Source: Pelagibacteraceae bacterium
Lineage (GTDB): Bacteria > Pseudomonadota > Alphaproteobacteria > HIMB59
Length of the DNA stretch: 50,646 nucleotides
Assembly: GCA_008638215.1 (NCBI GenBank)
Contig: VTPN01000006.1
Coordinates: 1-50,646 of the forward strand
Reading direction: 5' to 3'
Both the position numbers and the translations under genes were made by a program. Of this stretch, positions 1 to 50,646 are shown one piece after another (the first letter of the stretch is position 1; every line of letters begins with the position of its first letter). A model generated the notes under the pieces. The model was not told where the DNA came from. It saw nothing but the letters and a program-made list of their open reading frames with translations, and did no database searches.

Positions 1-1220
1 AACAAAAAGTACTAGGCAAAACTATTGAGGATCATCTGAGGATGGCGGTGTGTTATTGGCACACCTTCAATTGGCCTGGTAATGATCCCTTTGGAGGCCA
101 AACTTTCTTAAGGCCTTGGATGAATCAACAAGATGCTATCAATCAAGCGATTGATAAAATGGAAAATGCTTTCTCTTTTTTTGATAAACTCGACATTCCT
201 TATTTCTGTTTTCATGATGTCGATATTGCACCCGAGGGTAACAACTTTTCTGAAACTGAAAAAATTCAAAAAACAATAGTTGATTTAATTTCTAAAAAAC
301 TTGAGACATCAAAAGTAAAATTATTATGGGGCACTGCTAATTTATTCAGTCATAGAAGATATATGGCAGGAGCTGCTACAAACCCTAACCCAGATATTTT
401 CCAATATGCTGCAGCGCAGGTAAAAATGTGTATTGAAAATACTCATTTATTAGGTGGACAAAACTATGTTTTATGGGGAGGTCGAGAAGGCTACGAAACA
501 ATTTTAAACACCAACATGAAGCAGGAGTTTGATCAACTAGGTCGTTTTTTGAGTATGGTTGCAGAACATAAACACAAAATTGGATTTAAAGGTAATTTGC
601 TCATTGAACCCAAACCTCATGAGCCCACTAAACATCAATATGATTTTGACTCAGCTAATGTTTTTGCGTTTCTTCAAAAGTATGGATTAGAAAAAGAATT
701 CAAACTTAATATCGAAGTTAATCATGCCATATTAGCTAAACACTCTTTTGAACATGAAATCGCATACGCTTTAGCAAATGATATTTTTGGAAGTATTGAC
801 ATCAACCGAGGAGATTATTTAGTTGGTTGGGATACGGATCAGTTCCCTAATAATACCGAAGAGCTTTTATTGCCATTCTATTATATCTTCAAAGACCAAG
901 GATTAGGAAGTGGCGGTCTTAATATGGATGCCAAAATAAGACGACAATCCATAGATCCAGAAGATTTATTTTATGCTCATATTGGAGCGATGGATACTTG
1001 TGCAAGAACACTCCTCGCAGTAGAGAGAATGATTAATGATGGTTCTTATGAAAAGTTTTTACAAAAAAGATATGAAAATTGGTCTCAAAATAAAGTTTTA
1101 ATGGACTCTGCCTCATTGGAAACTATCTATGAAAAGGTTAAATCAGACGATATTAACCCACAACCTCAGTCGGGTAGACAAGAGTATCTTGAAAATCTTC
1201 TAAACTCTTATATTCAATAA
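1..1220 (+). CDS. xylA: Xylose isomerase, 5' end cut by window edge
   Basis: Interconverts D-xylose and D-xylulose (or a related aldose/ketose pair) in the cytoplasm. The reading frame is open from base 3, and codons before the ATG at 42 read as conserved XylA sequence ([11 protein letters not shown]), so that ATG is internal and about 30 N-terminal residues lie outside the window. Numbered from that Met, catalytic His58 and Asp61 sit in FCFHDVD, metal-site Glu189 and Lys191 in IEPKP, Glu225 and His228 in EVNH, then Asp253, Asp264, Asp266 and Asp296. All expected metal ligands are present, so the enzyme looks active. The HAD gene follows 3 bases after the stop, suggesting one operon. No xylulokinase is seen downstream; it may lie upstream or be absent. 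Confidence 0.95.
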
Positions 1221-1223
1221 TCA

Positions 1224-1826
1224 ATGACAGTTAAAAAATTTTTATTTGATTTGGGGAATGTTTTCTTTGATTGGAACCCAGAGAGGGTATTGAAACCAAT
1301 TTTTAATGATGATGAGAGAATGAATTTTTTTATTAATAATATTTCTTTTCCTTTATTGGATACCCGATGTGATGCGGGTATAACTATTGAAGTTGCTGTT
1401 AATGATGCAATTAAAAAATTCCCTGATTTTGAAAATGAAATTAAACTATACTATCCCAATCATGGCAATATGGTAGGAGGCTTTTTTCAAAAGACTGTAG
1501 ATATTTTTTATAAACTCAAAGAACTAAATTATCCTTGCTATATTTTATCAAATTGGTCCGCAGAAACATATGAAGGAATGGAGGAAAAATATCCATTTTT
1601 AAAAGACTTTGAGGGTAAAATCATTTCAGGAAGAGATTTTTTGATTAAGCCTGATCCGGCGATCTATGAATTAGCCATTAGCAGATTTGATTTAGTGCCG
1701 CAAGAGACTTTATTTATTGATGATCGCCTTGATAATATTGAAGCTGCGCAAAAATTAAATTTTCAAATCATTCACCTTACAGACCCCTCATTAATTCAAG
1801 AGTTAATTGAACCCTACATTAGTTAG
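1224..1826 (+). CDS. HAD-superfamily hydrolase, YihX-like sugar phosphatase
   Basis: A 200-residue HAD subfamily IA protein, probably a small-molecule phosphatase. Motif I is FDLGNV with nucleophile Asp9, the form typical of YihX-like alpha-glucose-1-phosphatases. Motif II is Ser109-Asn110 in ILSNWS, motif III Lys142 in IKPDP, and motif IV Asp166-Asp167 with Asn171. A helical cap lies between motifs I and II. It starts 3 bases after xylA and its TAG overlaps the next GTG start by one base, so the three genes are probably translated together. The context suggests dephosphorylation of a sugar phosphate made in this locus, but the substrate cannot be read from sequence. Confidence 0.88.
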   Translation: MTVKKFLFDLGNVFFDWNPERVLKPIFNDDERMNFFINNISFPLLDTRCDAGITIEVAVNDAIKKFPDFENEIKLYYPNHGNMVGGFFQKTVDIFYKLKELNYPCYILSNWSAETYEGMEEKYPFLKDFEGKIISGRDFLIKPDPAIYELAISRFDLVPQETLFIDDRLDNIEAAQKLNFQIIHLTDPSLIQELIEPYIS

Positions 1827-2779
1827 TGTTTAAATTAGACAATAAGCTCGGGTTAGGCTTAGCGGCATTAGGTAGACCAGGTTATATTACTCTTGGCCAT
1901 CATCAAAATATTGGTGATGACAAATCAAAAGATAATATGAGAAATCAATGCCATAGAGTCCTCAATTTCGCTTATGAAAAAGGTATTCGATATTTTGATG
2001 TTGCTAGAGTTTATGGAGAGTCAGAGGAGTTTTTGTCCTCTTGGATTAGAAAACAAAATCAATTTGCTGGATTTGTGGGTTCTAAATGGGGCTATGAATA
2101 TTTAGCAGAATGGAATGTGGAGACAGACCAACATGAGAGAAAAGACCACTCACATCCTTTTTTGAAAAAACAATGGGTAGAGACAAGAATGAATCTTGGC
2201 AAAAGCATCGATCTTTACCAAATTCACTCCGTAACTCCTGAAAGTAGTGTCTTACAAGATAAAGATGTTTTAAAAGAACTTCACACTATTAAAAAAGGAG
2301 GGGTGGATATAGGAATTTCTACCAGTGGTCCTCAACAAAAAGAAACAATTACAGAATTATTGGAGGTCAACAAAAGCGAAAAATTATTTACTTTTATTCA
2401 ATGCACCATCAATATTTTTGAACAATCTTGTATAGAAAGTTTGAAGAAGGCCTCAGATCAAGGAATAAATGTTATTGCCAAAGAAATTTTCGCTAACGGC
2501 AGACTCACAGAGTTGAATGTTAATTTACATCAAGAAAATTTTTTAGAAATAAATAAAGTTGCATTAAAATTAAATATAACAATAGAAGATTTGGCTTTGA
2601 TATGGGTTTATCAATTACCATTTGTCAAAATTGTTTTGACCGGCGCATCGACAATTGATCAAATAGAGAGAAATATAAATTCTCTAAATAAAATTAAAAT
2701 CGATCTTCCCTCTTTAAATAATTTCCAACTTTCCCAAACAGACTATTGGAATACTAGAAAATCTTTATCTTGGAATTAA
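1826..2779 (+). CDS. Aldo/keto reductase
   Basis: An NAD(P)-dependent oxidoreductase of the AKR TIM-barrel family, 317 residues. The catalytic tetrad is intact: Asp58 and Tyr63 in FDVARVYG, Lys87 in VGSKWG and His134 in LYQIHS. The start is GTG, overlapping the HAD stop by one base; no ATG is available before the conserved barrel. The overall pattern resembles the sugar-dehydrogenase AKRs (L-fucose or D-threo-aldose type) more than drug-reducing AKRs, which is inference. Its stop lies directly against the stop of the convergent Gfo/Idh gene with no terminator hairpin visible between them. It probably oxidises or reduces a sugar from the local importer. Confidence 0.9.
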   Translation: MFKLDNKLGLGLAALGRPGYITLGHHQNIGDDKSKDNMRNQCHRVLNFAYEKGIRYFDVARVYGESEEFLSSWIRKQNQFAGFVGSKWGYEYLAEWNVETDQHERKDHSHPFLKKQWVETRMNLGKSIDLYQIHSVTPESSVLQDKDVLKELHTIKKGGVDIGISTSGPQQKETITELLEVNKSEKLFTFIQCTINIFEQSCIESLKKASDQGINVIAKEIFANGRLTELNVNLHQENFLEINKVALKLNITIEDLALIWVYQLPFVKIVLTGASTIDQIERNINSLNKIKIDLPSLNNFQLSQTDYWNTRKSLSWN

Positions 2780-3934
2780 TTAAAAATTTACCCAAGAGGA
2801 ATTAGACGCATTCGAAGCAATGGATCTTTCAATAAATCTTATGCCTTCCAATCCATCTTCCACTTTTGGAAAAAGATATTTTTTAGGATCATAATTCCCC
2901 TTATTAAAACTAATGATTGCATCTGCAACTTCAGTGTAAATATTTGCAAATCCCTCAAGGTATCCCTCCGGATGTCCAGGAGGGATTCTTGTTACATCAT
3001 TAGCTAATTGTAACGAACCAGCTCCTCCACGAGTAATTTTTCTTTTTGGCTCACCAAATGGAGTGAAGTATAAATAGTTAGGGTCTTCTTGACACCATTC
3101 TAGCCCACCTTTATCTCCATATATTCTAATCATTAGATGATTTTCATTTCCAGGAGCTACTTGAGAAGACCAAATCGTTCCTTTGGCGCCTCCTTGAAAA
3201 CGAATTGAAATTTGAGCATTATCATCCAGTTGTCTGCCAGATACAAAGCTTGTTAATTCCGCATTGATTTCGTGAGGTTCTAGCCCTGTGATAAATCGAA
3301 TGAGGTTAAATGCATGAGTTCCAATATCACCAATACATCCTCCACCCCCAGATTGAGCAGGATCAGTCCTCCATGATGCTTGCTTGTTACCTCCGCTGTT
3401 ATGCTTATTTTCAAGGTCTTCTGTCAGCCAATCTTGAGCATATTCTGCCTGAATAACACGGATATTGCCAAGATCACCTTTTTCACACATCGCTTTTGCA
3501 TTTCTGACCATTGGATAGCCTGTATAGTTATGAGTAAGAGCGAAAAGAATATTGTTACTTTGTGAAGCTTGAACTAATTCTTCACATTGTTTTAAATTCA
3601 TAGCTAATGGTTTGTCACAGATAATATGGAAACCTTTGCTCATAAATTCCATGGCAATAGGGTGATGCATGTGATTGGGAGTCACGATTGCAACGGCATC
3701 AATTTTATCATCTCGATGACTTTCTTTTTCTGCCATCTCTTGAAAATTTTGGTAATTACGATCCTTATCAATACCTAGTTCCTTACCAGAAGCTAAAGCT
3801 CTTTCCTCATTGGAAGAAAAAGCGCCCGCAACTAATTCGTATCGATTATCTATACGCGATGCAATACGGTGAACTGCTCCGATGAAGGCACCTTGACCCC
3901 CTCCGACCATACCTAATTTAATTTTTTGAACCAT
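2780..3934 (-). CDS. Gfo/Idh/MocA family sugar dehydrogenase
   Basis: An NAD(P)-dependent dehydrogenase of sugars or inositols, 384 residues. The N-terminal Rossmann fold carries GGGQGAFIG at about 11-19. The DKP motif has Lys108, and the C-terminal domain contributes Asp203 and His207 in IGDIGTH, together forming the usual catalytic triad. A TTG one codon upstream (3937) would add one residue; the ATG at 3934 is preferred because AGGA lies about 10 bases upstream. It follows the isomerase-like gene by 4 bases, so the two form a leftward operon divergent from the ABC importer. Such pairs commonly oxidise sugar hydroxyls and rearrange the product; the substrate is not known. Confidence 0.9.
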   Translation of the reverse strand: MVQKIKLGMVGGGQGAFIGAVHRIASRIDNRYELVAGAFSSNEERALASGKELGIDKDRNYQNFQEMAEKESHRDDKIDAVAIVTPNHMHHPIAMEFMSKGFHIICDKPLAMNLKQCEELVQASQSNNILFALTHNYTGYPMVRNAKAMCEKGDLGNIRVIQAEYAQDWLTEDLENKHNSGGNKQASWRTDPAQSGGGGCIGDIGTHAFNLIRFITGLEPHEINAELTSFVSGRQLDDNAQISIRFQGGAKGTIWSSQVAPGNENHLMIRIYGDKGGLEWCQEDPNYLYFTPFGEPKRKITRGGAGSLQLANDVTRIPPGHPEGYLEGFANIYTEVADAIISFNKGNYDPKKYLFPKVEDGLEGIRFIERSIASNASNSSWVNF

Positions 3935-3938
3935 CAAA

Positions 3939-4988
3939 CTATATTCCTAACATCTTTTTATTGGCCGCATCATCTGTCCCTGAGTCTGCAAAATCATCAA
4001 AAGCTTTTTCAGTTTCTCTAATAATATGTTTTTTAATAAATTCAGACCCTTCTCTAGCCCCATCTTCTGGATGCTTTAATGCACACTCCCATTCTAATAC
4101 CGCCCAACCATCAAATCCATAAGTAGTGAGTTTAGAAAAAATAGATTTAAAATCTACTTGTCCATCGCCAAGAGATCTAAATCTGCCAGCTCGCTCTTTC
4201 CAAGATTGAAAACCTCCGTAAACACCTTGTCTTCCAGAAGGATTTAATTCGGCGTCTTTAACATGAAACATTTTTATCTTTTCATGATAAATATCAATAT
4301 TTTCAAGATAATCTAAATGTTGAAGGACGTAATGACTTGGATCATATAACATATTGCATCTAGAATGATTACCAACTCTATCTAAGAACATTTCAAAAGT
4401 AACACCATCATGAAGATCTTCGCCAGGATGAATTTCATAACATAAGTTTACTCCACATTGATCAAATTCATCTAAAATGGGCTTCCATCTTTTGGCTAGT
4501 TCATCGAATGCAGTTTCTACTAAACCAGCAGGTCTTTGAGGCCATGGATAAACATAAGGCCAAGCTAGAGCTCCAGAAAAAGTTACATGTTCAGTGAGGC
4601 CTAAATTTTTTGAGGCTTTGGCGGCCATCATAAGTTGATTAACGGCCCATTTCTGTCTTGCTTTAGGATTGTTTCTTACTTCAGGGGCGGCAAATCCATC
4701 AAAGGCAATATCATATGCTGGATGTACGGCTACTAGCTGTCCTTGAAGGTGCGTTGATAATTCTGTTAAAGATAATCCATAGGATGACAAAGTACCTTTG
4801 ATTTCATCGCAGTAATCTTTACTTTCCGATGCTTGTTTTATATCAAAGAGTCTAGCGTCCCAGCTTGGAATTTGAACTCCTATATACCCAAGGTCACTTG
4901 CCCATTTAGAAATATTTTCAAGGTTGTTGAATGGTGCTTGATCACCGGCAAATTGTGCTAAAAAAATAGCAGGTCCTTTGATAGACAT
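3939..4988 (-). CDS. Sugar phosphate isomerase/epimerase-like TIM barrel
   Basis: A 349-residue member of the xylose isomerase-like/AP endonuclease 2 fold (COG1082 type). Likely metal ligands are Glu185 and His187 in YEIHPGE, Asp216 and His219 in YDPSHY, His242 and Asp245 in FHVKD, and Glu299 in LEWE. A frame extends to a TTG at 5003, but the ATG at 4988 is the better start, with a perfect GGAGG at 4997-5001 and an 8-base spacer. It precedes the Gfo/Idh gene, a pairing typical of sugar or polyol catabolic operons. It shares its upstream region with the ABC importer operon, so joint control by the carbohydrate is likely. The reaction (isomerase, epimerase or lyase) is unknown. Confidence 0.87.
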   Translation of the reverse strand: MSIKGPAIFLAQFAGDQAPFNNLENISKWASDLGYIGVQIPSWDARLFDIKQASESKDYCDEIKGTLSSYGLSLTELSTHLQGQLVAVHPAYDIAFDGFAAPEVRNNPKARQKWAVNQLMMAAKASKNLGLTEHVTFSGALAWPYVYPWPQRPAGLVETAFDELAKRWKPILDEFDQCGVNLCYEIHPGEDLHDGVTFEMFLDRVGNHSRCNMLYDPSHYVLQHLDYLENIDIYHEKIKMFHVKDAELNPSGRQGVYGGFQSWKERAGRFRSLGDGQVDFKSIFSKLTTYGFDGWAVLEWECALKHPEDGAREGSEFIKKHIIRETEKAFDDFADSGTDDAANKKMLGI

Positions 4989-5149
4989 CTTAATTTCCTC
5001 CAATTTAATTGTAATACAGAGTTTTGAAAATAAAAAACATTTTTTGTATCATGAAGATCAGTCATGATCAGTCATGACAAATAAGCATATTTTAAATAAT
5101 TAAAATTTGTATATTGTATTCTTAATTTATCATCAATAAGGAGGAACCG
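4989..5149. promoter_or_regulatory. Divergent control region with TCATGA repeats
   Basis: This 161-base region separates the leftward isomerase/dehydrogenase pair from the rightward ABC importer operon. It contains TCATGA three times (5049-5054, 5062-5067, 5072-5077), a direct repeat of GATCAGTCATGA-type sequence, and a perfect 8-base palindrome GTCATGAC at 5071-5078. This looks like an operator for a dimeric regulator, though no regulator gene is nearby. The importer side has a strong AAGGAGG ribosome site about 6 bases before ATG 5150. The isomerase side has GGAGG. No confident -35/-10 pair could be assigned. Confidence 0.55.
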
Positions 5150-6460
5150 ATGAAAAAATTACTATCTATTTTTTTAATCCCTGTTTTCACCTTACTTTTT
5201 ACTTTTAATGTTAAAGCTGAGTCTTTGACTCTTGGTTGGGCCGCTTGGGATCCAGCTAATGCTCTACAAGAATTAAGTAAAGAGTTTACGGCCGAAACAG
5301 GTATTGAAATGAACTTCGAGTTTGTTCCATGGACAAGCTTTGCCGATAGAATGTTAAATGAACTTAATAATAAAGGTAAGACATTTGACTTATTAATTGG
5401 AGACTCACAGTGGATTGGTGCTGGAGCAACATATGGTCATTATGTAAAGCTAAATGACTTTTTTGATGCGAACGGTATTTCAATGGACGATTTTAATCCT
5501 GCTACTGTGTATGCTTATTCTACTTGGCCAAAAGGTACCCCAAACTATTATGCGCTTCCAGCGATGGGTGACGCTTTAGCTTGGGCTTATAGAAAAGACT
5601 GGTTTGATAGACCGGAACTTCAAGCAGAATTCAAATCAAAGAATGGTTATGATTTAGGCGTTCCAAAGACCTGGGATGAGCTTTATGACATGTGTACTTT
5701 CTTCCAAGGAAGAGAAATTGACGGTGTTGTAAGATATGGTGCTGCGATTAATACTGAGCGTGGATCTGAAGGTATCACTATGGGCGTAACAGCTGCGATG
5801 TATGCTTGGGGAATGGAATACGAAGATCCAAACAACCCATACTCAATGGATGGTTATTTCAACTCTGCAGCAGCTGCTGAAGCAGTTGAATTCTACAAAA
5901 AAATGTATGATGATTGTGCACCTCCAGGGCACTCAGATGCTTACATGGTAGCCAATCTTGATGCCTATAAGTCTGGACAGGTTGCTTTCCAAATGAACTG
6001 GTATGCATTCTGGCCTGGTGTTTATAAAGAAGACAGTGATGGACGTGAGTCAGGTTTCTTTGCTAACCCTTGTCAAAATGTCTGTGCGGCAACACTTGGT
6101 GGTCAGGGTATCTCTGTTGTGAGTTATTCAGATAAGCAAGACCTTGCACTTGAATATATGAAATGGTTTGCAAGACCAGATATTCAGCAAAAATGGTGGG
6201 ATTTAGGTGGTTATTCATGTCATATGGATGTACTTGGATCTCCTGATTTCGTTGATTCAGCTGTCTATGCTCAAGGTTTCTTAGACTCAATGGGCATCGT
6301 TAAAGATTTCTGGCAAGAGCCTACTTTCGTTGAATTAATGCTTCCAATGCAGGAGCGAATTCACGACTACGTAGTTAATGGTAAAGGTTCTGCCCAAGAA
6401 GCTCTCGATAAAATTATCGAGGACTGGGAAGAAGTCTTTGAAGCTGACGGAAAAATATAA
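5150..6460 (+). CDS. ABC transporter sugar-binding protein (family 1)
   Basis: A periplasmic solute-binding protein of the maltose/UgpB class, 436 residues. It has a clear signal peptide: two lysines, a hydrophobic core, and likely cleavage after Ala23 (VKA). The mature part begins with ESLTLGWAAWDPANALQELSKEF, cut here to the recognisable family-1 N-terminal strand and helix, and is rich in Trp and Tyr, as expected for stacking against sugars. It heads the importer operon behind a strong ribosome site and is followed by an intercistronic hairpin, which often keeps binding-protein mRNA above that of the membrane genes. The locus suggests a sugar or polyol ligand; it cannot be named. Confidence 0.92.
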   Translation: MKKLLSIFLIPVFTLLFTFNVKAESLTLGWAAWDPANALQELSKEFTAETGIEMNFEFVPWTSFADRMLNELNNKGKTFDLLIGDSQWIGAGATYGHYVKLNDFFDANGISMDDFNPATVYAYSTWPKGTPNYYALPAMGDALAWAYRKDWFDRPELQAEFKSKNGYDLGVPKTWDELYDMCTFFQGREIDGVVRYGAAINTERGSEGITMGVTAAMYAWGMEYEDPNNPYSMDGYFNSAAAAEAVEFYKKMYDDCAPPGHSDAYMVANLDAYKSGQVAFQMNWYAFWPGVYKEDSDGRESGFFANPCQNVCAATLGGQGISVVSYSDKQDLALEYMKWFARPDIQQKWWDLGGYSCHMDVLGSPDFVDSAVYAQGFLDSMGIVKDFWQEPTFVELMLPMQERIHDYVVNGKGSAQEALDKIIEDWEEVFEADGKI

Positions 6461-6473
6461 AATATAACAACTA

Positions 6474-6497
6474 TGGGCGGGAGTTCATTCCCGCCCA
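6474..6497 (+). terminator. Intercistronic hairpin after binding-protein gene
   Basis: A 9-bp perfect stem (TGGGCGGGA/TCCCGCCCA) with a 6-base loop GTTCAT lies 13 bases after the binding-protein stop and 21 bases before the first permease. It is strikingly G+C-rich for this genome. The downstream sequence (CTTATATTTCTAA) is only moderately T-rich, so it is more likely a leaky terminator or RNA-stabilising 3' end than a full stop. It would raise binding-protein dosage relative to the permeases. Confidence 0.75.
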
Positions 6498-6518
6498 CTT
6501 ATATTTCTAATTTTATAA

Positions 6519-7421
6519 ATGAAAAGTGCAGTAAAAAACTTTAAAGGATTATCCGACAAAGCTATAGCTTGGATCTTTATTACTCCTACTCTAATTTTAT
6601 TACTTGCCATTAATATTTATCCACTGATCTATGCGATCAGAATGTCTTTTACCAATTTCTATGCCAATAAAATTGGAAGAGAGCCAAAGTTTGTTGGATT
6701 AAAAAACTATCAAAAAATTCTAGGCGATGAGGAGATCTGGGAAAAAATGCAGATCACCGCACACTTCGTTTGCTGGACACTTTTATTACAGGCGCTTATT
6801 GGTTTAGGTTTAGCCCTATTACTAAATCGTAAATTTAAAGGCAATGAGCTACTAACAACTTTAATCGTTTTGCCCATGATGCTTTCACCTGCAGTGGTTG
6901 GGGTATTTTGGACGTATTTATATAACCCTCAGGTCGGACTTTTTAATTATGTTGTCAACTTCTTTTATGACTTTGGTGTTTTTGACATGATTGGATCTAG
7001 CACTTTGGCGCCTTGGTCTATTGTTATTGTTGATACTTGGATGTGGACTCCTTTTACGATGTTAATATGTCTTGCGGGTCTTCGCTCAATTCCAAATTAT
7101 CTTTATGAGGCAGCTGAGGTTGATAGAGCAAGTAAATGGCAACAATTTATTCACATTACTCTGCCATCTGTTTTACCATTTTTGTTACTAGCATTGCTAT
7201 TTAGGGGAATTGAGAACTTTAAAATGTTTGATTTAGTTGTGGAACTTACGTCAGGTGGACCTGGTTCTGCTACAGAACTAGCTTCTATAAATTTAAAAAG
7301 AGAGGCCTTTGAAAAATGGAAAACTGGCTATAGTTCAGCATTTGCGGTCATATTATTTGTTACAATTTTTGGTTTTGGGAACGTTTATGTCAAAGTCATG
7401 AACAAAATTAAGGAGAGATAA
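6519..7421 (+). CDS. Sugar ABC transporter permease, MalF/UgpA type
   Basis: An inner-membrane subunit of the importer, 300 residues with about six transmembrane segments, the first at about 17-38. The cytoplasmic EAA loop that docks on the ATPase is at about 197-220 (YEAAEVDRAS, then LPSVLP). It ends one base before the second permease begins, so the pair is tightly coupled. Length and motif match binding-protein-dependent sugar permeases. It starts with ATG 21 bases after the hairpin; no strong ribosome site is seen before it, which fits lower expression than the binding protein. Confidence 0.93.
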   Translation: MKSAVKNFKGLSDKAIAWIFITPTLILLLAINIYPLIYAIRMSFTNFYANKIGREPKFVGLKNYQKILGDEEIWEKMQITAHFVCWTLLLQALIGLGLALLLNRKFKGNELLTTLIVLPMMLSPAVVGVFWTYLYNPQVGLFNYVVNFFYDFGVFDMIGSSTLAPWSIVIVDTWMWTPFTMLICLAGLRSIPNYLYEAAEVDRASKWQQFIHITLPSVLPFLLLALLFRGIENFKMFDLVVELTSGGPGSATELASINLKREAFEKWKTGYSSAFAVILFVTIFGFGNVYVKVMNKIKER

Positions 7422-8366
7422 ATGGACACTTCTAGATCTCCCCTCGAACCATCAGGTTTTTCAAGAAAATTAGCCGCGACCATCATCATTGTTTACATGG
7501 TGGTCACCTTAATTCCCATTACCTGGATTGTGGCTACAAGCTTTAAGAGTGTGGACAGTGCTATTTCATATCCGCCAGAAGTTTTCTTTGAGCCCTCTTT
7601 GGAAGGGTATGTAAATTTATTTACTAATCGCTCAAGGCAACCTAAAGAATATTTAGACTCTCTTCCTCCTCCCGAGACATGGTACGAAGAGCTAGTTCGT
7701 AGTAGAGAAATGGTAATAACAGGTCCATCAAAATTTATAGGGAGGTATTCTAATTCACTCATTATTGGTTTTGGTGCCACTTTCCTATCTGTATTTTTGG
7801 GTGCATTGGCTGCTTATGCCTTCTCTAGATTTAAAGTCCCACTTAAAGATGATTTAATGTTTTTTATTTTATCAACTCGCATGTTCCCACCTATCGCTGT
7901 TGCTGTCCCTATATTTATCATGTATCGAAAACTTGGATTAGGAGACACTCACCTGGGAATGATTATTTTATATACTGTGGTAAATTTGAGTTTAGCTGTT
8001 TGGTTGCTAAAAGGTTTTATGGATGAAATACCAAAAGAATATGAAGAGGCTGCAATGATTGATGGATACTCTCGAATGCAAGCTTTTTTTAAAGTTGTTT
8101 TGCCTCAAGCCATGACTGGAATTGCAGCTACAGCAATCTTTTGTATGATTTTTTCATGGAATGAATACGCCTTTGCAGTTCTATTAACACAATTTAATGC
8201 TCAAACAGCGCCGCCTTTTATACCAACTATTATCGGAGAGGGAGGACTCGATTGGCCAGCTATCGGAGCGGGCACAACTTTATTTTTAATTCCTGTAATG
8301 ATTTTCACAGTAGTTTTAAGAAAACATTTATTAAGAGGTATTACCTTTGGAGCGGTGAGAAAATAA
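7422..8366 (+). CDS. Sugar ABC transporter permease, MalG/UgpE type
   Basis: The second membrane subunit of the importer, 314 residues. The first transmembrane segment is at about 18-40, and the EAA loop is at about 206-231 (YEEAAMIDGYSR, then LPQAMTG). About 40 extra residues (70-110), rich in Pro and charged side chains, lie between the first two membrane segments, making it longer than most MalG-type permeases. This loop would face the periplasm. GGAGAG precedes the ATG. Its TAA overlaps the ATG of the small membrane-protein gene. Confidence 0.92.
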   Translation: MDTSRSPLEPSGFSRKLAATIIIVYMVVTLIPITWIVATSFKSVDSAISYPPEVFFEPSLEGYVNLFTNRSRQPKEYLDSLPPPETWYEELVRSREMVITGPSKFIGRYSNSLIIGFGATFLSVFLGALAAYAFSRFKVPLKDDLMFFILSTRMFPPIAVAVPIFIMYRKLGLGDTHLGMIILYTVVNLSLAVWLLKGFMDEIPKEYEEAAMIDGYSRMQAFFKVVLPQAMTGIAATAIFCMIFSWNEYAFAVLLTQFNAQTAPPFIPTIIGEGGLDWPAIGAGTTLFLIPVMIFTVVLRKHLLRGITFGAVRK

Positions 8367-8557
8367 TGTCTGAGAAAATAAGTATTTTTCGAAAGATCTT
8401 CAGAAGAGTTATTTGGGAAAATCTTTCTACTGCCCTGATATTAATCGGAGTATTTATGTTAATGCAACCATTTGCGATGTGGATGTATAGTTATTCGTTT
8501 ATTATAATTCTCGTCGGCACTATTGGTTTTATCATTACGAGTCATTTCCCAGATTAA
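8366..8557 (+). CDS. Small two-helix membrane protein of the ABC operon
   Basis: A 63-residue protein with a basic N-terminus (FRKIFRR) and two predicted transmembrane helices at about 19-38 and 42-60. The start chosen is the ATG overlapping the permease stop (TAATG). A longer frame from 8252 would run inside the permease and is rejected. It lies between permease and ATPase genes, 2 bases before the first ATPase. Small membrane proteins in this position occur in glycerol-type importers (the GlpSTPQV system with its DUF2160 protein), so it may be an accessory transporter subunit. That role is inferred from position; the sequence itself is not diagnostic. Confidence 0.75.
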   Translation: MSEKISIFRKIFRRVIWENLSTALILIGVFMLMQPFAMWMYSYSFIIILVGTIGFIITSHFPD

Positions 8558-8559
8558 TT

Positions 8560-9642
8560 ATGGCCGAGATTGAAATTAAAAACTTACACAAATCTTTTTC
8601 TGATTTTATTGCTGTCAAAAATTCTAATTTAGTCATTGAAAATAAAGAATTTTTTGTCCTTTTAGGACCATCTGGATGTGGAAAAACTACCACTTTAAGA
8701 ATGATAGCGGGTCTGGAACTTCCCACTTCAGGAAATATTTTTCTTGATAAAGAGGATGTCAGTTATCTCAGGGCCTCTCAAAGAGATATCGCATTTGTAT
8801 TTCAATTGTTCGCTTTATATCCTCATCTCAATGTTAGAAATAATTTAGCCTTCCCACTTAAGATGCAGGGATATTCTAAGCAAGACATTGATACAAGAGT
8901 AATGGAGGCGGCAAAACTTCTTCGTATAGACCATATTCTCAAATCAAAAACATCAGGATTAGCAGGAGGGGATCGTCAGCGAGTTGCATTAGGTAGAGCG
9001 TTAGTTCGTCGTCCAAAAGCATTCTTAATGGATGAACCTCTTGGTACCCTGGATGCAGAATTCAGAGAATTAATGTGTTTAGAATTAAGAAAGTTACACG
9101 ACGATATTGATGCCACTACAGTTTATGTTACTCATGATCAACAAGAGGCTATGTCGATGGCTGATCGGATAGCTGTAATGAATGAAGGGGAAATTTTACA
9201 GGCAGACTCTCCAAATATTATTTATAACAAACCTAAAACTAAGTTCGTTGCAAATTTCATAGGATCACCCGGAATGAATTTCATGCCTATTAATCAAAAA
9301 ATTTCTCCTAATCAAAATAATGTTTCGGTAGCGGGCACAATTATTAATATTCCAACACAAAAAGATGGATCAAGTTCAGATCAAAACTTCTTAGGTGTTA
9401 GACCAGAGAATTTAAAACTGGTTTCCGAAAATGGAATTAAAGGTAATATTTTTGGTGTAGAATATTTGGGTTCTAGAAAAATATTAACCGTAGAAACGGT
9501 TGTGGGAAATATCAAAATCCGTGTTGATAGTGATACCAATGTTCAAATAAATGAACAGGTGCAATTTAATGTATTAAACAATAATCAAATTGTCTTTGAT
9601 GGTTCAACAGATAAAGCTTTAATAAGCGAGTTTATATCCTAA
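8560..9642 (+). CDS. ABC transporter ATPase 1, altered signature motif
   Basis: A MalK-type ATPase of 360 residues with a C-terminal TOBE-like region. Walker A GPSGCGKT is at 36-43, Q-loop Gln82, Walker B FLMDE at 155-159 and switch His192. The signature reads LAGGD (134-138) rather than LSGGQ, and the D-loop reads GTLD (162-165) rather than SxLD. Its stop overlaps the ATG of the second ATPase by one base. Two adjacent, different ATPases suggest a heterodimer. The changed signature of this subunit would face the nucleotide held by the Walker A of its partner, so one of the two ATP sites may be weak. This is inference from the standard ABC dimer geometry. Confidence 0.93.
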   Translation: MAEIEIKNLHKSFSDFIAVKNSNLVIENKEFFVLLGPSGCGKTTTLRMIAGLELPTSGNIFLDKEDVSYLRASQRDIAFVFQLFALYPHLNVRNNLAFPLKMQGYSKQDIDTRVMEAAKLLRIDHILKSKTSGLAGGDRQRVALGRALVRRPKAFLMDEPLGTLDAEFRELMCLELRKLHDDIDATTVYVTHDQQEAMSMADRIAVMNEGEILQADSPNIIYNKPKTKFVANFIGSPGMNFMPINQKISPNQNNVSVAGTIINIPTQKDGSSSDQNFLGVRPENLKLVSENGIKGNIFGVEYLGSRKILTVETVVGNIKIRVDSDTNVQINEQVQFNVLNNNQIVFDGSTDKALISEFIS

Positions 9643-10652
9643 TGGCAACTGTAGAGCTCCAAGGAGTAACCAAAATATTTGATAAAACCGTCAAGGCTTT
9701 AGATCAAATTTCTTTTACTGTTCAAAATGGAAAATTTTTTGTTCTCTTGGGCCCAACAGGAGCTGGAAAAACAACCACTTTAAGAGCAATTGCGGGTTTA
9801 GAGAAAATAGATCATGGTAAAATTTTATTCGATGAAGAAGATGTTACGACCGCTCAGCCAGCAGCTAGGGATACCGCTTTTGTTTTCCAACAATACTCTT
9901 TATACCCCCATTACAAGGTTTATGACAATTTAGCTTTCCCGCTAAGATCCCCCTTACGAAAGGTCCCCGAACAAGAAATTAATTCTAAGGTCACTAAAAT
10001 TGCAGAAATGCTTAAAATTTCCAGCAAACTCAATAACAAAGCTACGGAGCTATCTGGGGGAGAGATGCAACGTGTTGCTATTGGACGTGCTTTGGTTAGA
10101 GAGCCTAATATTTATTTAATGGATGAACCTCTATCGTCACTTGATGCAAAACTTCGTGAAAGTCTTCGTGTAGAGCTTAAAAATATTCAACTAAATCTTG
10201 GGGCTACTATTTTATATGTTACGCATGATCAAGCGGAGGCCACAACTATGGCTGACCAAATAGGTGTTCTTGAAAATGGAAAAATTGCTCAAATTGGATC
10301 TCCAGAAGAGATCTACAACAATCCAAATTCTATTTATGTTGCTAATCGATTGGGGTCTCCTAAAATAAATATAGTTAAAAATTCAGTCTTGAGCTCGATA
10401 ATTTCTACAAATGCTTACCAATTGGGTTTAAGGCCAGAGCATATTAAGTTGGGTCAAGGAGATTTGTCAGCTTCAGTTAAAACAGTTGAGGCTTTAGGTG
10501 CTGAGACTGTTGTAGAGCTAGAATATAACGGAATAGAAATGCTTTGTTTATATCAAGGGTCTTTTGATGGCCAAAGAGGCGATAATATTAAATTTGCCAT
10601 TGATCAATCTAAAGTTTTATTTTTTAATGAAGATGGAAATAAAATTCTATGA
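9642..10652 (+). CDS. ABC transporter ATPase 2, canonical motifs
   Basis: The second MalK-type ATPase, 336 residues. All motifs are standard: Walker A GPTGAGKT 37-44, Gln83, signature LSGGE 137-141, Walker B YLMDE 158-162, D-loop SSLD and switch His195. A shorter TOBE-like C-terminal region follows. It overlaps its neighbours by one base upstream and four bases downstream (ATGA), so it is translated in step with the first ATPase and DhaL. Likely partner of ATPase 1 in an asymmetric importer. Confidence 0.93.
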   Translation: MATVELQGVTKIFDKTVKALDQISFTVQNGKFFVLLGPTGAGKTTTLRAIAGLEKIDHGKILFDEEDVTTAQPAARDTAFVFQQYSLYPHYKVYDNLAFPLRSPLRKVPEQEINSKVTKIAEMLKISSKLNNKATELSGGEMQRVAIGRALVREPNIYLMDEPLSSLDAKLRESLRVELKNIQLNLGATILYVTHDQAEATTMADQIGVLENGKIAQIGSPEEIYNNPNSIYVANRLGSPKINIVKNSVLSSIISTNAYQLGLRPEHIKLGQGDLSASVKTVEALGAETVVELEYNGIEMLCLYQGSFDGQRGDNIKFAIDQSKVLFFNEDGNKIL

Positions 10653-11278
10653 GTGTCAATTTTTTAATTAATCAGGCTAAATTAATTCAGGAAGTAATTG
10701 ACGCCCATGCACTAGAAATTGAAAAGCTTGATCAAGAAATCGGTGATGGGGATCATATTTTTAATGTCCAAAGAGGTATAAAACTTGTTATTGAACTGGA
10801 ACCAACTATCAAAGAATTACCAATTTCCAAGGCTCTAAATCAAATCGCGATGAAAGTTCTATCTGGTATAGGTGGTTCTTCGGGTGCTCTTTTTGGAACT
10901 TTATTTATGACAATGGCTAAAGGCGAAAATATCGATGAAGGTGTTGATTATAAAAAAGCTATTGAGATATTTTCACTAGGCGTAGAAGCTGTCAAACAAA
11001 GAGGAAAAGCCGATGTAGGTGAAAAAACCATGATGGACGTATTAATTCCAGTGGCCAACTGCTTACAAGATGGAATTCAAAATAACAGAGATATTAATGA
11101 AATTTTAACTGAGGCTGTTCAAGTGGCAGAAGATGGAATGCTATCCACAAAAGACTTGTTAGCAACAAAAGGAAGAGCATCTTTTTTAGGTGAAAGAGCA
11201 AAAGGCCATATTGATCCTGGAGCCCGATCATCACAATTAATGATTAAAACTGTCTGTGAGTCAGTGATAAAAAAATAG
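10649..11278 (+). CDS. dhaL: Dihydroxyacetone kinase subunit L (nucleotide-binding)
   Basis: The nucleotide-binding subunit of a DHA-type ketose kinase, 209 residues. The Mg-nucleotide aspartates are all present: Asp28, Asp33 and Asp35 in LDQEIGDGDHI. A Gly/Ser-rich nucleotide loop follows (GIGGSSGALFG). It overlaps the ATPase gene by four bases and precedes dhaK by 8 bases, where AGGAGG gives dhaK a strong ribosome site. No DhaM or other PTS phosphocarrier gene is in the window, so the kinase probably uses ATP directly. The real substrate may be dihydroxyacetone or another short ketose such as erythrulose; the importer context leaves this open. Confidence 0.88.
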   Translation: MSVNFLINQAKLIQEVIDAHALEIEKLDQEIGDGDHIFNVQRGIKLVIELEPTIKELPISKALNQIAMKVLSGIGGSSGALFGTLFMTMAKGENIDEGVDYKKAIEIFSLGVEAVKQRGKADVGEKTMMDVLIPVANCLQDGIQNNRDINEILTEAVQVAEDGMLSTKDLLATKGRASFLGERAKGHIDPGARSSQLMIKTVCESVIKK

Positions 11279-11286
11279 GAGGAAAT

Positions 11287-12279
11287 ATGAAAAAATTTAT
11301 GAATACATCCGACGACTTTCTAAAGGAAAGTCTTCAAGGATTTGGTGCAGCTCATCAAGATATAGTGAGTGTTTACTATGATCCTAATTTCATCACAAGA
11401 TCCCAATCGACTAAAGAAGGAAAAGTCGCTTTAATTAGTGGAGGTGGAAGTGGCCATGAGCCAATGCATGGGGGCTTAGTAGGACACGGGATGCTTGACG
11501 CAGCCTGTCCTGGGTTTGTATTTTCCTCTCCCACACCTGACCAAATGTTAGCTGCTGCAGAAAAAGTTGATAGTGGCGCTGGGGTTCTATTTATTGTGAA
11601 AAATTATTCAGGTGATGTGATGAATTTTCAAATGGCTTCAGAAATGATGCAAAGCCCAAACGAATCCGTCTTAACAAATGATGATGTTGCTGTTGAAGAC
11701 TCCTCATTTACAACTGGCCGAAGAGGTGTGGCTGCTACAGTATTAGTTGAAAAAATTGTAGGATCATTAGCTGAGCATGGTGGCTCTCTTCAAGAATGTA
11801 AATCCTTAGGGGATAAGGTTAATAAAAATTCAGGTTCTATGGGCGTTGCTTTTTCTAGCTGCACTGTTCCCGCTGCAGGTAAGCCTACTTTTGAATTAGG
11901 ATTTGATGAAATGGAATTTGGCGTAGGTATACATGGTGAGCCTGGTAGAAGAAGAGATAAAATTAAACCCGCTCAAGATATTACTAATGAACTTTTAGAA
12001 GCAATTATTGAAGACCTCAAACCCAATTCTAATGAAGAAATGCTTTTGTTTATTAATGGAATGGGAGGAACACCATTAACAGAACTGTACCTAGTTTTTG
12101 ATAATGCTAAAAAATTCCTTGATAGTAAAAATATTAAGATATCAAGATCTTTAGTCGGTAATTATTGCACTTCTTTGGAAATGCAAGGCGCTTCCATTAC
12201 GCTTACTAAGCTTGATGAAGAAATAGTTAAACACTGGGACTCTAAAGTTCACACCGCCGCAATGCGTTGGGGAATGTAA
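11287..12279 (+). CDS. dhaK: Dihydroxyacetone kinase subunit K (ketose-binding)
   Basis: The substrate-binding subunit of a DHA-type kinase, 330 residues. His216 in GVGIHGEPG is the residue that forms the covalent hemiaminal with the ketose. His57 in SGHEPMHGG and Asp110 in NYSGD complete the active site. AGGAGG lies 4 bases before the ATG. Separate K and L polypeptides are usual for PTS-dependent enzymes, whereas ATP-dependent ones are usually fused; here they are separate but no PTS partner is nearby. The product (for example DHAP) would enter central metabolism. Last large gene of the importer operon. Confidence 0.9.
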   Translation: MKKFMNTSDDFLKESLQGFGAAHQDIVSVYYDPNFITRSQSTKEGKVALISGGGSGHEPMHGGLVGHGMLDAACPGFVFSSPTPDQMLAAAEKVDSGAGVLFIVKNYSGDVMNFQMASEMMQSPNESVLTNDDVAVEDSSFTTGRRGVAATVLVEKIVGSLAEHGGSLQECKSLGDKVNKNSGSMGVAFSSCTVPAAGKPTFELGFDEMEFGVGIHGEPGRRRDKIKPAQDITNELLEAIIEDLKPNSNEEMLLFINGMGGTPLTELYLVFDNAKKFLDSKNIKISRSLVGNYCTSLEMQGASITLTKLDEEIVKHWDSKVHTAAMRWGM

Positions 12280-12302
12280 TTAATATCTAATTATCAATCA
12301 TT

Positions 12303-12422
12303 TTGAACTGGGAGAGTATACTTATTCCAATAGTTGTTGTTTGTGGCGCGGCCTGGATTGTTTTTACAGTCAGGAGTATGCAAAAAGACAAAGAAGAAAT
12401 AACAAAAAATAAAAAAAAATAA
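12303..12422 (+). CDS. Possible 39-residue single-pass membrane protein
   Basis: An open frame starting with TTG encodes a short polar N-terminus (NWES), one hydrophobic helix at about 5-23 (ILIPIVVVCGAAWIVF), and a strongly basic tail ending KNKKK. This is the normal layout of a small inner-membrane protein, and nothing else explains the 145-base gap between dhaK and tRNA-Ala. There is no ATG before residue 26 and no clear ribosome site, so the start is uncertain. It would be the last gene of the importer operon. Confidence 0.45.
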   Translation: MNWESILIPIVVVCGAAWIVFTVRSMQKDKEEITKNKKK

Positions 12423-12424
12423 TT

Positions 12425-12500
12425 TGGTGGAGCCAAGGGGGATCGAACCCCTGACCTCTACGCTGCCAGCGTAGCGCTCTCCCAGCTGAGCTATGGCCCC
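12425..12500 (-). tRNA. tRNA-Ala (GGC)
   Basis: On the minus strand, a 76-base cloverleaf begins GGGGCCA, has a standard D arm (GCTCAGCTGGGAGAGC), anticodon stem CTACG/CGTAG with loop CTGGCAG giving anticodon GGC, and T arm GGGGTTCGATCCCCC. The acceptor closes with TGGCTCC, and discriminator A plus CCA is encoded. It reads GCC/GCU alanine codons. Confidence 0.97.
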
Positions 12501-12558
12501 GAAAGTAATTTCGGCATTATAGCTACTTCCAATCTTTGTTCAAAAGATTATTTAAATA

Positions 12559-13470
12559 TTAATCTTTTTTAATCGCTAATATCGTTGGGCGTATTGATTG
12601 TGAAACAATCATTTTTGATAATTTAAATTCTCTATAAATAATATAGATACCCGCTCCAACAATAATAATATTCCCAATATAGTTATTTAATGTGGGTATA
12701 TTTCCAAAGTATAAATAACCAATTAAAGCTCCTATCGCTATTTGAATATATTGAGTCGGAGCAAATAAATAAGAAGGCAGTTTGCTAGCTGCAATAAAGG
12801 TAAGTAAAATCCCAATACCTCTTAAAATACCAGAGAAGCCATTGAGAAATAAGTCAAATTGAGACTCTGCTTTAAAAAAAAAGATCAAAGAAACACCAGT
12901 AATAGAAATTAAAAATATTTTTCCATAAAACATAAAAGAAAAAATATTTTCTTGTTCTCCATATTTTTTTATAATTAGCCAACCTGCAGCAGCAAAAACA
13001 GGTGATAGAAATGCAAAGATAATTAGATTGTTAAATGTTAGACTAAAAGGATCAATGGCAATAATAACACCGATAAATCCAACAATAATTGCAGAATACC
13101 TTCTCCAACCAATTGACTCTCCTAAAAATATATTTGCACCCAATGTAAGCACCAAAGGAAATACAAAAACAATGCTATATAGGGTTACCAAAGGCAAATA
13201 ATGAGAGCTAACAAAAAAAATGATCATAGCAATCAAAGCACAAAGCGATCTTGCTAATTGAATTTTAAAGTTAAATTTTTTTACCTCTTTCCATTTATTT
13301 TTATATGTAATAAACATAGAAATAGGCAATAGTGCAAAAATTGAATTTATAAAAATAATCTGAGTTACGTGATAAGTGTCAATTAATTTTTTACCTATTG
13401 CATCCATGATCACATAAATGGAATAACCCAACAAAGAGAGAAAAAAATAAAAAAGAAAATTTTTTTTCAA
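12559..13470 (-). CDS. EamA (DMT) family exporter
   Basis: A 303-residue inner-membrane protein with about ten hydrophobic segments in two EamA-like halves (GESIGWRRYSAIIVGFIGV closes the first). Family members export metabolites or amino acids, and the substrate cannot be predicted. The start is TTG, with AAAGAG about 8 bases upstream; no ATG occurs near the N-terminus before the first helix. Downstream on the minus strand comes tRNA-Ala in the same direction. The C-terminus is polar and cytoplasmic. Confidence 0.88.
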   Translation of the reverse strand: MKKNFLFYFFLSLLGYSIYVIMDAIGKKLIDTYHVTQIIFINSIFALLPISMFITYKNKWKEVKKFNFKIQLARSLCALIAMIIFFVSSHYLPLVTLYSIVFVFPLVLTLGANIFLGESIGWRRYSAIIVGFIGVIIAIDPFSLTFNNLIIFAFLSPVFAAAGWLIIKKYGEQENIFSFMFYGKIFLISITGVSLIFFFKAESQFDLFLNGFSGILRGIGILLTFIAASKLPSYLFAPTQYIQIAIGALIGYLYFGNIPTLNNYIGNIIIVGAGIYIIYREFKLSKMIVSQSIRPTILAIKKD

Positions 13471-13512
13471 TATGACTCTTTAATTCATGCTTTTAATCAA
13501 ATTAGTAAGAGA

Positions 13513-13896
13513 TTATTTTTTAAGGCTAAAGCCAGCTTTTACCCAAGCGTTTGTACCGCCCGTTAAATTATAAACATTGGTAAAACCCATATCTTGGAGT
13601 GTTTTAGAAGAAAGAGCTGACTGTCCACCGGCGCCACAATATAGGACAATCTTTTTATCAGGGTTAAGTTCCGGACGACGAAAAGGGTTTTCTTCTCTCT
13701 GATCTGCGTGGAATTCTAACATTCCTCTTGGGATATTAACGGATCCTTCAATTGCGCCATCGGATTGAATAACTTCTTTGGATCGAACATCTACGAGGAC
13801 AAGATCTTCGCTACCAAGCGCTTCATTTAATTCCGAGCAAGAAATTTGATTAATTTCTGAATTGGCTTGTTCAAGTAGCTGTAAAAAAGACTTCAT
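13513..13896 (-). CDS. Rhodanese-like domain protein
   Basis: A single rhodanese domain of 127 residues with a short N-terminal helix. The start of the fold shows VLVDVRSKEV, and the active-site loop has Cys87 in YCGAGGQS followed by the typical LTGGTNAW ending. The loop length fits a sulfurtransferase acting on sulfur donors; partners are not evident. It sits between the EamA gene and the Fe-alcohol dehydrogenase gene in the same direction, 61 bases after the latter, so it may or may not share its transcript. Cytoplasmic (no signal peptide). Confidence 0.92.
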   Translation of the reverse strand: MKSFLQLLEQANSEINQISCSELNEALGSEDLVLVDVRSKEVIQSDGAIEGSVNIPRGMLEFHADQREENPFRRPELNPDKKIVLYCGAGGQSALSSKTLQDMGFTNVYNLTGGTNAWVKAGFSLKK

Positions 13897-13957
13897 TAAT
13901 TACTATATATCTGTTTTTCTAAATTAGACAAATGATATTTTTATTTTAATTAATTAG

Positions 13958-15124
13958 TTATCTGCCTTTAAAAATAGATTGAGCAATAATATCTTTCATT
14001 TCCTGTAGAGTGGCTGTTCTTGGATTTGTGGCAAACGCACTATCCTTTAGAGCTTTCTTTGACAGTGAGTCTAAGGAGCTATCTTTGATGCCAATGTCTC
14101 CTAAATTTTTAGGAATTTCGAGTATATTTAACAACTCACAGACTGATTGATAAAAATAATCGAAATCATTATTTTTTAAATTCATCGCTTGGCACATGAT
14201 CGGAACTTTTTTACTTATGACCTTTTCATTAAATCTTAGTACGGAGGGGAGTACTATCGCATTGGTTAATCCATGTTGGGTGTCAAATTCAGCTCCCACC
14301 ATATGAGAGATCGCATGAACAAATCCTAATCCTTTTAAAAAAGATATTCCCGCAAGGCAGGAACCGACTAACATTTTTCCTCTAGCTATTAGATTACTTG
14401 GATCTCTATAAACAATGGGTAAGTTTGGATAGATTAATCGCAATCCTTCAAGGGCAACAGCATCACATAGTGGATGAAAATCATCTATGACATAAGCTTC
14501 AATTGCGTGCACTAAAGCATCAACACCTGTCCAAGCAGTTAAGTTTTTAGGCAGTTCAAGAGTTAACTGTGGATCTAAAATGACCTCAATAGGCTTTTGT
14601 TGAGGATGGGCAATACACCATTTAACAAATAACTTAGTATCTGTTACCATTGCTGAACTTTCGGTTTCAGCTCCTGTTCCTGCTGTTGTTGGAATACAAA
14701 CTAATGGTGGAAACTTATTATTTTCATTTATCTCTGGAGGTTTTTTTTCCCATTCAAAATCCCAAATATCATAATCATTATTGGCTACTAGTGATATGGC
14801 TTTACCTCCATCCATTCCACTGCCACCTCCAATTGCAATAATTCCATCATGGTCCCCTTTGTTAAAAATTAATTTACCCTCAAGAATTTCTGTATCTCTC
14901 GGGTTGGGGGAGATATTAGAAAAAAACCCTGGTTTGAGCTGATGATCTTCTAAATCAGTGAGAATATTTTCAATAAACTTCAGGTTTTTACTTCCATTAT
15001 CGGTAACCACTAAAGGTTTTTTTATGCCTTTGGTTTGACAAATTTCAGATAGTTCTTTTATCCGACCAGGGCCATATCGAATTGGCACAGGAAAAGTCCA
15101 ATTTTGATAAGAAAGATAATCCAT
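13958..15124 (-). CDS. Iron-type alcohol dehydrogenase
   Basis: A group III (Fe-dependent) NAD(P)-linked alcohol dehydrogenase, 388 residues. The nucleotide loop GGGSGMD is at 99-105. Metal ligands are Asp202 and His206 in VDALVHAIEAY, His270 in FVHAISH and His284 in QHGLTNA, the complete set. It could oxidise a short alcohol or diol, or reduce a lactaldehyde- or glycerol-like aldehyde. It faces a 378-base gap with its ATG at 15124. Confidence 0.93.
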   Translation of the reverse strand: MDYLSYQNWTFPVPIRYGPGRIKELSEICQTKGIKKPLVVTDNGSKNLKFIENILTDLEDHQLKPGFFSNISPNPRDTEILEGKLIFNKGDHDGIIAIGGGSGMDGGKAISLVANNDYDIWDFEWEKKPPEINENNKFPPLVCIPTTAGTGAETESSAMVTDTKLFVKWCIAHPQQKPIEVILDPQLTLELPKNLTAWTGVDALVHAIEAYVIDDFHPLCDAVALEGLRLIYPNLPIVYRDPSNLIARGKMLVGSCLAGISFLKGLGFVHAISHMVGAEFDTQHGLTNAIVLPSVLRFNEKVISKKVPIMCQAMNLKNNDFDYFYQSVCELLNILEIPKNLGDIGIKDSSLDSLSKKALKDSAFATNPRTATLQEMKDIIAQSIFKGR

Positions 15125-15502
15125 GAGTTTTAATATCGCATAAATTTCTCTTGAAACCTATAAACTAATTTTAGTGTTTTAAAAAGTATACAAAATCAAT
15201 ACGGTAATAAATATCTATGAAAATTTTGAAATAAAAAACTAAATTCACAAAACAATTGAACAAGCAGATTATAGCCCCCATTCACCCATTAAGTTTAAAT
15301 GGTAATGGCTGAATTTTATACCAATACTCTTATGATAAAGAGTATGATTAAAATAGGAAAGATATTAAATGCGTATCTCCCGCAAAATCATTTAATGTTT
15401 TGTTTATATGTCAAAATAAATATTAAACGATGATAAGAATATTGGAATTTTGTAGAAAAAAAGCTATCTCTTAATATAGTTTTCATGAAAGTTTAAGAGA
15501 AA
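15125..15502. other. Gene-free interval between divergent genes
   Basis: A 378-base AT-rich region, unusually long for this window. It holds an 8-bp inverted repeat ATACTCTT/AAGAGTAT (15324-15345, 6-base loop) without a following T-run. A 42-codon frame at 15305-15433 looks non-coding. Promoters for both flanking genes should be here, but no confident -35/-10 pair was found. Confidence 0.5.
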
Positions 15503-16273
15503 ATGAAAATAGGAATATTTCAACCTAATATTTATCACTACTCAACTATCGATAGTAAATTATCCAAGTTAGAGGAAATTCTAAAATCATATGATTTAGA
15601 TTTACTAGTTTTACCTGAGCTATTTTTAAGTTTTTATTTATCAAAAGCGCAAGTTTCTCAGTATCTAAATGAGGATATTCAATTTTTTAAAAAAAAGATT
15701 TTACAAATAGGGAAAAAATTTCAGTGCCATCTTGTTTGTGGATATCCCGAATATGAAAATGATAAAATATTTAATAGCGCTTTAGTTGCAGGAACTCATA
15801 ATAATATTATCTACAATCATCGAAAAACTTTTTTAGCTCCTAACCCCATGGAGCAGTCATTGTTTTCTAAAGGCCAAAATTTTGAAATTTTTAATATTAA
15901 CGATATAAGATGTTCTACTCTTATCTGTTATGAATTCGAATTCCCTGAGATTGTAAGAAAACTAGCAAGATTGGGGGCTCAACTCATGCTTATTCCTACA
16001 GCTTTAACAGAAGAATTTAAATTTATTTCTAATGAGATGCTTAAAACTAGAGCCTTTGAAAATCAAATTGTGATGGTTTATGCGAATTATTGTGGGAAGT
16101 CAGATAGTCATGATTTTTGTGGAAATAGTGCGATCGTAAATGAAAAAGGTGAAGACTTAATTAGGCTTGGATCAGAGGAAGAATTTGCTATGGCAGAAGT
16201 GAATTTTGAAAGTCAAGAATCTAGACGAAAAAGATTACCTTATTTTGAGGATTTAACTAAATTTGAAGCCTAA
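15503..16273 (+). CDS. Carbon-nitrogen hydrolase (nitrilase superfamily)
   Basis: An amidase-type enzyme of 256 residues with the full Glu-Lys-Cys triad: Glu39 in VLPEL, Lys108 in NHRKTFLAP and Cys142 in LICYEFEFPE. Length and layout fit omega-amidase or small aliphatic amidase relatives that release ammonia from amides or nitriles. The substrate is not identifiable. TTTAAGAG precedes the ATG. The last 17 bases overlap the convergent flavoprotein gene. Confidence 0.9.
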   Translation: MKIGIFQPNIYHYSTIDSKLSKLEEILKSYDLDLLVLPELFLSFYLSKAQVSQYLNEDIQFFKKKILQIGKKFQCHLVCGYPEYENDKIFNSALVAGTHNNIIYNHRKTFLAPNPMEQSLFSKGQNFEIFNINDIRCSTLICYEFEFPEIVRKLARLGAQLMLIPTALTEEFKFISNEMLKTRAFENQIVMVYANYCGKSDSHDFCGNSAIVNEKGEDLIRLGSEEEFAMAEVNFESQESRRKRLPYFEDLTKFEA

Positions 16274-17237
16274 GTTGGCTAAAGTGTTTCGCTAATTTTT
16301 TTCCTGCAAGCCACGCATCTTGCATACTCGGCCCTTGACACCAATCTCCGAGCGCATACAAACGATGATCAATTGACTCGATAAAATTTTTATTGGATTG
16401 CTCTAATAAACTTTTTTTACAATAAGCATATCTCCAACGATGTGATTTTTTAAACACAACTTTAGCTGAAGATTGAAAATACTTTTTTAGGGAATTAATG
16501 ACGTAGTCTTCTAAAACATAATTTTCAATATGATAATATTCTTTTGTCCATTCTGCTCTCATATTAATTACCCAACATTCATCACTAAAAAAATCATTTT
16601 TAAAATTTTGGTTCATTAAAAAACTTATTTCTTTATTAAGATGGTATCCAAATTGAAAAGATGATCCTAAGCGTTTATCAAAAGCAAGCATGATGGTCCA
16701 AATTGAGTCAAAATTTGGAGTGGGAATATTTTTATAATCTATGAATCTTTCTAGCAAAGTTTTGGATTGTTCAAAAGGTATGCAGCTAAAGATAAAATCA
16801 AATGGACCATATTCTTTATTATCTGTTGCAATGAAGTACTCTTGATTTCGAGATTCAATTTTTTTGATATGAGTTGAATATTCAGTTGGGTAGCGAAGTT
16901 TTTTATGAAATTCTATCGGAATGGATTCAATGCCTTTATGGCCTACAATTACTCTTTTTTCCTCAATGGGTGAATCGTTTTGAATATTGGAGCAAAAAGT
17001 TCCATTTAAAACTTTGGTAGCTCCAATTTTTTCTAGATATTCATTAAAACCTATTACCCCATGATCTTCTTTAAGATAATGAGCTCCGTGATCAAAAATA
17101 TAGTCCTGATGCCTTCTAGTACTAATTCTTCCTCCTGGTCTCCAGGATTTCTCGAAAAAGGTGATATCTAAACTTGGAAGATGATGAACCAAAGACAAAG
17201 CACTTAGCCCAGTTCCGATAACGGCAATTTTCTTCAA
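16257..17237 (-). CDS. FAD-dependent amine oxidase-like protein
   Basis: A 326-residue flavoprotein, related to small renalase-like amine oxidases. The dinucleotide loop GTGLSAL is at 8-14 and the following GGRISTRR motif (about 35-42) is typical. The C-terminal FAD motif GDWCQGPSMQDAWLAG is near the end. The start is TTG (17237) because the Rossmann strand begins directly after it and no ATG is closer. It follows psiE by 5 bases. Function unknown beyond redox chemistry. Confidence 0.85.
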   Translation of the reverse strand: MKKIAVIGTGLSALSLVHHLPSLDITFFEKSWRPGGRISTRRHQDYIFDHGAHYLKEDHGVIGFNEYLEKIGATKVLNGTFCSNIQNDSPIEEKRVIVGHKGIESIPIEFHKKLRYPTEYSTHIKKIESRNQEYFIATDNKEYGPFDFIFSCIPFEQSKTLLERFIDYKNIPTPNFDSIWTIMLAFDKRLGSSFQFGYHLNKEISFLMNQNFKNDFFSDECWVINMRAEWTKEYYHIENYVLEDYVINSLKKYFQSSAKVVFKKSHRWRYAYCKKSLLEQSNKNFIESIDHRLYALGDWCQGPSMQDAWLAGKKLAKHFSQLRLQI

Positions 17238-17242
17238 TTTTA

Positions 17243-17668
17243 TTATTTTTTCTTAGGGTCTTTATCTGGAATTTCGTCAACACCCTCTACGGGTCTTAAT
17301 AACGGGATATATCTTATTCGAAGGATAACTACCGCGATTGCAACTAATACAATGGCGCCTGCTTCATAGAGCAGTAAATCAGGATTAGAGTCTTTGCCTT
17401 GTAAAATAATCAAACGGGAAAGAGCGGTAATAGCGATAAATAAAGGGTAAGTCATTCTCACACGATTGGAGATCATATAAACTCTGACCATCCCAATCAC
17501 TTCAACGTAGATAAAAAGAAGCAATAGATCAGCTAATTCGACATACTGAGCATTAATCATTTTGAGTATTTCAAAAATGATTGCTGTGATCGTAGAGGCT
17601 AAAATTACAAGAATGACTGCTTTTTCAATAAAACTTACAAAACTACTGACAGCATCTTTCATTACCAT
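17243..17668 (-). CDS. psiE: PsiE-family membrane protein
   Basis: A 141-residue inner-membrane protein matching the phosphate-starvation-inducible PsiE family. It has about four transmembrane segments and the conserved VEVIGMVRVYM region around residues 55-65, then a short acidic/basic tail (DKDPKKK). Two starts are possible: ATG 17668 or ATG 17662, the latter overlapping the ung stop by one base (TAATG), which would allow coupled translation. Its biochemical role is not established. Confidence 0.82.
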   Translation of the reverse strand: MVMKDAVSSFVSFIEKAVILVILASTITAIIFEILKMINAQYVELADLLLLFIYVEVIGMVRVYMISNRVRMTYPLFIAITALSRLIILQGKDSNPDLLLYEAGAIVLVAIAVVILRIRYIPLLRPVEGVDEIPDKDPKKK

Positions 17669-18339
17669 TGGATTATATCAATTTGTTTGGATACTAGAAA
17701 GGCATTTGTTTTTGAGAAAGGTTTGCTGCCAAAAAAACCGCGATGAGCGGATAAAGGAGAAGGGTGAGGAGCAGTTAAAATTAAATGTCTATTCGAATCA
17801 ATTAAATCTCTTTTACTTTGTGCAAACGAACCCCAAAGAATAAAGACAACATGATCTTTGACTTCATTAATCACAGAAATCACTTTGTCTGTAAATATAT
17901 CCCATCCTAATTTTTGATGAGATAGAGGTTTGGATTTTTCAACAGTCAAAGTTGTATTTAACAAAAAGACCCCTTGCCTGGCCCAACTCTCTAAGTTTCC
18001 ATTAGCGCGTTTAGTTTTCATTCCAAGGTCATCTGTTAATTCTTTAAAGATATTTATTAAAGAGGGAGGAGGTTTTATAGACTCAGGAACAGAGAAACAT
18101 AATCCATGTGCTTGGTTTGGGCCATGATAGGGGTCTTGTCCTAAAATAACCACTTTTAATTGATCAAGGGGTGTAAGATTGAAAGCCTTGAACAAATCTT
18201 TTCCAGCAGGATAAAAAGAAATTTTATTTTTTTTTAATTCTAAAAGTTTTTTCTTGATAAGCATCATATAATCTTTTTGAAACTCATCTTTTAAATGATT
18301 TAGCCAAGAGGGATGAAGTTGAATGGTAGAAGCGTCCAT
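17662..18339 (-). CDS. ung: Uracil-DNA glycosylase, family 1
   Basis: Removes uracil from DNA as the first step of base-excision repair. At 225 residues it is of normal family length. The water-activating motif GQDPYHG is at 67-73 with catalytic Asp69, and the minor-groove loop HPSPLSAHRGF is near residue 190. It lies between the small TPR-like gene (11 bases upstream) and psiE (overlapping), all leftward. Confidence 0.97.
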   Translation of the reverse strand: MDASTIQLHPSWLNHLKDEFQKDYMMLIKKKLLELKKNKISFYPAGKDLFKAFNLTPLDQLKVVILGQDPYHGPNQAHGLCFSVPESIKPPPSLINIFKELTDDLGMKTKRANGNLESWARQGVFLLNTTLTVEKSKPLSHQKLGWDIFTDKVISVINEVKDHVVFILWGSFAQSKRDLIDSNRHLILTAPHPSPLSAHRGFFGSKPFSKTNAFLVSKQIDIIQW

Positions 18340-18350
18340 TCGATTTTAAA

Positions 18351-18596
18351 TTAATTTAAAGTTGCGTCTTTACTACGACCGTATTTTTCGAGCTTATATA
18401 TTATTTTTTCCTTGAGATCATGATTTTCCTCAAGAGCCATCACTAAAGCCTGAGTATAGAAAAAACATGCCGCCTCTATATCGGCTTTATTTTCAAAATA
18501 ATTGGCAGCTTCATAGTAAAGAGAACAAACTTTATCCATTTGCTTTTTTTGATAAGCTTCGGAAATATCCAAATCTAATTGAGAAAACTCATTCAT
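18351..18596 (-). CDS. Small TPR-like helical protein
   Basis: An 81-residue, mostly alpha-helical acidic protein. The helices with small residues (YYEAANYFENKADIEAACFF) resemble one and a half tetratricopeptide repeats. No catalytic motif is visible. It is placed between gloB (63 bases upstream) and ung, all on the minus strand. It begins with an ATG. The TPR resemblance is by eye and the function is unknown. Confidence 0.7.
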   Translation of the reverse strand: MNEFSQLDLDISEAYQKKQMDKVCSLYYEAANYFENKADIEAACFFYTQALVMALEENHDLKEKIIYKLEKYGRSKDATLN

Positions 18597-18659
18597 TGAT
18601 ATTTCAAACTAACACATTTCAATCAAACACCAAGGGCAAAATTTCTTAGTCACAAAAAT

Positions 18660-19421
18660 TTAAAAATTATCTTTAGCTTTTCTCATTTTGCCAAAAACTT
18701 CAGTAGCATCTGTGCTTTTATAGAGTTCTTGAAAATGCGGGCTATCGCATTGCAGAAAAGGATTACATTTTAATTGATCAATTAATTTCGTAGGGATTGT
18801 CGGACGGTGCTCTTTTTCTTGATGTTCTGTCCAGAGAGCGTATTTGTGTAAATCTTGATTTTCGGGATGAATGCTCAAAGCAAATTTTACATTGCTCAAA
18901 GTATACTCATGCCCACAATAGATAGTTGTATTATCGGGGAGTTGCTTGATTTTAGATAAGCTTTGCCAGAAAACTTCAGGCGTTCCTTCAAACATTCGAC
19001 CACATCCCATACTAAATAAGGTATCACCAGAAAAAAGAATATTATGTTCAGGCATAAAATAATTGATGTGCTGCAAGGTGTGACCTGGCGTATGAATAAC
19101 TTTGAATTTATTTTGATGTATTTCAAAGATCTCATCATCCTTAACTCTAAGGTCTGGTTGAGGGATTTTTTCGTCATACTCGAATCCAATAATAATCGAT
19201 TGAAATTTATTTTTTAAATCCTGGACGGCAGCTATATGATCGTCATGATGATGCGTGAGCAAAATATGTGTCGGCGAGCAGTCATTTAATTCAAGAATTT
19301 TTAGACACATCTCTAAATCGGATGGGTCAATTAAAACTCCTTCTGTTGCATGAGGGTTTTTTATTAAATAGCCATAATTATCCTCTAATTGAGGAAATAG
19401 ATAAACATTAGGTCTAACCAT
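18660..19421 (-). CDS. gloB: Hydroxyacylglutathione hydrolase (glyoxalase II)
   Basis: Hydrolyses S-lactoylglutathione to lactate and glutathione, completing methylglyoxal detoxification. A metallo-beta-lactamase fold of 253 residues with the dinuclear site THHHDDH at 56-62, HTPGHT at about 110, the SGDTLF aspartate and the CGHEYT histidine. The C-terminal domain expected of GloB is present. The DhaK product DHAP is a methylglyoxal source, though the genes are distant. It is divergent from the methyltransferase gene across 39 bases. Confidence 0.94.
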   Translation of the reverse strand: MVRPNVYLFPQLEDNYGYLIKNPHATEGVLIDPSDLEMCLKILELNDCSPTHILLTHHHDDHIAAVQDLKNKFQSIIIGFEYDEKIPQPDLRVKDDEIFEIHQNKFKVIHTPGHTLQHINYFMPEHNILFSGDTLFSMGCGRMFEGTPEVFWQSLSKIKQLPDNTTIYCGHEYTLSNVKFALSIHPENQDLHKYALWTEHQEKEHRPTIPTKLIDQLKCNPFLQCDSPHFQELYKSTDATEVFGKMRKAKDNF

Positions 19422-19460
19422 TGCAATGGAATGTTAGGTAAATCTCGATAAAATACAACT

Positions 19461-20168
19461 ATGGATATTACCGCATCCGATATTTATAGCTTTTACCAAT
19501 CTGCTCTTGGAAGCATTGTCAAAAGAATTATTAGACAAAGGATTATCTCCGTTTTAGGAGATATTTCTAATCAGTCAATATGCGGTTATGGGTATACTAG
19601 TCCCTATCTTTCTTATTTAAAAAAGAGGCATGCAGATTTAAATATCACATCACTTATTCCCGATTTTTTTGATGGGAGCATTGGCGAAAAATATAATTTT
19701 GATGAAAAAAATATTCATGAATATTTTCTTCCCTTAGATCCAAGCTCAGTAGATTTAGTTATAACCACCCATTTATTAGAATTTGTTGAAAAGCCTTTAA
19801 GTAGTATTGAAGAAATTTGGCGCATTTTAAAGCCCAATGGATATTTTATTGCTTTAGTTCCACGAAGATCTGGTTTATGGGCCCGTTATGATAACAACCC
19901 CTTTGGTTATGGTCGTTCTTATTCAACCGCTCAATTTAAAAGTTTAATTAAGGATTATTTGATCTTAGATCAAAAAAAATCTTTCCTCCATTTCCCTCCT
20001 TGGCATCATTATGCAAATTACAAATTTCATCAAACTATTGAAACGGCAGGTAGTCGAATATTTCCTTATATGGGAGGAGTGATGATCTGTGTTTGCAAAA
20101 AAATAGTTTACGCAACCAATAAGTCTAAATCAAAAAAAATTCCAATTAAAAATATTGTAGTAACTTAG
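19461..20168 (+). CDS. Class I SAM-dependent methyltransferase-like protein
   Basis: A 235-residue protein of the methyltransf_11 type often found opposite gloB in alphaproteobacteria (established from memory, not tested). The post-core motif is clear, VITTHLLEFVEKP at about 95-107 and RILKPNGYFIALVP at about 120-133. The glycine-rich motif I is weak (ICGYGYTSPYLSYL), lacking the usual GxGxG, so cofactor binding may be altered. The target is unknown. The last four bases overlap the convergent gene. Confidence 0.78.
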   Translation: MDITASDIYSFYQSALGSIVKRIIRQRIISVLGDISNQSICGYGYTSPYLSYLKKRHADLNITSLIPDFFDGSIGEKYNFDEKNIHEYFLPLDPSSVDLVITTHLLEFVEKPLSSIEEIWRILKPNGYFIALVPRRSGLWARYDNNPFGYGRSYSTAQFKSLIKDYLILDQKKSFLHFPPWHHYANYKFHQTIETAGSRIFPYMGGVMICVCKKIVYATNKSKSKKIPIKNIVVT

Positions 20169-20758
20169 TAGTTGATTAGTTTTTTAAAGTCACTGACAAT
20201 ATTATTCCACTTAAGGGCCATGGAATTTAGAACTATTTCTTCATCATATTGTTTTAATTCATCAGCAACTGGTGCCCATGTAAAGAGCGCCTGACAACTT
20301 TGATCAAAAGGATTATTTTTATAAAAATCAATCCAATTGACAGAAGATAATCTTGTTTCAAATTTATTAATGTCTTTAAAAATCTCATTTTGTGATAAAG
20401 GAAGATTTGCCGACTGATCAATGACTTTAGTGTGGATGCTGGCTGCTTGTTCAGTAAGGTCAGAAAGATTATTGTTTTTCATATATGAGATTACATATAA
20501 GACAAGATCTTGTATCGAAGTTAAATAAATTTTTTCTTTTGCATAATTTATTGATTTCATAAGTTCTTTATTTTCAAAGGCCTTCACATACTGCGTTCCC
20601 ATTCTAGTCTTTAGATACCCTAAGAGTGTAATCTGGGTAATCCATGCCGACCTCTCTTTAACAAAGACAATTAGTTGATCAGTGTTTTGAATTTTTTGAT
20701 TTTTTTGAATGATTCCTTTGAGGGGATTTAAAAGGGATAAAAATTCTTTTAATTTCAT
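20165..20758 (-). CDS. Conserved-looking hypothetical protein
   Basis: A 197-residue soluble, mostly helical protein, not recognised. It has no signal peptide, membrane segment, Cys-rich motif or nucleotide loop. A central helix-rich stretch includes RSAWITQITLLGYLKTRMG, which is rather conserved-looking in composition. It faces away from the DUF4212/symporter operon across 118 bases and ends against the methyltransferase gene. Confidence 0.72.
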   Translation of the reverse strand: MKLKEFLSLLNPLKGIIQKNQKIQNTDQLIVFVKERSAWITQITLLGYLKTRMGTQYVKAFENKELMKSINYAKEKIYLTSIQDLVLYVISYMKNNNLSDLTEQAASIHTKVIDQSANLPLSQNEIFKDINKFETRLSSVNWIDFYKNNPFDQSCQALFTWAPVADELKQYDEEIVLNSMALKWNNIVSDFKKLINY

Positions 20759-20876
20759 TTTTCAAGAAGTTTGTATCGAAAAGCATTGAATGACAACGTT
20801 TATTTTAAAGAAATTAAACTATGCAGAAATCAAATAATAAATATCATTATCAAAACTATAACCGGAGGGATTAGTT

Positions 20877-21131
20877 ATGTCGTCTAAATATGAAGCTCAC
20901 TGGAAAGACACCAGCAGTTTAACAATGATCACATTGTTGTTGTGGTTTTTCTTTTCAATTGTTGTTCATGCTTTTGGGTCTTCGTTAAACTCAATCTCCT
21001 TTTTAGGATTTCCTTTAGGCTATTACATGGCCGCTCAAGGATCTCTTCTAGCTTTTGTAATTATCATCTTTTGGTCTGCTGGCAGACAAGAAAAGATTGA
21101 TGAGAAACATGGCTTCGATGAAAAGGAATAA
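20877..21131 (+). CDS. DUF4212 small subunit of sodium/solute symporter
   Basis: An 84-residue membrane protein with two transmembrane helices (about 16-38 and 43-65) and an acidic C-terminal tail. The pattern WKDTSSLTMITLLLWFFFS followed by GFPLGYYMAAQGS is that of the DUF4212 subunit, which is normally encoded just before a VC_2705-type sodium:solute symporter, exactly as here (2 bases apart). GGAGGG precedes the ATG by about 8 bases. It probably stabilises or modulates the large subunit. Confidence 0.9.
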   Translation: MSSKYEAHWKDTSSLTMITLLLWFFFSIVVHAFGSSLNSISFLGFPLGYYMAAQGSLLAFVIIIFWSAGRQEKIDEKHGFDEKE

Positions 21132-21133
21132 GT

Positions 21134-22954
21134 ATGATACAAGGAAAATTTGTAGATAATCTACCAAAAGTATACGGTTTATATACCGGAGGCTTTATCG
21201 TATTTATTTTAATCATGGCCGTATTCGAGGCTATGGGCATGTCCGCATCGACTATAGGTATTCTTTTTGTTGCGTTTACTATTTTTATTTATGCAGCAAT
21301 TGGATGGTTATCGAGAACGATGGCTGTTGATGCTTATTACGTTGCTGGAAGAGAGGTTCCAACCGTATTTAATGGAATGGCAACCGCTGCCGACTGGATG
21401 TCAGGTGCATCTTTCGTTGCGATGGCAGGTGGTATCTTCTTCGGTGGCCACCCTTATATGGCTTTCTTAACAGGATGGACAGGAGGGTATGTTCTAGTAG
21501 CCACTTTAATGGCACCTTATCTCAGAAAATTTGGATGTTATACAGTCCCAGACTTTATTGGAACAAGATATGGCGGAAATTTAACGAGATTTTTTGCGGT
21601 TGTTGTTCTAGTCATTGCATCTTTTACTTATGTGACGGCCCAGATTAATGCAACAGGCACTATTGCTTCACGTGCATTGCAAATACCATTTGAAGTTGGT
21701 GTTTGGTTTGGACTTTTGGGTATTTTGCTTTGTTCGATGCTAGGGGGAATGAGAGCGGTGACTTGGACTCAGGTAGCGCAATATATCGTTTTAATTATTG
21801 CTTATCTTATCCCGGTATTTTGGATTAGTAACAATCTAGGAGTAGGCCTATTTCCTCATCTATCTTATGGAAGCGCAGTAAGTAGAATTACAGAATTAGA
21901 AGCGTTACACGGGCTAGGAATGGCTGCAACGGAGTCATTTGCCGGATTGCAAAATCTAAAAGTAGCCCATGCGTTTATCCCTGAAGGGGGTGCCGCAGCA
22001 TGGAAGTTCATTAGCTTGGCAATCTGTATGATGTTAGGTACAGCGAGCTTGCCGCACATTTTAATGCGATACTTTACAACTCCTTCTGTGAAGTCTGCAA
22101 GAAAATCAGTGGCTTACTCATTACTGTTCATCTTCATCTTATACTTCTCAGCTCCTGCATTAGCTACTTTATCTAAATTAGCGATGCTCGATCCAGAGTT
22201 AGCAACAGGTATTATTGGAAAATCATTTGCAGATGTATCCTCGTTATCTTGGATTCAAAACTGGTCGAATGTAGGCTTCTTGGCAATTTCTGATAGTAAT
22301 GGTGATGGAATTCTTCAAATTAATGAATTCTTTTTACGCCCAGATGTTGTTGTTCTAGCTACACCAGAAATAGCTGGCTTACCTTATGTTATCTCAGGAT
22401 TAGTGGCTGCAGGTGGTATGGCGGCTGCGATGTCAACTGCTGATGGTTTGTTGTTAGCAATTGCGAACGCATTGTCTCATGATATGTATTACAAAATCAT
22501 CGATCCTCTAGCTGATACCAAAAAAAGACTTATTGTAGCTCGAGTACTCTTGATTGTGATTGGAGCCCTAGGTGCTTTTATTGCGAGCTTGAAGCTAACA
22601 AGTATTCTTGGTGCCGTGGCTTGGGCGTTTGACTTTGCTATGTCAGGATTGTTCTTCCCACTGGTCCTTGGAATTTGGTGGAAACGGGCAAATAGAGCGG
22701 GCGCGTTGGCCGGAATGTTCTTCGGATTAGTATCTGGAACAGCATATCTAATTTATGTTGCACCAGCATTCATGGGAAATGATCCTTGGATGGGTATCGA
22801 TAACTTGAGATTTGGGATCATTGGCGCATCAGTCAGTTTGGTTGCAATGGTTGTTGTATCCTTGATGACCGAAGAGCCAGATGAAGCGACTCAAAAAATG
22901 GTTGATGAGACTCGCGTCCCTGCGGGCCAACCAATTATTGCTCAAAAACAATAA
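21134..22954 (+). CDS. Sodium:solute symporter large subunit (VC_2705 type)
   Basis: A 606-residue SSS-family Na+-coupled importer with about 13 transmembrane segments. Conserved features include YYVAGREVPTVFNGMATAADWMSGASF (cut here to the known SSS core: YVAGR and AADWMSGASF), the GGM-rich loops, and SxADGLLLAIANALSHD late in the protein. It belongs with the DUF4212 gene directly upstream. The family includes acetate/carboxylate carriers such as ActP relatives; a short organic acid is likely but not proven. A 10-bp hairpin follows it. Confidence 0.93.
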   Translation: MIQGKFVDNLPKVYGLYTGGFIVFILIMAVFEAMGMSASTIGILFVAFTIFIYAAIGWLSRTMAVDAYYVAGREVPTVFNGMATAADWMSGASFVAMAGGIFFGGHPYMAFLTGWTGGYVLVATLMAPYLRKFGCYTVPDFIGTRYGGNLTRFFAVVVLVIASFTYVTAQINATGTIASRALQIPFEVGVWFGLLGILLCSMLGGMRAVTWTQVAQYIVLIIAYLIPVFWISNNLGVGLFPHLSYGSAVSRITELEALHGLGMAATESFAGLQNLKVAHAFIPEGGAAAWKFISLAICMMLGTASLPHILMRYFTTPSVKSARKSVAYSLLFIFILYFSAPALATLSKLAMLDPELATGIIGKSFADVSSLSWIQNWSNVGFLAISDSNGDGILQINEFFLRPDVVVLATPEIAGLPYVISGLVAAGGMAAAMSTADGLLLAIANALSHDMYYKIIDPLADTKKRLIVARVLLIVIGALGAFIASLKLTSILGAVAWAFDFAMSGLFFPLVLGIWWKRANRAGALAGMFFGLVSGTAYLIYVAPAFMGNDPWMGIDNLRFGIIGASVSLVAMVVVSLMTEEPDEATQKMVDETRVPAGQPIIAQKQ

Positions 22955-22968
22955 TTAATTTAAATTAT

Positions 22969-22994
22969 CTAGGCGTCTTAATTTAGGCGCCTAG
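22969..22994 (+). terminator. Hairpin after the symporter gene
   Basis: A 10-bp stem with one T-G pair (CTAGGCGTCT/AGGCGCCTAG) and a 6-base loop TAATTT lies 14 bases after the symporter stop. It is followed by an A-run rather than a T-run, so it is probably a weak terminator or an RNA-protecting structure. The next gene starts 10 bases later. Confidence 0.55.
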
Positions 22995-23004
22995 AATAAA
23001 AAAA

Positions 23005-23334
23005 ATGTCACCAATCGTTCTTTTAATTGATTATTTATTAGGAATAGTAATGTGGACACTCATCGGTAGGTCTGCAATGAGAATATTTTTACCTGAAAAT
23101 TCTACTTTCTTTTTTAATCGGGCATTTATCAAGATGACCGATCCTTTCGTTAAAATGTTTCGATTTATAACTCCTCAATTTATCGTTGCACCTTTAATTC
23201 CAATCTATGTAGCTTGGTTTTTTTATATGATTCGATTTTATCTTATGCCTTGGATCTTAGGATATTCAGTCATGGGAATGTTATCTTTTCCTCTAGAAAG
23301 TAGTTTAGCTGGTTGGCTATATTCTATCTTTTAA
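23005..23334 (+). CDS. Small YggT-like membrane protein
   Basis: A 109-residue inner-membrane protein with two to three hydrophobic segments. The middle sequence FIKMTDPFVKMFRFITPQF recalls the TDP-x-L-x-P-x-R segment of YggT-family proteins, which is the only family hint. The first membrane segment is at about 4-21 and a long one at about 62-82. It may be read from the symporter transcript through the weak hairpin. Function unknown. Confidence 0.7.
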   Translation: MSPIVLLIDYLLGIVMWTLIGRSAMRIFLPENSTFFFNRAFIKMTDPFVKMFRFITPQFIVAPLIPIYVAWFFYMIRFYLMPWILGYSVMGMLSFPLESSLAGWLYSIF

Positions 23335-23942
23335 TATTCAATTACCCATTTTTCGAGTAACGCATTTTTTTCCCATTCTAAAAAATGAGGGTGGTTTAAA
23401 AGGACTTCAAAATATTTTTTTGTATTTTTATTTATATGTCCAGGAAAACATCGTGCGCGGACTGCAAAAGGAGTCATAAAATAATCAAATAAATTTCGCT
23501 CCAATTGAAGTGAAGAATATTCATCAACCATTTGATCAAGTCGATGAAACTCATTGATAGATCGAATAGAAATTTCTTTTTGCTGATTGGGTTTATTAAT
23601 TTCCATGGGACACTCTTTACGTAAGGCACGTAGTTCTGAATGCATTTCTGCACAACAAGATCGAACAAAAGAGCGAGTATTTTTTTCTATGGGAAGTATA
23701 AATTTATCTGGGAATAATTCATTTAAGTACTCGCAGATTGCCAATGTATCCCAAATTTTTAATTTTTGATCAACAAGACAGGGTACTTTACCTGAAGGAT
23801 TAGAGGATAATAATGTGTCTTTTGAAGTTTTGTGACCGAGACGAATAAGCTCTACTTGAAAATCATTTGTACAACTCTTTAATGTGAGCCAAGCACGCAA
23901 TGACCATGAAGAGTAATTGTAATTACCGATAAACAGTTTCAT
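23331..23942 (-). CDS. Glutathione S-transferase family protein
   Basis: A 203-residue GST with a thioredoxin-like N-terminal domain (to about 78) and a helical C-terminal domain. The active-site region NYNYSSWSLRAW supplies a serine or tyrosine to bind glutathione, and the cis-Pro motif is GKVPCL. The class resembles bacterial beta/zeta-like or YfcF-like enzymes, which is only a loose guess. Tail-to-tail overlap of four bases with the YggT-like gene. Confidence 0.9.
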   Translation of the reverse strand: MKLFIGNYNYSSWSLRAWLTLKSCTNDFQVELIRLGHKTSKDTLLSSNPSGKVPCLVDQKLKIWDTLAICEYLNELFPDKFILPIEKNTRSFVRSCCAEMHSELRALRKECPMEINKPNQQKEISIRSINEFHRLDQMVDEYSSLQLERNLFDYFMTPFAVRARCFPGHINKNTKKYFEVLLNHPHFLEWEKNALLEKWVIEY

Positions 23943-23979
23943 ATTTTAAAAATATTATTTTAGTCTATAAAATAAAATA

Positions 23980-24729
23980 TTGTTAGATATTAGTTATTAT
24001 CTCATCGTTTCATTTTCTATTCTTTTATTTGCAATTTCTAAATCAGGTTTTTCTGGAGGGGGGCTAGCTTTAATTTCTGTTACAGTTCTTTCAATTACAT
24101 ATGGGCCGTTAAAGGCAATTGCTATTTTGATGCCTATGCTGATCATTTGCGATGCAATTGCAGCATTCTTAAATCGAAAATATTATGACCATAGCGCTGT
24201 CTGGTCCATCGCTCCATTTTCATTATTGGGTGTTATCGCAGGTACAATTCTATTTAAATTTATTAATCTTTCTTTAATTAGTATCTTTATTGGCTCTATT
24301 TCCCTTGCCTATGTAGTGTTCAATTATTTATTAACTAAATCTAAAATTAAAAAAATTCCTTTTTATGGAAGTAAAACCATATGGGGGACATTAGCTGGTT
24401 TTACTAGTTTTGTTCTTCACTCGGGCGGTCTGCCTATGAATATCTATTTTATGTCAATTTACGATCGAAAAGTTCAATTTGTTGCAGGACTTGTATTTTC
24501 TATGGCCTTGATCAATCTCTTTAAGTTAATCCCTTATTTTTATTTAGATATATTAAGTTTTAAAAGTCTATTGAGTTATTTATTATTTTCCCCAATTGCA
24601 GTGATTGGGGTGATTTTAGGCCATTGGATGAATAGTAAATTATCGGATAAATCCTTCTTTACCATCATCAACTTTTTTATTGTAGTTGCTTCTCTTAGGT
24701 TAATCTATTTAGGAATTGTTAGTTTATAA
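23980..24729 (+). CDS. TSUP (TauE/SafE) family permease
   Basis: A 249-residue membrane protein with about eight hydrophobic segments. The N-terminal SKSGFSGGGLA motif and the second-half GFTSFVLHSGGLPMNIYFMS motif identify the TSUP family, which exports sulfite or organosulfur anions or other small anions. The start is TTG at 23980; no ATG precedes the first helix. Its neighbours do not reveal the substrate. The stop overlaps the convergent CxxC-protein gene by six bases. Confidence 0.87.
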   Translation: MLDISYYLIVSFSILLFAISKSGFSGGGLALISVTVLSITYGPLKAIAILMPMLIICDAIAAFLNRKYYDHSAVWSIAPFSLLGVIAGTILFKFINLSLISIFIGSISLAYVVFNYLLTKSKIKKIPFYGSKTIWGTLAGFTSFVLHSGGLPMNIYFMSIYDRKVQFVAGLVFSMALINLFKLIPYFYLDILSFKSLLSYLLFSPIAVIGVILGHWMNSKLSDKSFFTIINFFIVVASLRLIYLGIVSL

Positions 24730-25083
24730 TTTTGCTTTAAGGCTTTCGATTAATTCATGTTCATTTTGAAATGAATTCATCTCATTTTTATCAATTAACA
24801 CATTATGTTTTCCATTTGTTTCCTCTAAGCAAATGGGTAGGTCATTAATAAAATTTTCAAGCCCAAACTCGGATAGTTCCTCTAAATGTAAAAATTTATA
24901 ATCATGAGGAGATTCCTCAATGAAATCTTTCCATGCTTTTCTCATTTTTAAATCATACGTAATTTGACATAAGTTACATTCATAAGTTTTTGGAGATAAG
25001 TATTTATGAAGGGTATCAATTAAATAATTCCATTGACCTCCTTTGGCGTTATAAATAAAAATTAATTTTTTTTTATTATTCAT
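24724..25083 (-). CDS. Hypothetical CxxC protein downstream of metW
   Basis: A 119-residue soluble protein opening with a beta strand and a small-residue loop (LIFIYNAKGGQWNYLID) and carrying a single CNLC pair at about 36-39. The layout matches a small conserved family with IYNA(D/K)xG and CxLC motifs that has no assigned function as far as known. The two cysteines could bind metal or cycle redox. It overlaps metW by eight bases and is probably cotranscribed with metX-metW. Confidence 0.75.
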   Translation of the reverse strand: MNNKKKLIFIYNAKGGQWNYLIDTLHKYLSPKTYECNLCQITYDLKMRKAWKDFIEESPHDYKFLHLEELSEFGLENFINDLPICLEETNGKHNVLIDKNEMNSFQNEHELIESLKAKL

Positions 25084-25669
25084 TTGTTAAATGAAACAAT
25101 ACTTCTTTACAGAATAGATTTGAAGGTATTTTGCCATTATTAAATTGAACGGCATTAATGACATCGTAAGTTGAGACAACTTTAAAATTTAAATCGAGAG
25201 ATAGTTTTTTAAAATCTTTTATACTGCAAGGATGTATGTAATCAGTATTATACCACTGATCGCTATTAGATTTCTTGAGAAGAGAGTCATAACTTCCTGA
25301 TAGAAAAAATTTGATTATTTTACTTAATCTTGCAGAGTTATTGAAACCGACAATTATATTTTTGCTAACTTTTTTTAAAGTATTCAATAAAACATCAGGT
25401 TTTTGAACGGCCTGTATTGTCTGTGTTAGGATACAGTAATCGAATTGATTATAAGGGAAGTCCTCTACAATTAAGTTTATATCCCCATGAATAACATCTA
25501 AACCTTTCCCAAGACATGAGATGACTTTTTCCTGGTTTAGTTCTACTCCTTGAGCACTGATATTTTTCTCTGCAAGTAATGAAATTAATTCCCCATCAGA
25601 ACAACCGATATCAAGGACTTTAGAGTTTTGCGGTATGAGATCTAATATGATTTTATAATCGTTTCTCAT
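25076..25669 (-). CDS. metW: MetW, methionine biosynthesis methyltransferase-like
   Basis: A 197-residue MetW-family protein with SAM-fold motif I VLDIGCSDGELI at about 19-30. MetW is encoded with MetX in many proteobacteria and is needed for MetX function in several of them. It overlaps metX by four bases (ATGA-type) and the CxxC gene by eight. All three would be under the riboswitch upstream of metX. Confidence 0.94.
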   Translation of the reverse strand: MRNDYKIILDLIPQNSKVLDIGCSDGELISLLAEKNISAQGVELNQEKVISCLGKGLDVIHGDINLIVEDFPYNQFDYCILTQTIQAVQKPDVLLNTLKKVSKNIIVGFNNSARLSKIIKFFLSGSYDSLLKKSNSDQWYNTDYIHPCSIKDFKKLSLDLNFKVVSTYDVINAVQFNNGKIPSNLFCKEVLFHLTNE

Positions 25670-26787
25670 TTAATCCCTTTCAAAAAACCCTCACAGACTC
25701 GAAAAAATTGAGGTTCATCTAGCAAAAAACTATCATGCCCTCTATCCGATACTACTTCAGCAAAGCTCACATTGGAGCCAATAGAATTCAGCAAGGAGAC
25801 GATTTCACGAGACTCCTTAGTTGGAAATAGCCAATCACTTGTAAAGGAGAGGACTAGAAAACGAATTTCATTATCAATGATTTTTTTTTGATTATTTGTT
25901 ATTTCTTCAGAGACATCAAAGTAATCCATAGCTCGAGTCATGTAGAGATAACTATTTGCATCAAACCGATCAACAAAAGATCGGCCTTGATGTCGAAGAT
26001 AACTTTCCACTTGAAAGTCGATTCCAAAACCAAAAGATAAATTTTTCTTTTCTTGAAGATTTCTACCAAATTTATTTTGAAACGCTTTCTCCGATAGATA
26101 AGTAATGTGAGCTATCATTCTTGCTACGGACAAGCCATTTTCTGGTTTTTGATTAATTTCTAAGTATCTTCCTTGGTGCCAGTTAGGGTCTAACATTATG
26201 GATTGTCTGCCCGCTTCATCAAAAGCTATATTTTGTGCAGAGTGTTTTAAAGAACCAGCTATACAAACAATTGACTTTACAAAATCCGGATAAGTTGCAG
26301 ACCATTGAAGAACTTGCATTGCTCCCATGGAGCCTCCAATTACTGATCTTAGTTTTTCTATTCCCAATTCATCAATTAGTATTTTTTGAACTTTGACCAT
26401 ATCTCGAATAGTAATCGTCGGAAAATCTAATCCATAAATTTTTGAGGTTTTTGGATTAATATCATTTGGACCAGTGGTTCCAACACAACCACCCAATACA
26501 TTTGAGCATATTACAAAATACTTATTTGTATCAATCGGTTTATTAGGGCCAACCATTAAATCCCACCAACCCTTTTTTTTTGTAATGGGACTTTCTTCTG
26601 CGGGAAATTGATCTCCGGTCAAAGCATGACAGATTAAGATTGCATTATCTTTATTAGAATTTAATAGACCATAGGTTTGATAGGCAATTTGAAACTGATT
26701 AATTGATTTTCCTGAGTCTAATAAAAGATCTTCCTCACAGGATAAAAGAAAACCAGGATAATCTGAATTATTTGTTATTTTTCTCAT
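25666..26787 (-). CDS. metX: Homoserine O-acyltransferase MetX
   Basis: Acylates homoserine (acetyl or succinyl donor) in methionine synthesis. A 373-residue alpha/beta hydrolase with nucleophile Ser153 in GGSMGAMQ, and aspartate and histidine of the triad late in the protein (SDWLFP, DRGHDSFL). The GGCVGTTGPNDINP region is conserved in MetX. It begins at ATG 26787, after a leader carrying a SAM-II-type aptamer. First gene of the metX-metW-CxxC operon. Confidence 0.95.
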   Translation of the reverse strand: MRKITNNSDYPGFLLSCEEDLLLDSGKSINQFQIAYQTYGLLNSNKDNAILICHALTGDQFPAEESPITKKKGWWDLMVGPNKPIDTNKYFVICSNVLGGCVGTTGPNDINPKTSKIYGLDFPTITIRDMVKVQKILIDELGIEKLRSVIGGSMGAMQVLQWSATYPDFVKSIVCIAGSLKHSAQNIAFDEAGRQSIMLDPNWHQGRYLEINQKPENGLSVARMIAHITYLSEKAFQNKFGRNLQEKKNLSFGFGIDFQVESYLRHQGRSFVDRFDANSYLYMTRAMDYFDVSEEITNNQKKIIDNEIRFLVLSFTSDWLFPTKESREIVSLLNSIGSNVSFAEVVSDRGHDSFLLDEPQFFRVCEGFLKGIK

Positions 26788-26819
26788 AAATTCTAAAAAA
26801 TTTCGAGATGATAACCTAC

Positions 26820-26875
26820 GGGCAAACGCTTTAGCTGTTTATACACCCGCAAGCTGCTATCAAATCGGTGTTGAA
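26820..26875 (-). promoter_or_regulatory. SAM-II-type riboswitch upstream of metX
   Basis: On the minus strand the leader reads ACACC (26871-26867), then GATTTGATAGCAGCTTGC, then GGTGT closing a 5-bp P1 helix (26847-26843), then ATAAAC and the hallmark AGCTAAAG (26836-26829). This follows the SAM-II layout: P1, a loop with GATTT, then AUAAA-N-AGCUAAA folding back as a pseudoknot. The position before metX is the classic one. High SAM would be expected to hide the ribosome site and shut off metX. The 3' side differs from the common GGG ending, so it may be a variant. Confidence 0.75.
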
Positions 26876-26942
26876 CAAAACTTATGATTTTTCTGTTTAT
26901 TTTTCAATATAAAAGGATGATATTTTATTCATATAGTTTAAG

Positions 26943-26957
26943 TATAATCAAAAAAAA
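26943..26957 (+). promoter_or_regulatory. -10 element directly before hisC, likely leaderless
   Basis: A perfect TATAAT at 26943-26948 lies 9 bases before the hisC ATG, followed by an A-run. Transcription would begin within about 3 bases of the ATG, leaving no room for a ribosome site. A leaderless mRNA is therefore likely. No good -35 box is seen at the usual spacing. Confidence 0.5.
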
Positions 26958-28013
26958 ATGACTAAAAATAAGCCAAAAAATAATTATCAAGGTGGAGCGG
27001 AAGAATTCAAAGGTTTTACCCGATTATCCTCGAATGAGAATAATGATGGACCTTCCCACAGAGTAAAGACGGCCATAAAAAAAAATATTAATTTTTCAAA
27101 TATCTATCCTGAATTGGATGGAGAGACGCTCAGAAATCAAATTGCTAAAACTTATTCCCTAAACTCTGAACAAATAGTTTTAGGAGCAGGGTCAGATGAG
27201 GTTTTGCAAATGATTTATGCTGCGTTTAGCAAACCTGGCGATGAGGTAATTTTTACCAAATATGCATTTGCTATGTATTCTATTTATGCGAAAAATTTTA
27301 AATGTAAGCCAAAAATTTTCAATGATGCTCAATTCCAGTTTTCTCTAAAGGATCTTGCAAAGCTAGCATCTTCTAATACGAAAATCATTTTTCTAGCAAA
27401 CCCAAATAACCCAACCGGATCAATTTTCTATAAGGATGAATTAATACAATTTATTAAAAAAATTAATAAAAATACCTTAATTGTTTTAGACTCTGCATAT
27501 TGTGAGTATTTGCAAGATAAAAAATATGAAAATGGCCTTTCTTTAATTAAAAAATTTCCAAATTTATTTGTTACAAGGTCTTTTTCAAAAATTTATGCAT
27601 TAGGCGGTCTTCGAATAGGGTGGGGATATTCCTCGTTAAAAAATATTTCAAGAATATATCAGTTTAAAAAGCCATTTAATGTCTCCCGATTATCTTGTAT
27701 TGCTGCTACCGAAGCATTGAAAGACCAGCCATGGATATTTAAAAGTATAAAAAATAATGAAGAAAATAGAAAATTTACTATTAATGGTTTAAACAACTCT
27801 CTGTTTAAGACAATAGATACTATGGCTAATTTTATTTTATTAGAGTTTAAACATAGAAATATTGCTAATAGATTTGTCCAATATCTTTACAAGAACAAAA
27901 TTACGGTTAGGCATCTGGCTTCATATGGTTTACCTAGACATATTCGTATGACCATTGGCAATCCCAATGAAATGAAAAAAACAATAAAGGTTTGTAATAG
28001 ATTTAATGTTTAA
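26958..28013 (+). CDS. hisC: Histidinol-phosphate/aromatic aminotransferase
   Basis: A PLP-dependent class I/II aminotransferase of 351 residues. Key motifs are NPNNPTGS at 148-155, the D-x-A-Y region at 178-181, and the Schiff-base lysine Lys211 in RSFSKIYALGGLRIGW. The neighbouring tyrA (overlap of 8 bases) indicates a role in phenylalanine/tyrosine synthesis, perhaps in addition to histidine; HisC-type enzymes next to tyrA often act on both. It has no visible ribosome site. Confidence 0.9.
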   Translation: MTKNKPKNNYQGGAEEFKGFTRLSSNENNDGPSHRVKTAIKKNINFSNIYPELDGETLRNQIAKTYSLNSEQIVLGAGSDEVLQMIYAAFSKPGDEVIFTKYAFAMYSIYAKNFKCKPKIFNDAQFQFSLKDLAKLASSNTKIIFLANPNNPTGSIFYKDELIQFIKKINKNTLIVLDSAYCEYLQDKKYENGLSLIKKFPNLFVTRSFSKIYALGGLRIGWGYSSLKNISRIYQFKKPFNVSRLSCIAATEALKDQPWIFKSIKNNEENRKFTINGLNNSLFKTIDTMANFILLEFKHRNIANRFVQYLYKNKITVRHLASYGLPRHIRMTIGNPNEMKKTIKVCNRFNV

Positions 28014-28899
28014 AAATATAATTATTATAGGCTTTGGTATGATTGGGTCGTCTATAGCCAGATCTATACTTAAGTCAAAAAAATCAACCAATATCTATGC
28101 TTTTGATAAATCAAAAGATTTTTTAAAGAGGTTAAAAAAAGCTAAATTAAATGTTGATCCTATAAAATCCCTTGAAGAGATAAGAGATTTATCAATAGAT
28201 TTAGTAATTATATGTACTCCAGTTCTTCAATATGGTGCAATTTTAAAAAAGATAAATAGCTTAGACGATCAAAATTTTATCGTGACAGATGTCGGCTCAA
28301 CTAAAAAAAATATTGAGGATATTTATTTTAAAAATAATTTTACTTTCAGGTTTGTTCCTTCTCACCCGATTGCAGGTATAGAAAAATCAGGTCTCGAAAA
28401 TGGCATTCTGGGTTTATTTGAAAATCGTTACAGCATTATTTGTCCTTTAAAGAATTCTACCAAAAAAGATATTTCTTTAGTTAGTAAATTTTGGAGATCT
28501 TTATCGATGAAGGTAGAAATCATGTCTGCAAAAGAGCACGATCATGTCCTTAGCCTTACATCTCATCTACCTCATATTATTTCTTATTCCTTAGTTTTAA
28601 CGGCAATAAAAAAAGAAAAATCTGTGAATTCTAAATTGGTTAAATTTTCTGCGGGAGGATTCAGAGACTTTACTCGAGTTGCTGGAAGTGACCCAGAAAT
28701 GTGGAGGGATATTTTTCTCGCTAACAGCGAAGAGATTAAAAAGTTAACTAATATGTTTATAGATGAACTGAAGAAGTTTTCTAAAGATTTAAATTCTCAA
28801 AATTCAAAAAAATTATTAATAAAATTACAAAAAACAAAAAATATTCGAAATAGAATTGTTAAAGCAAGACAGGCAGGAAAATTCATCCCTAATGATTAA
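28006..28899 (+). CDS. tyrA: Prephenate/arogenate dehydrogenase
   Basis: Oxidative decarboxylation of prephenate (or arogenate) in tyrosine synthesis. A 297-residue TyrA with NAD(P)-binding GFGMIGSS at about 9-16 and the catalytic segment PSHPIAGIEKSG at about 122-133. The LTSHLPH motif at about 185 is also typical. It lacks chorismate mutase or ACT domains. Starts inside the end of hisC. The stop overlaps the convergent plsC gene by 11 bases. Confidence 0.93.
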   Translation: MFKNIIIIGFGMIGSSIARSILKSKKSTNIYAFDKSKDFLKRLKKAKLNVDPIKSLEEIRDLSIDLVIICTPVLQYGAILKKINSLDDQNFIVTDVGSTKKNIEDIYFKNNFTFRFVPSHPIAGIEKSGLENGILGLFENRYSIICPLKNSTKKDISLVSKFWRSLSMKVEIMSAKEHDHVLSLTSHLPHIISYSLVLTAIKKEKSVNSKLVKFSAGGFRDFTRVAGSDPEMWRDIFLANSEEIKKLTNMFIDELKKFSKDLNSQNSKKLLIKLQKTKNIRNRIVKARQAGKFIPND

Positions 28900-29560
28900 G
28901 AGAGTTGATAGCGCTCTTTAGTTGATCAAGAAATTCTTTTTTACTTAACCCCGGCTGAATCGGTTCTTTAAATTCAATTAAAATTTCACCTGACTTAATT
29001 TTATCATTTTTTGGCCAACAATAACCAGAATTAAGTGAAATAGGCACCACTGGTTTGTTAAGTGATTTATACATTGAGAAGATTCCCGGTTTTAAATCTG
29101 GCTGCTCTTTATAAGTAGTTCTGGTGCCCTCTGGAAAAATGATTACTGGTCTTTTTTCAATGTATTCGGCTGTTTGTTCATTAACTAAGCGAAGACTTTG
29201 TATGCCTTGACTACGATCAATGGCTATCATCCCAAGCTTTTTCAAATAGGTTCCAAAAAGCGGAATTGATAATAATTCTTTTTTTAGAATATATGCGGGG
29301 TTATAAAAAAGCTGATTGAAATAAATGGTTTCAAACATTGATTGGTGTTTGCTAGCAAATAGACATCCCTTTAAATTCGCTAAATCCGGGTTGATGACCC
29401 TTATCTTAATATTAAAAATACGCAGTACCCATTGCATATTTTTAGTAAAAAATATTACAAATAAACGAAAATTTTTATATTTAAATGGTAGTCCAAGTAA
29501 AGAAATAATTAAAACAAGCGCTGTAGATAAATAAAATAAAATTAAAAAACTAAATCTCAT
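28889..29560 (-). CDS. plsC: 1-acylglycerol-3-phosphate acyltransferase
   Basis: Adds the second acyl chain in phosphatidic acid synthesis at the inner membrane. A 223-residue PlsC with an N-terminal membrane segment (about 3-24). The acyl-transfer block reads KHQSMFE, that is His-x4-Glu where most enzymes have His-x4-Asp, followed by AIDR and FPEGTRT. Glu in this position is seen in some relatives, so activity is likely retained. Last gene of the lysA-ydcF-plsC set; overlaps ydcF by 11 bases. Confidence 0.9.
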   Translation of the reverse strand: MRFSFLILFYLSTALVLIISLLGLPFKYKNFRLFVIFFTKNMQWVLRIFNIKIRVINPDLANLKGCLFASKHQSMFETIYFNQLFYNPAYILKKELLSIPLFGTYLKKLGMIAIDRSQGIQSLRLVNEQTAEYIEKRPVIIFPEGTRTTYKEQPDLKPGIFSMYKSLNKPVVPISLNSGYCWPKNDKIKSGEILIEFKEPIQPGLSKKEFLDQLKSAINSLNH

Positions 29561-30116
29561 ATTTTTTTACAAAAACTATTTTGGAAATTAATAGTTTCAC
29601 ATATTCTTCGATCAATTTTTCAAAAGGAATGATTAATTCCTCGGAACTCACAGCAAAAGGAGTCACTTCTAAACCAGAGAGTTGATTGAATAGAAATTGA
29701 GCACGTTGCATATGAAGATTGGAAGTAATTAGAAGAATGGATTCAATTTTTTTTTCTAAGGCCCAATATCTTGTCTCTAGGGCATTTTCATAAGTGTTTT
29801 CAGATAGGTAGCCCACTTCTATGCAGCAATTAACTATTTCTTTATCAAAGTTTAAAATATTCACTAATACCACTTCTGAATTAAAAGTATTATCTACTCC
29901 AGAGATAAAAAGTTTTCTTTGTTTAGAATTTTTAATTTGATTATACCCTTCAATTATTCTCTCTCCTTTCCCTCCTGTCAAAACAACAATCGCATCGACA
30001 TTAAAATTGCTAATATTTTGATCAGGTAAATTATTTTTAAATTTTACTAGGCCTAGAGCTAAAGAAAGAAGAATTAAAGCTAATAAAATATTAATACGTT
30101 TTAAAAATAGTATCAT
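29550..30116 (-). CDS. YdcF/DUF218 family membrane protein
   Basis: A 188-residue DUF218 protein with one N-terminal membrane helix (about 6-24) and a periplasmic or cytoplasmic domain starting AIVVLTGGKGERI, the family hallmark. A TSNLHMQRAQFLF segment follows. The family is linked to envelope and peptidoglycan/ElyC-like roles but has no proven reaction. It starts at ATG 30116, overlapping the lysA stop by one base (TAATG), so it is translationally coupled to lysA. Confidence 0.88.
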   Translation of the reverse strand: MILFLKRINILLALILLSLALGLVKFKNNLPDQNISNFNVDAIVVLTGGKGERIIEGYNQIKNSKQRKLFISGVDNTFNSEVVLVNILNFDKEIVNCCIEVGYLSENTYENALETRYWALEKKIESILLITSNLHMQRAQFLFNQLSGLEVTPFAVSSEELIIPFEKLIEEYVKLLISKIVFVKKYEI

Positions 30117-31300
30117 TACATGATTTCATTTTTACATAAATCCTCTAAAGTGTCCCTTGATCGAATAACTCTGTATTCATTCTTTCCCATTAAAACTTCC
30201 AGTGGTCTTGGACGACTGTTATATGTAGATGACATCGAAGAGCCATAGGCGCCAACATTTGTAAATTTCAAATAATCACCTACTTTGACCTCAGGTAAAT
30301 TTATATTTTTTGCTAAGTAATCTGTTGACTCACAGATACCTCCCGCAACGTCATAGCTCTTCAGTTCATTAGAATTATTTAATGTTTGTATAGGAGGCTT
30401 GATATCATAGAGAGCAGGGCGGATATATTCAGAAAATGATGCATCTGTAATGATAATGGTTCGATTACCGCTTTTTTTAATATAAAGAACTTTAGTTAGT
30501 AATTCACCACTATCGGCAACAATGAATCTTCCTGGCTCAAAAATAATATGATATTTTTTATTTTTAAGAAGTTTTTCCAATTCTTTTTTCCATTGATCAA
30601 AGTCTAAGGTTTCATCAGAATTATCGATTACTCCAAATCCTCCTCCAAAATCTAGATTGATGATAGAATGATTTTTTTTGTTCAATTGATCTGCCAGTAA
30701 AATCAAATACTCATAAGATTGAATTAATTTTTGATGATCAACTATTTGACTTCCAATATGAACAGACAATGTTGATAGTTGAAGACCATTCATTTCTAGA
30801 ATTTTATCAAAATTAATTTGGTCTTCCGAAATGCCAAATTTACCACCCGACTTGCCTGTTGTGATTTTCTCAAGCGTATCAGCATCAATATTAGGATTTA
30901 ATCTTAATCCAATACTAGTTTTTAAACCTTTACTGAGAGAATATTCATTAATAAAGTTTAGTTCTTCCAAATTCTCGACGTTTATAGATTTAATCTGCTG
31001 GGTAATGGCATACTTTAAATCAAATTCTGTTTTGCCGGGACCATCAAAAATAATTTGTGATGGCTCTATTCCAGCCTTAAGTGATTTAAATAATTCTCCA
31101 GCAGAAACTACTTCAGCACCAAAGTCTTGCCTATGGAGTAAATTTAGAATAGCTAAATTTGGATTTGCCTTAACAGCAAAATGAAATTTATGGGAAAAAT
31201 TTAAATTTAAATTCTTTAAAAGTTTTGATTTAGCAATAATAGTTTCTTCATGATAAAGATAGAAGGGAGTAGAAAACTCATCTAAAATTTTTTCAAACAT
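30116..31300 (-). CDS. lysA: Diaminopimelate decarboxylase
   Basis: Converts meso-diaminopimelate to lysine. A PLP fold III enzyme of 394 residues. PLP lysine Lys44 is in HFAVKANPN, the phosphate loop is GGGFG at about 218-222, and the substrate motif ICESTDYL at about 322-329 carries the active-site Cys. GAGGAA lies about 5 bases before the ATG. The tiny LptM gene lies 2 bases upstream, forming argH-lptM-lysA. Confidence 0.95.
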   Translation of the reverse strand: MFEKILDEFSTPFYLYHEETIIAKSKLLKNLNLNFSHKFHFAVKANPNLAILNLLHRQDFGAEVVSAGELFKSLKAGIEPSQIIFDGPGKTEFDLKYAITQQIKSINVENLEELNFINEYSLSKGLKTSIGLRLNPNIDADTLEKITTGKSGGKFGISEDQINFDKILEMNGLQLSTLSVHIGSQIVDHQKLIQSYEYLILLADQLNKKNHSIINLDFGGGFGVIDNSDETLDFDQWKKELEKLLKNKKYHIIFEPGRFIVADSGELLTKVLYIKKSGNRTIIITDASFSEYIRPALYDIKPPIQTLNNSNELKSYDVAGGICESTDYLAKNINLPEVKVGDYLKFTNVGAYGSSMSSTYNSRPRPLEVLMGKNEYRVIRSRDTLEDLCKNEIM

Positions 31301-31302
31301 CT

Positions 31303-31449
31303 TTATTCCTCAGGGTAATCATACTCTTCGTTTGGAGGAAATGGAAATTGTGACTTGTCGATAACGCCTTCAGGCAATTTATTGGGTTTTTTATTTCCAC
31401 ATGAGACCAACAGGAAAGAAAGAATAAGAATGGATATTATTTTATACAT
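31303..31449 (-). CDS. lptM: Small lipoprotein, LptM-like
   Basis: A 48-residue lipoprotein. After MYKIISILILSFLL comes the lipobox LVSC with Cys17, then GNKKPNKLPEG, matching the short Cys-Gly-x-Lys-x-Pro pattern of LptM (YifL), which helps LptD mature in the outer membrane. The tail is Pro- and acid-rich (PFPPNEEYDYPEE). It starts one base after the argH stop and ends two bases before lysA, the conserved alphaproteobacterial position. Function is by family and context. Confidence 0.82.
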   Translation of the reverse strand: MYKIISILILSFLLVSCGNKKPNKLPEGVIDKSQFPFPPNEEYDYPEE

Positions 31450-31450
31450 A

Positions 31451-32842
31451 TTACTTTAGGAATTTTTGAAATTTGCGAATTTTTTTAATAACCTCTTTAG
31501 GGTTAGTGCTCATACTGGTTTTTTTTCGAGCTAAGCTTTTTTTAATATCAATATACTGATAGATATTTGAGTCTATGGATTTTTCAAAATTTTGAAATTC
31601 TTTTAAGGAAATTTCAGATAGTTTTATTTTGTTGGTTGAAGCAAATTGTACGATATCAGCAATTGTTTTGTAAGATTTTCTAAAAGGTATATTTTTTTCA
31701 ATTACTAAATAATCAGCCAAATCAGTTGCTGTAGCAAAATTAGACTCACACAATTCAAATCCAATTTTTTTATTGAAATTGGATTTTTTAATAACATCGC
31801 TCATAACATTTAAACAAATCGATAGTTCGTCATAACATTCAAAGATTATTTTTTTATCTTCTTGAAAATCTTTAAAATAAGTTAGAGGTAAATTGGAGAT
31901 AATATTTGAAAATTCTTGAGATTTACTTCTGATGATATTTGCTTTAGATCGTATTAATTCAAGTGAGTCAGGGTTTCTTTTTTGCGGCATAATTGAGCTT
32001 CCGGTTGAATACTCTTCATGAACTTTAAACAATCCAACTAAATTACTTGACCATAAGATTAGTTCAGATGAAAGCTTACCTAAATGAATTGATGTCATGG
32101 AACAAGCATGAAGGAAGTACATACAAAAGTCTCTATCGCTCACACCATCCATCGAGTTTTGTTTCGATTTACTAAAACCCAGTTTTTTATTTAATAAATT
32201 TTGATCTAATAAGTAGTTACTGCCCGCTAGGGCGGCACTTCCAAGAACATTTTCATCCGATCCTTGAATGCTAAAATCAAAATAATCCAAATCACGTTTA
32301 AACATTTCTAAATAGGCCAATAAGTGATGAGCTAGAGATACAGGTTGGGCCACTTGTAAATGAGTAAAACCAGGGATAATAGTTTCTTGATGAATTTCAG
32401 CCTGATTTAAAATAGAACACATAAGTGTTTGAATAAGTTTTTGTATTTCTTTTGCTGATTTTTTTGTCCAAAGACGTGTATCAGTAGCTACTTGATCATT
32501 TCTTGATCGGCCAGTATGAATTTTTAATGCGATCTCACCAATTTTTTGATGAAGAAAGTATTCAACATTCATATGAATATCTTCATTTTTCTTAGAAAAC
32601 TTTATCTTTCCTTTTTGATAGTCATTTAGAATTTCATTTAAGCCTTGATGAATTTTTTTTTCCTCAATTTTAGAAATTATCTTCAAATTTACCAAAGCGC
32701 TCACATGAGCTTGAGTGACTAGAATATCTTCTTCAATGAGTCGCTGATCAATATCTATTGAGCTATTAAATTCATCCATTAGCGACGATGTTTTTTTATT
32801 AATAGAAGTAGATAGAAGTTTTTTATTTTTCTTTTGAGTCAT
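31451..32842 (-). CDS. argH: Argininosuccinate lyase
   Basis: Cleaves argininosuccinate to arginine and fumarate. 463 residues, normal length. The fumarase-superfamily signature SSIMPQKRNPD is at about 282-292, and the substrate motifs TGRSRNDQVATD (about 110-121) and GFTHLQVAQP (about 155-164) are intact. The upstream neighbour on the same strand, the HIG1-like gene, is 12 bases away. Confidence 0.96.
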   Translation of the reverse strand: MTQKKNKKLLSTSINKKTSSLMDEFNSSIDIDQRLIEEDILVTQAHVSALVNLKIISKIEEKKIHQGLNEILNDYQKGKIKFSKKNEDIHMNVEYFLHQKIGEIALKIHTGRSRNDQVATDTRLWTKKSAKEIQKLIQTLMCSILNQAEIHQETIIPGFTHLQVAQPVSLAHHLLAYLEMFKRDLDYFDFSIQGSDENVLGSAALAGSNYLLDQNLLNKKLGFSKSKQNSMDGVSDRDFCMYFLHACSMTSIHLGKLSSELILWSSNLVGLFKVHEEYSTGSSIMPQKRNPDSLELIRSKANIIRSKSQEFSNIISNLPLTYFKDFQEDKKIIFECYDELSICLNVMSDVIKKSNFNKKIGFELCESNFATATDLADYLVIEKNIPFRKSYKTIADIVQFASTNKIKLSEISLKEFQNFEKSIDSNIYQYIDIKKSLARKKTSMSTNPKEVIKKIRKFQKFLK

Positions 32843-32854
32843 GAATATGAACTA

Positions 32855-33055
32855 TTATCTTGATAAGTATATAATGGCGGCAAAGACAAAAACAGCAATA
32901 CCTTGAAACAAAACTCTCATTCTCATAAGCTTATTGCTATGTTTTTTATTAAAATTTCCATTTTTAGCCATAGCGATAACACCGACTACCACCATCAGTA
33001 GTGCCAAAAGCATAGATATAATTAGAATTATAGGTAAGATGCCAGATGTACTCAT
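32855..33055 (-). CDS. HIG1-domain-like twin transmembrane protein
   Basis: A 66-residue protein with two transmembrane helices around a basic loop. The second part, SNKLMRMRVLFQG, resembles the HIG_1_N motif (KLMRxRVxxQ) of alphaproteobacterial twin-transmembrane proteins, relatives of mitochondrial respiratory-supercomplex factors. A TTG two codons upstream (33061) is possible; ATG 33055 is preferred. It faces the esterase gene across 57 bases. Association with terminal oxidase is a family-based inference. Confidence 0.8.
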   Translation of the reverse strand: MSTSGILPIILIISMLLALLMVVVGVIAMAKNGNFNKKHSNKLMRMRVLFQGIAVFVFAAIIYLSR

Positions 33056-33112
33056 GATCAATAGTTATCAAATTATCCTTAAATGTCTAATTATTAAATT
33101 TTTGCTATTTAT

Positions 33113-33715
33113 ATGAAAAAAATAGTTCTTTTTCTGCACGGTTATGGCTCGAATGGTAGCGATCTCATGACATTAAAGGATTATTTTCATCTCAATCAAT
33201 CTGAAACAGAATTTATTTCTCCAAATGCCCCAGAGTCGTGCGAGTTTAATTTTTTTGGTTATCAATGGTTTGCATTAAATGAAAGAACAGTTGAGGAAAT
33301 TCAAAGAGGTCTGAAATCTGCATTTTTTTACTTAGATGATATCGTTAATAATATAATTAAAAAATTCGAGGTTAAGACTGAACAAATTTCAATTCTTGGA
33401 TTTTCCCAAGGCTCTATGCTTGCAACTTATTATGCTCTTCAAAAGGAAATGAGTTTTCAAAATATTTTTTCATTATCAGGCTCCTTGCCTAAAAAAATTC
33501 TTGAGGAAATAGATTTAAAAAAAAATAACACAAAATATTTAATATTTCATGGAAAAATAGACGATGTAGTCTCAGCAAATCAAGCTTTGGAAACTCATCA
33601 ATTTTTAGTTGATCAAAAAATAGAAAGCCAAATAATTATAGATGATAATTGTGGACACTCCATCAGCCCGTTAGCACTAGAGGCAATCAATAATCAATTC
33701 AAAAATCAAATTTAA
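33113..33715 (+). CDS. Phospholipase/carboxylesterase family hydrolase
   Basis: A 200-residue alpha/beta hydrolase of the acyl-protein thioesterase/carboxylesterase type. The oxyanion region HGYGSNGSDL is at 10-19, nucleophile Ser is in GFSQGSML (about 98-105), Asp in HGKIDDVV (about 143-150), and His in CGHSIS (about 181-186). All four are intact. No signal peptide. It reads toward the HNH gene but is separated by 47 bases. Confidence 0.93.
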   Translation: MKKIVLFLHGYGSNGSDLMTLKDYFHLNQSETEFISPNAPESCEFNFFGYQWFALNERTVEEIQRGLKSAFFYLDDIVNNIIKKFEVKTEQISILGFSQGSMLATYYALQKEMSFQNIFSLSGSLPKKILEEIDLKKNNTKYLIFHGKIDDVVSANQALETHQFLVDQKIESQIIIDDNCGHSISPLALEAINNQFKNQI

Positions 33716-33762
33716 TTAATATTTAACAAACTATAAACTATTGGATATGCTATTATAAAATA

Positions 33763-34323
33763 ATGATAAACTCGAATCATTGTCCATCTTTGGTTCTTAA
33801 CGCGGATTATCGCCCTCTTAGTTACTTTCCTTTATCTATCTGGAGTTGGAAAGACACAGTCAAAGCAGTATTTTTAGATAGAGTCAATATAGTTGAAGAA
33901 TATGATCAAAAAGTATCATCTCCATCCTTTGAGATGAATTTACCAAGTATCATTGCTCTGAAGGAGTATATTCCTCATAATCATAAGCCTGCTTTTACAA
34001 GATTTAATGTTTTTTTAAGAGATGATTTTACTTGCCAATATTGTTGTGAAAAACTTTCAACCAAAGAGTTAACATTTGATCATTTAATTCCTCGATCCAA
34101 AGGAGGTTTAACTAATTGGGAAAATGTTGTTACTGCATGTTCTCATTGCAATTGGAGTAAGGGAAGTAAAAATTTAGCTCAAGCAGGATTTAAATTATTA
34201 AAAAAACCTAAAGAACCCTCTCAATATTCGTTACGTCTTAAAAGCAAAAAGTTTCCATCTGACTATCTTCACTCTAGTTGGAGAGATTACTTGTATTGGG
34301 ATAGTATTTTAGAAAAAGATTAG
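33763..34323 (+). CDS. HNH endonuclease
   Basis: A 186-residue protein with an HNH nuclease core. The zinc cysteines are in CQYCCEKL at about 91-94, the metal-binding/catalytic DHLIPRSKGG at about 107-116, the NVV asparagine, and a second CSHC at about 127-130. The first 85 residues contain a conserved N-terminal part (LVLNADYRPLSYFPLS). It is common in alphaproteobacteria as a stand-alone gene, with no restriction or phage neighbours here, so its role is unknown. Tail overlaps the convergent COQ7 gene by four bases. Confidence 0.93.
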   Translation: MINSNHCPSLVLNADYRPLSYFPLSIWSWKDTVKAVFLDRVNIVEEYDQKVSSPSFEMNLPSIIALKEYIPHNHKPAFTRFNVFLRDDFTCQYCCEKLSTKELTFDHLIPRSKGGLTNWENVVTACSHCNWSKGSKNLAQAGFKLLKKPKEPSQYSLRLKSKKFPSDYLHSSWRDYLYWDSILEKD

Positions 34324-34877
34324 TATTTTTTTGAAATTTTTATTGCAGTATAACAAAGCTGCTTGATAGTTTTCGAAAGCAGCACGTAGCCTGTAGTCAT
34401 CTCAGCCTGGTGTTCAATACCTGTATCATGATGTTCTAACTCATCCTCACGAAATTTTTTTACTATTTTTAATAACTGGGGTTTAATTTTTCTTTTTTTT
34501 AACTCATCCGCTTGTTCCTCATAATGTTGTCCTATAACTTCCTCAACAGCAACTGTGCATGCCATTGCAGCTTTTTTTCCTAAAAGCGCCGTCCCAAGAC
34601 CCAGAACATACCCAGCAATGTTCCATAGAGGAAACATTATCGTAGGTTTAACTTCCTCTTTGACGATAAGTTCATCAAAAGTTGATTTATGAATCTCTTC
34701 TTGTTCAGCCATTTCTTTAATTTCTTTTCCAAATTCGGAATTTTCACTAAATATAGCGAGTTGACCTCTGTAAATTTGAGTTGCGCCATGTTCTCCAGCA
34801 TGATCCACACGAATGATCTCTTCTATTAATTTTTTATCTTGCGGATTGAGTTTTTTGATTTTTTTCTTTAAAGGCAT
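34320..34877 (-). CDS. coq7: Demethoxyubiquinone hydroxylase, COQ7 family
   Basis: Diiron enzyme that adds the last ring hydroxyl in ubiquinone synthesis. 185 residues. Ligand motifs are VDHAGEHGA (about 24-32) with Glu and His, EQEEIHKSTF (about 59-68), EEVIGQHYEEQ (about 111-121) and EDELEHHDTG (about 148-157). Glu/His spacing matches the family. The ATG at 34877 overlaps the dsbB end by 44 bases; no closer start is available before the first helix. Confidence 0.93.
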   Translation of the reverse strand: MPLKKKIKKLNPQDKKLIEEIIRVDHAGEHGATQIYRGQLAIFSENSEFGKEIKEMAEQEEIHKSTFDELIVKEEVKPTIMFPLWNIAGYVLGLGTALLGKKAAMACTVAVEEVIGQHYEEQADELKKRKIKPQLLKIVKKFREDELEHHDTGIEHQAEMTTGYVLLSKTIKQLCYTAIKISKKY

Positions 34878-35325
34878 GAAAACCTATTACTATCAGAAAC
34901 ATAAGTGAAAAAAAAGTATTATAAAGAGATAGGGGCAGGCCAAAAAATTTCAAATTAGCATTTGAGCAATTTACAATTAGAGAATCGCTCATCAACGCCT
35001 CTTTTAGTTGGTTAATATCACTAGGAATTTTAGCGCTCTGACATCCACTATATTCAATTATCTCATACGTGCTAAGTGTGTGATAATTAGATACAAAAAA
35101 CTCAGCCATTAATAGGAGTCCTAATAAAATAAAAGATATCTTAATAATTTTAGGAAAAAAAAATGTTATTAAGCCAAGGAATATAATTATGTAATAGGGA
35201 ATTCTTTGATAGGTACACAATTTGCACGGCTCATGACCTAGAACATATTGCATAAATAACGCTGCTAAGATTGCAAATATAGAAAATAATACTGATATAA
35301 AAAATATTTGTTTAGAGCTAACCAT
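34834..35325 (-). CDS. dsbB: Disulfide bond formation protein DsbB
   Basis: Reoxidises DsbA by passing electrons to quinone. 163 residues with four membrane helices. The active cysteines are Cys34 and Cys37 in EPCKLCTYQR, and Cys95 and Cys120 in the second periplasmic loop (SGCQSAK, VNCSNA). FFGLPLSLYN matches the conserved ending. It overlaps the DedA-like gene by 8 bases and coq7 by 44, forming one operon. Confidence 0.94.
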   Translation of the reverse strand: MVSSKQIFFISVLFSIFAILAALFMQYVLGHEPCKLCTYQRIPYYIIIFLGLITFFFPKIIKISFILLGLLLMAEFFVSNYHTLSTYEIIEYSGCQSAKIPSDINQLKEALMSDSLIVNCSNANLKFFGLPLSLYNTFFSLMFLIVIGFHAFKEKNQKTQSAR

Positions 35326-35884
35326 GACTCACCAATAAATAAATAACCAAAATAATCAATAAAGGAATAATTAAAAATATAATTGTCTTATTTTTCTCTA
35401 TAAATTTAATTCCATAATCTCCAAATTTATAAACTACATATCCAATAATTAAAAATCTTAAACCTCGAGATAAAAAGGATAATAAAATAAAAAATATAAA
35501 GTTAAATTTTGCATAACCGCTTGTAATAGCAATAATTTTATATGGAATAGGGGTAAAACCTCCAAGAAATATGGCTATTAATCCATATTGATTATAAAAA
35601 TCAAAAAATAACTCTTGTTTACTTAAGTCAAAAATATCTTTTATAGAGTCGAACAAAAATAAGCCCAGAATGTATCCCAACGAACCACCTAAAATTGAAA
35701 ATAGGGTGCAATTTATAACAGAACTCAAAAACTTATTTTTATTAAAGTGTATGATCGGTATCAGAACTACATCGGGTGGGATGGGAAAGAAAATACTTTC
35801 AATGAAAGCAATAAGAGATAAAAAAAATTGGGAATAACGTGACTTAGATTTTTTTTCAACATATATATAAAGGCTTTTCCACAT
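35318..35884 (-). CDS. DedA/YqaA-like membrane protein
   Basis: A 188-residue VTT-domain protein of the DedA/YqaA group. Conserved parts are ESIFFPIPPDVVLIP at about 29-43, GGSLGYILG, and FTPIPYKIIAITSGYAKF at about 112-129. About five membrane segments. Such proteins are thought to move phospholipid or undecaprenyl phosphate across the inner membrane. It leads the dedA-dsbB-coq7 set. Confidence 0.9.
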   Translation of the reverse strand: MWKSLYIYVEKKSKSRYSQFFLSLIAFIESIFFPIPPDVVLIPIIHFNKNKFLSSVINCTLFSILGGSLGYILGLFLFDSIKDIFDLSKQELFFDFYNQYGLIAIFLGGFTPIPYKIIAITSGYAKFNFIFFILLSFLSRGLRFLIIGYVVYKFGDYGIKFIEKNKTIIFLIIPLLIILVIYLLVSHG

Positions 35885-35912
35885 TTGAAGTTTAAAAAAT
35901 TATAAGTGTTAA

Positions 35913-37040
35913 TTAGCCTATCAAGTAATACCAAAGATACGCAATAAATATTGCAGGGACAGCGCTATATAAAGTAGCTATAATCGCAGCTTTAGCAGAG
36001 ATTGCTATAGCTGGAAAAAGGGCATCCCCATCATTTGAAATGGAATTGCCAATTTGAGCTGACATTGGTAGTTGGCCTGAAACATACATTGAGGTAATCA
36101 TAATTTGAGGACCGCATCCTGGGATGAAGCCAATAATAATGGCCATTAAAGGAATAAAAGGACCAAAATATTTTAATGATTCAAATATAGCCCCTTGGGT
36201 TGAAATATTTATGAGTTCATAAATAACAAAAGAGATAATAACCCAAACAGTGACAAAGCAAGTAGTATCAACTACTTTTCGAAAAGAATTTTCATGAATG
36301 GAGGCCATTTGAATATCTGTCAAAGGATTTAAAACCCAAAGAAAAACACAATATAAAGCTAGTAAAAATGAAATAAATTGAATGATATCAATATCAGAGA
36401 CTAGATACGAAGTTTCAATATTCAAAGCATTCATAATACCTAGAGCTAATCCAGGAATTAAAAAGAAAAACCAAATCAAATAAAATTTATTAGATGTTTT
36501 ATTTTTTGGTAATTCGGTAATCAAAAAATCTCGGTTTATTTTTTTTTGAAGAAAGTTTTTAGTAAAAGGTTTTACAATGTAACCTGAAACTATACCTGTA
36601 CAAAAAGTAACTGGTAAAATAATTAACGCAGCTTGAGGTTTGGTAGCCAAAAGTAGGAAGGCAGCATCGCCCATCGTGGATATTAATGTAGCCAAGACTG
36701 CCCCAAAGGAAACAACACCTCTTGTAAATAGACTCATAACCATGATCGCACCACCACAACCTGGGATAGCACCTAGGAACGCACTTATAGGAATTTCTAA
36801 TTGTTGATTTTTTTGAATATAACTTTGTAGGTTAAAATTTTTTTTTTCCAAAAGAACAAACACTAGCAAAGTTGCCCCAACAAAAGTTGATACCGCAATA
36901 TACGCATCACTAGCAGATGATAAAAAAAGCTCTCTTGTTTGCTCAAATGCAATTAAAAGTAACATGCAAGAAAAAAGGATTATTTTTGATAAACGAAGGT
37001 ATTGAAATTTTTTTCCTAATTGAATTACAAGTTCTGTCAT
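35913..37040 (-). CDS. Putative manganese transporter
   Basis: A 375-residue membrane protein with about ten segments arranged as two inverted halves: IPGCGG (92-97) with GD (124-125) in the first, IPGCGP (306-311) with DGD (337-339) in the second. This duplicated pattern is that of the family annotated as putative manganese transporter (arsenic-efflux-like). Divergence from mntR, with an operator-like palindrome directly before the ATG, supports metal control. Probably an Mn2+ exporter rather than an importer, but direction is not shown by sequence. Confidence 0.82.
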   Translation of the reverse strand: MTELVIQLGKKFQYLRLSKIILFSCMLLLIAFEQTRELFLSSASDAYIAVSTFVGATLLVFVLLEKKNFNLQSYIQKNQQLEIPISAFLGAIPGCGGAIMVMSLFTRGVVSFGAVLATLISTMGDAAFLLLATKPQAALIILPVTFCTGIVSGYIVKPFTKNFLQKKINRDFLITELPKNKTSNKFYLIWFFFLIPGLALGIMNALNIETSYLVSDIDIIQFISFLLALYCVFLWVLNPLTDIQMASIHENSFRKVVDTTCFVTVWVIISFVIYELINISTQGAIFESLKYFGPFIPLMAIIIGFIPGCGPQIMITSMYVSGQLPMSAQIGNSISNDGDALFPAIAISAKAAIIATLYSAVPAIFIAYLWYYLIG

Positions 37041-37042
37041 TT

Positions 37043-37056
37043 TTAGCCTAGGCTAA
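37043..37056. promoter_or_regulatory. Perfect palindrome, probable MntR operator
   Basis: TTAGCCTAGGCTAA is a perfect 14-base palindrome two bases before the transporter ATG (37040). It covers the expected transcription start of the promoter at 37059-37086. Its central form resembles known MntR boxes with a GCC/GGC core, and mntR lies next to it. Binding here would block transcription initiation of the transporter. Confidence 0.75.
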
Positions 37057-37058
37057 TA

Positions 37059-37086
37059 ATTATAGATATTACTAAAAATTAGTCAA
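37059..37086 (-). promoter_or_regulatory. Sigma-70-type promoter of the manganese transporter
   Basis: On the minus strand TTGACT (37086-37081) and TATAAT (37064-37059) are separated by 16 bases, close to consensus in both boxes. The start of transcription would fall within the palindrome at 37043-37056, about 10-15 bases before the ATG. This is the clearest promoter in the window. Confidence 0.75.
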
Positions 37087-37120
37087 AGTATTCTTTACTT
37101 TATGCAAATTAATAAATATT

Positions 37121-37540
37121 GTGAAAAAAATGTCTCAAAAAAACTCTACAGTCTCATCTCAGTATTTAAATATCAGAAACCAGAATAAGAATGAAATTCT
37201 TGAAGATTATGTTGAGGCTATTCAAGAAATATCTGAATTAAAAGGTGATGTTAAAAATGCTGATTTGGCTGAACACTTTGGTGTTTCTCAGGCGACAATT
37301 AATAAGAATTTAAAAAGACTAATTAATTTTAATTTAGCTAAATCCGAACCTTATCGATCAATATTTTTGACCAACGAGGGAAAAAGACTTGCTCAAATAT
37401 CAAAAGAAAAACACGAAATCGTATATAATTTTTTACTAAACATAGGTGTTTCTAAAAAAACAGCCCAATTTGACAGCGAAGGTATTGAGCACCATGTAAG
37501 TGACGAGACACTAAGAATAATGAAAAAATTTAAGAAGTAA
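37121..37540 (+). CDS. mntR: MntR-type metal-dependent regulator
   Basis: A DtxR/MntR-family DNA-binding protein, 139 residues. The N-terminal EDYVEAIQEI is followed by a winged helix-turn-helix (about 43-70, VSQATINKNLKRL) and the metal-binding/dimer segment with Glu, His and the EGIEHHVSDETL motif at about 121-132. Manganese is the expected ligand. Starts GTG 37121 or ATG 37130; neither has a ribosome site, so the mRNA may be leaderless. It probably controls the divergent transporter. Confidence 0.9.
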   Translation: MKKMSQKNSTVSSQYLNIRNQNKNEILEDYVEAIQEISELKGDVKNADLAEHFGVSQATINKNLKRLINFNLAKSEPYRSIFLTNEGKRLAQISKEKHEIVYNFLLNIGVSKKTAQFDSEGIEHHVSDETLRIMKKFKK

Positions 37541-39109
37541 TTATTTCTTATCTTTTAAAATAATTCTCTTTTCTAGAAAACTATCAAATACATAAATTGC
37601 AGCTGACAAAAATAGAATAATCGTTAATGCATGTAATGACCCTAATTCAAACATTTCATTAGAGGAGTACTCATAAAGGCTTGTTGCTAACGTATTAAAA
37701 TTAAATGGTCTGAGCAATAAGGTAATAGGCAGCTCTTTAATTGTATCGACGAGCACTAAAAAAAAACCTGCCAATATGCTTAATTTAATTTGAGGTATTA
37801 TAATTCTAAAATATGTAGTTGAAGGTCTTCGACCAATCAATCTAGAAGCATCATCAATTGATTTTCCAATTTTATCTAAACCGGATTGTATAGAATTATT
37901 AGAAATAGATATGAGTCTTATAATTAAAGCCAGAATTAGACCAAAGATAGAGGTCGATAATAAAATTGGAGAATACAAATCAAATAAGTTGATAAAAACC
38001 AAGACTCCCAAGGCTATGACGACACCAGGAAGGGCATAACCCATATTAATTAATTTTTTATAAAAATTAAACCAGGTTGATTTAGAGAATCTTGAAATGT
38101 AATTAATGAAGATAGAAAGACAGATGCATCCCATAGCAACAAATATTCCTAAAATTATTGAGTTTGACAATGAAGAAAAGTAGTTACGAAAATCTATGAG
38201 AACAAAATTTTTAATCATTAGAAATAAAGTAAATACCACCGGAATAAAATAGCCAAAAATAATCGGAACAGAGACAAAACATAAAACTAAAATTGTTTTA
38301 ATATATCCAAGTTGATATCTTGACCATTGAATGTGTTCATAGGACGAATTATGAAAGCTTTTTTTGCCCCTCATTTTTATTTCAAATGCATATAAAACCA
38401 ACATCAACAAAAGAACAACCAAAGACAACAAATAAGCCGAAGGAATATCATTAATAACAGAAATATATTGAAATACCCCAACAGTAAGAGTTTGAAGCCC
38501 AAAAAAATCTGCTACTCCATAATCATTTAAAGTTTCCATTAAAGCTAAAGCTAAACCGGCCGCAATTCCTGGAAGCGCCATAGGTATACAAATTCTAAAA
38601 AAACATTCATAAGAATTTTTACCCATTGTTTTTGCCGCTTCGATATAACGAGCCGAAAAATTGATGATAGCAATTCTTGTTAGTAAGTAGACATAAGGAA
38701 AAAGAGCAAAACTTAGAATCAAGGCCCCAAAAAAACTATTGCGCAAAGAAAAGCCATTATAATCAATTAGAATTGATGATAAATACCCTCCCGGCTCAAG
38801 CAGTTCAGCATAAGTGTAGGCAGCTATGTAGGCAGGCACTCCCAAAGGAAGAATAGATAGAATTTGAATAACTTTTCTTCCAGGATAATCAGTCATCGTA
38901 TTTATCCATGCCAATGGGACGCTAATAATAATTATGAAAAAGCTTACTAATAAAATAATTTTTGTGGAACCCCATATATATCTCGTAGAATAAAGATTTT
39001 GAAAACTCCCAAAAGAAGATATTGCATTTAATATGATTATAATTATAGGAGATAATAAAAGTAAACTTATGAAAAAAAAAATAGTGAGTTTAAAGTAACT
39101 GCTATTCAT
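37541..39109 (-). CDS. Iron(III)-type ABC transporter permease, fused halves
   Basis: A 522-residue permease made of two repeated halves, as in FbpB. Each half has an EAA loop: YIEAAKTMGKNSYECF with LPGIAAG in the first and IDDASRLIGRRP with PQIKLSILAG in the second. The ETLNDYGVADFFGLQTLT segment is typical of ferric-iron permeases. No binding protein or ATPase gene is adjacent, so partners must lie elsewhere. It overlaps the LysE gene by four bases (ATGA). Confidence 0.87.
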   Translation of the reverse strand: MNSSYFKLTIFFFISLLLLSPIIIIILNAISSFGSFQNLYSTRYIWGSTKIILLVSFFIIIISVPLAWINTMTDYPGRKVIQILSILPLGVPAYIAAYTYAELLEPGGYLSSILIDYNGFSLRNSFFGALILSFALFPYVYLLTRIAIINFSARYIEAAKTMGKNSYECFFRICIPMALPGIAAGLALALMETLNDYGVADFFGLQTLTVGVFQYISVINDIPSAYLLSLVVLLLMLVLYAFEIKMRGKKSFHNSSYEHIQWSRYQLGYIKTILVLCFVSVPIIFGYFIPVVFTLFLMIKNFVLIDFRNYFSSLSNSIILGIFVAMGCICLSIFINYISRFSKSTWFNFYKKLINMGYALPGVVIALGVLVFINLFDLYSPILLSTSIFGLILALIIRLISISNNSIQSGLDKIGKSIDDASRLIGRRPSTTYFRIIIPQIKLSILAGFFLVLVDTIKELPITLLLRPFNFNTLATSLYEYSSNEMFELGSLHALTIILFLSAAIYVFDSFLEKRIILKDKK

Positions 39110-39702
39110 ATAACTATGAAAAAAATACTACATAAGAGCAATAAAGCCATCGTTCTATTGAAATAAATTATCATTTTTTTATCATTTAAATATTTTCTAA
39201 ATGAGTGCCCAATAGCTGCCCATACAATTGCACTGGTAGAGGTGGAGATAACAAAGCAAATAAAAATTAAAATAAATTCAATCTCATAGGGGAATTTGTG
39301 TTGTATAAATATAGCAGAGCTAGACATTGAAATTGTTACTCCCTTTGGGTTAATAATTTGAAAAAAATAAATATCCTTAAAAGAAAAATCTCTTGAACTT
39401 TTTTCATTAGAAAAAGAAGTAGAGGTAAAAATCTTAATTGAAAGATATGTTAAAAATATTACTGCAATAATTTTTAAAATTATTGCAATCGCAGGAAATG
39501 ACTTATAAACCTCTCCAATTCCAAGCAAGCAAATTGTAAGAACAGATAAAAAACCAAAAAAAACACCCATAATTAAAGGGATCGTTTTTCGAAAACCATA
39601 ATTTACGGCATTAGTTGATAATATGATGTTATTGGGTCCAGGGGTAATTGCGGCGGTCATTGCAAATGTCAAAATCGGCGCCATAAAATAGATATATTCC
39701 AA
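39106..39702 (-). CDS. LysE/RhtB family amino acid exporter
   Basis: A 198-residue inner-membrane exporter with six membrane segments. The N-terminal family motif ITPGPNNIIL is at about 19-28, and FQIINPKGVTISMS is typical of the second half. Starts: TTG 39702 or ATG 39684. The TTG gives the usual distance of about 20 residues to the PGPNN motif; the ATG would shorten the first helix. The exported amino acid is unknown. Confidence 0.88.
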   Translation of the reverse strand: MEYIYFMAPILTFAMTAAITPGPNNIILSTNAVNYGFRKTIPLIMGVFFGFLSVLTICLLGIGEVYKSFPAIAIILKIIAVIFLTYLSIKIFTSTSFSNEKSSRDFSFKDIYFFQIINPKGVTISMSSSAIFIQHKFPYEIEFILIFICFVISTSTSAIVWAAIGHSFRKYLNDKKMIIYFNRTMALLLLCSIFFIVI

Positions 39703-39753
39703 AGTAGAGAGATATTATTCTTATAATCAAATAATACAAAACAAGTTATCAAT

Positions 39754-39782
39754 TTGCCAATTAATGCTTATTAATATATTTA
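39754..39782 (+). promoter_or_regulatory. Possible promoter of tRNA-Leu
   Basis: TTGCCA (39754-39759) and TATTTA (39777-39782) are spaced by 17 bases. Initiation would be about 9 bases before the mature tRNA-Leu 5' end. The boxes are only moderate matches, so this is tentative. Confidence 0.4.
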
Positions 39783-39797
39783 AATATGACAATTTAA

Positions 39798-39883
39798 GGC
39801 GTTGTGGCGGAATGGTAGACGCGCCGGATTCAAAATCCGGTGAGGGCAACTTCGTGAGAGTTCGAGTCTCTCCAACGCTACCA
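39798..39883 (+). tRNA. tRNA-Leu (CAA)
   Basis: An 86-base class II tRNA. Acceptor stem GGCGTTG pairs with CAACGCT (one G-T pair at the end), followed by discriminator A and encoded CCA. The D arm GCGGAATGGTAGACGCGC, the anticodon loop TTCAAAA giving CAA, a long variable arm (TGAGGGCAACTTCGT) and T loop TTCGAGT are all present. It reads UUG leucine codons. The next gene starts 11 bases after CCA. Confidence 0.96.
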
Positions 39884-39894
39884 TCAGACAAAAA

Positions 39895-40365
39895 ATGAAA
39901 AATAAAAAAAACTTAACTTCTGTTTTCTCACTTTTTTCGACTGGGGTAACAATAATTACTAATGGTACTTCAAAAAATGAATATTTTGGATGTACTGTTA
40001 ATTCATTTACCAGCTTATCCCTTGATCCTCCTCAGTTTTTATTTTGCCTTGGAAATGACAATGGAAATTTAAAATCTTTTAAAGTTAAAAGTCATGTAAA
40101 TGTTAATTTTCTCTCCAAAGCTCAAGAAAATTTATCTAATAAGTTTGCAGGAGAGCTCACGAAAAGGTGGAAAGGAGTTAGTTTTTCTTTAGCTAAAAAT
40201 AAAGTCCCCTTCTTTAATAAATCATTAGGCTTGATTGAATCTTATGTAGAGAAAAAAGTTAAATCAGGCGATCATACAATAGTTATTTGTCGTGTGACTA
40301 ATTTTGAAATTTTTAATCCTAAAAAACCTCTAATTTATTATAAAAGTAAATATCAAAGCATCTAA
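39895..40365 (+). CDS. Flavin reductase family protein
   Basis: A 156-residue FMN/FAD-binding domain protein of the flavin reductase type. The N-terminal FSTGVTIITNG (about 14-24), GCTVNSFTSLSLDPP (about 32-46) and the GDHTIVICRV segment (about 122-131) are conserved. It supplies reduced flavin to monooxygenases or reduces other acceptors; partner unknown. The ATG is 11 bases after tRNA-Leu without a ribosome site, so the mRNA may arise by tRNA processing. ribF follows 5 bases after its stop. Confidence 0.9.
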   Translation: MKNKKNLTSVFSLFSTGVTIITNGTSKNEYFGCTVNSFTSLSLDPPQFLFCLGNDNGNLKSFKVKSHVNVNFLSKAQENLSNKFAGELTKRWKGVSFSLAKNKVPFFNKSLGLIESYVEKKVKSGDHTIVICRVTNFEIFNPKKPLIYYKSKYQSI

Positions 40366-40370
40366 TTTTT

Positions 40371-41309
40371 ATGCAATATTTAAATATCGATTATAAAAAT
40401 TTAAATCTGAAAGAAGAACTATGTATAACAATTGGAAACTTTGATGGAATTCATAAAGGTCATAATAAAATCATAGAAAAATTAAAGCAGGAAGCCAAAT
40501 CTCTAGATGTGAAATCAGCAATTCTATCTTTTGACCCTCATCCTAACTTTTATTTTAATCTTCACCCAAGATTTCTCATTAACTCTAAACAAAAAAAAAT
40601 TCATATTCTCGAACAAAAAAAAATCGATTATTTGATCGATCTTAATTTCAATCAAGAATTAACAAGATTATCTTATAACGATTTTGAAAACAAAATTTTA
40701 TTTAAAAATTTAAAAATAAAAAAAATTTTAATCGGGAGTGATTTCCATTATGGCCATCAAAGAAAAGGAAATATCAAAACACTAAAGTCTTTTTGTGAAA
40801 AAGAATCAATTTTATATGAAGATATTAATTTGCTAGTCGATGATCAAAATACCAAAATTTCCTCAACGCAAATTAGAGAATTTTTATCCTTAGGGAAAAT
40901 TAAAGAGGCAAACACACTTTTAGAAGAACCATTTAGCATCAAAGGGTTAGTGAAGAGGGGAGATCAAAGGGGCAGGACTATTGGCATACCCACTGCAAAT
41001 ATAGATTATCCTGATTACATTATTCAAATTCCATTTGGAGTTTATGCTGTCAAAATTAAAGTAGAAGAGTTAAAGGATTATTTTTTTGGTATTGTAAATT
41101 TTGGCATAAGACCAACCTTCGAAAAATCTATACCAGTTGTTGAGGCACATATTTTTGATTTTGATCAAGATATATACGAAAAAGATATTGAAATTTTTTT
41201 TGAGAAAAAAATAAGAGATGAAAAAAAGTTTAATGGTATAAAAGAATTGTTAAATCAAATAACTTTAGATATCAATATAGCTAGAGAAGAATTGAATTAT
41301 GGAAATTAA
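40371..41309 (+). CDS. ribF: Bifunctional riboflavin kinase/FAD synthetase
   Basis: Makes FMN and FAD from riboflavin. 312 residues. N-terminal nucleotidyltransferase with GNFDGIHKGH at 22-31; C-terminal kinase with RGDQRGRTIGIPTANI at about 197-212 and the VEAHIFDF substrate motif. Located after a flavin-using protein and overlapping ileS by 11 bases, the common ribF-ileS-lspA order. Confidence 0.95.
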   Translation: MQYLNIDYKNLNLKEELCITIGNFDGIHKGHNKIIEKLKQEAKSLDVKSAILSFDPHPNFYFNLHPRFLINSKQKKIHILEQKKIDYLIDLNFNQELTRLSYNDFENKILFKNLKIKKILIGSDFHYGHQRKGNIKTLKSFCEKESILYEDINLLVDDQNTKISSTQIREFLSLGKIKEANTLLEEPFSIKGLVKRGDQRGRTIGIPTANIDYPDYIIQIPFGVYAVKIKVEELKDYFFGIVNFGIRPTFEKSIPVVEAHIFDFDQDIYEKDIEIFFEKKIRDEKKFNGIKELLNQITLDINIAREELNYGN

Positions 41310-44076
41310 AGATAGTATTCTATTACCCAAGACTGAATTTTCTATGAAGGCTGATTTACCAAATAAAGAGCCTGCAATTCTTGAGAGGTGGCAAAAAAAT
41401 CATCTATATGAAAATTTAAGAAAAGAGTCCAAAGATAAGGAGAAATTTATTTTGCATGATGGCCCGCCTTATGCCAATGGTCATTTACATATGGGGCATG
41501 CTCTAAATAAAATTTTAAAAGACATCATTGTAAAATATCAACAATTATTAAATAAAAATTCAATCTATGTTCCTGGCTGGGATTGTCATGGCCTTCCAAT
41601 TGAATGGAAAATTGAAGAACAATATCGAGCCAAGAAAAAGAACAAAGACGATGTTCCAGTTTTAGAATTTCGCAAACAGTGTCGTGATTTTGCAAATAAT
41701 TGGATTGATATTCAAAAAAAAGAATTTCAACGATTAGGGGTAATAGGGGATTGGGAAAATCCCTATACAACAATGCACTTCCATGCCGAAGCTCAGATCG
41801 TTCGGGAATTAGGAAAATTTTTAGAAAATGGTGGTATATATAAAGGTCATCGACCAGTTTTATGGTCAGTAGTTGAAAAAACTGCTCTTGCAGATGCCGA
41901 GGTTGAATATCAAGATCATAAATCAACTACCATTTACACCTGTTTTCCTATTATAAATCCTTCCAATCCGCAATTGTTAGATCATTCAATTGTCATTTGG
42001 ACCACTACTCCATGGACAATTCCTGGAAACCGCGCATTAGCTGTTCATCAAGACATCATCTATCAATCCATCTCAATTAATAAAAATGACAAGGATCGGA
42101 AGATTATTATTGCAAAAGATCTAATTGAAAATTTTATCAAAGAAAATGAAATTACTGAACACACTCTTAATTATGAGATAAAAGGCAAAGAGCTTATTGA
42201 TTTGAATTGTAAACATCCTCTGTTTGAATCGGGATATAATTTTACAGTGCCAGTCTTACATGGAGATTTTGTAACAACTGAACAAGGAACAGGTATTGTT
42301 CATATTTGTCCAGTTCATGGTATGGATGATTTTCTTTTGGGTAAACAACATAATCTAGAGCTCCCAATGACTATTGATGAGGGGGGGATTTACTATGAGC
42401 ATATTCCAATCTTTGCGGGTAAGCATATCTTTAAAGTAGATCAAGATGTATGCGATGAAATTAATCAATGTAATAATTTAATTTCTCAAGGTGTTCTAAT
42501 CCACAGCTATCCTCACTCATGGAGATCCAAAGCACCTCTTGTTTATAAAAATACCTCTCAATGGTTTATTTCTATGGAAAAAAATGAATTAAGAAAAAAA
42601 GCAATAGAAGCAATTAACCAAACTGACTTTTTTCCTAAACAGGGGCAAAACCGACTTAGAACGATGATTCAAGATAGACCTGATTGGTGTGTGTCCAGAC
42701 AACGTGTATGGGGCGTTCCTTTGCCAATCTTTGTAAATAAAAAAACGGGCGAACCATTAAGAGATAATAAAGTAATTGAACGTATTGCCTCTATTTATGA
42801 GCAAGAAGGAGGAGATGCTTGGTTTAATTCTGAACCCTCCAGATTCTTATCTCCAGATTACGATTCAAATGACTATGAGCAAGTTAAAGATGTTGTCGAG
42901 GTTTGGTTTGATAGTGGTTCCACTCACTCTTATGTTTTAGAAGCGAGAGAAGATTTACAATGGCCAGCATCAATGTACCTTGAAGGATCTGACCAACATC
43001 GAGGTTGGTTCCATTCTTCCTTATTGGAGTCTTGCGGAACAAGAGGAAAGGCACCCTTTGAAAGCATTCTCTCTCATGGCTTTGTTGTAGACGGCAAAGG
43101 TAGAAAAATGTCAAAATCTATAGGAAATGTCATTTCGCCAGATGAAATTATTAACAAATATGGCGCAGATATTTTAAGAATTTGGGTTGTGGCTTCTGAT
43201 TATTCTGAAGATCTGAAAATTGATAATCAAATTATTAATTACCAAATAGACTCCTACAGAAAAATTAGAAATACGATTAGATTTCTATTAGGTAATTTAA
43301 ATTATTTCTCCATTAGTGACTCCGTTGAATTAGATCAAATGCCAGATTTAGAGAAATATATATTGAATAAAATCTCATTGATGAATACCGAATTAAAGAT
43401 GCTTGTTAAAAAACATGATTATCACGGTGTTTATGTAAAATTATTGAATTTTTGTACTTTGGATTTATCAGCATTTTATTTTGATATCAGAAAAGACTCT
43501 CTTTATTGTGATGATAGAAATAGTCTCAAAAGAAGATCTGTTTCAACTTGCCTTCATCTTTTATTTGATTTTTTATCAAAATGGTTTTCACCAATTATTT
43601 CTTTTACAAGTGAAGAGGCTTGGCAAACTAGACATCAAGATAATTCCTCTAGTATACTTTTGCAAGTAATCACAGAAAAAGATTTTATTTATCCCTATTC
43701 AAATTTAGAAAATACCTTTAGTGAGCTTAAAAGAGTTAGAAAATCAGTTACTGCAGCCTTAGAGATAAAAAGAAATGAAAAATTGATTGGATCAAGTTTA
43801 CAAGCAAAAGCTATAATCTATATTCCCTCTGATATCCAAAAGATATTATCAACATTAGATTTAGCTGAGATGTGCATTGTTAGTGAAATTGAAATAAGAG
43901 ATATTTCTGCAAAATCATCTTCAGCTATGAATTTTGAAGAAGAGGATATCTTTGTAGATATTTCTTTAGCCGAAGGAGATAAATGTCAAAGATGTTGGAT
44001 AATTTTACCAGAAGTAAAAGATAATCAAGATCATCTTTGCAATAGATGTGATAATGTTTGGAAATCTTTTCAATAA
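41299..44076 (+). CDS. ileS: Isoleucyl-tRNA synthetase
   Basis: Charges tRNA-Ile. 925 residues, bacterial type. The HIGH motif is HMGH at 64-67 in NGHLHMGH, KMSKS at 603-607 and the C-terminal zinc knuckle has four cysteines (CQRC at 896-899, then CNRC near 917-920), as in bacterial zinc-binding IleRS. The editing domain includes WTTTPWTIPGNRA. It overlaps ribF and lspA. Confidence 0.97.
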   Translation: MEIKDSILLPKTEFSMKADLPNKEPAILERWQKNHLYENLRKESKDKEKFILHDGPPYANGHLHMGHALNKILKDIIVKYQQLLNKNSIYVPGWDCHGLPIEWKIEEQYRAKKKNKDDVPVLEFRKQCRDFANNWIDIQKKEFQRLGVIGDWENPYTTMHFHAEAQIVRELGKFLENGGIYKGHRPVLWSVVEKTALADAEVEYQDHKSTTIYTCFPIINPSNPQLLDHSIVIWTTTPWTIPGNRALAVHQDIIYQSISINKNDKDRKIIIAKDLIENFIKENEITEHTLNYEIKGKELIDLNCKHPLFESGYNFTVPVLHGDFVTTEQGTGIVHICPVHGMDDFLLGKQHNLELPMTIDEGGIYYEHIPIFAGKHIFKVDQDVCDEINQCNNLISQGVLIHSYPHSWRSKAPLVYKNTSQWFISMEKNELRKKAIEAINQTDFFPKQGQNRLRTMIQDRPDWCVSRQRVWGVPLPIFVNKKTGEPLRDNKVIERIASIYEQEGGDAWFNSEPSRFLSPDYDSNDYEQVKDVVEVWFDSGSTHSYVLEAREDLQWPASMYLEGSDQHRGWFHSSLLESCGTRGKAPFESILSHGFVVDGKGRKMSKSIGNVISPDEIINKYGADILRIWVVASDYSEDLKIDNQIINYQIDSYRKIRNTIRFLLGNLNYFSISDSVELDQMPDLEKYILNKISLMNTELKMLVKKHDYHGVYVKLLNFCTLDLSAFYFDIRKDSLYCDDRNSLKRRSVSTCLHLLFDFLSKWFSPIISFTSEEAWQTRHQDNSSSILLQVITEKDFIYPYSNLENTFSELKRVRKSVTAALEIKRNEKLIGSSLQAKAIIYIPSDIQKILSTLDLAEMCIVSEIEIRDISAKSSSAMNFEEEDIFVDISLAEGDKCQRCWIILPEVKDNQDHLCNRCDNVWKSFQ

Positions 44077-44539
44077 TAAAACCAATTTAACTCTGCTTCT
44101 TCTTTCAATCTTTCTTTTGATTATCGATCAGGGTACAAAAGTGATTATTGTAAATAGATTTGATTTATATGAAAGTATTCCAATAGTTCCTTTTCTCAAT
44201 TTAACCTTTGTTGTCAATTATGGATTTGCTTTCGGTTTTTTAAACAATCCCTCTTTAAATCAAATTATTGTTAGTGTGGTAATCTTGTCCATTATTGTCT
44301 ACTTCCTATATTTATTGATCAAAACTCAAGATCAAATTTTTAAAATGTGTCTTGTACTTATCTTGTCAGGGGCTGTCGGTAATTTTATAGATAGAATTTT
44401 TAGAGGATATGTAGTTGATTTTATTGATATTTATGTATTTAACTATCATTGGCCGGCATTTAATATCGCTGATAGCTGTATAAGTGTAGGTTTTGTGATA
44501 CTTATATTTAATATTTTATTTTTGAATAAAAAAATATGA
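44054..44539 (+). CDS. lspA: Lipoprotein signal peptidase
   Basis: Cleaves prolipoproteins at the inner membrane. 161 residues with four membrane helices. Family motifs are NYGFAFGF (55-62), GNFIDR (109-114), and the two catalytic aspartates: Asp122 in VVDFID and Asp140 in FNIADS. The ATG at 44054 is preferred over an upstream GTG at 44048. It overlaps the ileS end by 23 bases and its stop overlaps the next ATG. Confidence 0.95.
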   Translation: MFGNLFNNKTNLTLLLLSIFLLIIDQGTKVIIVNRFDLYESIPIVPFLNLTFVVNYGFAFGFLNNPSLNQIIVSVVILSIIVYFLYLLIKTQDQIFKMCLVLILSGAVGNFIDRIFRGYVVDFIDIYVFNYHWPAFNIADSCISVGFVILIFNILFLNKKI

Positions 44540-44850
44540 AAAAAACCTTTTTATTTTTATTTCTTTTTAGCTTGATAATTGCTTGTCAAAGAGAAAAAGC
44601 TAATGAAATAGGTGTGGGTTATAATAAATCACTTATTATTCCACCAACGAATGATTTGCCTACGCCAGGTTCAAACCAAGAGGTAATTGAAAGTAGTCAA
44701 AGTTCAAATCCATTAGTTGACTCTATTCTCGCTCAGACAGAAGCCGATCAAGCAAATTCTTCAATTATCGATCAAATTGATCAAGAAAGCGGATACAAAA
44801 CTGATGAGAATTTTTTTCAATGGCTATTTAAAGGCAAAAGTAAAAGATAA
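44536..44850 (+). CDS. BamF-like (DUF3035) lipoprotein
   Basis: A 104-residue lipoprotein with signal sequence and lipobox LIIAC (Cys17). The mature part has SLIIPPTNDLPTPG, matching the IPP-x-LPxP motif of DUF3035, the alphaproteobacterial BamF family of the outer-membrane assembly machine. Position after lspA (ATGA overlap) fits that family. The rest is Ser/Gln-rich and low in conservation. Confidence 0.72.
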   Translation: MKKTFLFLFLFSLIIACQREKANEIGVGYNKSLIIPPTNDLPTPGSNQEVIESSQSSNPLVDSILAQTEADQANSSIIDQIDQESGYKTDENFFQWLFKGKSKR

Positions 44851-44874
44851 ATTTAATATTAATTTATTTATCAA

Positions 44875-46032
44875 ATGAAAATTAAAAATAATTTAAGTTC
44901 ATTAAAATTTACAAGAAAAAAAAATATTGATTATTCAATAGATGATTTTTTTAAAATTGAATTATTCAATCCAATTACCCAAAAAAACTACTTTTCTCAA
45001 TATGATTTCTCTATATTAAAAAAAAAGAAATATCGTGTTCATGTATTTGGCATGGGAGGGTCTTCTTTAAGTTCAAAACTACTAATGCAATTTCTGGCAC
45101 CAGAAAAAATTAATACTAAATTATTTATTTATGATAATCCGTCACCTATTCAATTAGAGTCTAATTTATCTAAGATTAATATATCAAAAAACGACTTATT
45201 TATTTTTATTTCTAAATCAGGAAATACAGTAGAAACCAAATTCTTTCTTCATTGGATTATACGATACTTAAAAAAGAAAAATATTAAAAATTATTTTGAA
45301 TATTTTTTATTTATTACTGAAAATAAAAAAAATTATTTAAATAATTTTGCTCTTAAAAATAAGATTAAGACTTTTGAACACGATCCTAACATTGGAGGTA
45401 GGTTTAGTATTTTCTCTATTACGGCACTTTTGCCTATTATTGCTCTAGGTTACTCTTTAGAAAGACTTCTTTATTCATTCAAAAAAGCTAAATCTCAAGT
45501 TCAAAAAAACCATAGTAAACTTGCTAATAATATTTTCTCTTCTCAAAATTATGAAAAAAATAAAAACCTGAATATTGTCATAGGTCTTAATTACCATGAT
45601 AGATTAAGAGTACTTAATGAATGGTATCGTCAAATTTTTGCTGAAAGTTTAGGTAAAAACAAAAAAGCAGTAAATTATATCAGTGCCTTTGGGTCTATTG
45701 ATCAGCACAGTCAATTCCAACTTTTTATTGATGGCCCGAGGGACAAACAATTTATTTTTTTTAAAATTAATAATTCTACAAAACCGATTAAATCTATAAA
45801 AGACCTTCTAATAGATCATAACCTTTTATCAACATTGGAAAAAGGGGCTATTAAAACTTTGGAACTGGAAAAATTTTTAGTTAATCAATTGATTATAGAT
45901 GAACACTTTGATGATTATGCATACCTCTTAATTTATTTGATTTTTGATATTTATTTAAGATCTAAAAATGAAAAAATCAATTTTTTAGATCAACCTGCAG
46001 TAGAAGTTTTGAAGAAGAATACAAGAGCATAA
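44875..46032 (+). CDS. pgi: Glucose-6-phosphate isomerase, short form
   Basis: Interconverts glucose 6-phosphate and fructose 6-phosphate. A 385-residue SIS-domain enzyme, shorter than the usual 420-550. Motifs: FGMGGSSLSSK (about 58-68), ISKSGNTVET (about 111-120), GGRFSIFS (about 172-179), and the catalytic segments NEWYRQIFAESLGK and FGSIDQHSQFQL. All core residues are present. The next gene, of non-ATG start, follows immediately. Confidence 0.88.
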   Translation: MKIKNNLSSLKFTRKKNIDYSIDDFFKIELFNPITQKNYFSQYDFSILKKKKYRVHVFGMGGSSLSSKLLMQFLAPEKINTKLFIYDNPSPIQLESNLSKINISKNDLFIFISKSGNTVETKFFLHWIIRYLKKKNIKNYFEYFLFITENKKNYLNNFALKNKIKTFEHDPNIGGRFSIFSITALLPIIALGYSLERLLYSFKKAKSQVQKNHSKLANNIFSSQNYEKNKNLNIVIGLNYHDRLRVLNEWYRQIFAESLGKNKKAVNYISAFGSIDQHSQFQLFIDGPRDKQFIFFKINNSTKPIKSIKDLLIDHNLLSTLEKGAIKTLELEKFLVNQLIIDEHFDDYAYLLIYLIFDIYLRSKNEKINFLDQPAVEVLKKNTRA

Positions 46033-46033
46033 T

Positions 46034-46327
46034 CTGATAAAAAAGTTAATTAAATTATTCAAGGCAAATTCTTTTTTTCATCTAATCAAAATTTTTATTG
46101 TATTTGCTTTAGCTGGCTCTCTATCTGTTGTTATTTCTGATCCAATTTTAAAGCTGATAAATTTAAATCAAATCATTACTTTTTATCCTCTTTATTTGGT
46201 TATTAGATTAATTGTTATTTTTCCCTTGTATCAGATATCATTAATTATTATCTCATTTTGTTTTGGAGAATATCAGTACTTTAAAAAATTTATGATTAAA
46301 TTTCTAAATTATTTTAGATTTGATTAA
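46034..46327 (+). CDS. DUF6787-like membrane protein with non-ATG start
   Basis: A 97-codon frame fills the space between pgi and the convergent rsmD exactly. It encodes a basic N-terminus (KKLIKLFKAN), two strong membrane helices with GSLSVVISDP between and FPLYQISLIIISFCFGEYQYF at the end, the pattern of DUF6787 proteins. There is no in-frame ATG, GTG or TTG before the first helix: candidates are CTG 46034 or ATA 46037. Start begins 2 bases after the pgi stop and the gene ends 1 base before rsmD. Function unknown. Confidence 0.68.
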   Translation: MIKKLIKLFKANSFFHLIKIFIVFALAGSLSVVISDPILKLINLNQIITFYPLYLVIRLIVIFPLYQISLIIISFCFGEYQYFKKFMIKFLNYFRFD

Positions 46328-46855
46328 TTATTTTCTTAAGAAGAGAATTTTTTTATTTTTATAATTTTTTGAAAAAATCAAATTTTCTGATGTAATATTT
46401 TGATTACACTCATAAATGACAAGGCAGTTATTTGAAAGTAATGGGAATATATTTTCTCTAAACAAATTAAAATCATAATTGTAAGGAGGATCCATGTATA
46501 TAATATTACAACTTTCAATTAACAAATTGCCATTTTGAAAGATATCAGTTTGATGAATTTCATAATTGTTATTAGGAATGCTCTTCAAAAATGTTTTAAG
46601 CGTATTAATATTTTGGCTTGATAAATCATTGAAAATAACTTTTTTTGCTCCTCTAGAGAGCGCCTCTAACCCTATAGAACCCGATCCACAAAATAAATCT
46701 CCAAAAATGCTTTTTTCTAATTCTACATCAAGATCTCTATTATGATGTATTAAGTTAAATACATCTTCTCTAATCCTAGAAAGGGTGGGTCTATAATCAT
46801 GATTTTTTAGAGTGGGGACAATTCTTCCTTTGAGAGTGCCACTAATTATTCTCAT
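46328..46855 (-). CDS. rsmD: 16S rRNA (guanine-N2)-methyltransferase
   Basis: Methylates G966 of 16S rRNA. 175 residues. The N-terminal MRIISGTLKGR is diagnostic, motif I is LFCGSGSIGLEALSRGA at about 54-70, and the catalytic MDPPYNYD is at about 119-126. The start overlaps the rluB end by 14 bases. Convergent with the DUF6787-like gene. Confidence 0.95.
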   Translation of the reverse strand: MRIISGTLKGRIVPTLKNHDYRPTLSRIREDVFNLIHHNRDLDVELEKSIFGDLFCGSGSIGLEALSRGAKKVIFNDLSSQNINTLKTFLKSIPNNNYEIHQTDIFQNGNLLIESCNIIYMDPPYNYDFNLFRENIFPLLSNNCLVIYECNQNITSENLIFSKNYKNKKILFLRK

Positions 46856-47528
46856 GAATTATCATTTCTTTGTATTTACCAAGAGGTATAGATTTCACTT
46901 TATACTGTCCAAAGGATATTCTTTTTAATCTTTCAACTTTTAAATTAAATATCTCACATATATTTCTAATTTCTCTATTTTTTCCCTCAGTTAATTCAAA
47001 CCTTAAAGTATGTTTATTTTTATTTGAAAAAGTTAATGAAACGTGAGGATTCTTATATATTTTTGCCGCATAAATCTTTTGATTTAGAGATTTGAGTTTT
47101 AAATTATTAAATGACCCAATTACATTGACCACATAGACTCTTTTAATATTAGATTTGGGGGACTCTAACTTTCTTTTATAAACTGTACTGTCAGTTAATA
47201 ATAATAACCCCTCAGAATTATAATCCAGTCTTCCAATATAATGATAATGATTTAATTTTTTTGGAAGATAATCATAAATTATTGTTCTATTTTTTTCATC
47301 GCTTCTTGATGTAATGCATCCTTTAGGCTTATGGAATAAAATTATGTTTATTTTTTTTTCGATTGGCTGATTTAGACTTATAATATCTGTACTTTGAATT
47401 ACTATATATGGTCTAGATTCAGTTTTGTTATTTAATAAGGCTTTTTTATTTTTAATTATTTCCTCAGCCTTTTTTCGTGAAATTTGAAATTTTTCAGAAA
47501 GTAATTTACTAAATGTTTTTTTTGACAT
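46842..47528 (-). CDS. rluB: 23S rRNA pseudouridine synthase, RsuA/RluB family
   Basis: Makes pseudouridine in rRNA. 228 residues with an N-terminal S4 domain (1-57) and the catalytic core containing Asp102 in GRLDYNSEG. The KGCITS and GKNREIRNI segments are family-specific. RluB, RluE and RsuA cannot be fully separated by eye. Starts: TTG 47537 or ATG 47528, the latter preferred. It overlaps the amidotransferase gene by 20 bases. Confidence 0.9.
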   Translation of the reverse strand: MSKKTFSKLLSEKFQISRKKAEEIIKNKKALLNNKTESRPYIVIQSTDIISLNQPIEKKINIILFHKPKGCITSRSDEKNRTIIYDYLPKKLNHYHYIGRLDYNSEGLLLLTDSTVYKRKLESPKSNIKRVYVVNVIGSFNNLKLKSLNQKIYAAKIYKNPHVSLTFSNKNKHTLRFELTEGKNREIRNICEIFNLKVERLKRISFGQYKVKSIPLGKYKEMIIHENN

Positions 47529-48216
47529 GGTTAACAAAATCTTGAATAAATTTTTTATCGAAATCAGTTATTAAAAATTCAGGGTGCCATTGCACCCCAA
47601 CACAATAGTAATGGTTCTCATGCTCAAATCCCTCTATAATTCCATCAGGGGCGATACCTGTAGCAATCAAGTTATTGCCTAGTTTATCTACTCCTTGATG
47701 ATGAGCGCTATTAATCAAAGTTTTTTTAGTATCAGTAAATTTTGCAAGACGAGAACCTTTGGGAAAAATAATTTCATGACTAGTTTCATTTCTTGGATTC
47801 GGCTGCTCATGCTCAATGCTTGATTGAATATCTTGAATTAACGATCCTCCAAAATATACATTTAATAATTGACACCCTCCACAAATTCCAAGGATTGGCT
47901 TATTTGTTGGAAGATATTGATCAATTAACTTCATTTCAAAATCTGTTCTTTCAGGAATTGTTTGAACTTTGTCTGAAGTGATTTTTTGACCATAAAAACT
48001 TGGATCAATATCAAAGTCACCGCCTGATATCATCATTCCATCTAAAATATCTAAATTTGGCAATGATTTTGTGATAGGCAAAATGATTGGGTGGCAGTCA
48101 TATATTTCAAGACATTCTACATAATGTCTTCGTAAAGCAAACCAGGGGTATTTCGAATAAGAGTTAACTTTCTCTTGGTAATCAGTTGTGATACCAATGA
48201 TAGGAGTTCTATTCAT
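47509..48216 (-). CDS. Class I glutamine amidotransferase (peptidase C26)
   Basis: A 235-residue gamma-glutamyl hydrolase/amidotransferase, PuuD-like. The nucleophile is Cys112 in GICGGCQLLN, with His and Glu in VQWHPEF near 215-218. SGGDFDIDPSFYG matches the family. It may hydrolyse gamma-glutamyl amides of amines; the acceptor is unknown. Its ATG is one base from the divergent tadA ATG. Confidence 0.92.
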   Translation of the reverse strand: MNRTPIIGITTDYQEKVNSYSKYPWFALRRHYVECLEIYDCHPIILPITKSLPNLDILDGMMISGGDFDIDPSFYGQKITSDKVQTIPERTDFEMKLIDQYLPTNKPILGICGGCQLLNVYFGGSLIQDIQSSIEHEQPNPRNETSHEIIFPKGSRLAKFTDTKKTLINSAHHQGVDKLGNNLIATGIAPDGIIEGFEHENHYYCVGVQWHPEFLITDFDKKFIQDFVNHVKKNI

Positions 48217-48217
48217 A

Positions 48218-48643
48218 ATGAAGACAGTAACAGATTTTCTCCAAGTTGTATTGAAGCAAAGTCATCAAGCCTTGAAAAAAAATGAAATCCCTGTCGGGGC
48301 AATCATTTATGATCCAAAAAAAATGATCTTGATTTCCCAAGCTCATAACAAGGAGCTCTCTTCAATGGATCCGACATCTCATGCAGAAATTTTATGTATT
48401 AGAAAGGCTTGTAAAAAATTGAATCAAAAAAGACTTGATGGATTTACAATGATTACTTACCTTGAACCGTGTGATATGTGTAAAGAAGTAATTAAATCTG
48501 CAAGGTTAAGTGAAGTTAAATTTATTTTTAGTAATCAAAATCCTTCAAGAAAAACAATAAAAAAAATTTCTTATGAAAAGCTAGCACTTGAAGAAGAAAA
48601 TTTGGTACAATTATTTTTTAAAAAAAAAAGAATTAAAAATTAG
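48218..48643 (+). CDS. tadA: tRNA adenosine deaminase (TadA-type)
   Basis: Zinc deaminase that makes inosine in tRNA-Arg anticodons. 141 residues. Zinc and catalytic residues: His55 and Glu57 in HAEILC, Cys85 and Cys88 in EPCDMC. The helix after the second cysteine (KEVIKSARL) differs from the usual AGAI, so the substrate assignment rests partly on the tadA-rluB-rsmD neighbourhood. A frame from 48188 overlapping the divergent gene is rejected; the ATG at 48218 is the start. The end overlaps purD by 11 bases. Confidence 0.87.
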   Translation: MKTVTDFLQVVLKQSHQALKKNEIPVGAIIYDPKKMILISQAHNKELSSMDPTSHAEILCIRKACKKLNQKRLDGFTMITYLEPCDMCKEVIKSARLSEVKFIFSNQNPSRKTIKKISYEKLALEEENLVQLFFKKKRIKN

Positions 48644-49895
48644 CCCCAATATCTTTTCGATAGTACTTATAATCCCAATTTATTTGTTGAGCAATTTGAT
48701 AAACTTTTTTTCGGCATTCCTCATAGGTAGTGTCCATAGCAACAAGAGATAAAACTCTTCCTCCGTTTGTTAAAATATTTTGACCGATTTTTTTTGTTGC
48801 GGCATGAAAAATATAAAACCGATCATCGTTGGAGAAATCATGTAAATTTTTAATAATTGTGTCTTTAGGGTAGTTATCTGGATAGCCAGATGTAGCAAGA
48901 ATTAAACAAATAGATTTTTTATCGTCAAAAAATTCAATATTAGCATATTCAAGATTTTTTGTAGCCACGGCATGCGCTAAAGATAAAAAATCTGAATTCA
49001 TTCTCATTGATATACTTTGTATTTCAGGATCACCAAACCGAGTATTATATTCTAGCAAATAAGGGTTATTGTTTTTATCCACCATAATTCCAAAAAATAA
49101 TACCCCTTGAAAGTCAATCTTGTCTTTACTAAGTCCAGAAATAGTTTTTTCAATTATCTCTGATTGAATTTTTTTCATAAGTTCCTCATTTAGTATAGGG
49201 GCGGGACTTATTGTTCCCATCCCACCAGTGTTGGGTCCAGTATCGTTATCACCAATCCTTTTATAATCTTGAGCAGAGCCAAAATTTAAGTAATTATTCC
49301 CATCAGTGAGGGTAAAGAAACTAAGCTCTTTCCCTTCTAAAAAATCTTCAATTATTACTTTATTATTTTCTTTATTAAAAATTTTCTCTTCGAAAATTTT
49401 ATAACAAGCATCAATTGCCTCTTGCCGATCAGAGCAAACAAAAACACCTTTTCCAGCCGCCAGTCCGTCATATTTAACTACAATGGAATCGCTTATTGAT
49501 TCTAAATACGTTTTGGCAGAGTCAAAGCTGATAAAGGTTTGAGAACGAGCTGTTGGAATACCATGAGATTGACAAAATTCTTTCATGAATTCTTTGGAAG
49601 ACTCTAGTTTTGCACCCTGTGCATCCGGTCCAAATACATGAAAATTAAGCTCTCTTAATTTACCTGCTAAATTTTCTGATAAGTAATTTTCTGGACCTAT
49701 AATAACAAGATCTGGTTTTATTTTTTGGCATTCTTCGATTATTTCATTTATGGAACTGATATTTTTGCACTCTGCGATTTGACTAATACCAAAGTTTCCA
49801 GGAAAACAATACAAATGCTCACATAAATATGATTTTTCAATTAATCGACACAAAGCATGTTCTCTCGCGCCCGAACCTATAACTATGACATTCAT
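48633..49895 (-). CDS. purD: Phosphoribosylamine-glycine ligase
   Basis: Second enzyme of purine synthesis (GAR synthetase). A 420-residue ATP-grasp protein. It begins with NVIVIGSGAREHAL, includes KYDGLAAGKGVFV (about 135-147), the DNDTGPNTGGMGTISPAP loop (about 219-236) and EYNTRFGDPE (about 286-295). Full length. Divergent from xseA across 8 bases. Confidence 0.96.
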   Translation of the reverse strand: MNVIVIGSGAREHALCRLIEKSYLCEHLYCFPGNFGISQIAECKNISSINEIIEECQKIKPDLVIIGPENYLSENLAGKLRELNFHVFGPDAQGAKLESSKEFMKEFCQSHGIPTARSQTFISFDSAKTYLESISDSIVVKYDGLAAGKGVFVCSDRQEAIDACYKIFEEKIFNKENNKVIIEDFLEGKELSFFTLTDGNNYLNFGSAQDYKRIGDNDTGPNTGGMGTISPAPILNEELMKKIQSEIIEKTISGLSKDKIDFQGVLFFGIMVDKNNNPYLLEYNTRFGDPEIQSISMRMNSDFLSLAHAVATKNLEYANIEFFDDKKSICLILATSGYPDNYPKDTIIKNLHDFSNDDRFYIFHAATKKIGQNILTNGGRVLSLVAMDTTYEECRKKVYQIAQQINWDYKYYRKDIGANF

Positions 49896-49903
49896 TTTAT
49901 TTT

Positions 49904-50646
49904 ATGTATATTAACTACGTGAACAATATCCCTGAGTATACCGTAACTCAACTGAATAGATCAATTAAAGAATTATTAGAAGATAAATTTGATTACATAA
50001 AATTAATAGGTGAGTCTGGTCCAATCACAGTTGCGAGTTCAGGTCATGTTTATTTTTCTATTAAAGAAAATGACGAAGTAATTTCTTGCATATGTTGGAA
50101 GGGGACCCATGAAAGATTAGAAATAAAACTTGAAGAGGGAACTGAATATAACTTTTTTGGAAAAGTTACATCTTACTCCAAATTTGGTCGATCAGTTTAT
50201 CAATTGATAATTGATCAAATAGAATATAGCGGTGACGGATCTATTCTGGAGCTCATAGAAAAAAGAAAAAAAGACTTAGAGAGTAGAGGATATTTTAAAG
50301 ACTCTCATAAATTGATTATTCCCAAATTTCCAAAGAAAATAGGCATTTTAACTTCAGCAACCGGCTCAGTGATTCATGATATCATTCATCGAATAGAAAA
50401 TAGATTTCCGCTAACTAATCTCGAGGTTTATCCCATACCTGTTCAAGGAAAAAAAACTCACACTGAAATTATTGAATATTTAGATTTAATAGAAACAAGT
50501 CAGCAGAAACCGGACTTAATTATTTTTGCCAGAGGGGGTGGATCACTTGAAGAAATGATGCCATTCAATGAACCTGAGCTTATAAAAAGGGTTTATGATT
50601 TGAAAATCCCCTCAATATCTGCTATCGGCCATGAAACAGATTACAC
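49904..50646 (+). CDS. xseA: Exodeoxyribonuclease VII large subunit, 3' end cut by window
   Basis: Degrades single-stranded DNA in repair, with XseB as partner. The frame is open from ATG 49904 (or GTG 49919) to the window end, 247 codons. The N-terminal OB-fold region starts NIPEYTVTQLNRSIK and includes SGHVYFSIK; the catalytic domain begins IGILTSATGSVIHDI and contains FARGGGSLEEMM and AIGHETDY. The C-terminal coiled-coil part lies outside the window. Position opposite purD agrees with alphaproteobacterial gene order. Confidence 0.95.
   Translation, partial: MYINYVNNIPEYTVTQLNRSIKELLEDKFDYIKLIGESGPITVASSGHVYFSIKENDEVISCICWKGTHERLEIKLEEGTEYNFFGKVTSYSKFGRSVYQLIIDQIEYSGDGSILELIEKRKKDLESRGYFKDSHKLIIPKFPKKIGILTSATGSVIHDIIHRIENRFPLTNLEVYPIPVQGKKTHTEIIEYLDLIETSQQKPDLIIFARGGGSLEEMMPFNEPELIKRVYDLKIPSISAIGHETDY

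Follow-up and report, generated by a model that had tools for sequence, protein, structure and literature searches.

Why should a manganese-dependent repressor act on a gene whose protein family bears the name of a heavy-metal exporter? This is the question raised by the mntR-mntX locus. A sequence-only reading of this DNA had predicted simple repression of the transporter gene by MntR and had remarked that metal-dependent repression would be backwards if the transporter exported manganese, in which case either MntR might act as an activator or the transporter might import. We propose that the site upstream of mntX is very probably a switch that turns off a manganese importer at sufficient manganese.

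A palindrome on the promoter of mntX

The window, by which we mean the whole stretch of DNA that was analysed (50,646 nucleotides), contains at 35913-37040 on the minus strand the gene mntX, coding for a 375-residue membrane protein of family PF11449 (ArsP_2) and a predicted Mn2+ importer according to Pfam, NCBIfam and homology. Sequence and promoter scan agree on a -35 element TTGACT (37081-37086) and a -10 element TATAAT (37059-37064), both on the minus strand and separated by a spacer of 16 bases. The perfect palindrome TTAGCCTAGGCTAA (O1, 37043-37056), identified by sequence, pattern scan and conservation as the predicted primary MntR operator, ends two bases before the mntX ATG (37040-37038), and mntR is divergent; in all these points the sequence is as it had been read before. 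The promoter matches 11 of 12 consensus letters and is the top one of six matches in a promoter scan of the region; since the shuffled region gives 4.4 matches on average, the consensus match by itself is weak evidence for a mntX promoter. Judged by the position of the -10 element, transcription of mntX is expected to start near 37051-37053, within O1 as had been claimed, and of the very short or absent leader considered before, the short one is retained, with a predicted length of about 11-13 nt (37041-37053, minus strand). A possible Shine-Dalgarno sequence AGG (37047-37049, minus strand), located six nucleotides before the ATG, falls inside O1, and the ribosome may bind the mntX mRNA via the AGG of the operator itself; this AGG is missing in the loci L023 and L041.

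Perfect palindromes of at least 14 bp are as such not rare in the window, which holds 12 of them, but one with six G/C letters is, as the other 11 have at most two in a list judged by eye. In the whole genome the O1 14-mer is unique up to two mismatches, so that the search for further copies suggested by the sequence-only reading yielded no other. The conservation of O1 was followed in 52 genomes of the genus, 42 of which have mntX; G017 and G049, cut at contig ends, were left out, and of the 40 loci read 39 have upstream DNA, the exception being L040, whose genome has TTAGCCAAGGCTAA before mntX. All 39 loci have mntR divergent from mntX, and the palindrome is present in these relatives with the same gene pair: the 14-mer is exact in 34 loci and carries one mismatch in three, two in one and three in one, with a damaged half-site in L023, L041 and L042. 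By eye, TTGACT is found in 37 of the 39 loci and TATAAT or TATATT likewise in 37. Between the -35 element and O1 there are zero insertions or deletions in the 39 loci, whereas the distance from O1 to the ATG varies from 2 to 6 nt; this combination of a constant and a varying distance indicates that O1 is tied to the promoter and not to translation. The conservation of O1 is far stronger than chance, and a chance palindrome was rejected because of its conservation in same-genus and wider mntX loci.

The divergent regulator and the core of its proposed operator

The gene mntR (37130-37540, plus strand) codes for a regulator of the DtxR/MntR family, an assignment that follows from NCBIfam model NF008273, the structure match 2h09 and the metal-ligand columns. 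Its product scores 163.8 bits with NF008273, the E. coli type of MntR (cut-off 153), passes the cut-offs of Pfam families PF01325 and PF02742, and has E. coli MntR (2h09, E 8.8e-32) as its nearest solved structure. All 14 proteins of an alignment share the residues D29, E32, H98, E120, E123 and H124, which line up with B. subtilis MntR and its metal ligands D8, E11, H77, E99, E102 and H103. Mn2+-dependent DNA binding by the MntR of this organism is predicted. Its start is more likely the ATG at 37130 than the GTG at 37121 given by the ORF lister, as the former fits the starts of the relatives better. A weak promoter, TTTACT-17-TATTGT, would leave mntR almost leaderless if translated from this ATG; mntR promoter candidates vary between clades. 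At its other end, the mntR stop abuts the end of a convergent gene for a 522-residue ABC permease (37540-37541), with zero bases between them.

The core of O1, TAGC-N4-GCTA, recurs unchanged in AACATAGCAAAGGCTATGTT, which lies in front of mntH in E. coli (NC_000913) and is the MntR operator of that gene. The locus thus resembles the E. coli MntR/mntH system in a regulator above the NF008273 cut-off with 2h09 as the closest structure and in an identical core, but it differs in the target, which is the Nramp transporter MntH in E. coli and a PF11449 transporter here, and in the outer half-site, which reads ATAGC in E. coli and TTAGC here.

The full core also goes together with the regulator. Of 74 loci that include mntR, 68 have it within 150 bp of the mntX start, compared to 2 of the 51 loci that do not include mntR, against shuffle expectations of 0.32 and 0.06, respectively; these counts refer to sequences, many of them closely related, and not to independent events. 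The 125 loci are what is left of 150 mntX loci that passed (L040 and L095 were dropped for their short upstream sequence) once 25 of the 150, named-record copies of same-genus genomes, had been removed, and some near-duplicates between the source sets may persist among them. Outside the genus the full core occurs in 31 of 35 loci with mntR versus 2 of 51 without, and in other families it is found 20-120 bp before the ATG. Counted by genome, at least seven of the eight core letters are present in 10 of 11 genomes with an MntR above cut-off, which span six families, and in none of 18 genomes without (Fisher p 5.5e-7). These 29 genomes were searched out of 40 with a PF11449 match in the two wider sets (omitted were G000, G040, G046, G068, G234, G386, G487, G590, G635, G650 and G727), and the seven-letter match of G263 could be due to chance. 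The sole miss among the 11 is G159 of family f110, which has TTAGCCTTGACTAA just beyond the 150-bp limit. In the four f110 genomes mntR is located elsewhere in the genome, which explains why their sites have no mntR beside them. The loci L048 and L142 have a full-core site and L162, the genome of which was among those omitted, has seven of eight core letters, each with no mntR in the locus.

Taken together, the core follows MntR across marine proteobacteria. As expected for an operator, the core overlaps the promoter of its target (37043-37056), is conserved with the gene pair and is tied to the presence of the regulator. Simple repression by MntR, as predicted at the outset, is accordingly well supported as a reading of these sequences by the position of the site, its core, its conservation and the co-occurrence with mntR. 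A regulon with many targets was considered and rejected: TTAGC-N4-GCTAA has three copies in the genome, of which the two besides O1 fall within long ORFs. As O1 is the only operator-like site outside an ORF, MntR appears to act locally in this genome, on one target.

A proposed second site in a 19-bp register

The designation of this promoter-operator as complete was too strong because a weaker second site, 19 bp upstream, had been missed. When every offset around the palindrome was scored for TTAG-N6-CTAA in the genus (28 distinct sequences), offset -19 stood out with a mean match to 7.0 of the 8 outer letters, compared to 4.36 for the runner-up and 2.45 for the mean of all offsets. The respective sequence, TTAG-N6-CTAT (TTAGTAATATCTAT on the minus strand, 37062-37075), is proposed here as a weak MntR site, O2. 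Its centre is located exactly 19 bp upstream of the O1 centre, it overlaps the spacer and the -10 element, and it retains seven of the eight outer letters but not the core's inner C and G. For a sister clade with the core TAGCCATAGCTA, represented by 27 distinct sequences, the top secondary offset is +19; for the seven remaining loci it is -19.

Alternatively, O1 alone could be the operator and TTAG-N6-CTAT merely the sequence of spacer and -10 element, a possibility that we rate as rather unlikely. Repression of B. subtilis mntH via one strong site, reported in a section of PMC11275975, sets a precedent for it. O2 is without the inner C and G, its CTATA part is the -10 element itself, and its conservation can in part be conservation of the promoter. 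The TTAG half, however, does not coincide with the -10 element. It falls within the spacer, a stretch not usually read by sigma-70, and is nevertheless kept in 39 of 39 same-genus loci, including L039 and L042 with their differing -35 elements. Moreover, the top secondary offset amounts to 19 bp in absolute terms in all three groups, and this is the register of E. coli mntS. Instead of a single site, the switch seems to comprise two sites at a fixed spacing.

In the mntS-mntR intergenic region of E. coli, 19 bp separate the centres of two full-core sites, and mntS is repressed by MntR:Mn2 (as stated in a passage of PMC4361602). O1 and O2 have the same centre spacing, but both mntS sites are full-core whereas one of the two is degenerate here; since O2 is without the inner C and G, O1 and O2 may work like a pair, yet we do not class them as a full one. 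For B. subtilis mneP, parts of PMC11275975 describe 18-bp MntR sites 1 bp apart, cooperative binding and an identical spacing in mntS. The mneP and mneS promoters therefore share with mntX the 19-bp register, for which cooperative dimer-dimer contacts are reported in the same source, but differ in that four weak sites activate an exporter there, while a strong and a weak site lie over an importer promoter here. Elsewhere, cooperative MntR pairs could be tested for simply by looking for this register in promoter sequences.

We have high confidence in the following mode of action, in which binding, its metal dependence, the transcription start, the direction of transport and cooperativity are predicted, while the register, the conservation, the identity of the core with that of mntH and the co-occurrence with mntR can be read directly from the sequences. 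At high cytoplasmic Mn2+, Mn-loaded MntR dimers would occupy O1, where mntX transcription is expected to begin. The MntR bound to O1 would aid occupancy of the weaker O2 across spacer and -10 element, and with both sites occupied RNA polymerase would be excluded from the promoter. When Mn2+ drops, MntR would leave, the promoter would be released, and the importer would be translated from an mRNA whose leader measures about 12 nt.

Direction of transport and control of mntX in other lineages

The product of mntX scores 454.9 bits with PF11449 (cut-off 32.5) and 222 bits with NCBIfam NF037962, families that are named heavy-metal exporter and arsenic efflux, respectively, in their libraries. The exporter name of PF11449 misleads annotators and is the source of the paradox stated above. 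MntX of Roseovarius nubinhibens, Vibrio and SAR11 is reported to be a manganese importer (Green et al. 2013, cited in PMC13274385). The proteins ISM_02005, SAR11G3_00277 and VC_1688 are presumably members of PF11449. In a passage of PMC13274385 these three are named as MntX transporters involved in manganese import, to which VP1164 is homologous. The suggestion that the transporter may import is supported, as Vibrio and Roseovarius members of its family are described as the importer MntX, and with this membership the concern about backwards repression falls away.

The remaining gene content of the genus points in the same direction. An Nramp protein above cut-off is present in none of the 52 genus genomes. 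An ABC-3 permease is found in 42 of the 52, and in G001, the nearest relative, it belongs to a locus (L155:1502-4608) that comprises a strongly His-rich znuA, znuC, znuB and a Zur-like gene and looks like a zinc locus; its ZnuA is above the NCBIfam cut-off, whereas the matches of ZnuC, ZnuB and Zur are below theirs. The identity of the ABC-3 systems is judged on this one locus out of 42. For SAR11 genomes, part of PMC4771312 describes no TroA subfamily other than ZnuA, which is encoded beside a Fur-family gene. The idea that the genus has no ABC metal importer at all was rejected in view of the 42 genomes with ABC-3 and of ZnuABC with a Zur-like gene in G001; the genome studied here gives no ZnuA and ABC-3 matches, which is probably a gap in an assembly that is 92% complete. 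As no Nramp protein exceeds the cut-off and the ABC-3 system examined is ZnuABC-Zur, the genus appears to have no recognised gene for manganese import besides mntX.

The predicted fold of MntX (pLDDT 79.9) is closest to the arsenite efflux protein ArsB (VIA Z 15.4), followed by importers of the DASS and CNT types (VIA Z 10-12); Foldseek found nothing that matched the MntX model at an E of 0.001 or lower, and by sequence no solved relatives of MntX were found. At the level of a model, the fold does not settle the direction of transport. Genome context and co-occurrence with the regulator argue for import, and we infer that MntX imports Mn2+ in this organism.

Activation by MntR of a PF11449 protein that exports manganese (or arsenic), in analogy to E. 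coli mntP and B. subtilis mneP, is by comparison very improbable, even though the family names say exporter and ArsB is the closest solved fold. Transcription is predicted to start within O1, and a protein bound there blocks the polymerase; the promoter of mntX is, besides, already near consensus. Without mntX the genus would be left with no recognised manganese importer, and in several lineages without MntR the gene has Fur/Irr-like boxes. MntR is able to activate efflux genes according to parts of PMC11275975, but there the sites of E. coli mntP are stated to be some 170 bp away from the promoter, and for B. subtilis mneP one site is placed over the -35 element and the others further from the promoter; the homologues of MntX are, in addition, reported as importers (PMC13274385, in the passage mentioned). 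Similarly improbable is that the palindrome acts at the level of the mRNA, or that it is a self-complementary word which arose by chance at the ribosome-binding site: the AGG at Shine-Dalgarno distance and the abundance of palindromes in the window would fit, but O1 is fixed to the promoter and not to the ATG, part of it would be upstream of the transcription start, the core is too far from the ATG in other families to serve as Shine-Dalgarno sequence, and Rfam matches in the window, two tRNAs only, also dispose of a riboswitch or other RNA element.

Repression of a manganese importer by MntR through an operator on its promoter is textbook knowledge, and the MntX transporter family and its importer role are already in print. 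Among the papers listed by literature searches joining MntX and MntR, none is about this promoter, and we found no report of MntR with MntX in this lineage, of the paired register or of the link between regulator and site in a search whose coverage did not include Green 2013 and Rodionov 2006. We see about even chances for a wider proposal that extends repression by MntR at mntX in two respects. First, mntX would be under an asymmetric tandem operator, the strong site of which covers the transcription start while the weak one is hidden in spacer and -10 element. Their 19-bp register would let neighbouring MntR dimers touch, so that the sole manganese importer would be shut off steeply and cooperatively. 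Second, control of mntX would have passed several times between MntR and Fur-family regulators (Mur/Irr/Fur) in marine bacteria, with importer-type control kept throughout. The genome studied here is probably from an abundant uncultured ocean lineage, the AEGEAN-169/HIMB59 group, in which manganese uptake and its control seem to depend on a single small pair of genes.

The MntX proteins of Roseovarius nubinhibens, Vibrio and SAR11 resemble the one described here in transporter family, in their occurrence in marine bacteria and in their role in uptake, which is predicted here. Roseobacter mntX is controlled by Mur, a Fur-family protein, whereas the regulator here is MntR, a DtxR-family protein encoded beside the gene. 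In one locus set, the nearest lineages outside the genus (L098 and L099, 51-53% identity) have no mntR in the locus and no palindrome near the mntX start. Eleven further loci with no mntR in the locus (L056, L057, L059, L061, L062, L103, L107, L108, L114, L122 and L138) have more or less complete palindromes of the TTAGAAT-N-ATTCT type upstream of mntX; these resemble, as we assume, Irr/Fur-family boxes, and a Fur-family protein may control mntX there. Four searched genomes with repeats of the GCAAATAATTCTCATTTGC or GATAATTATTATC type gave no MntR above cut-off. Such repeats, which we take to be Fur/Mur-like, precede mntX in L157-L161 and L163, all of one genus outside the class of the window.
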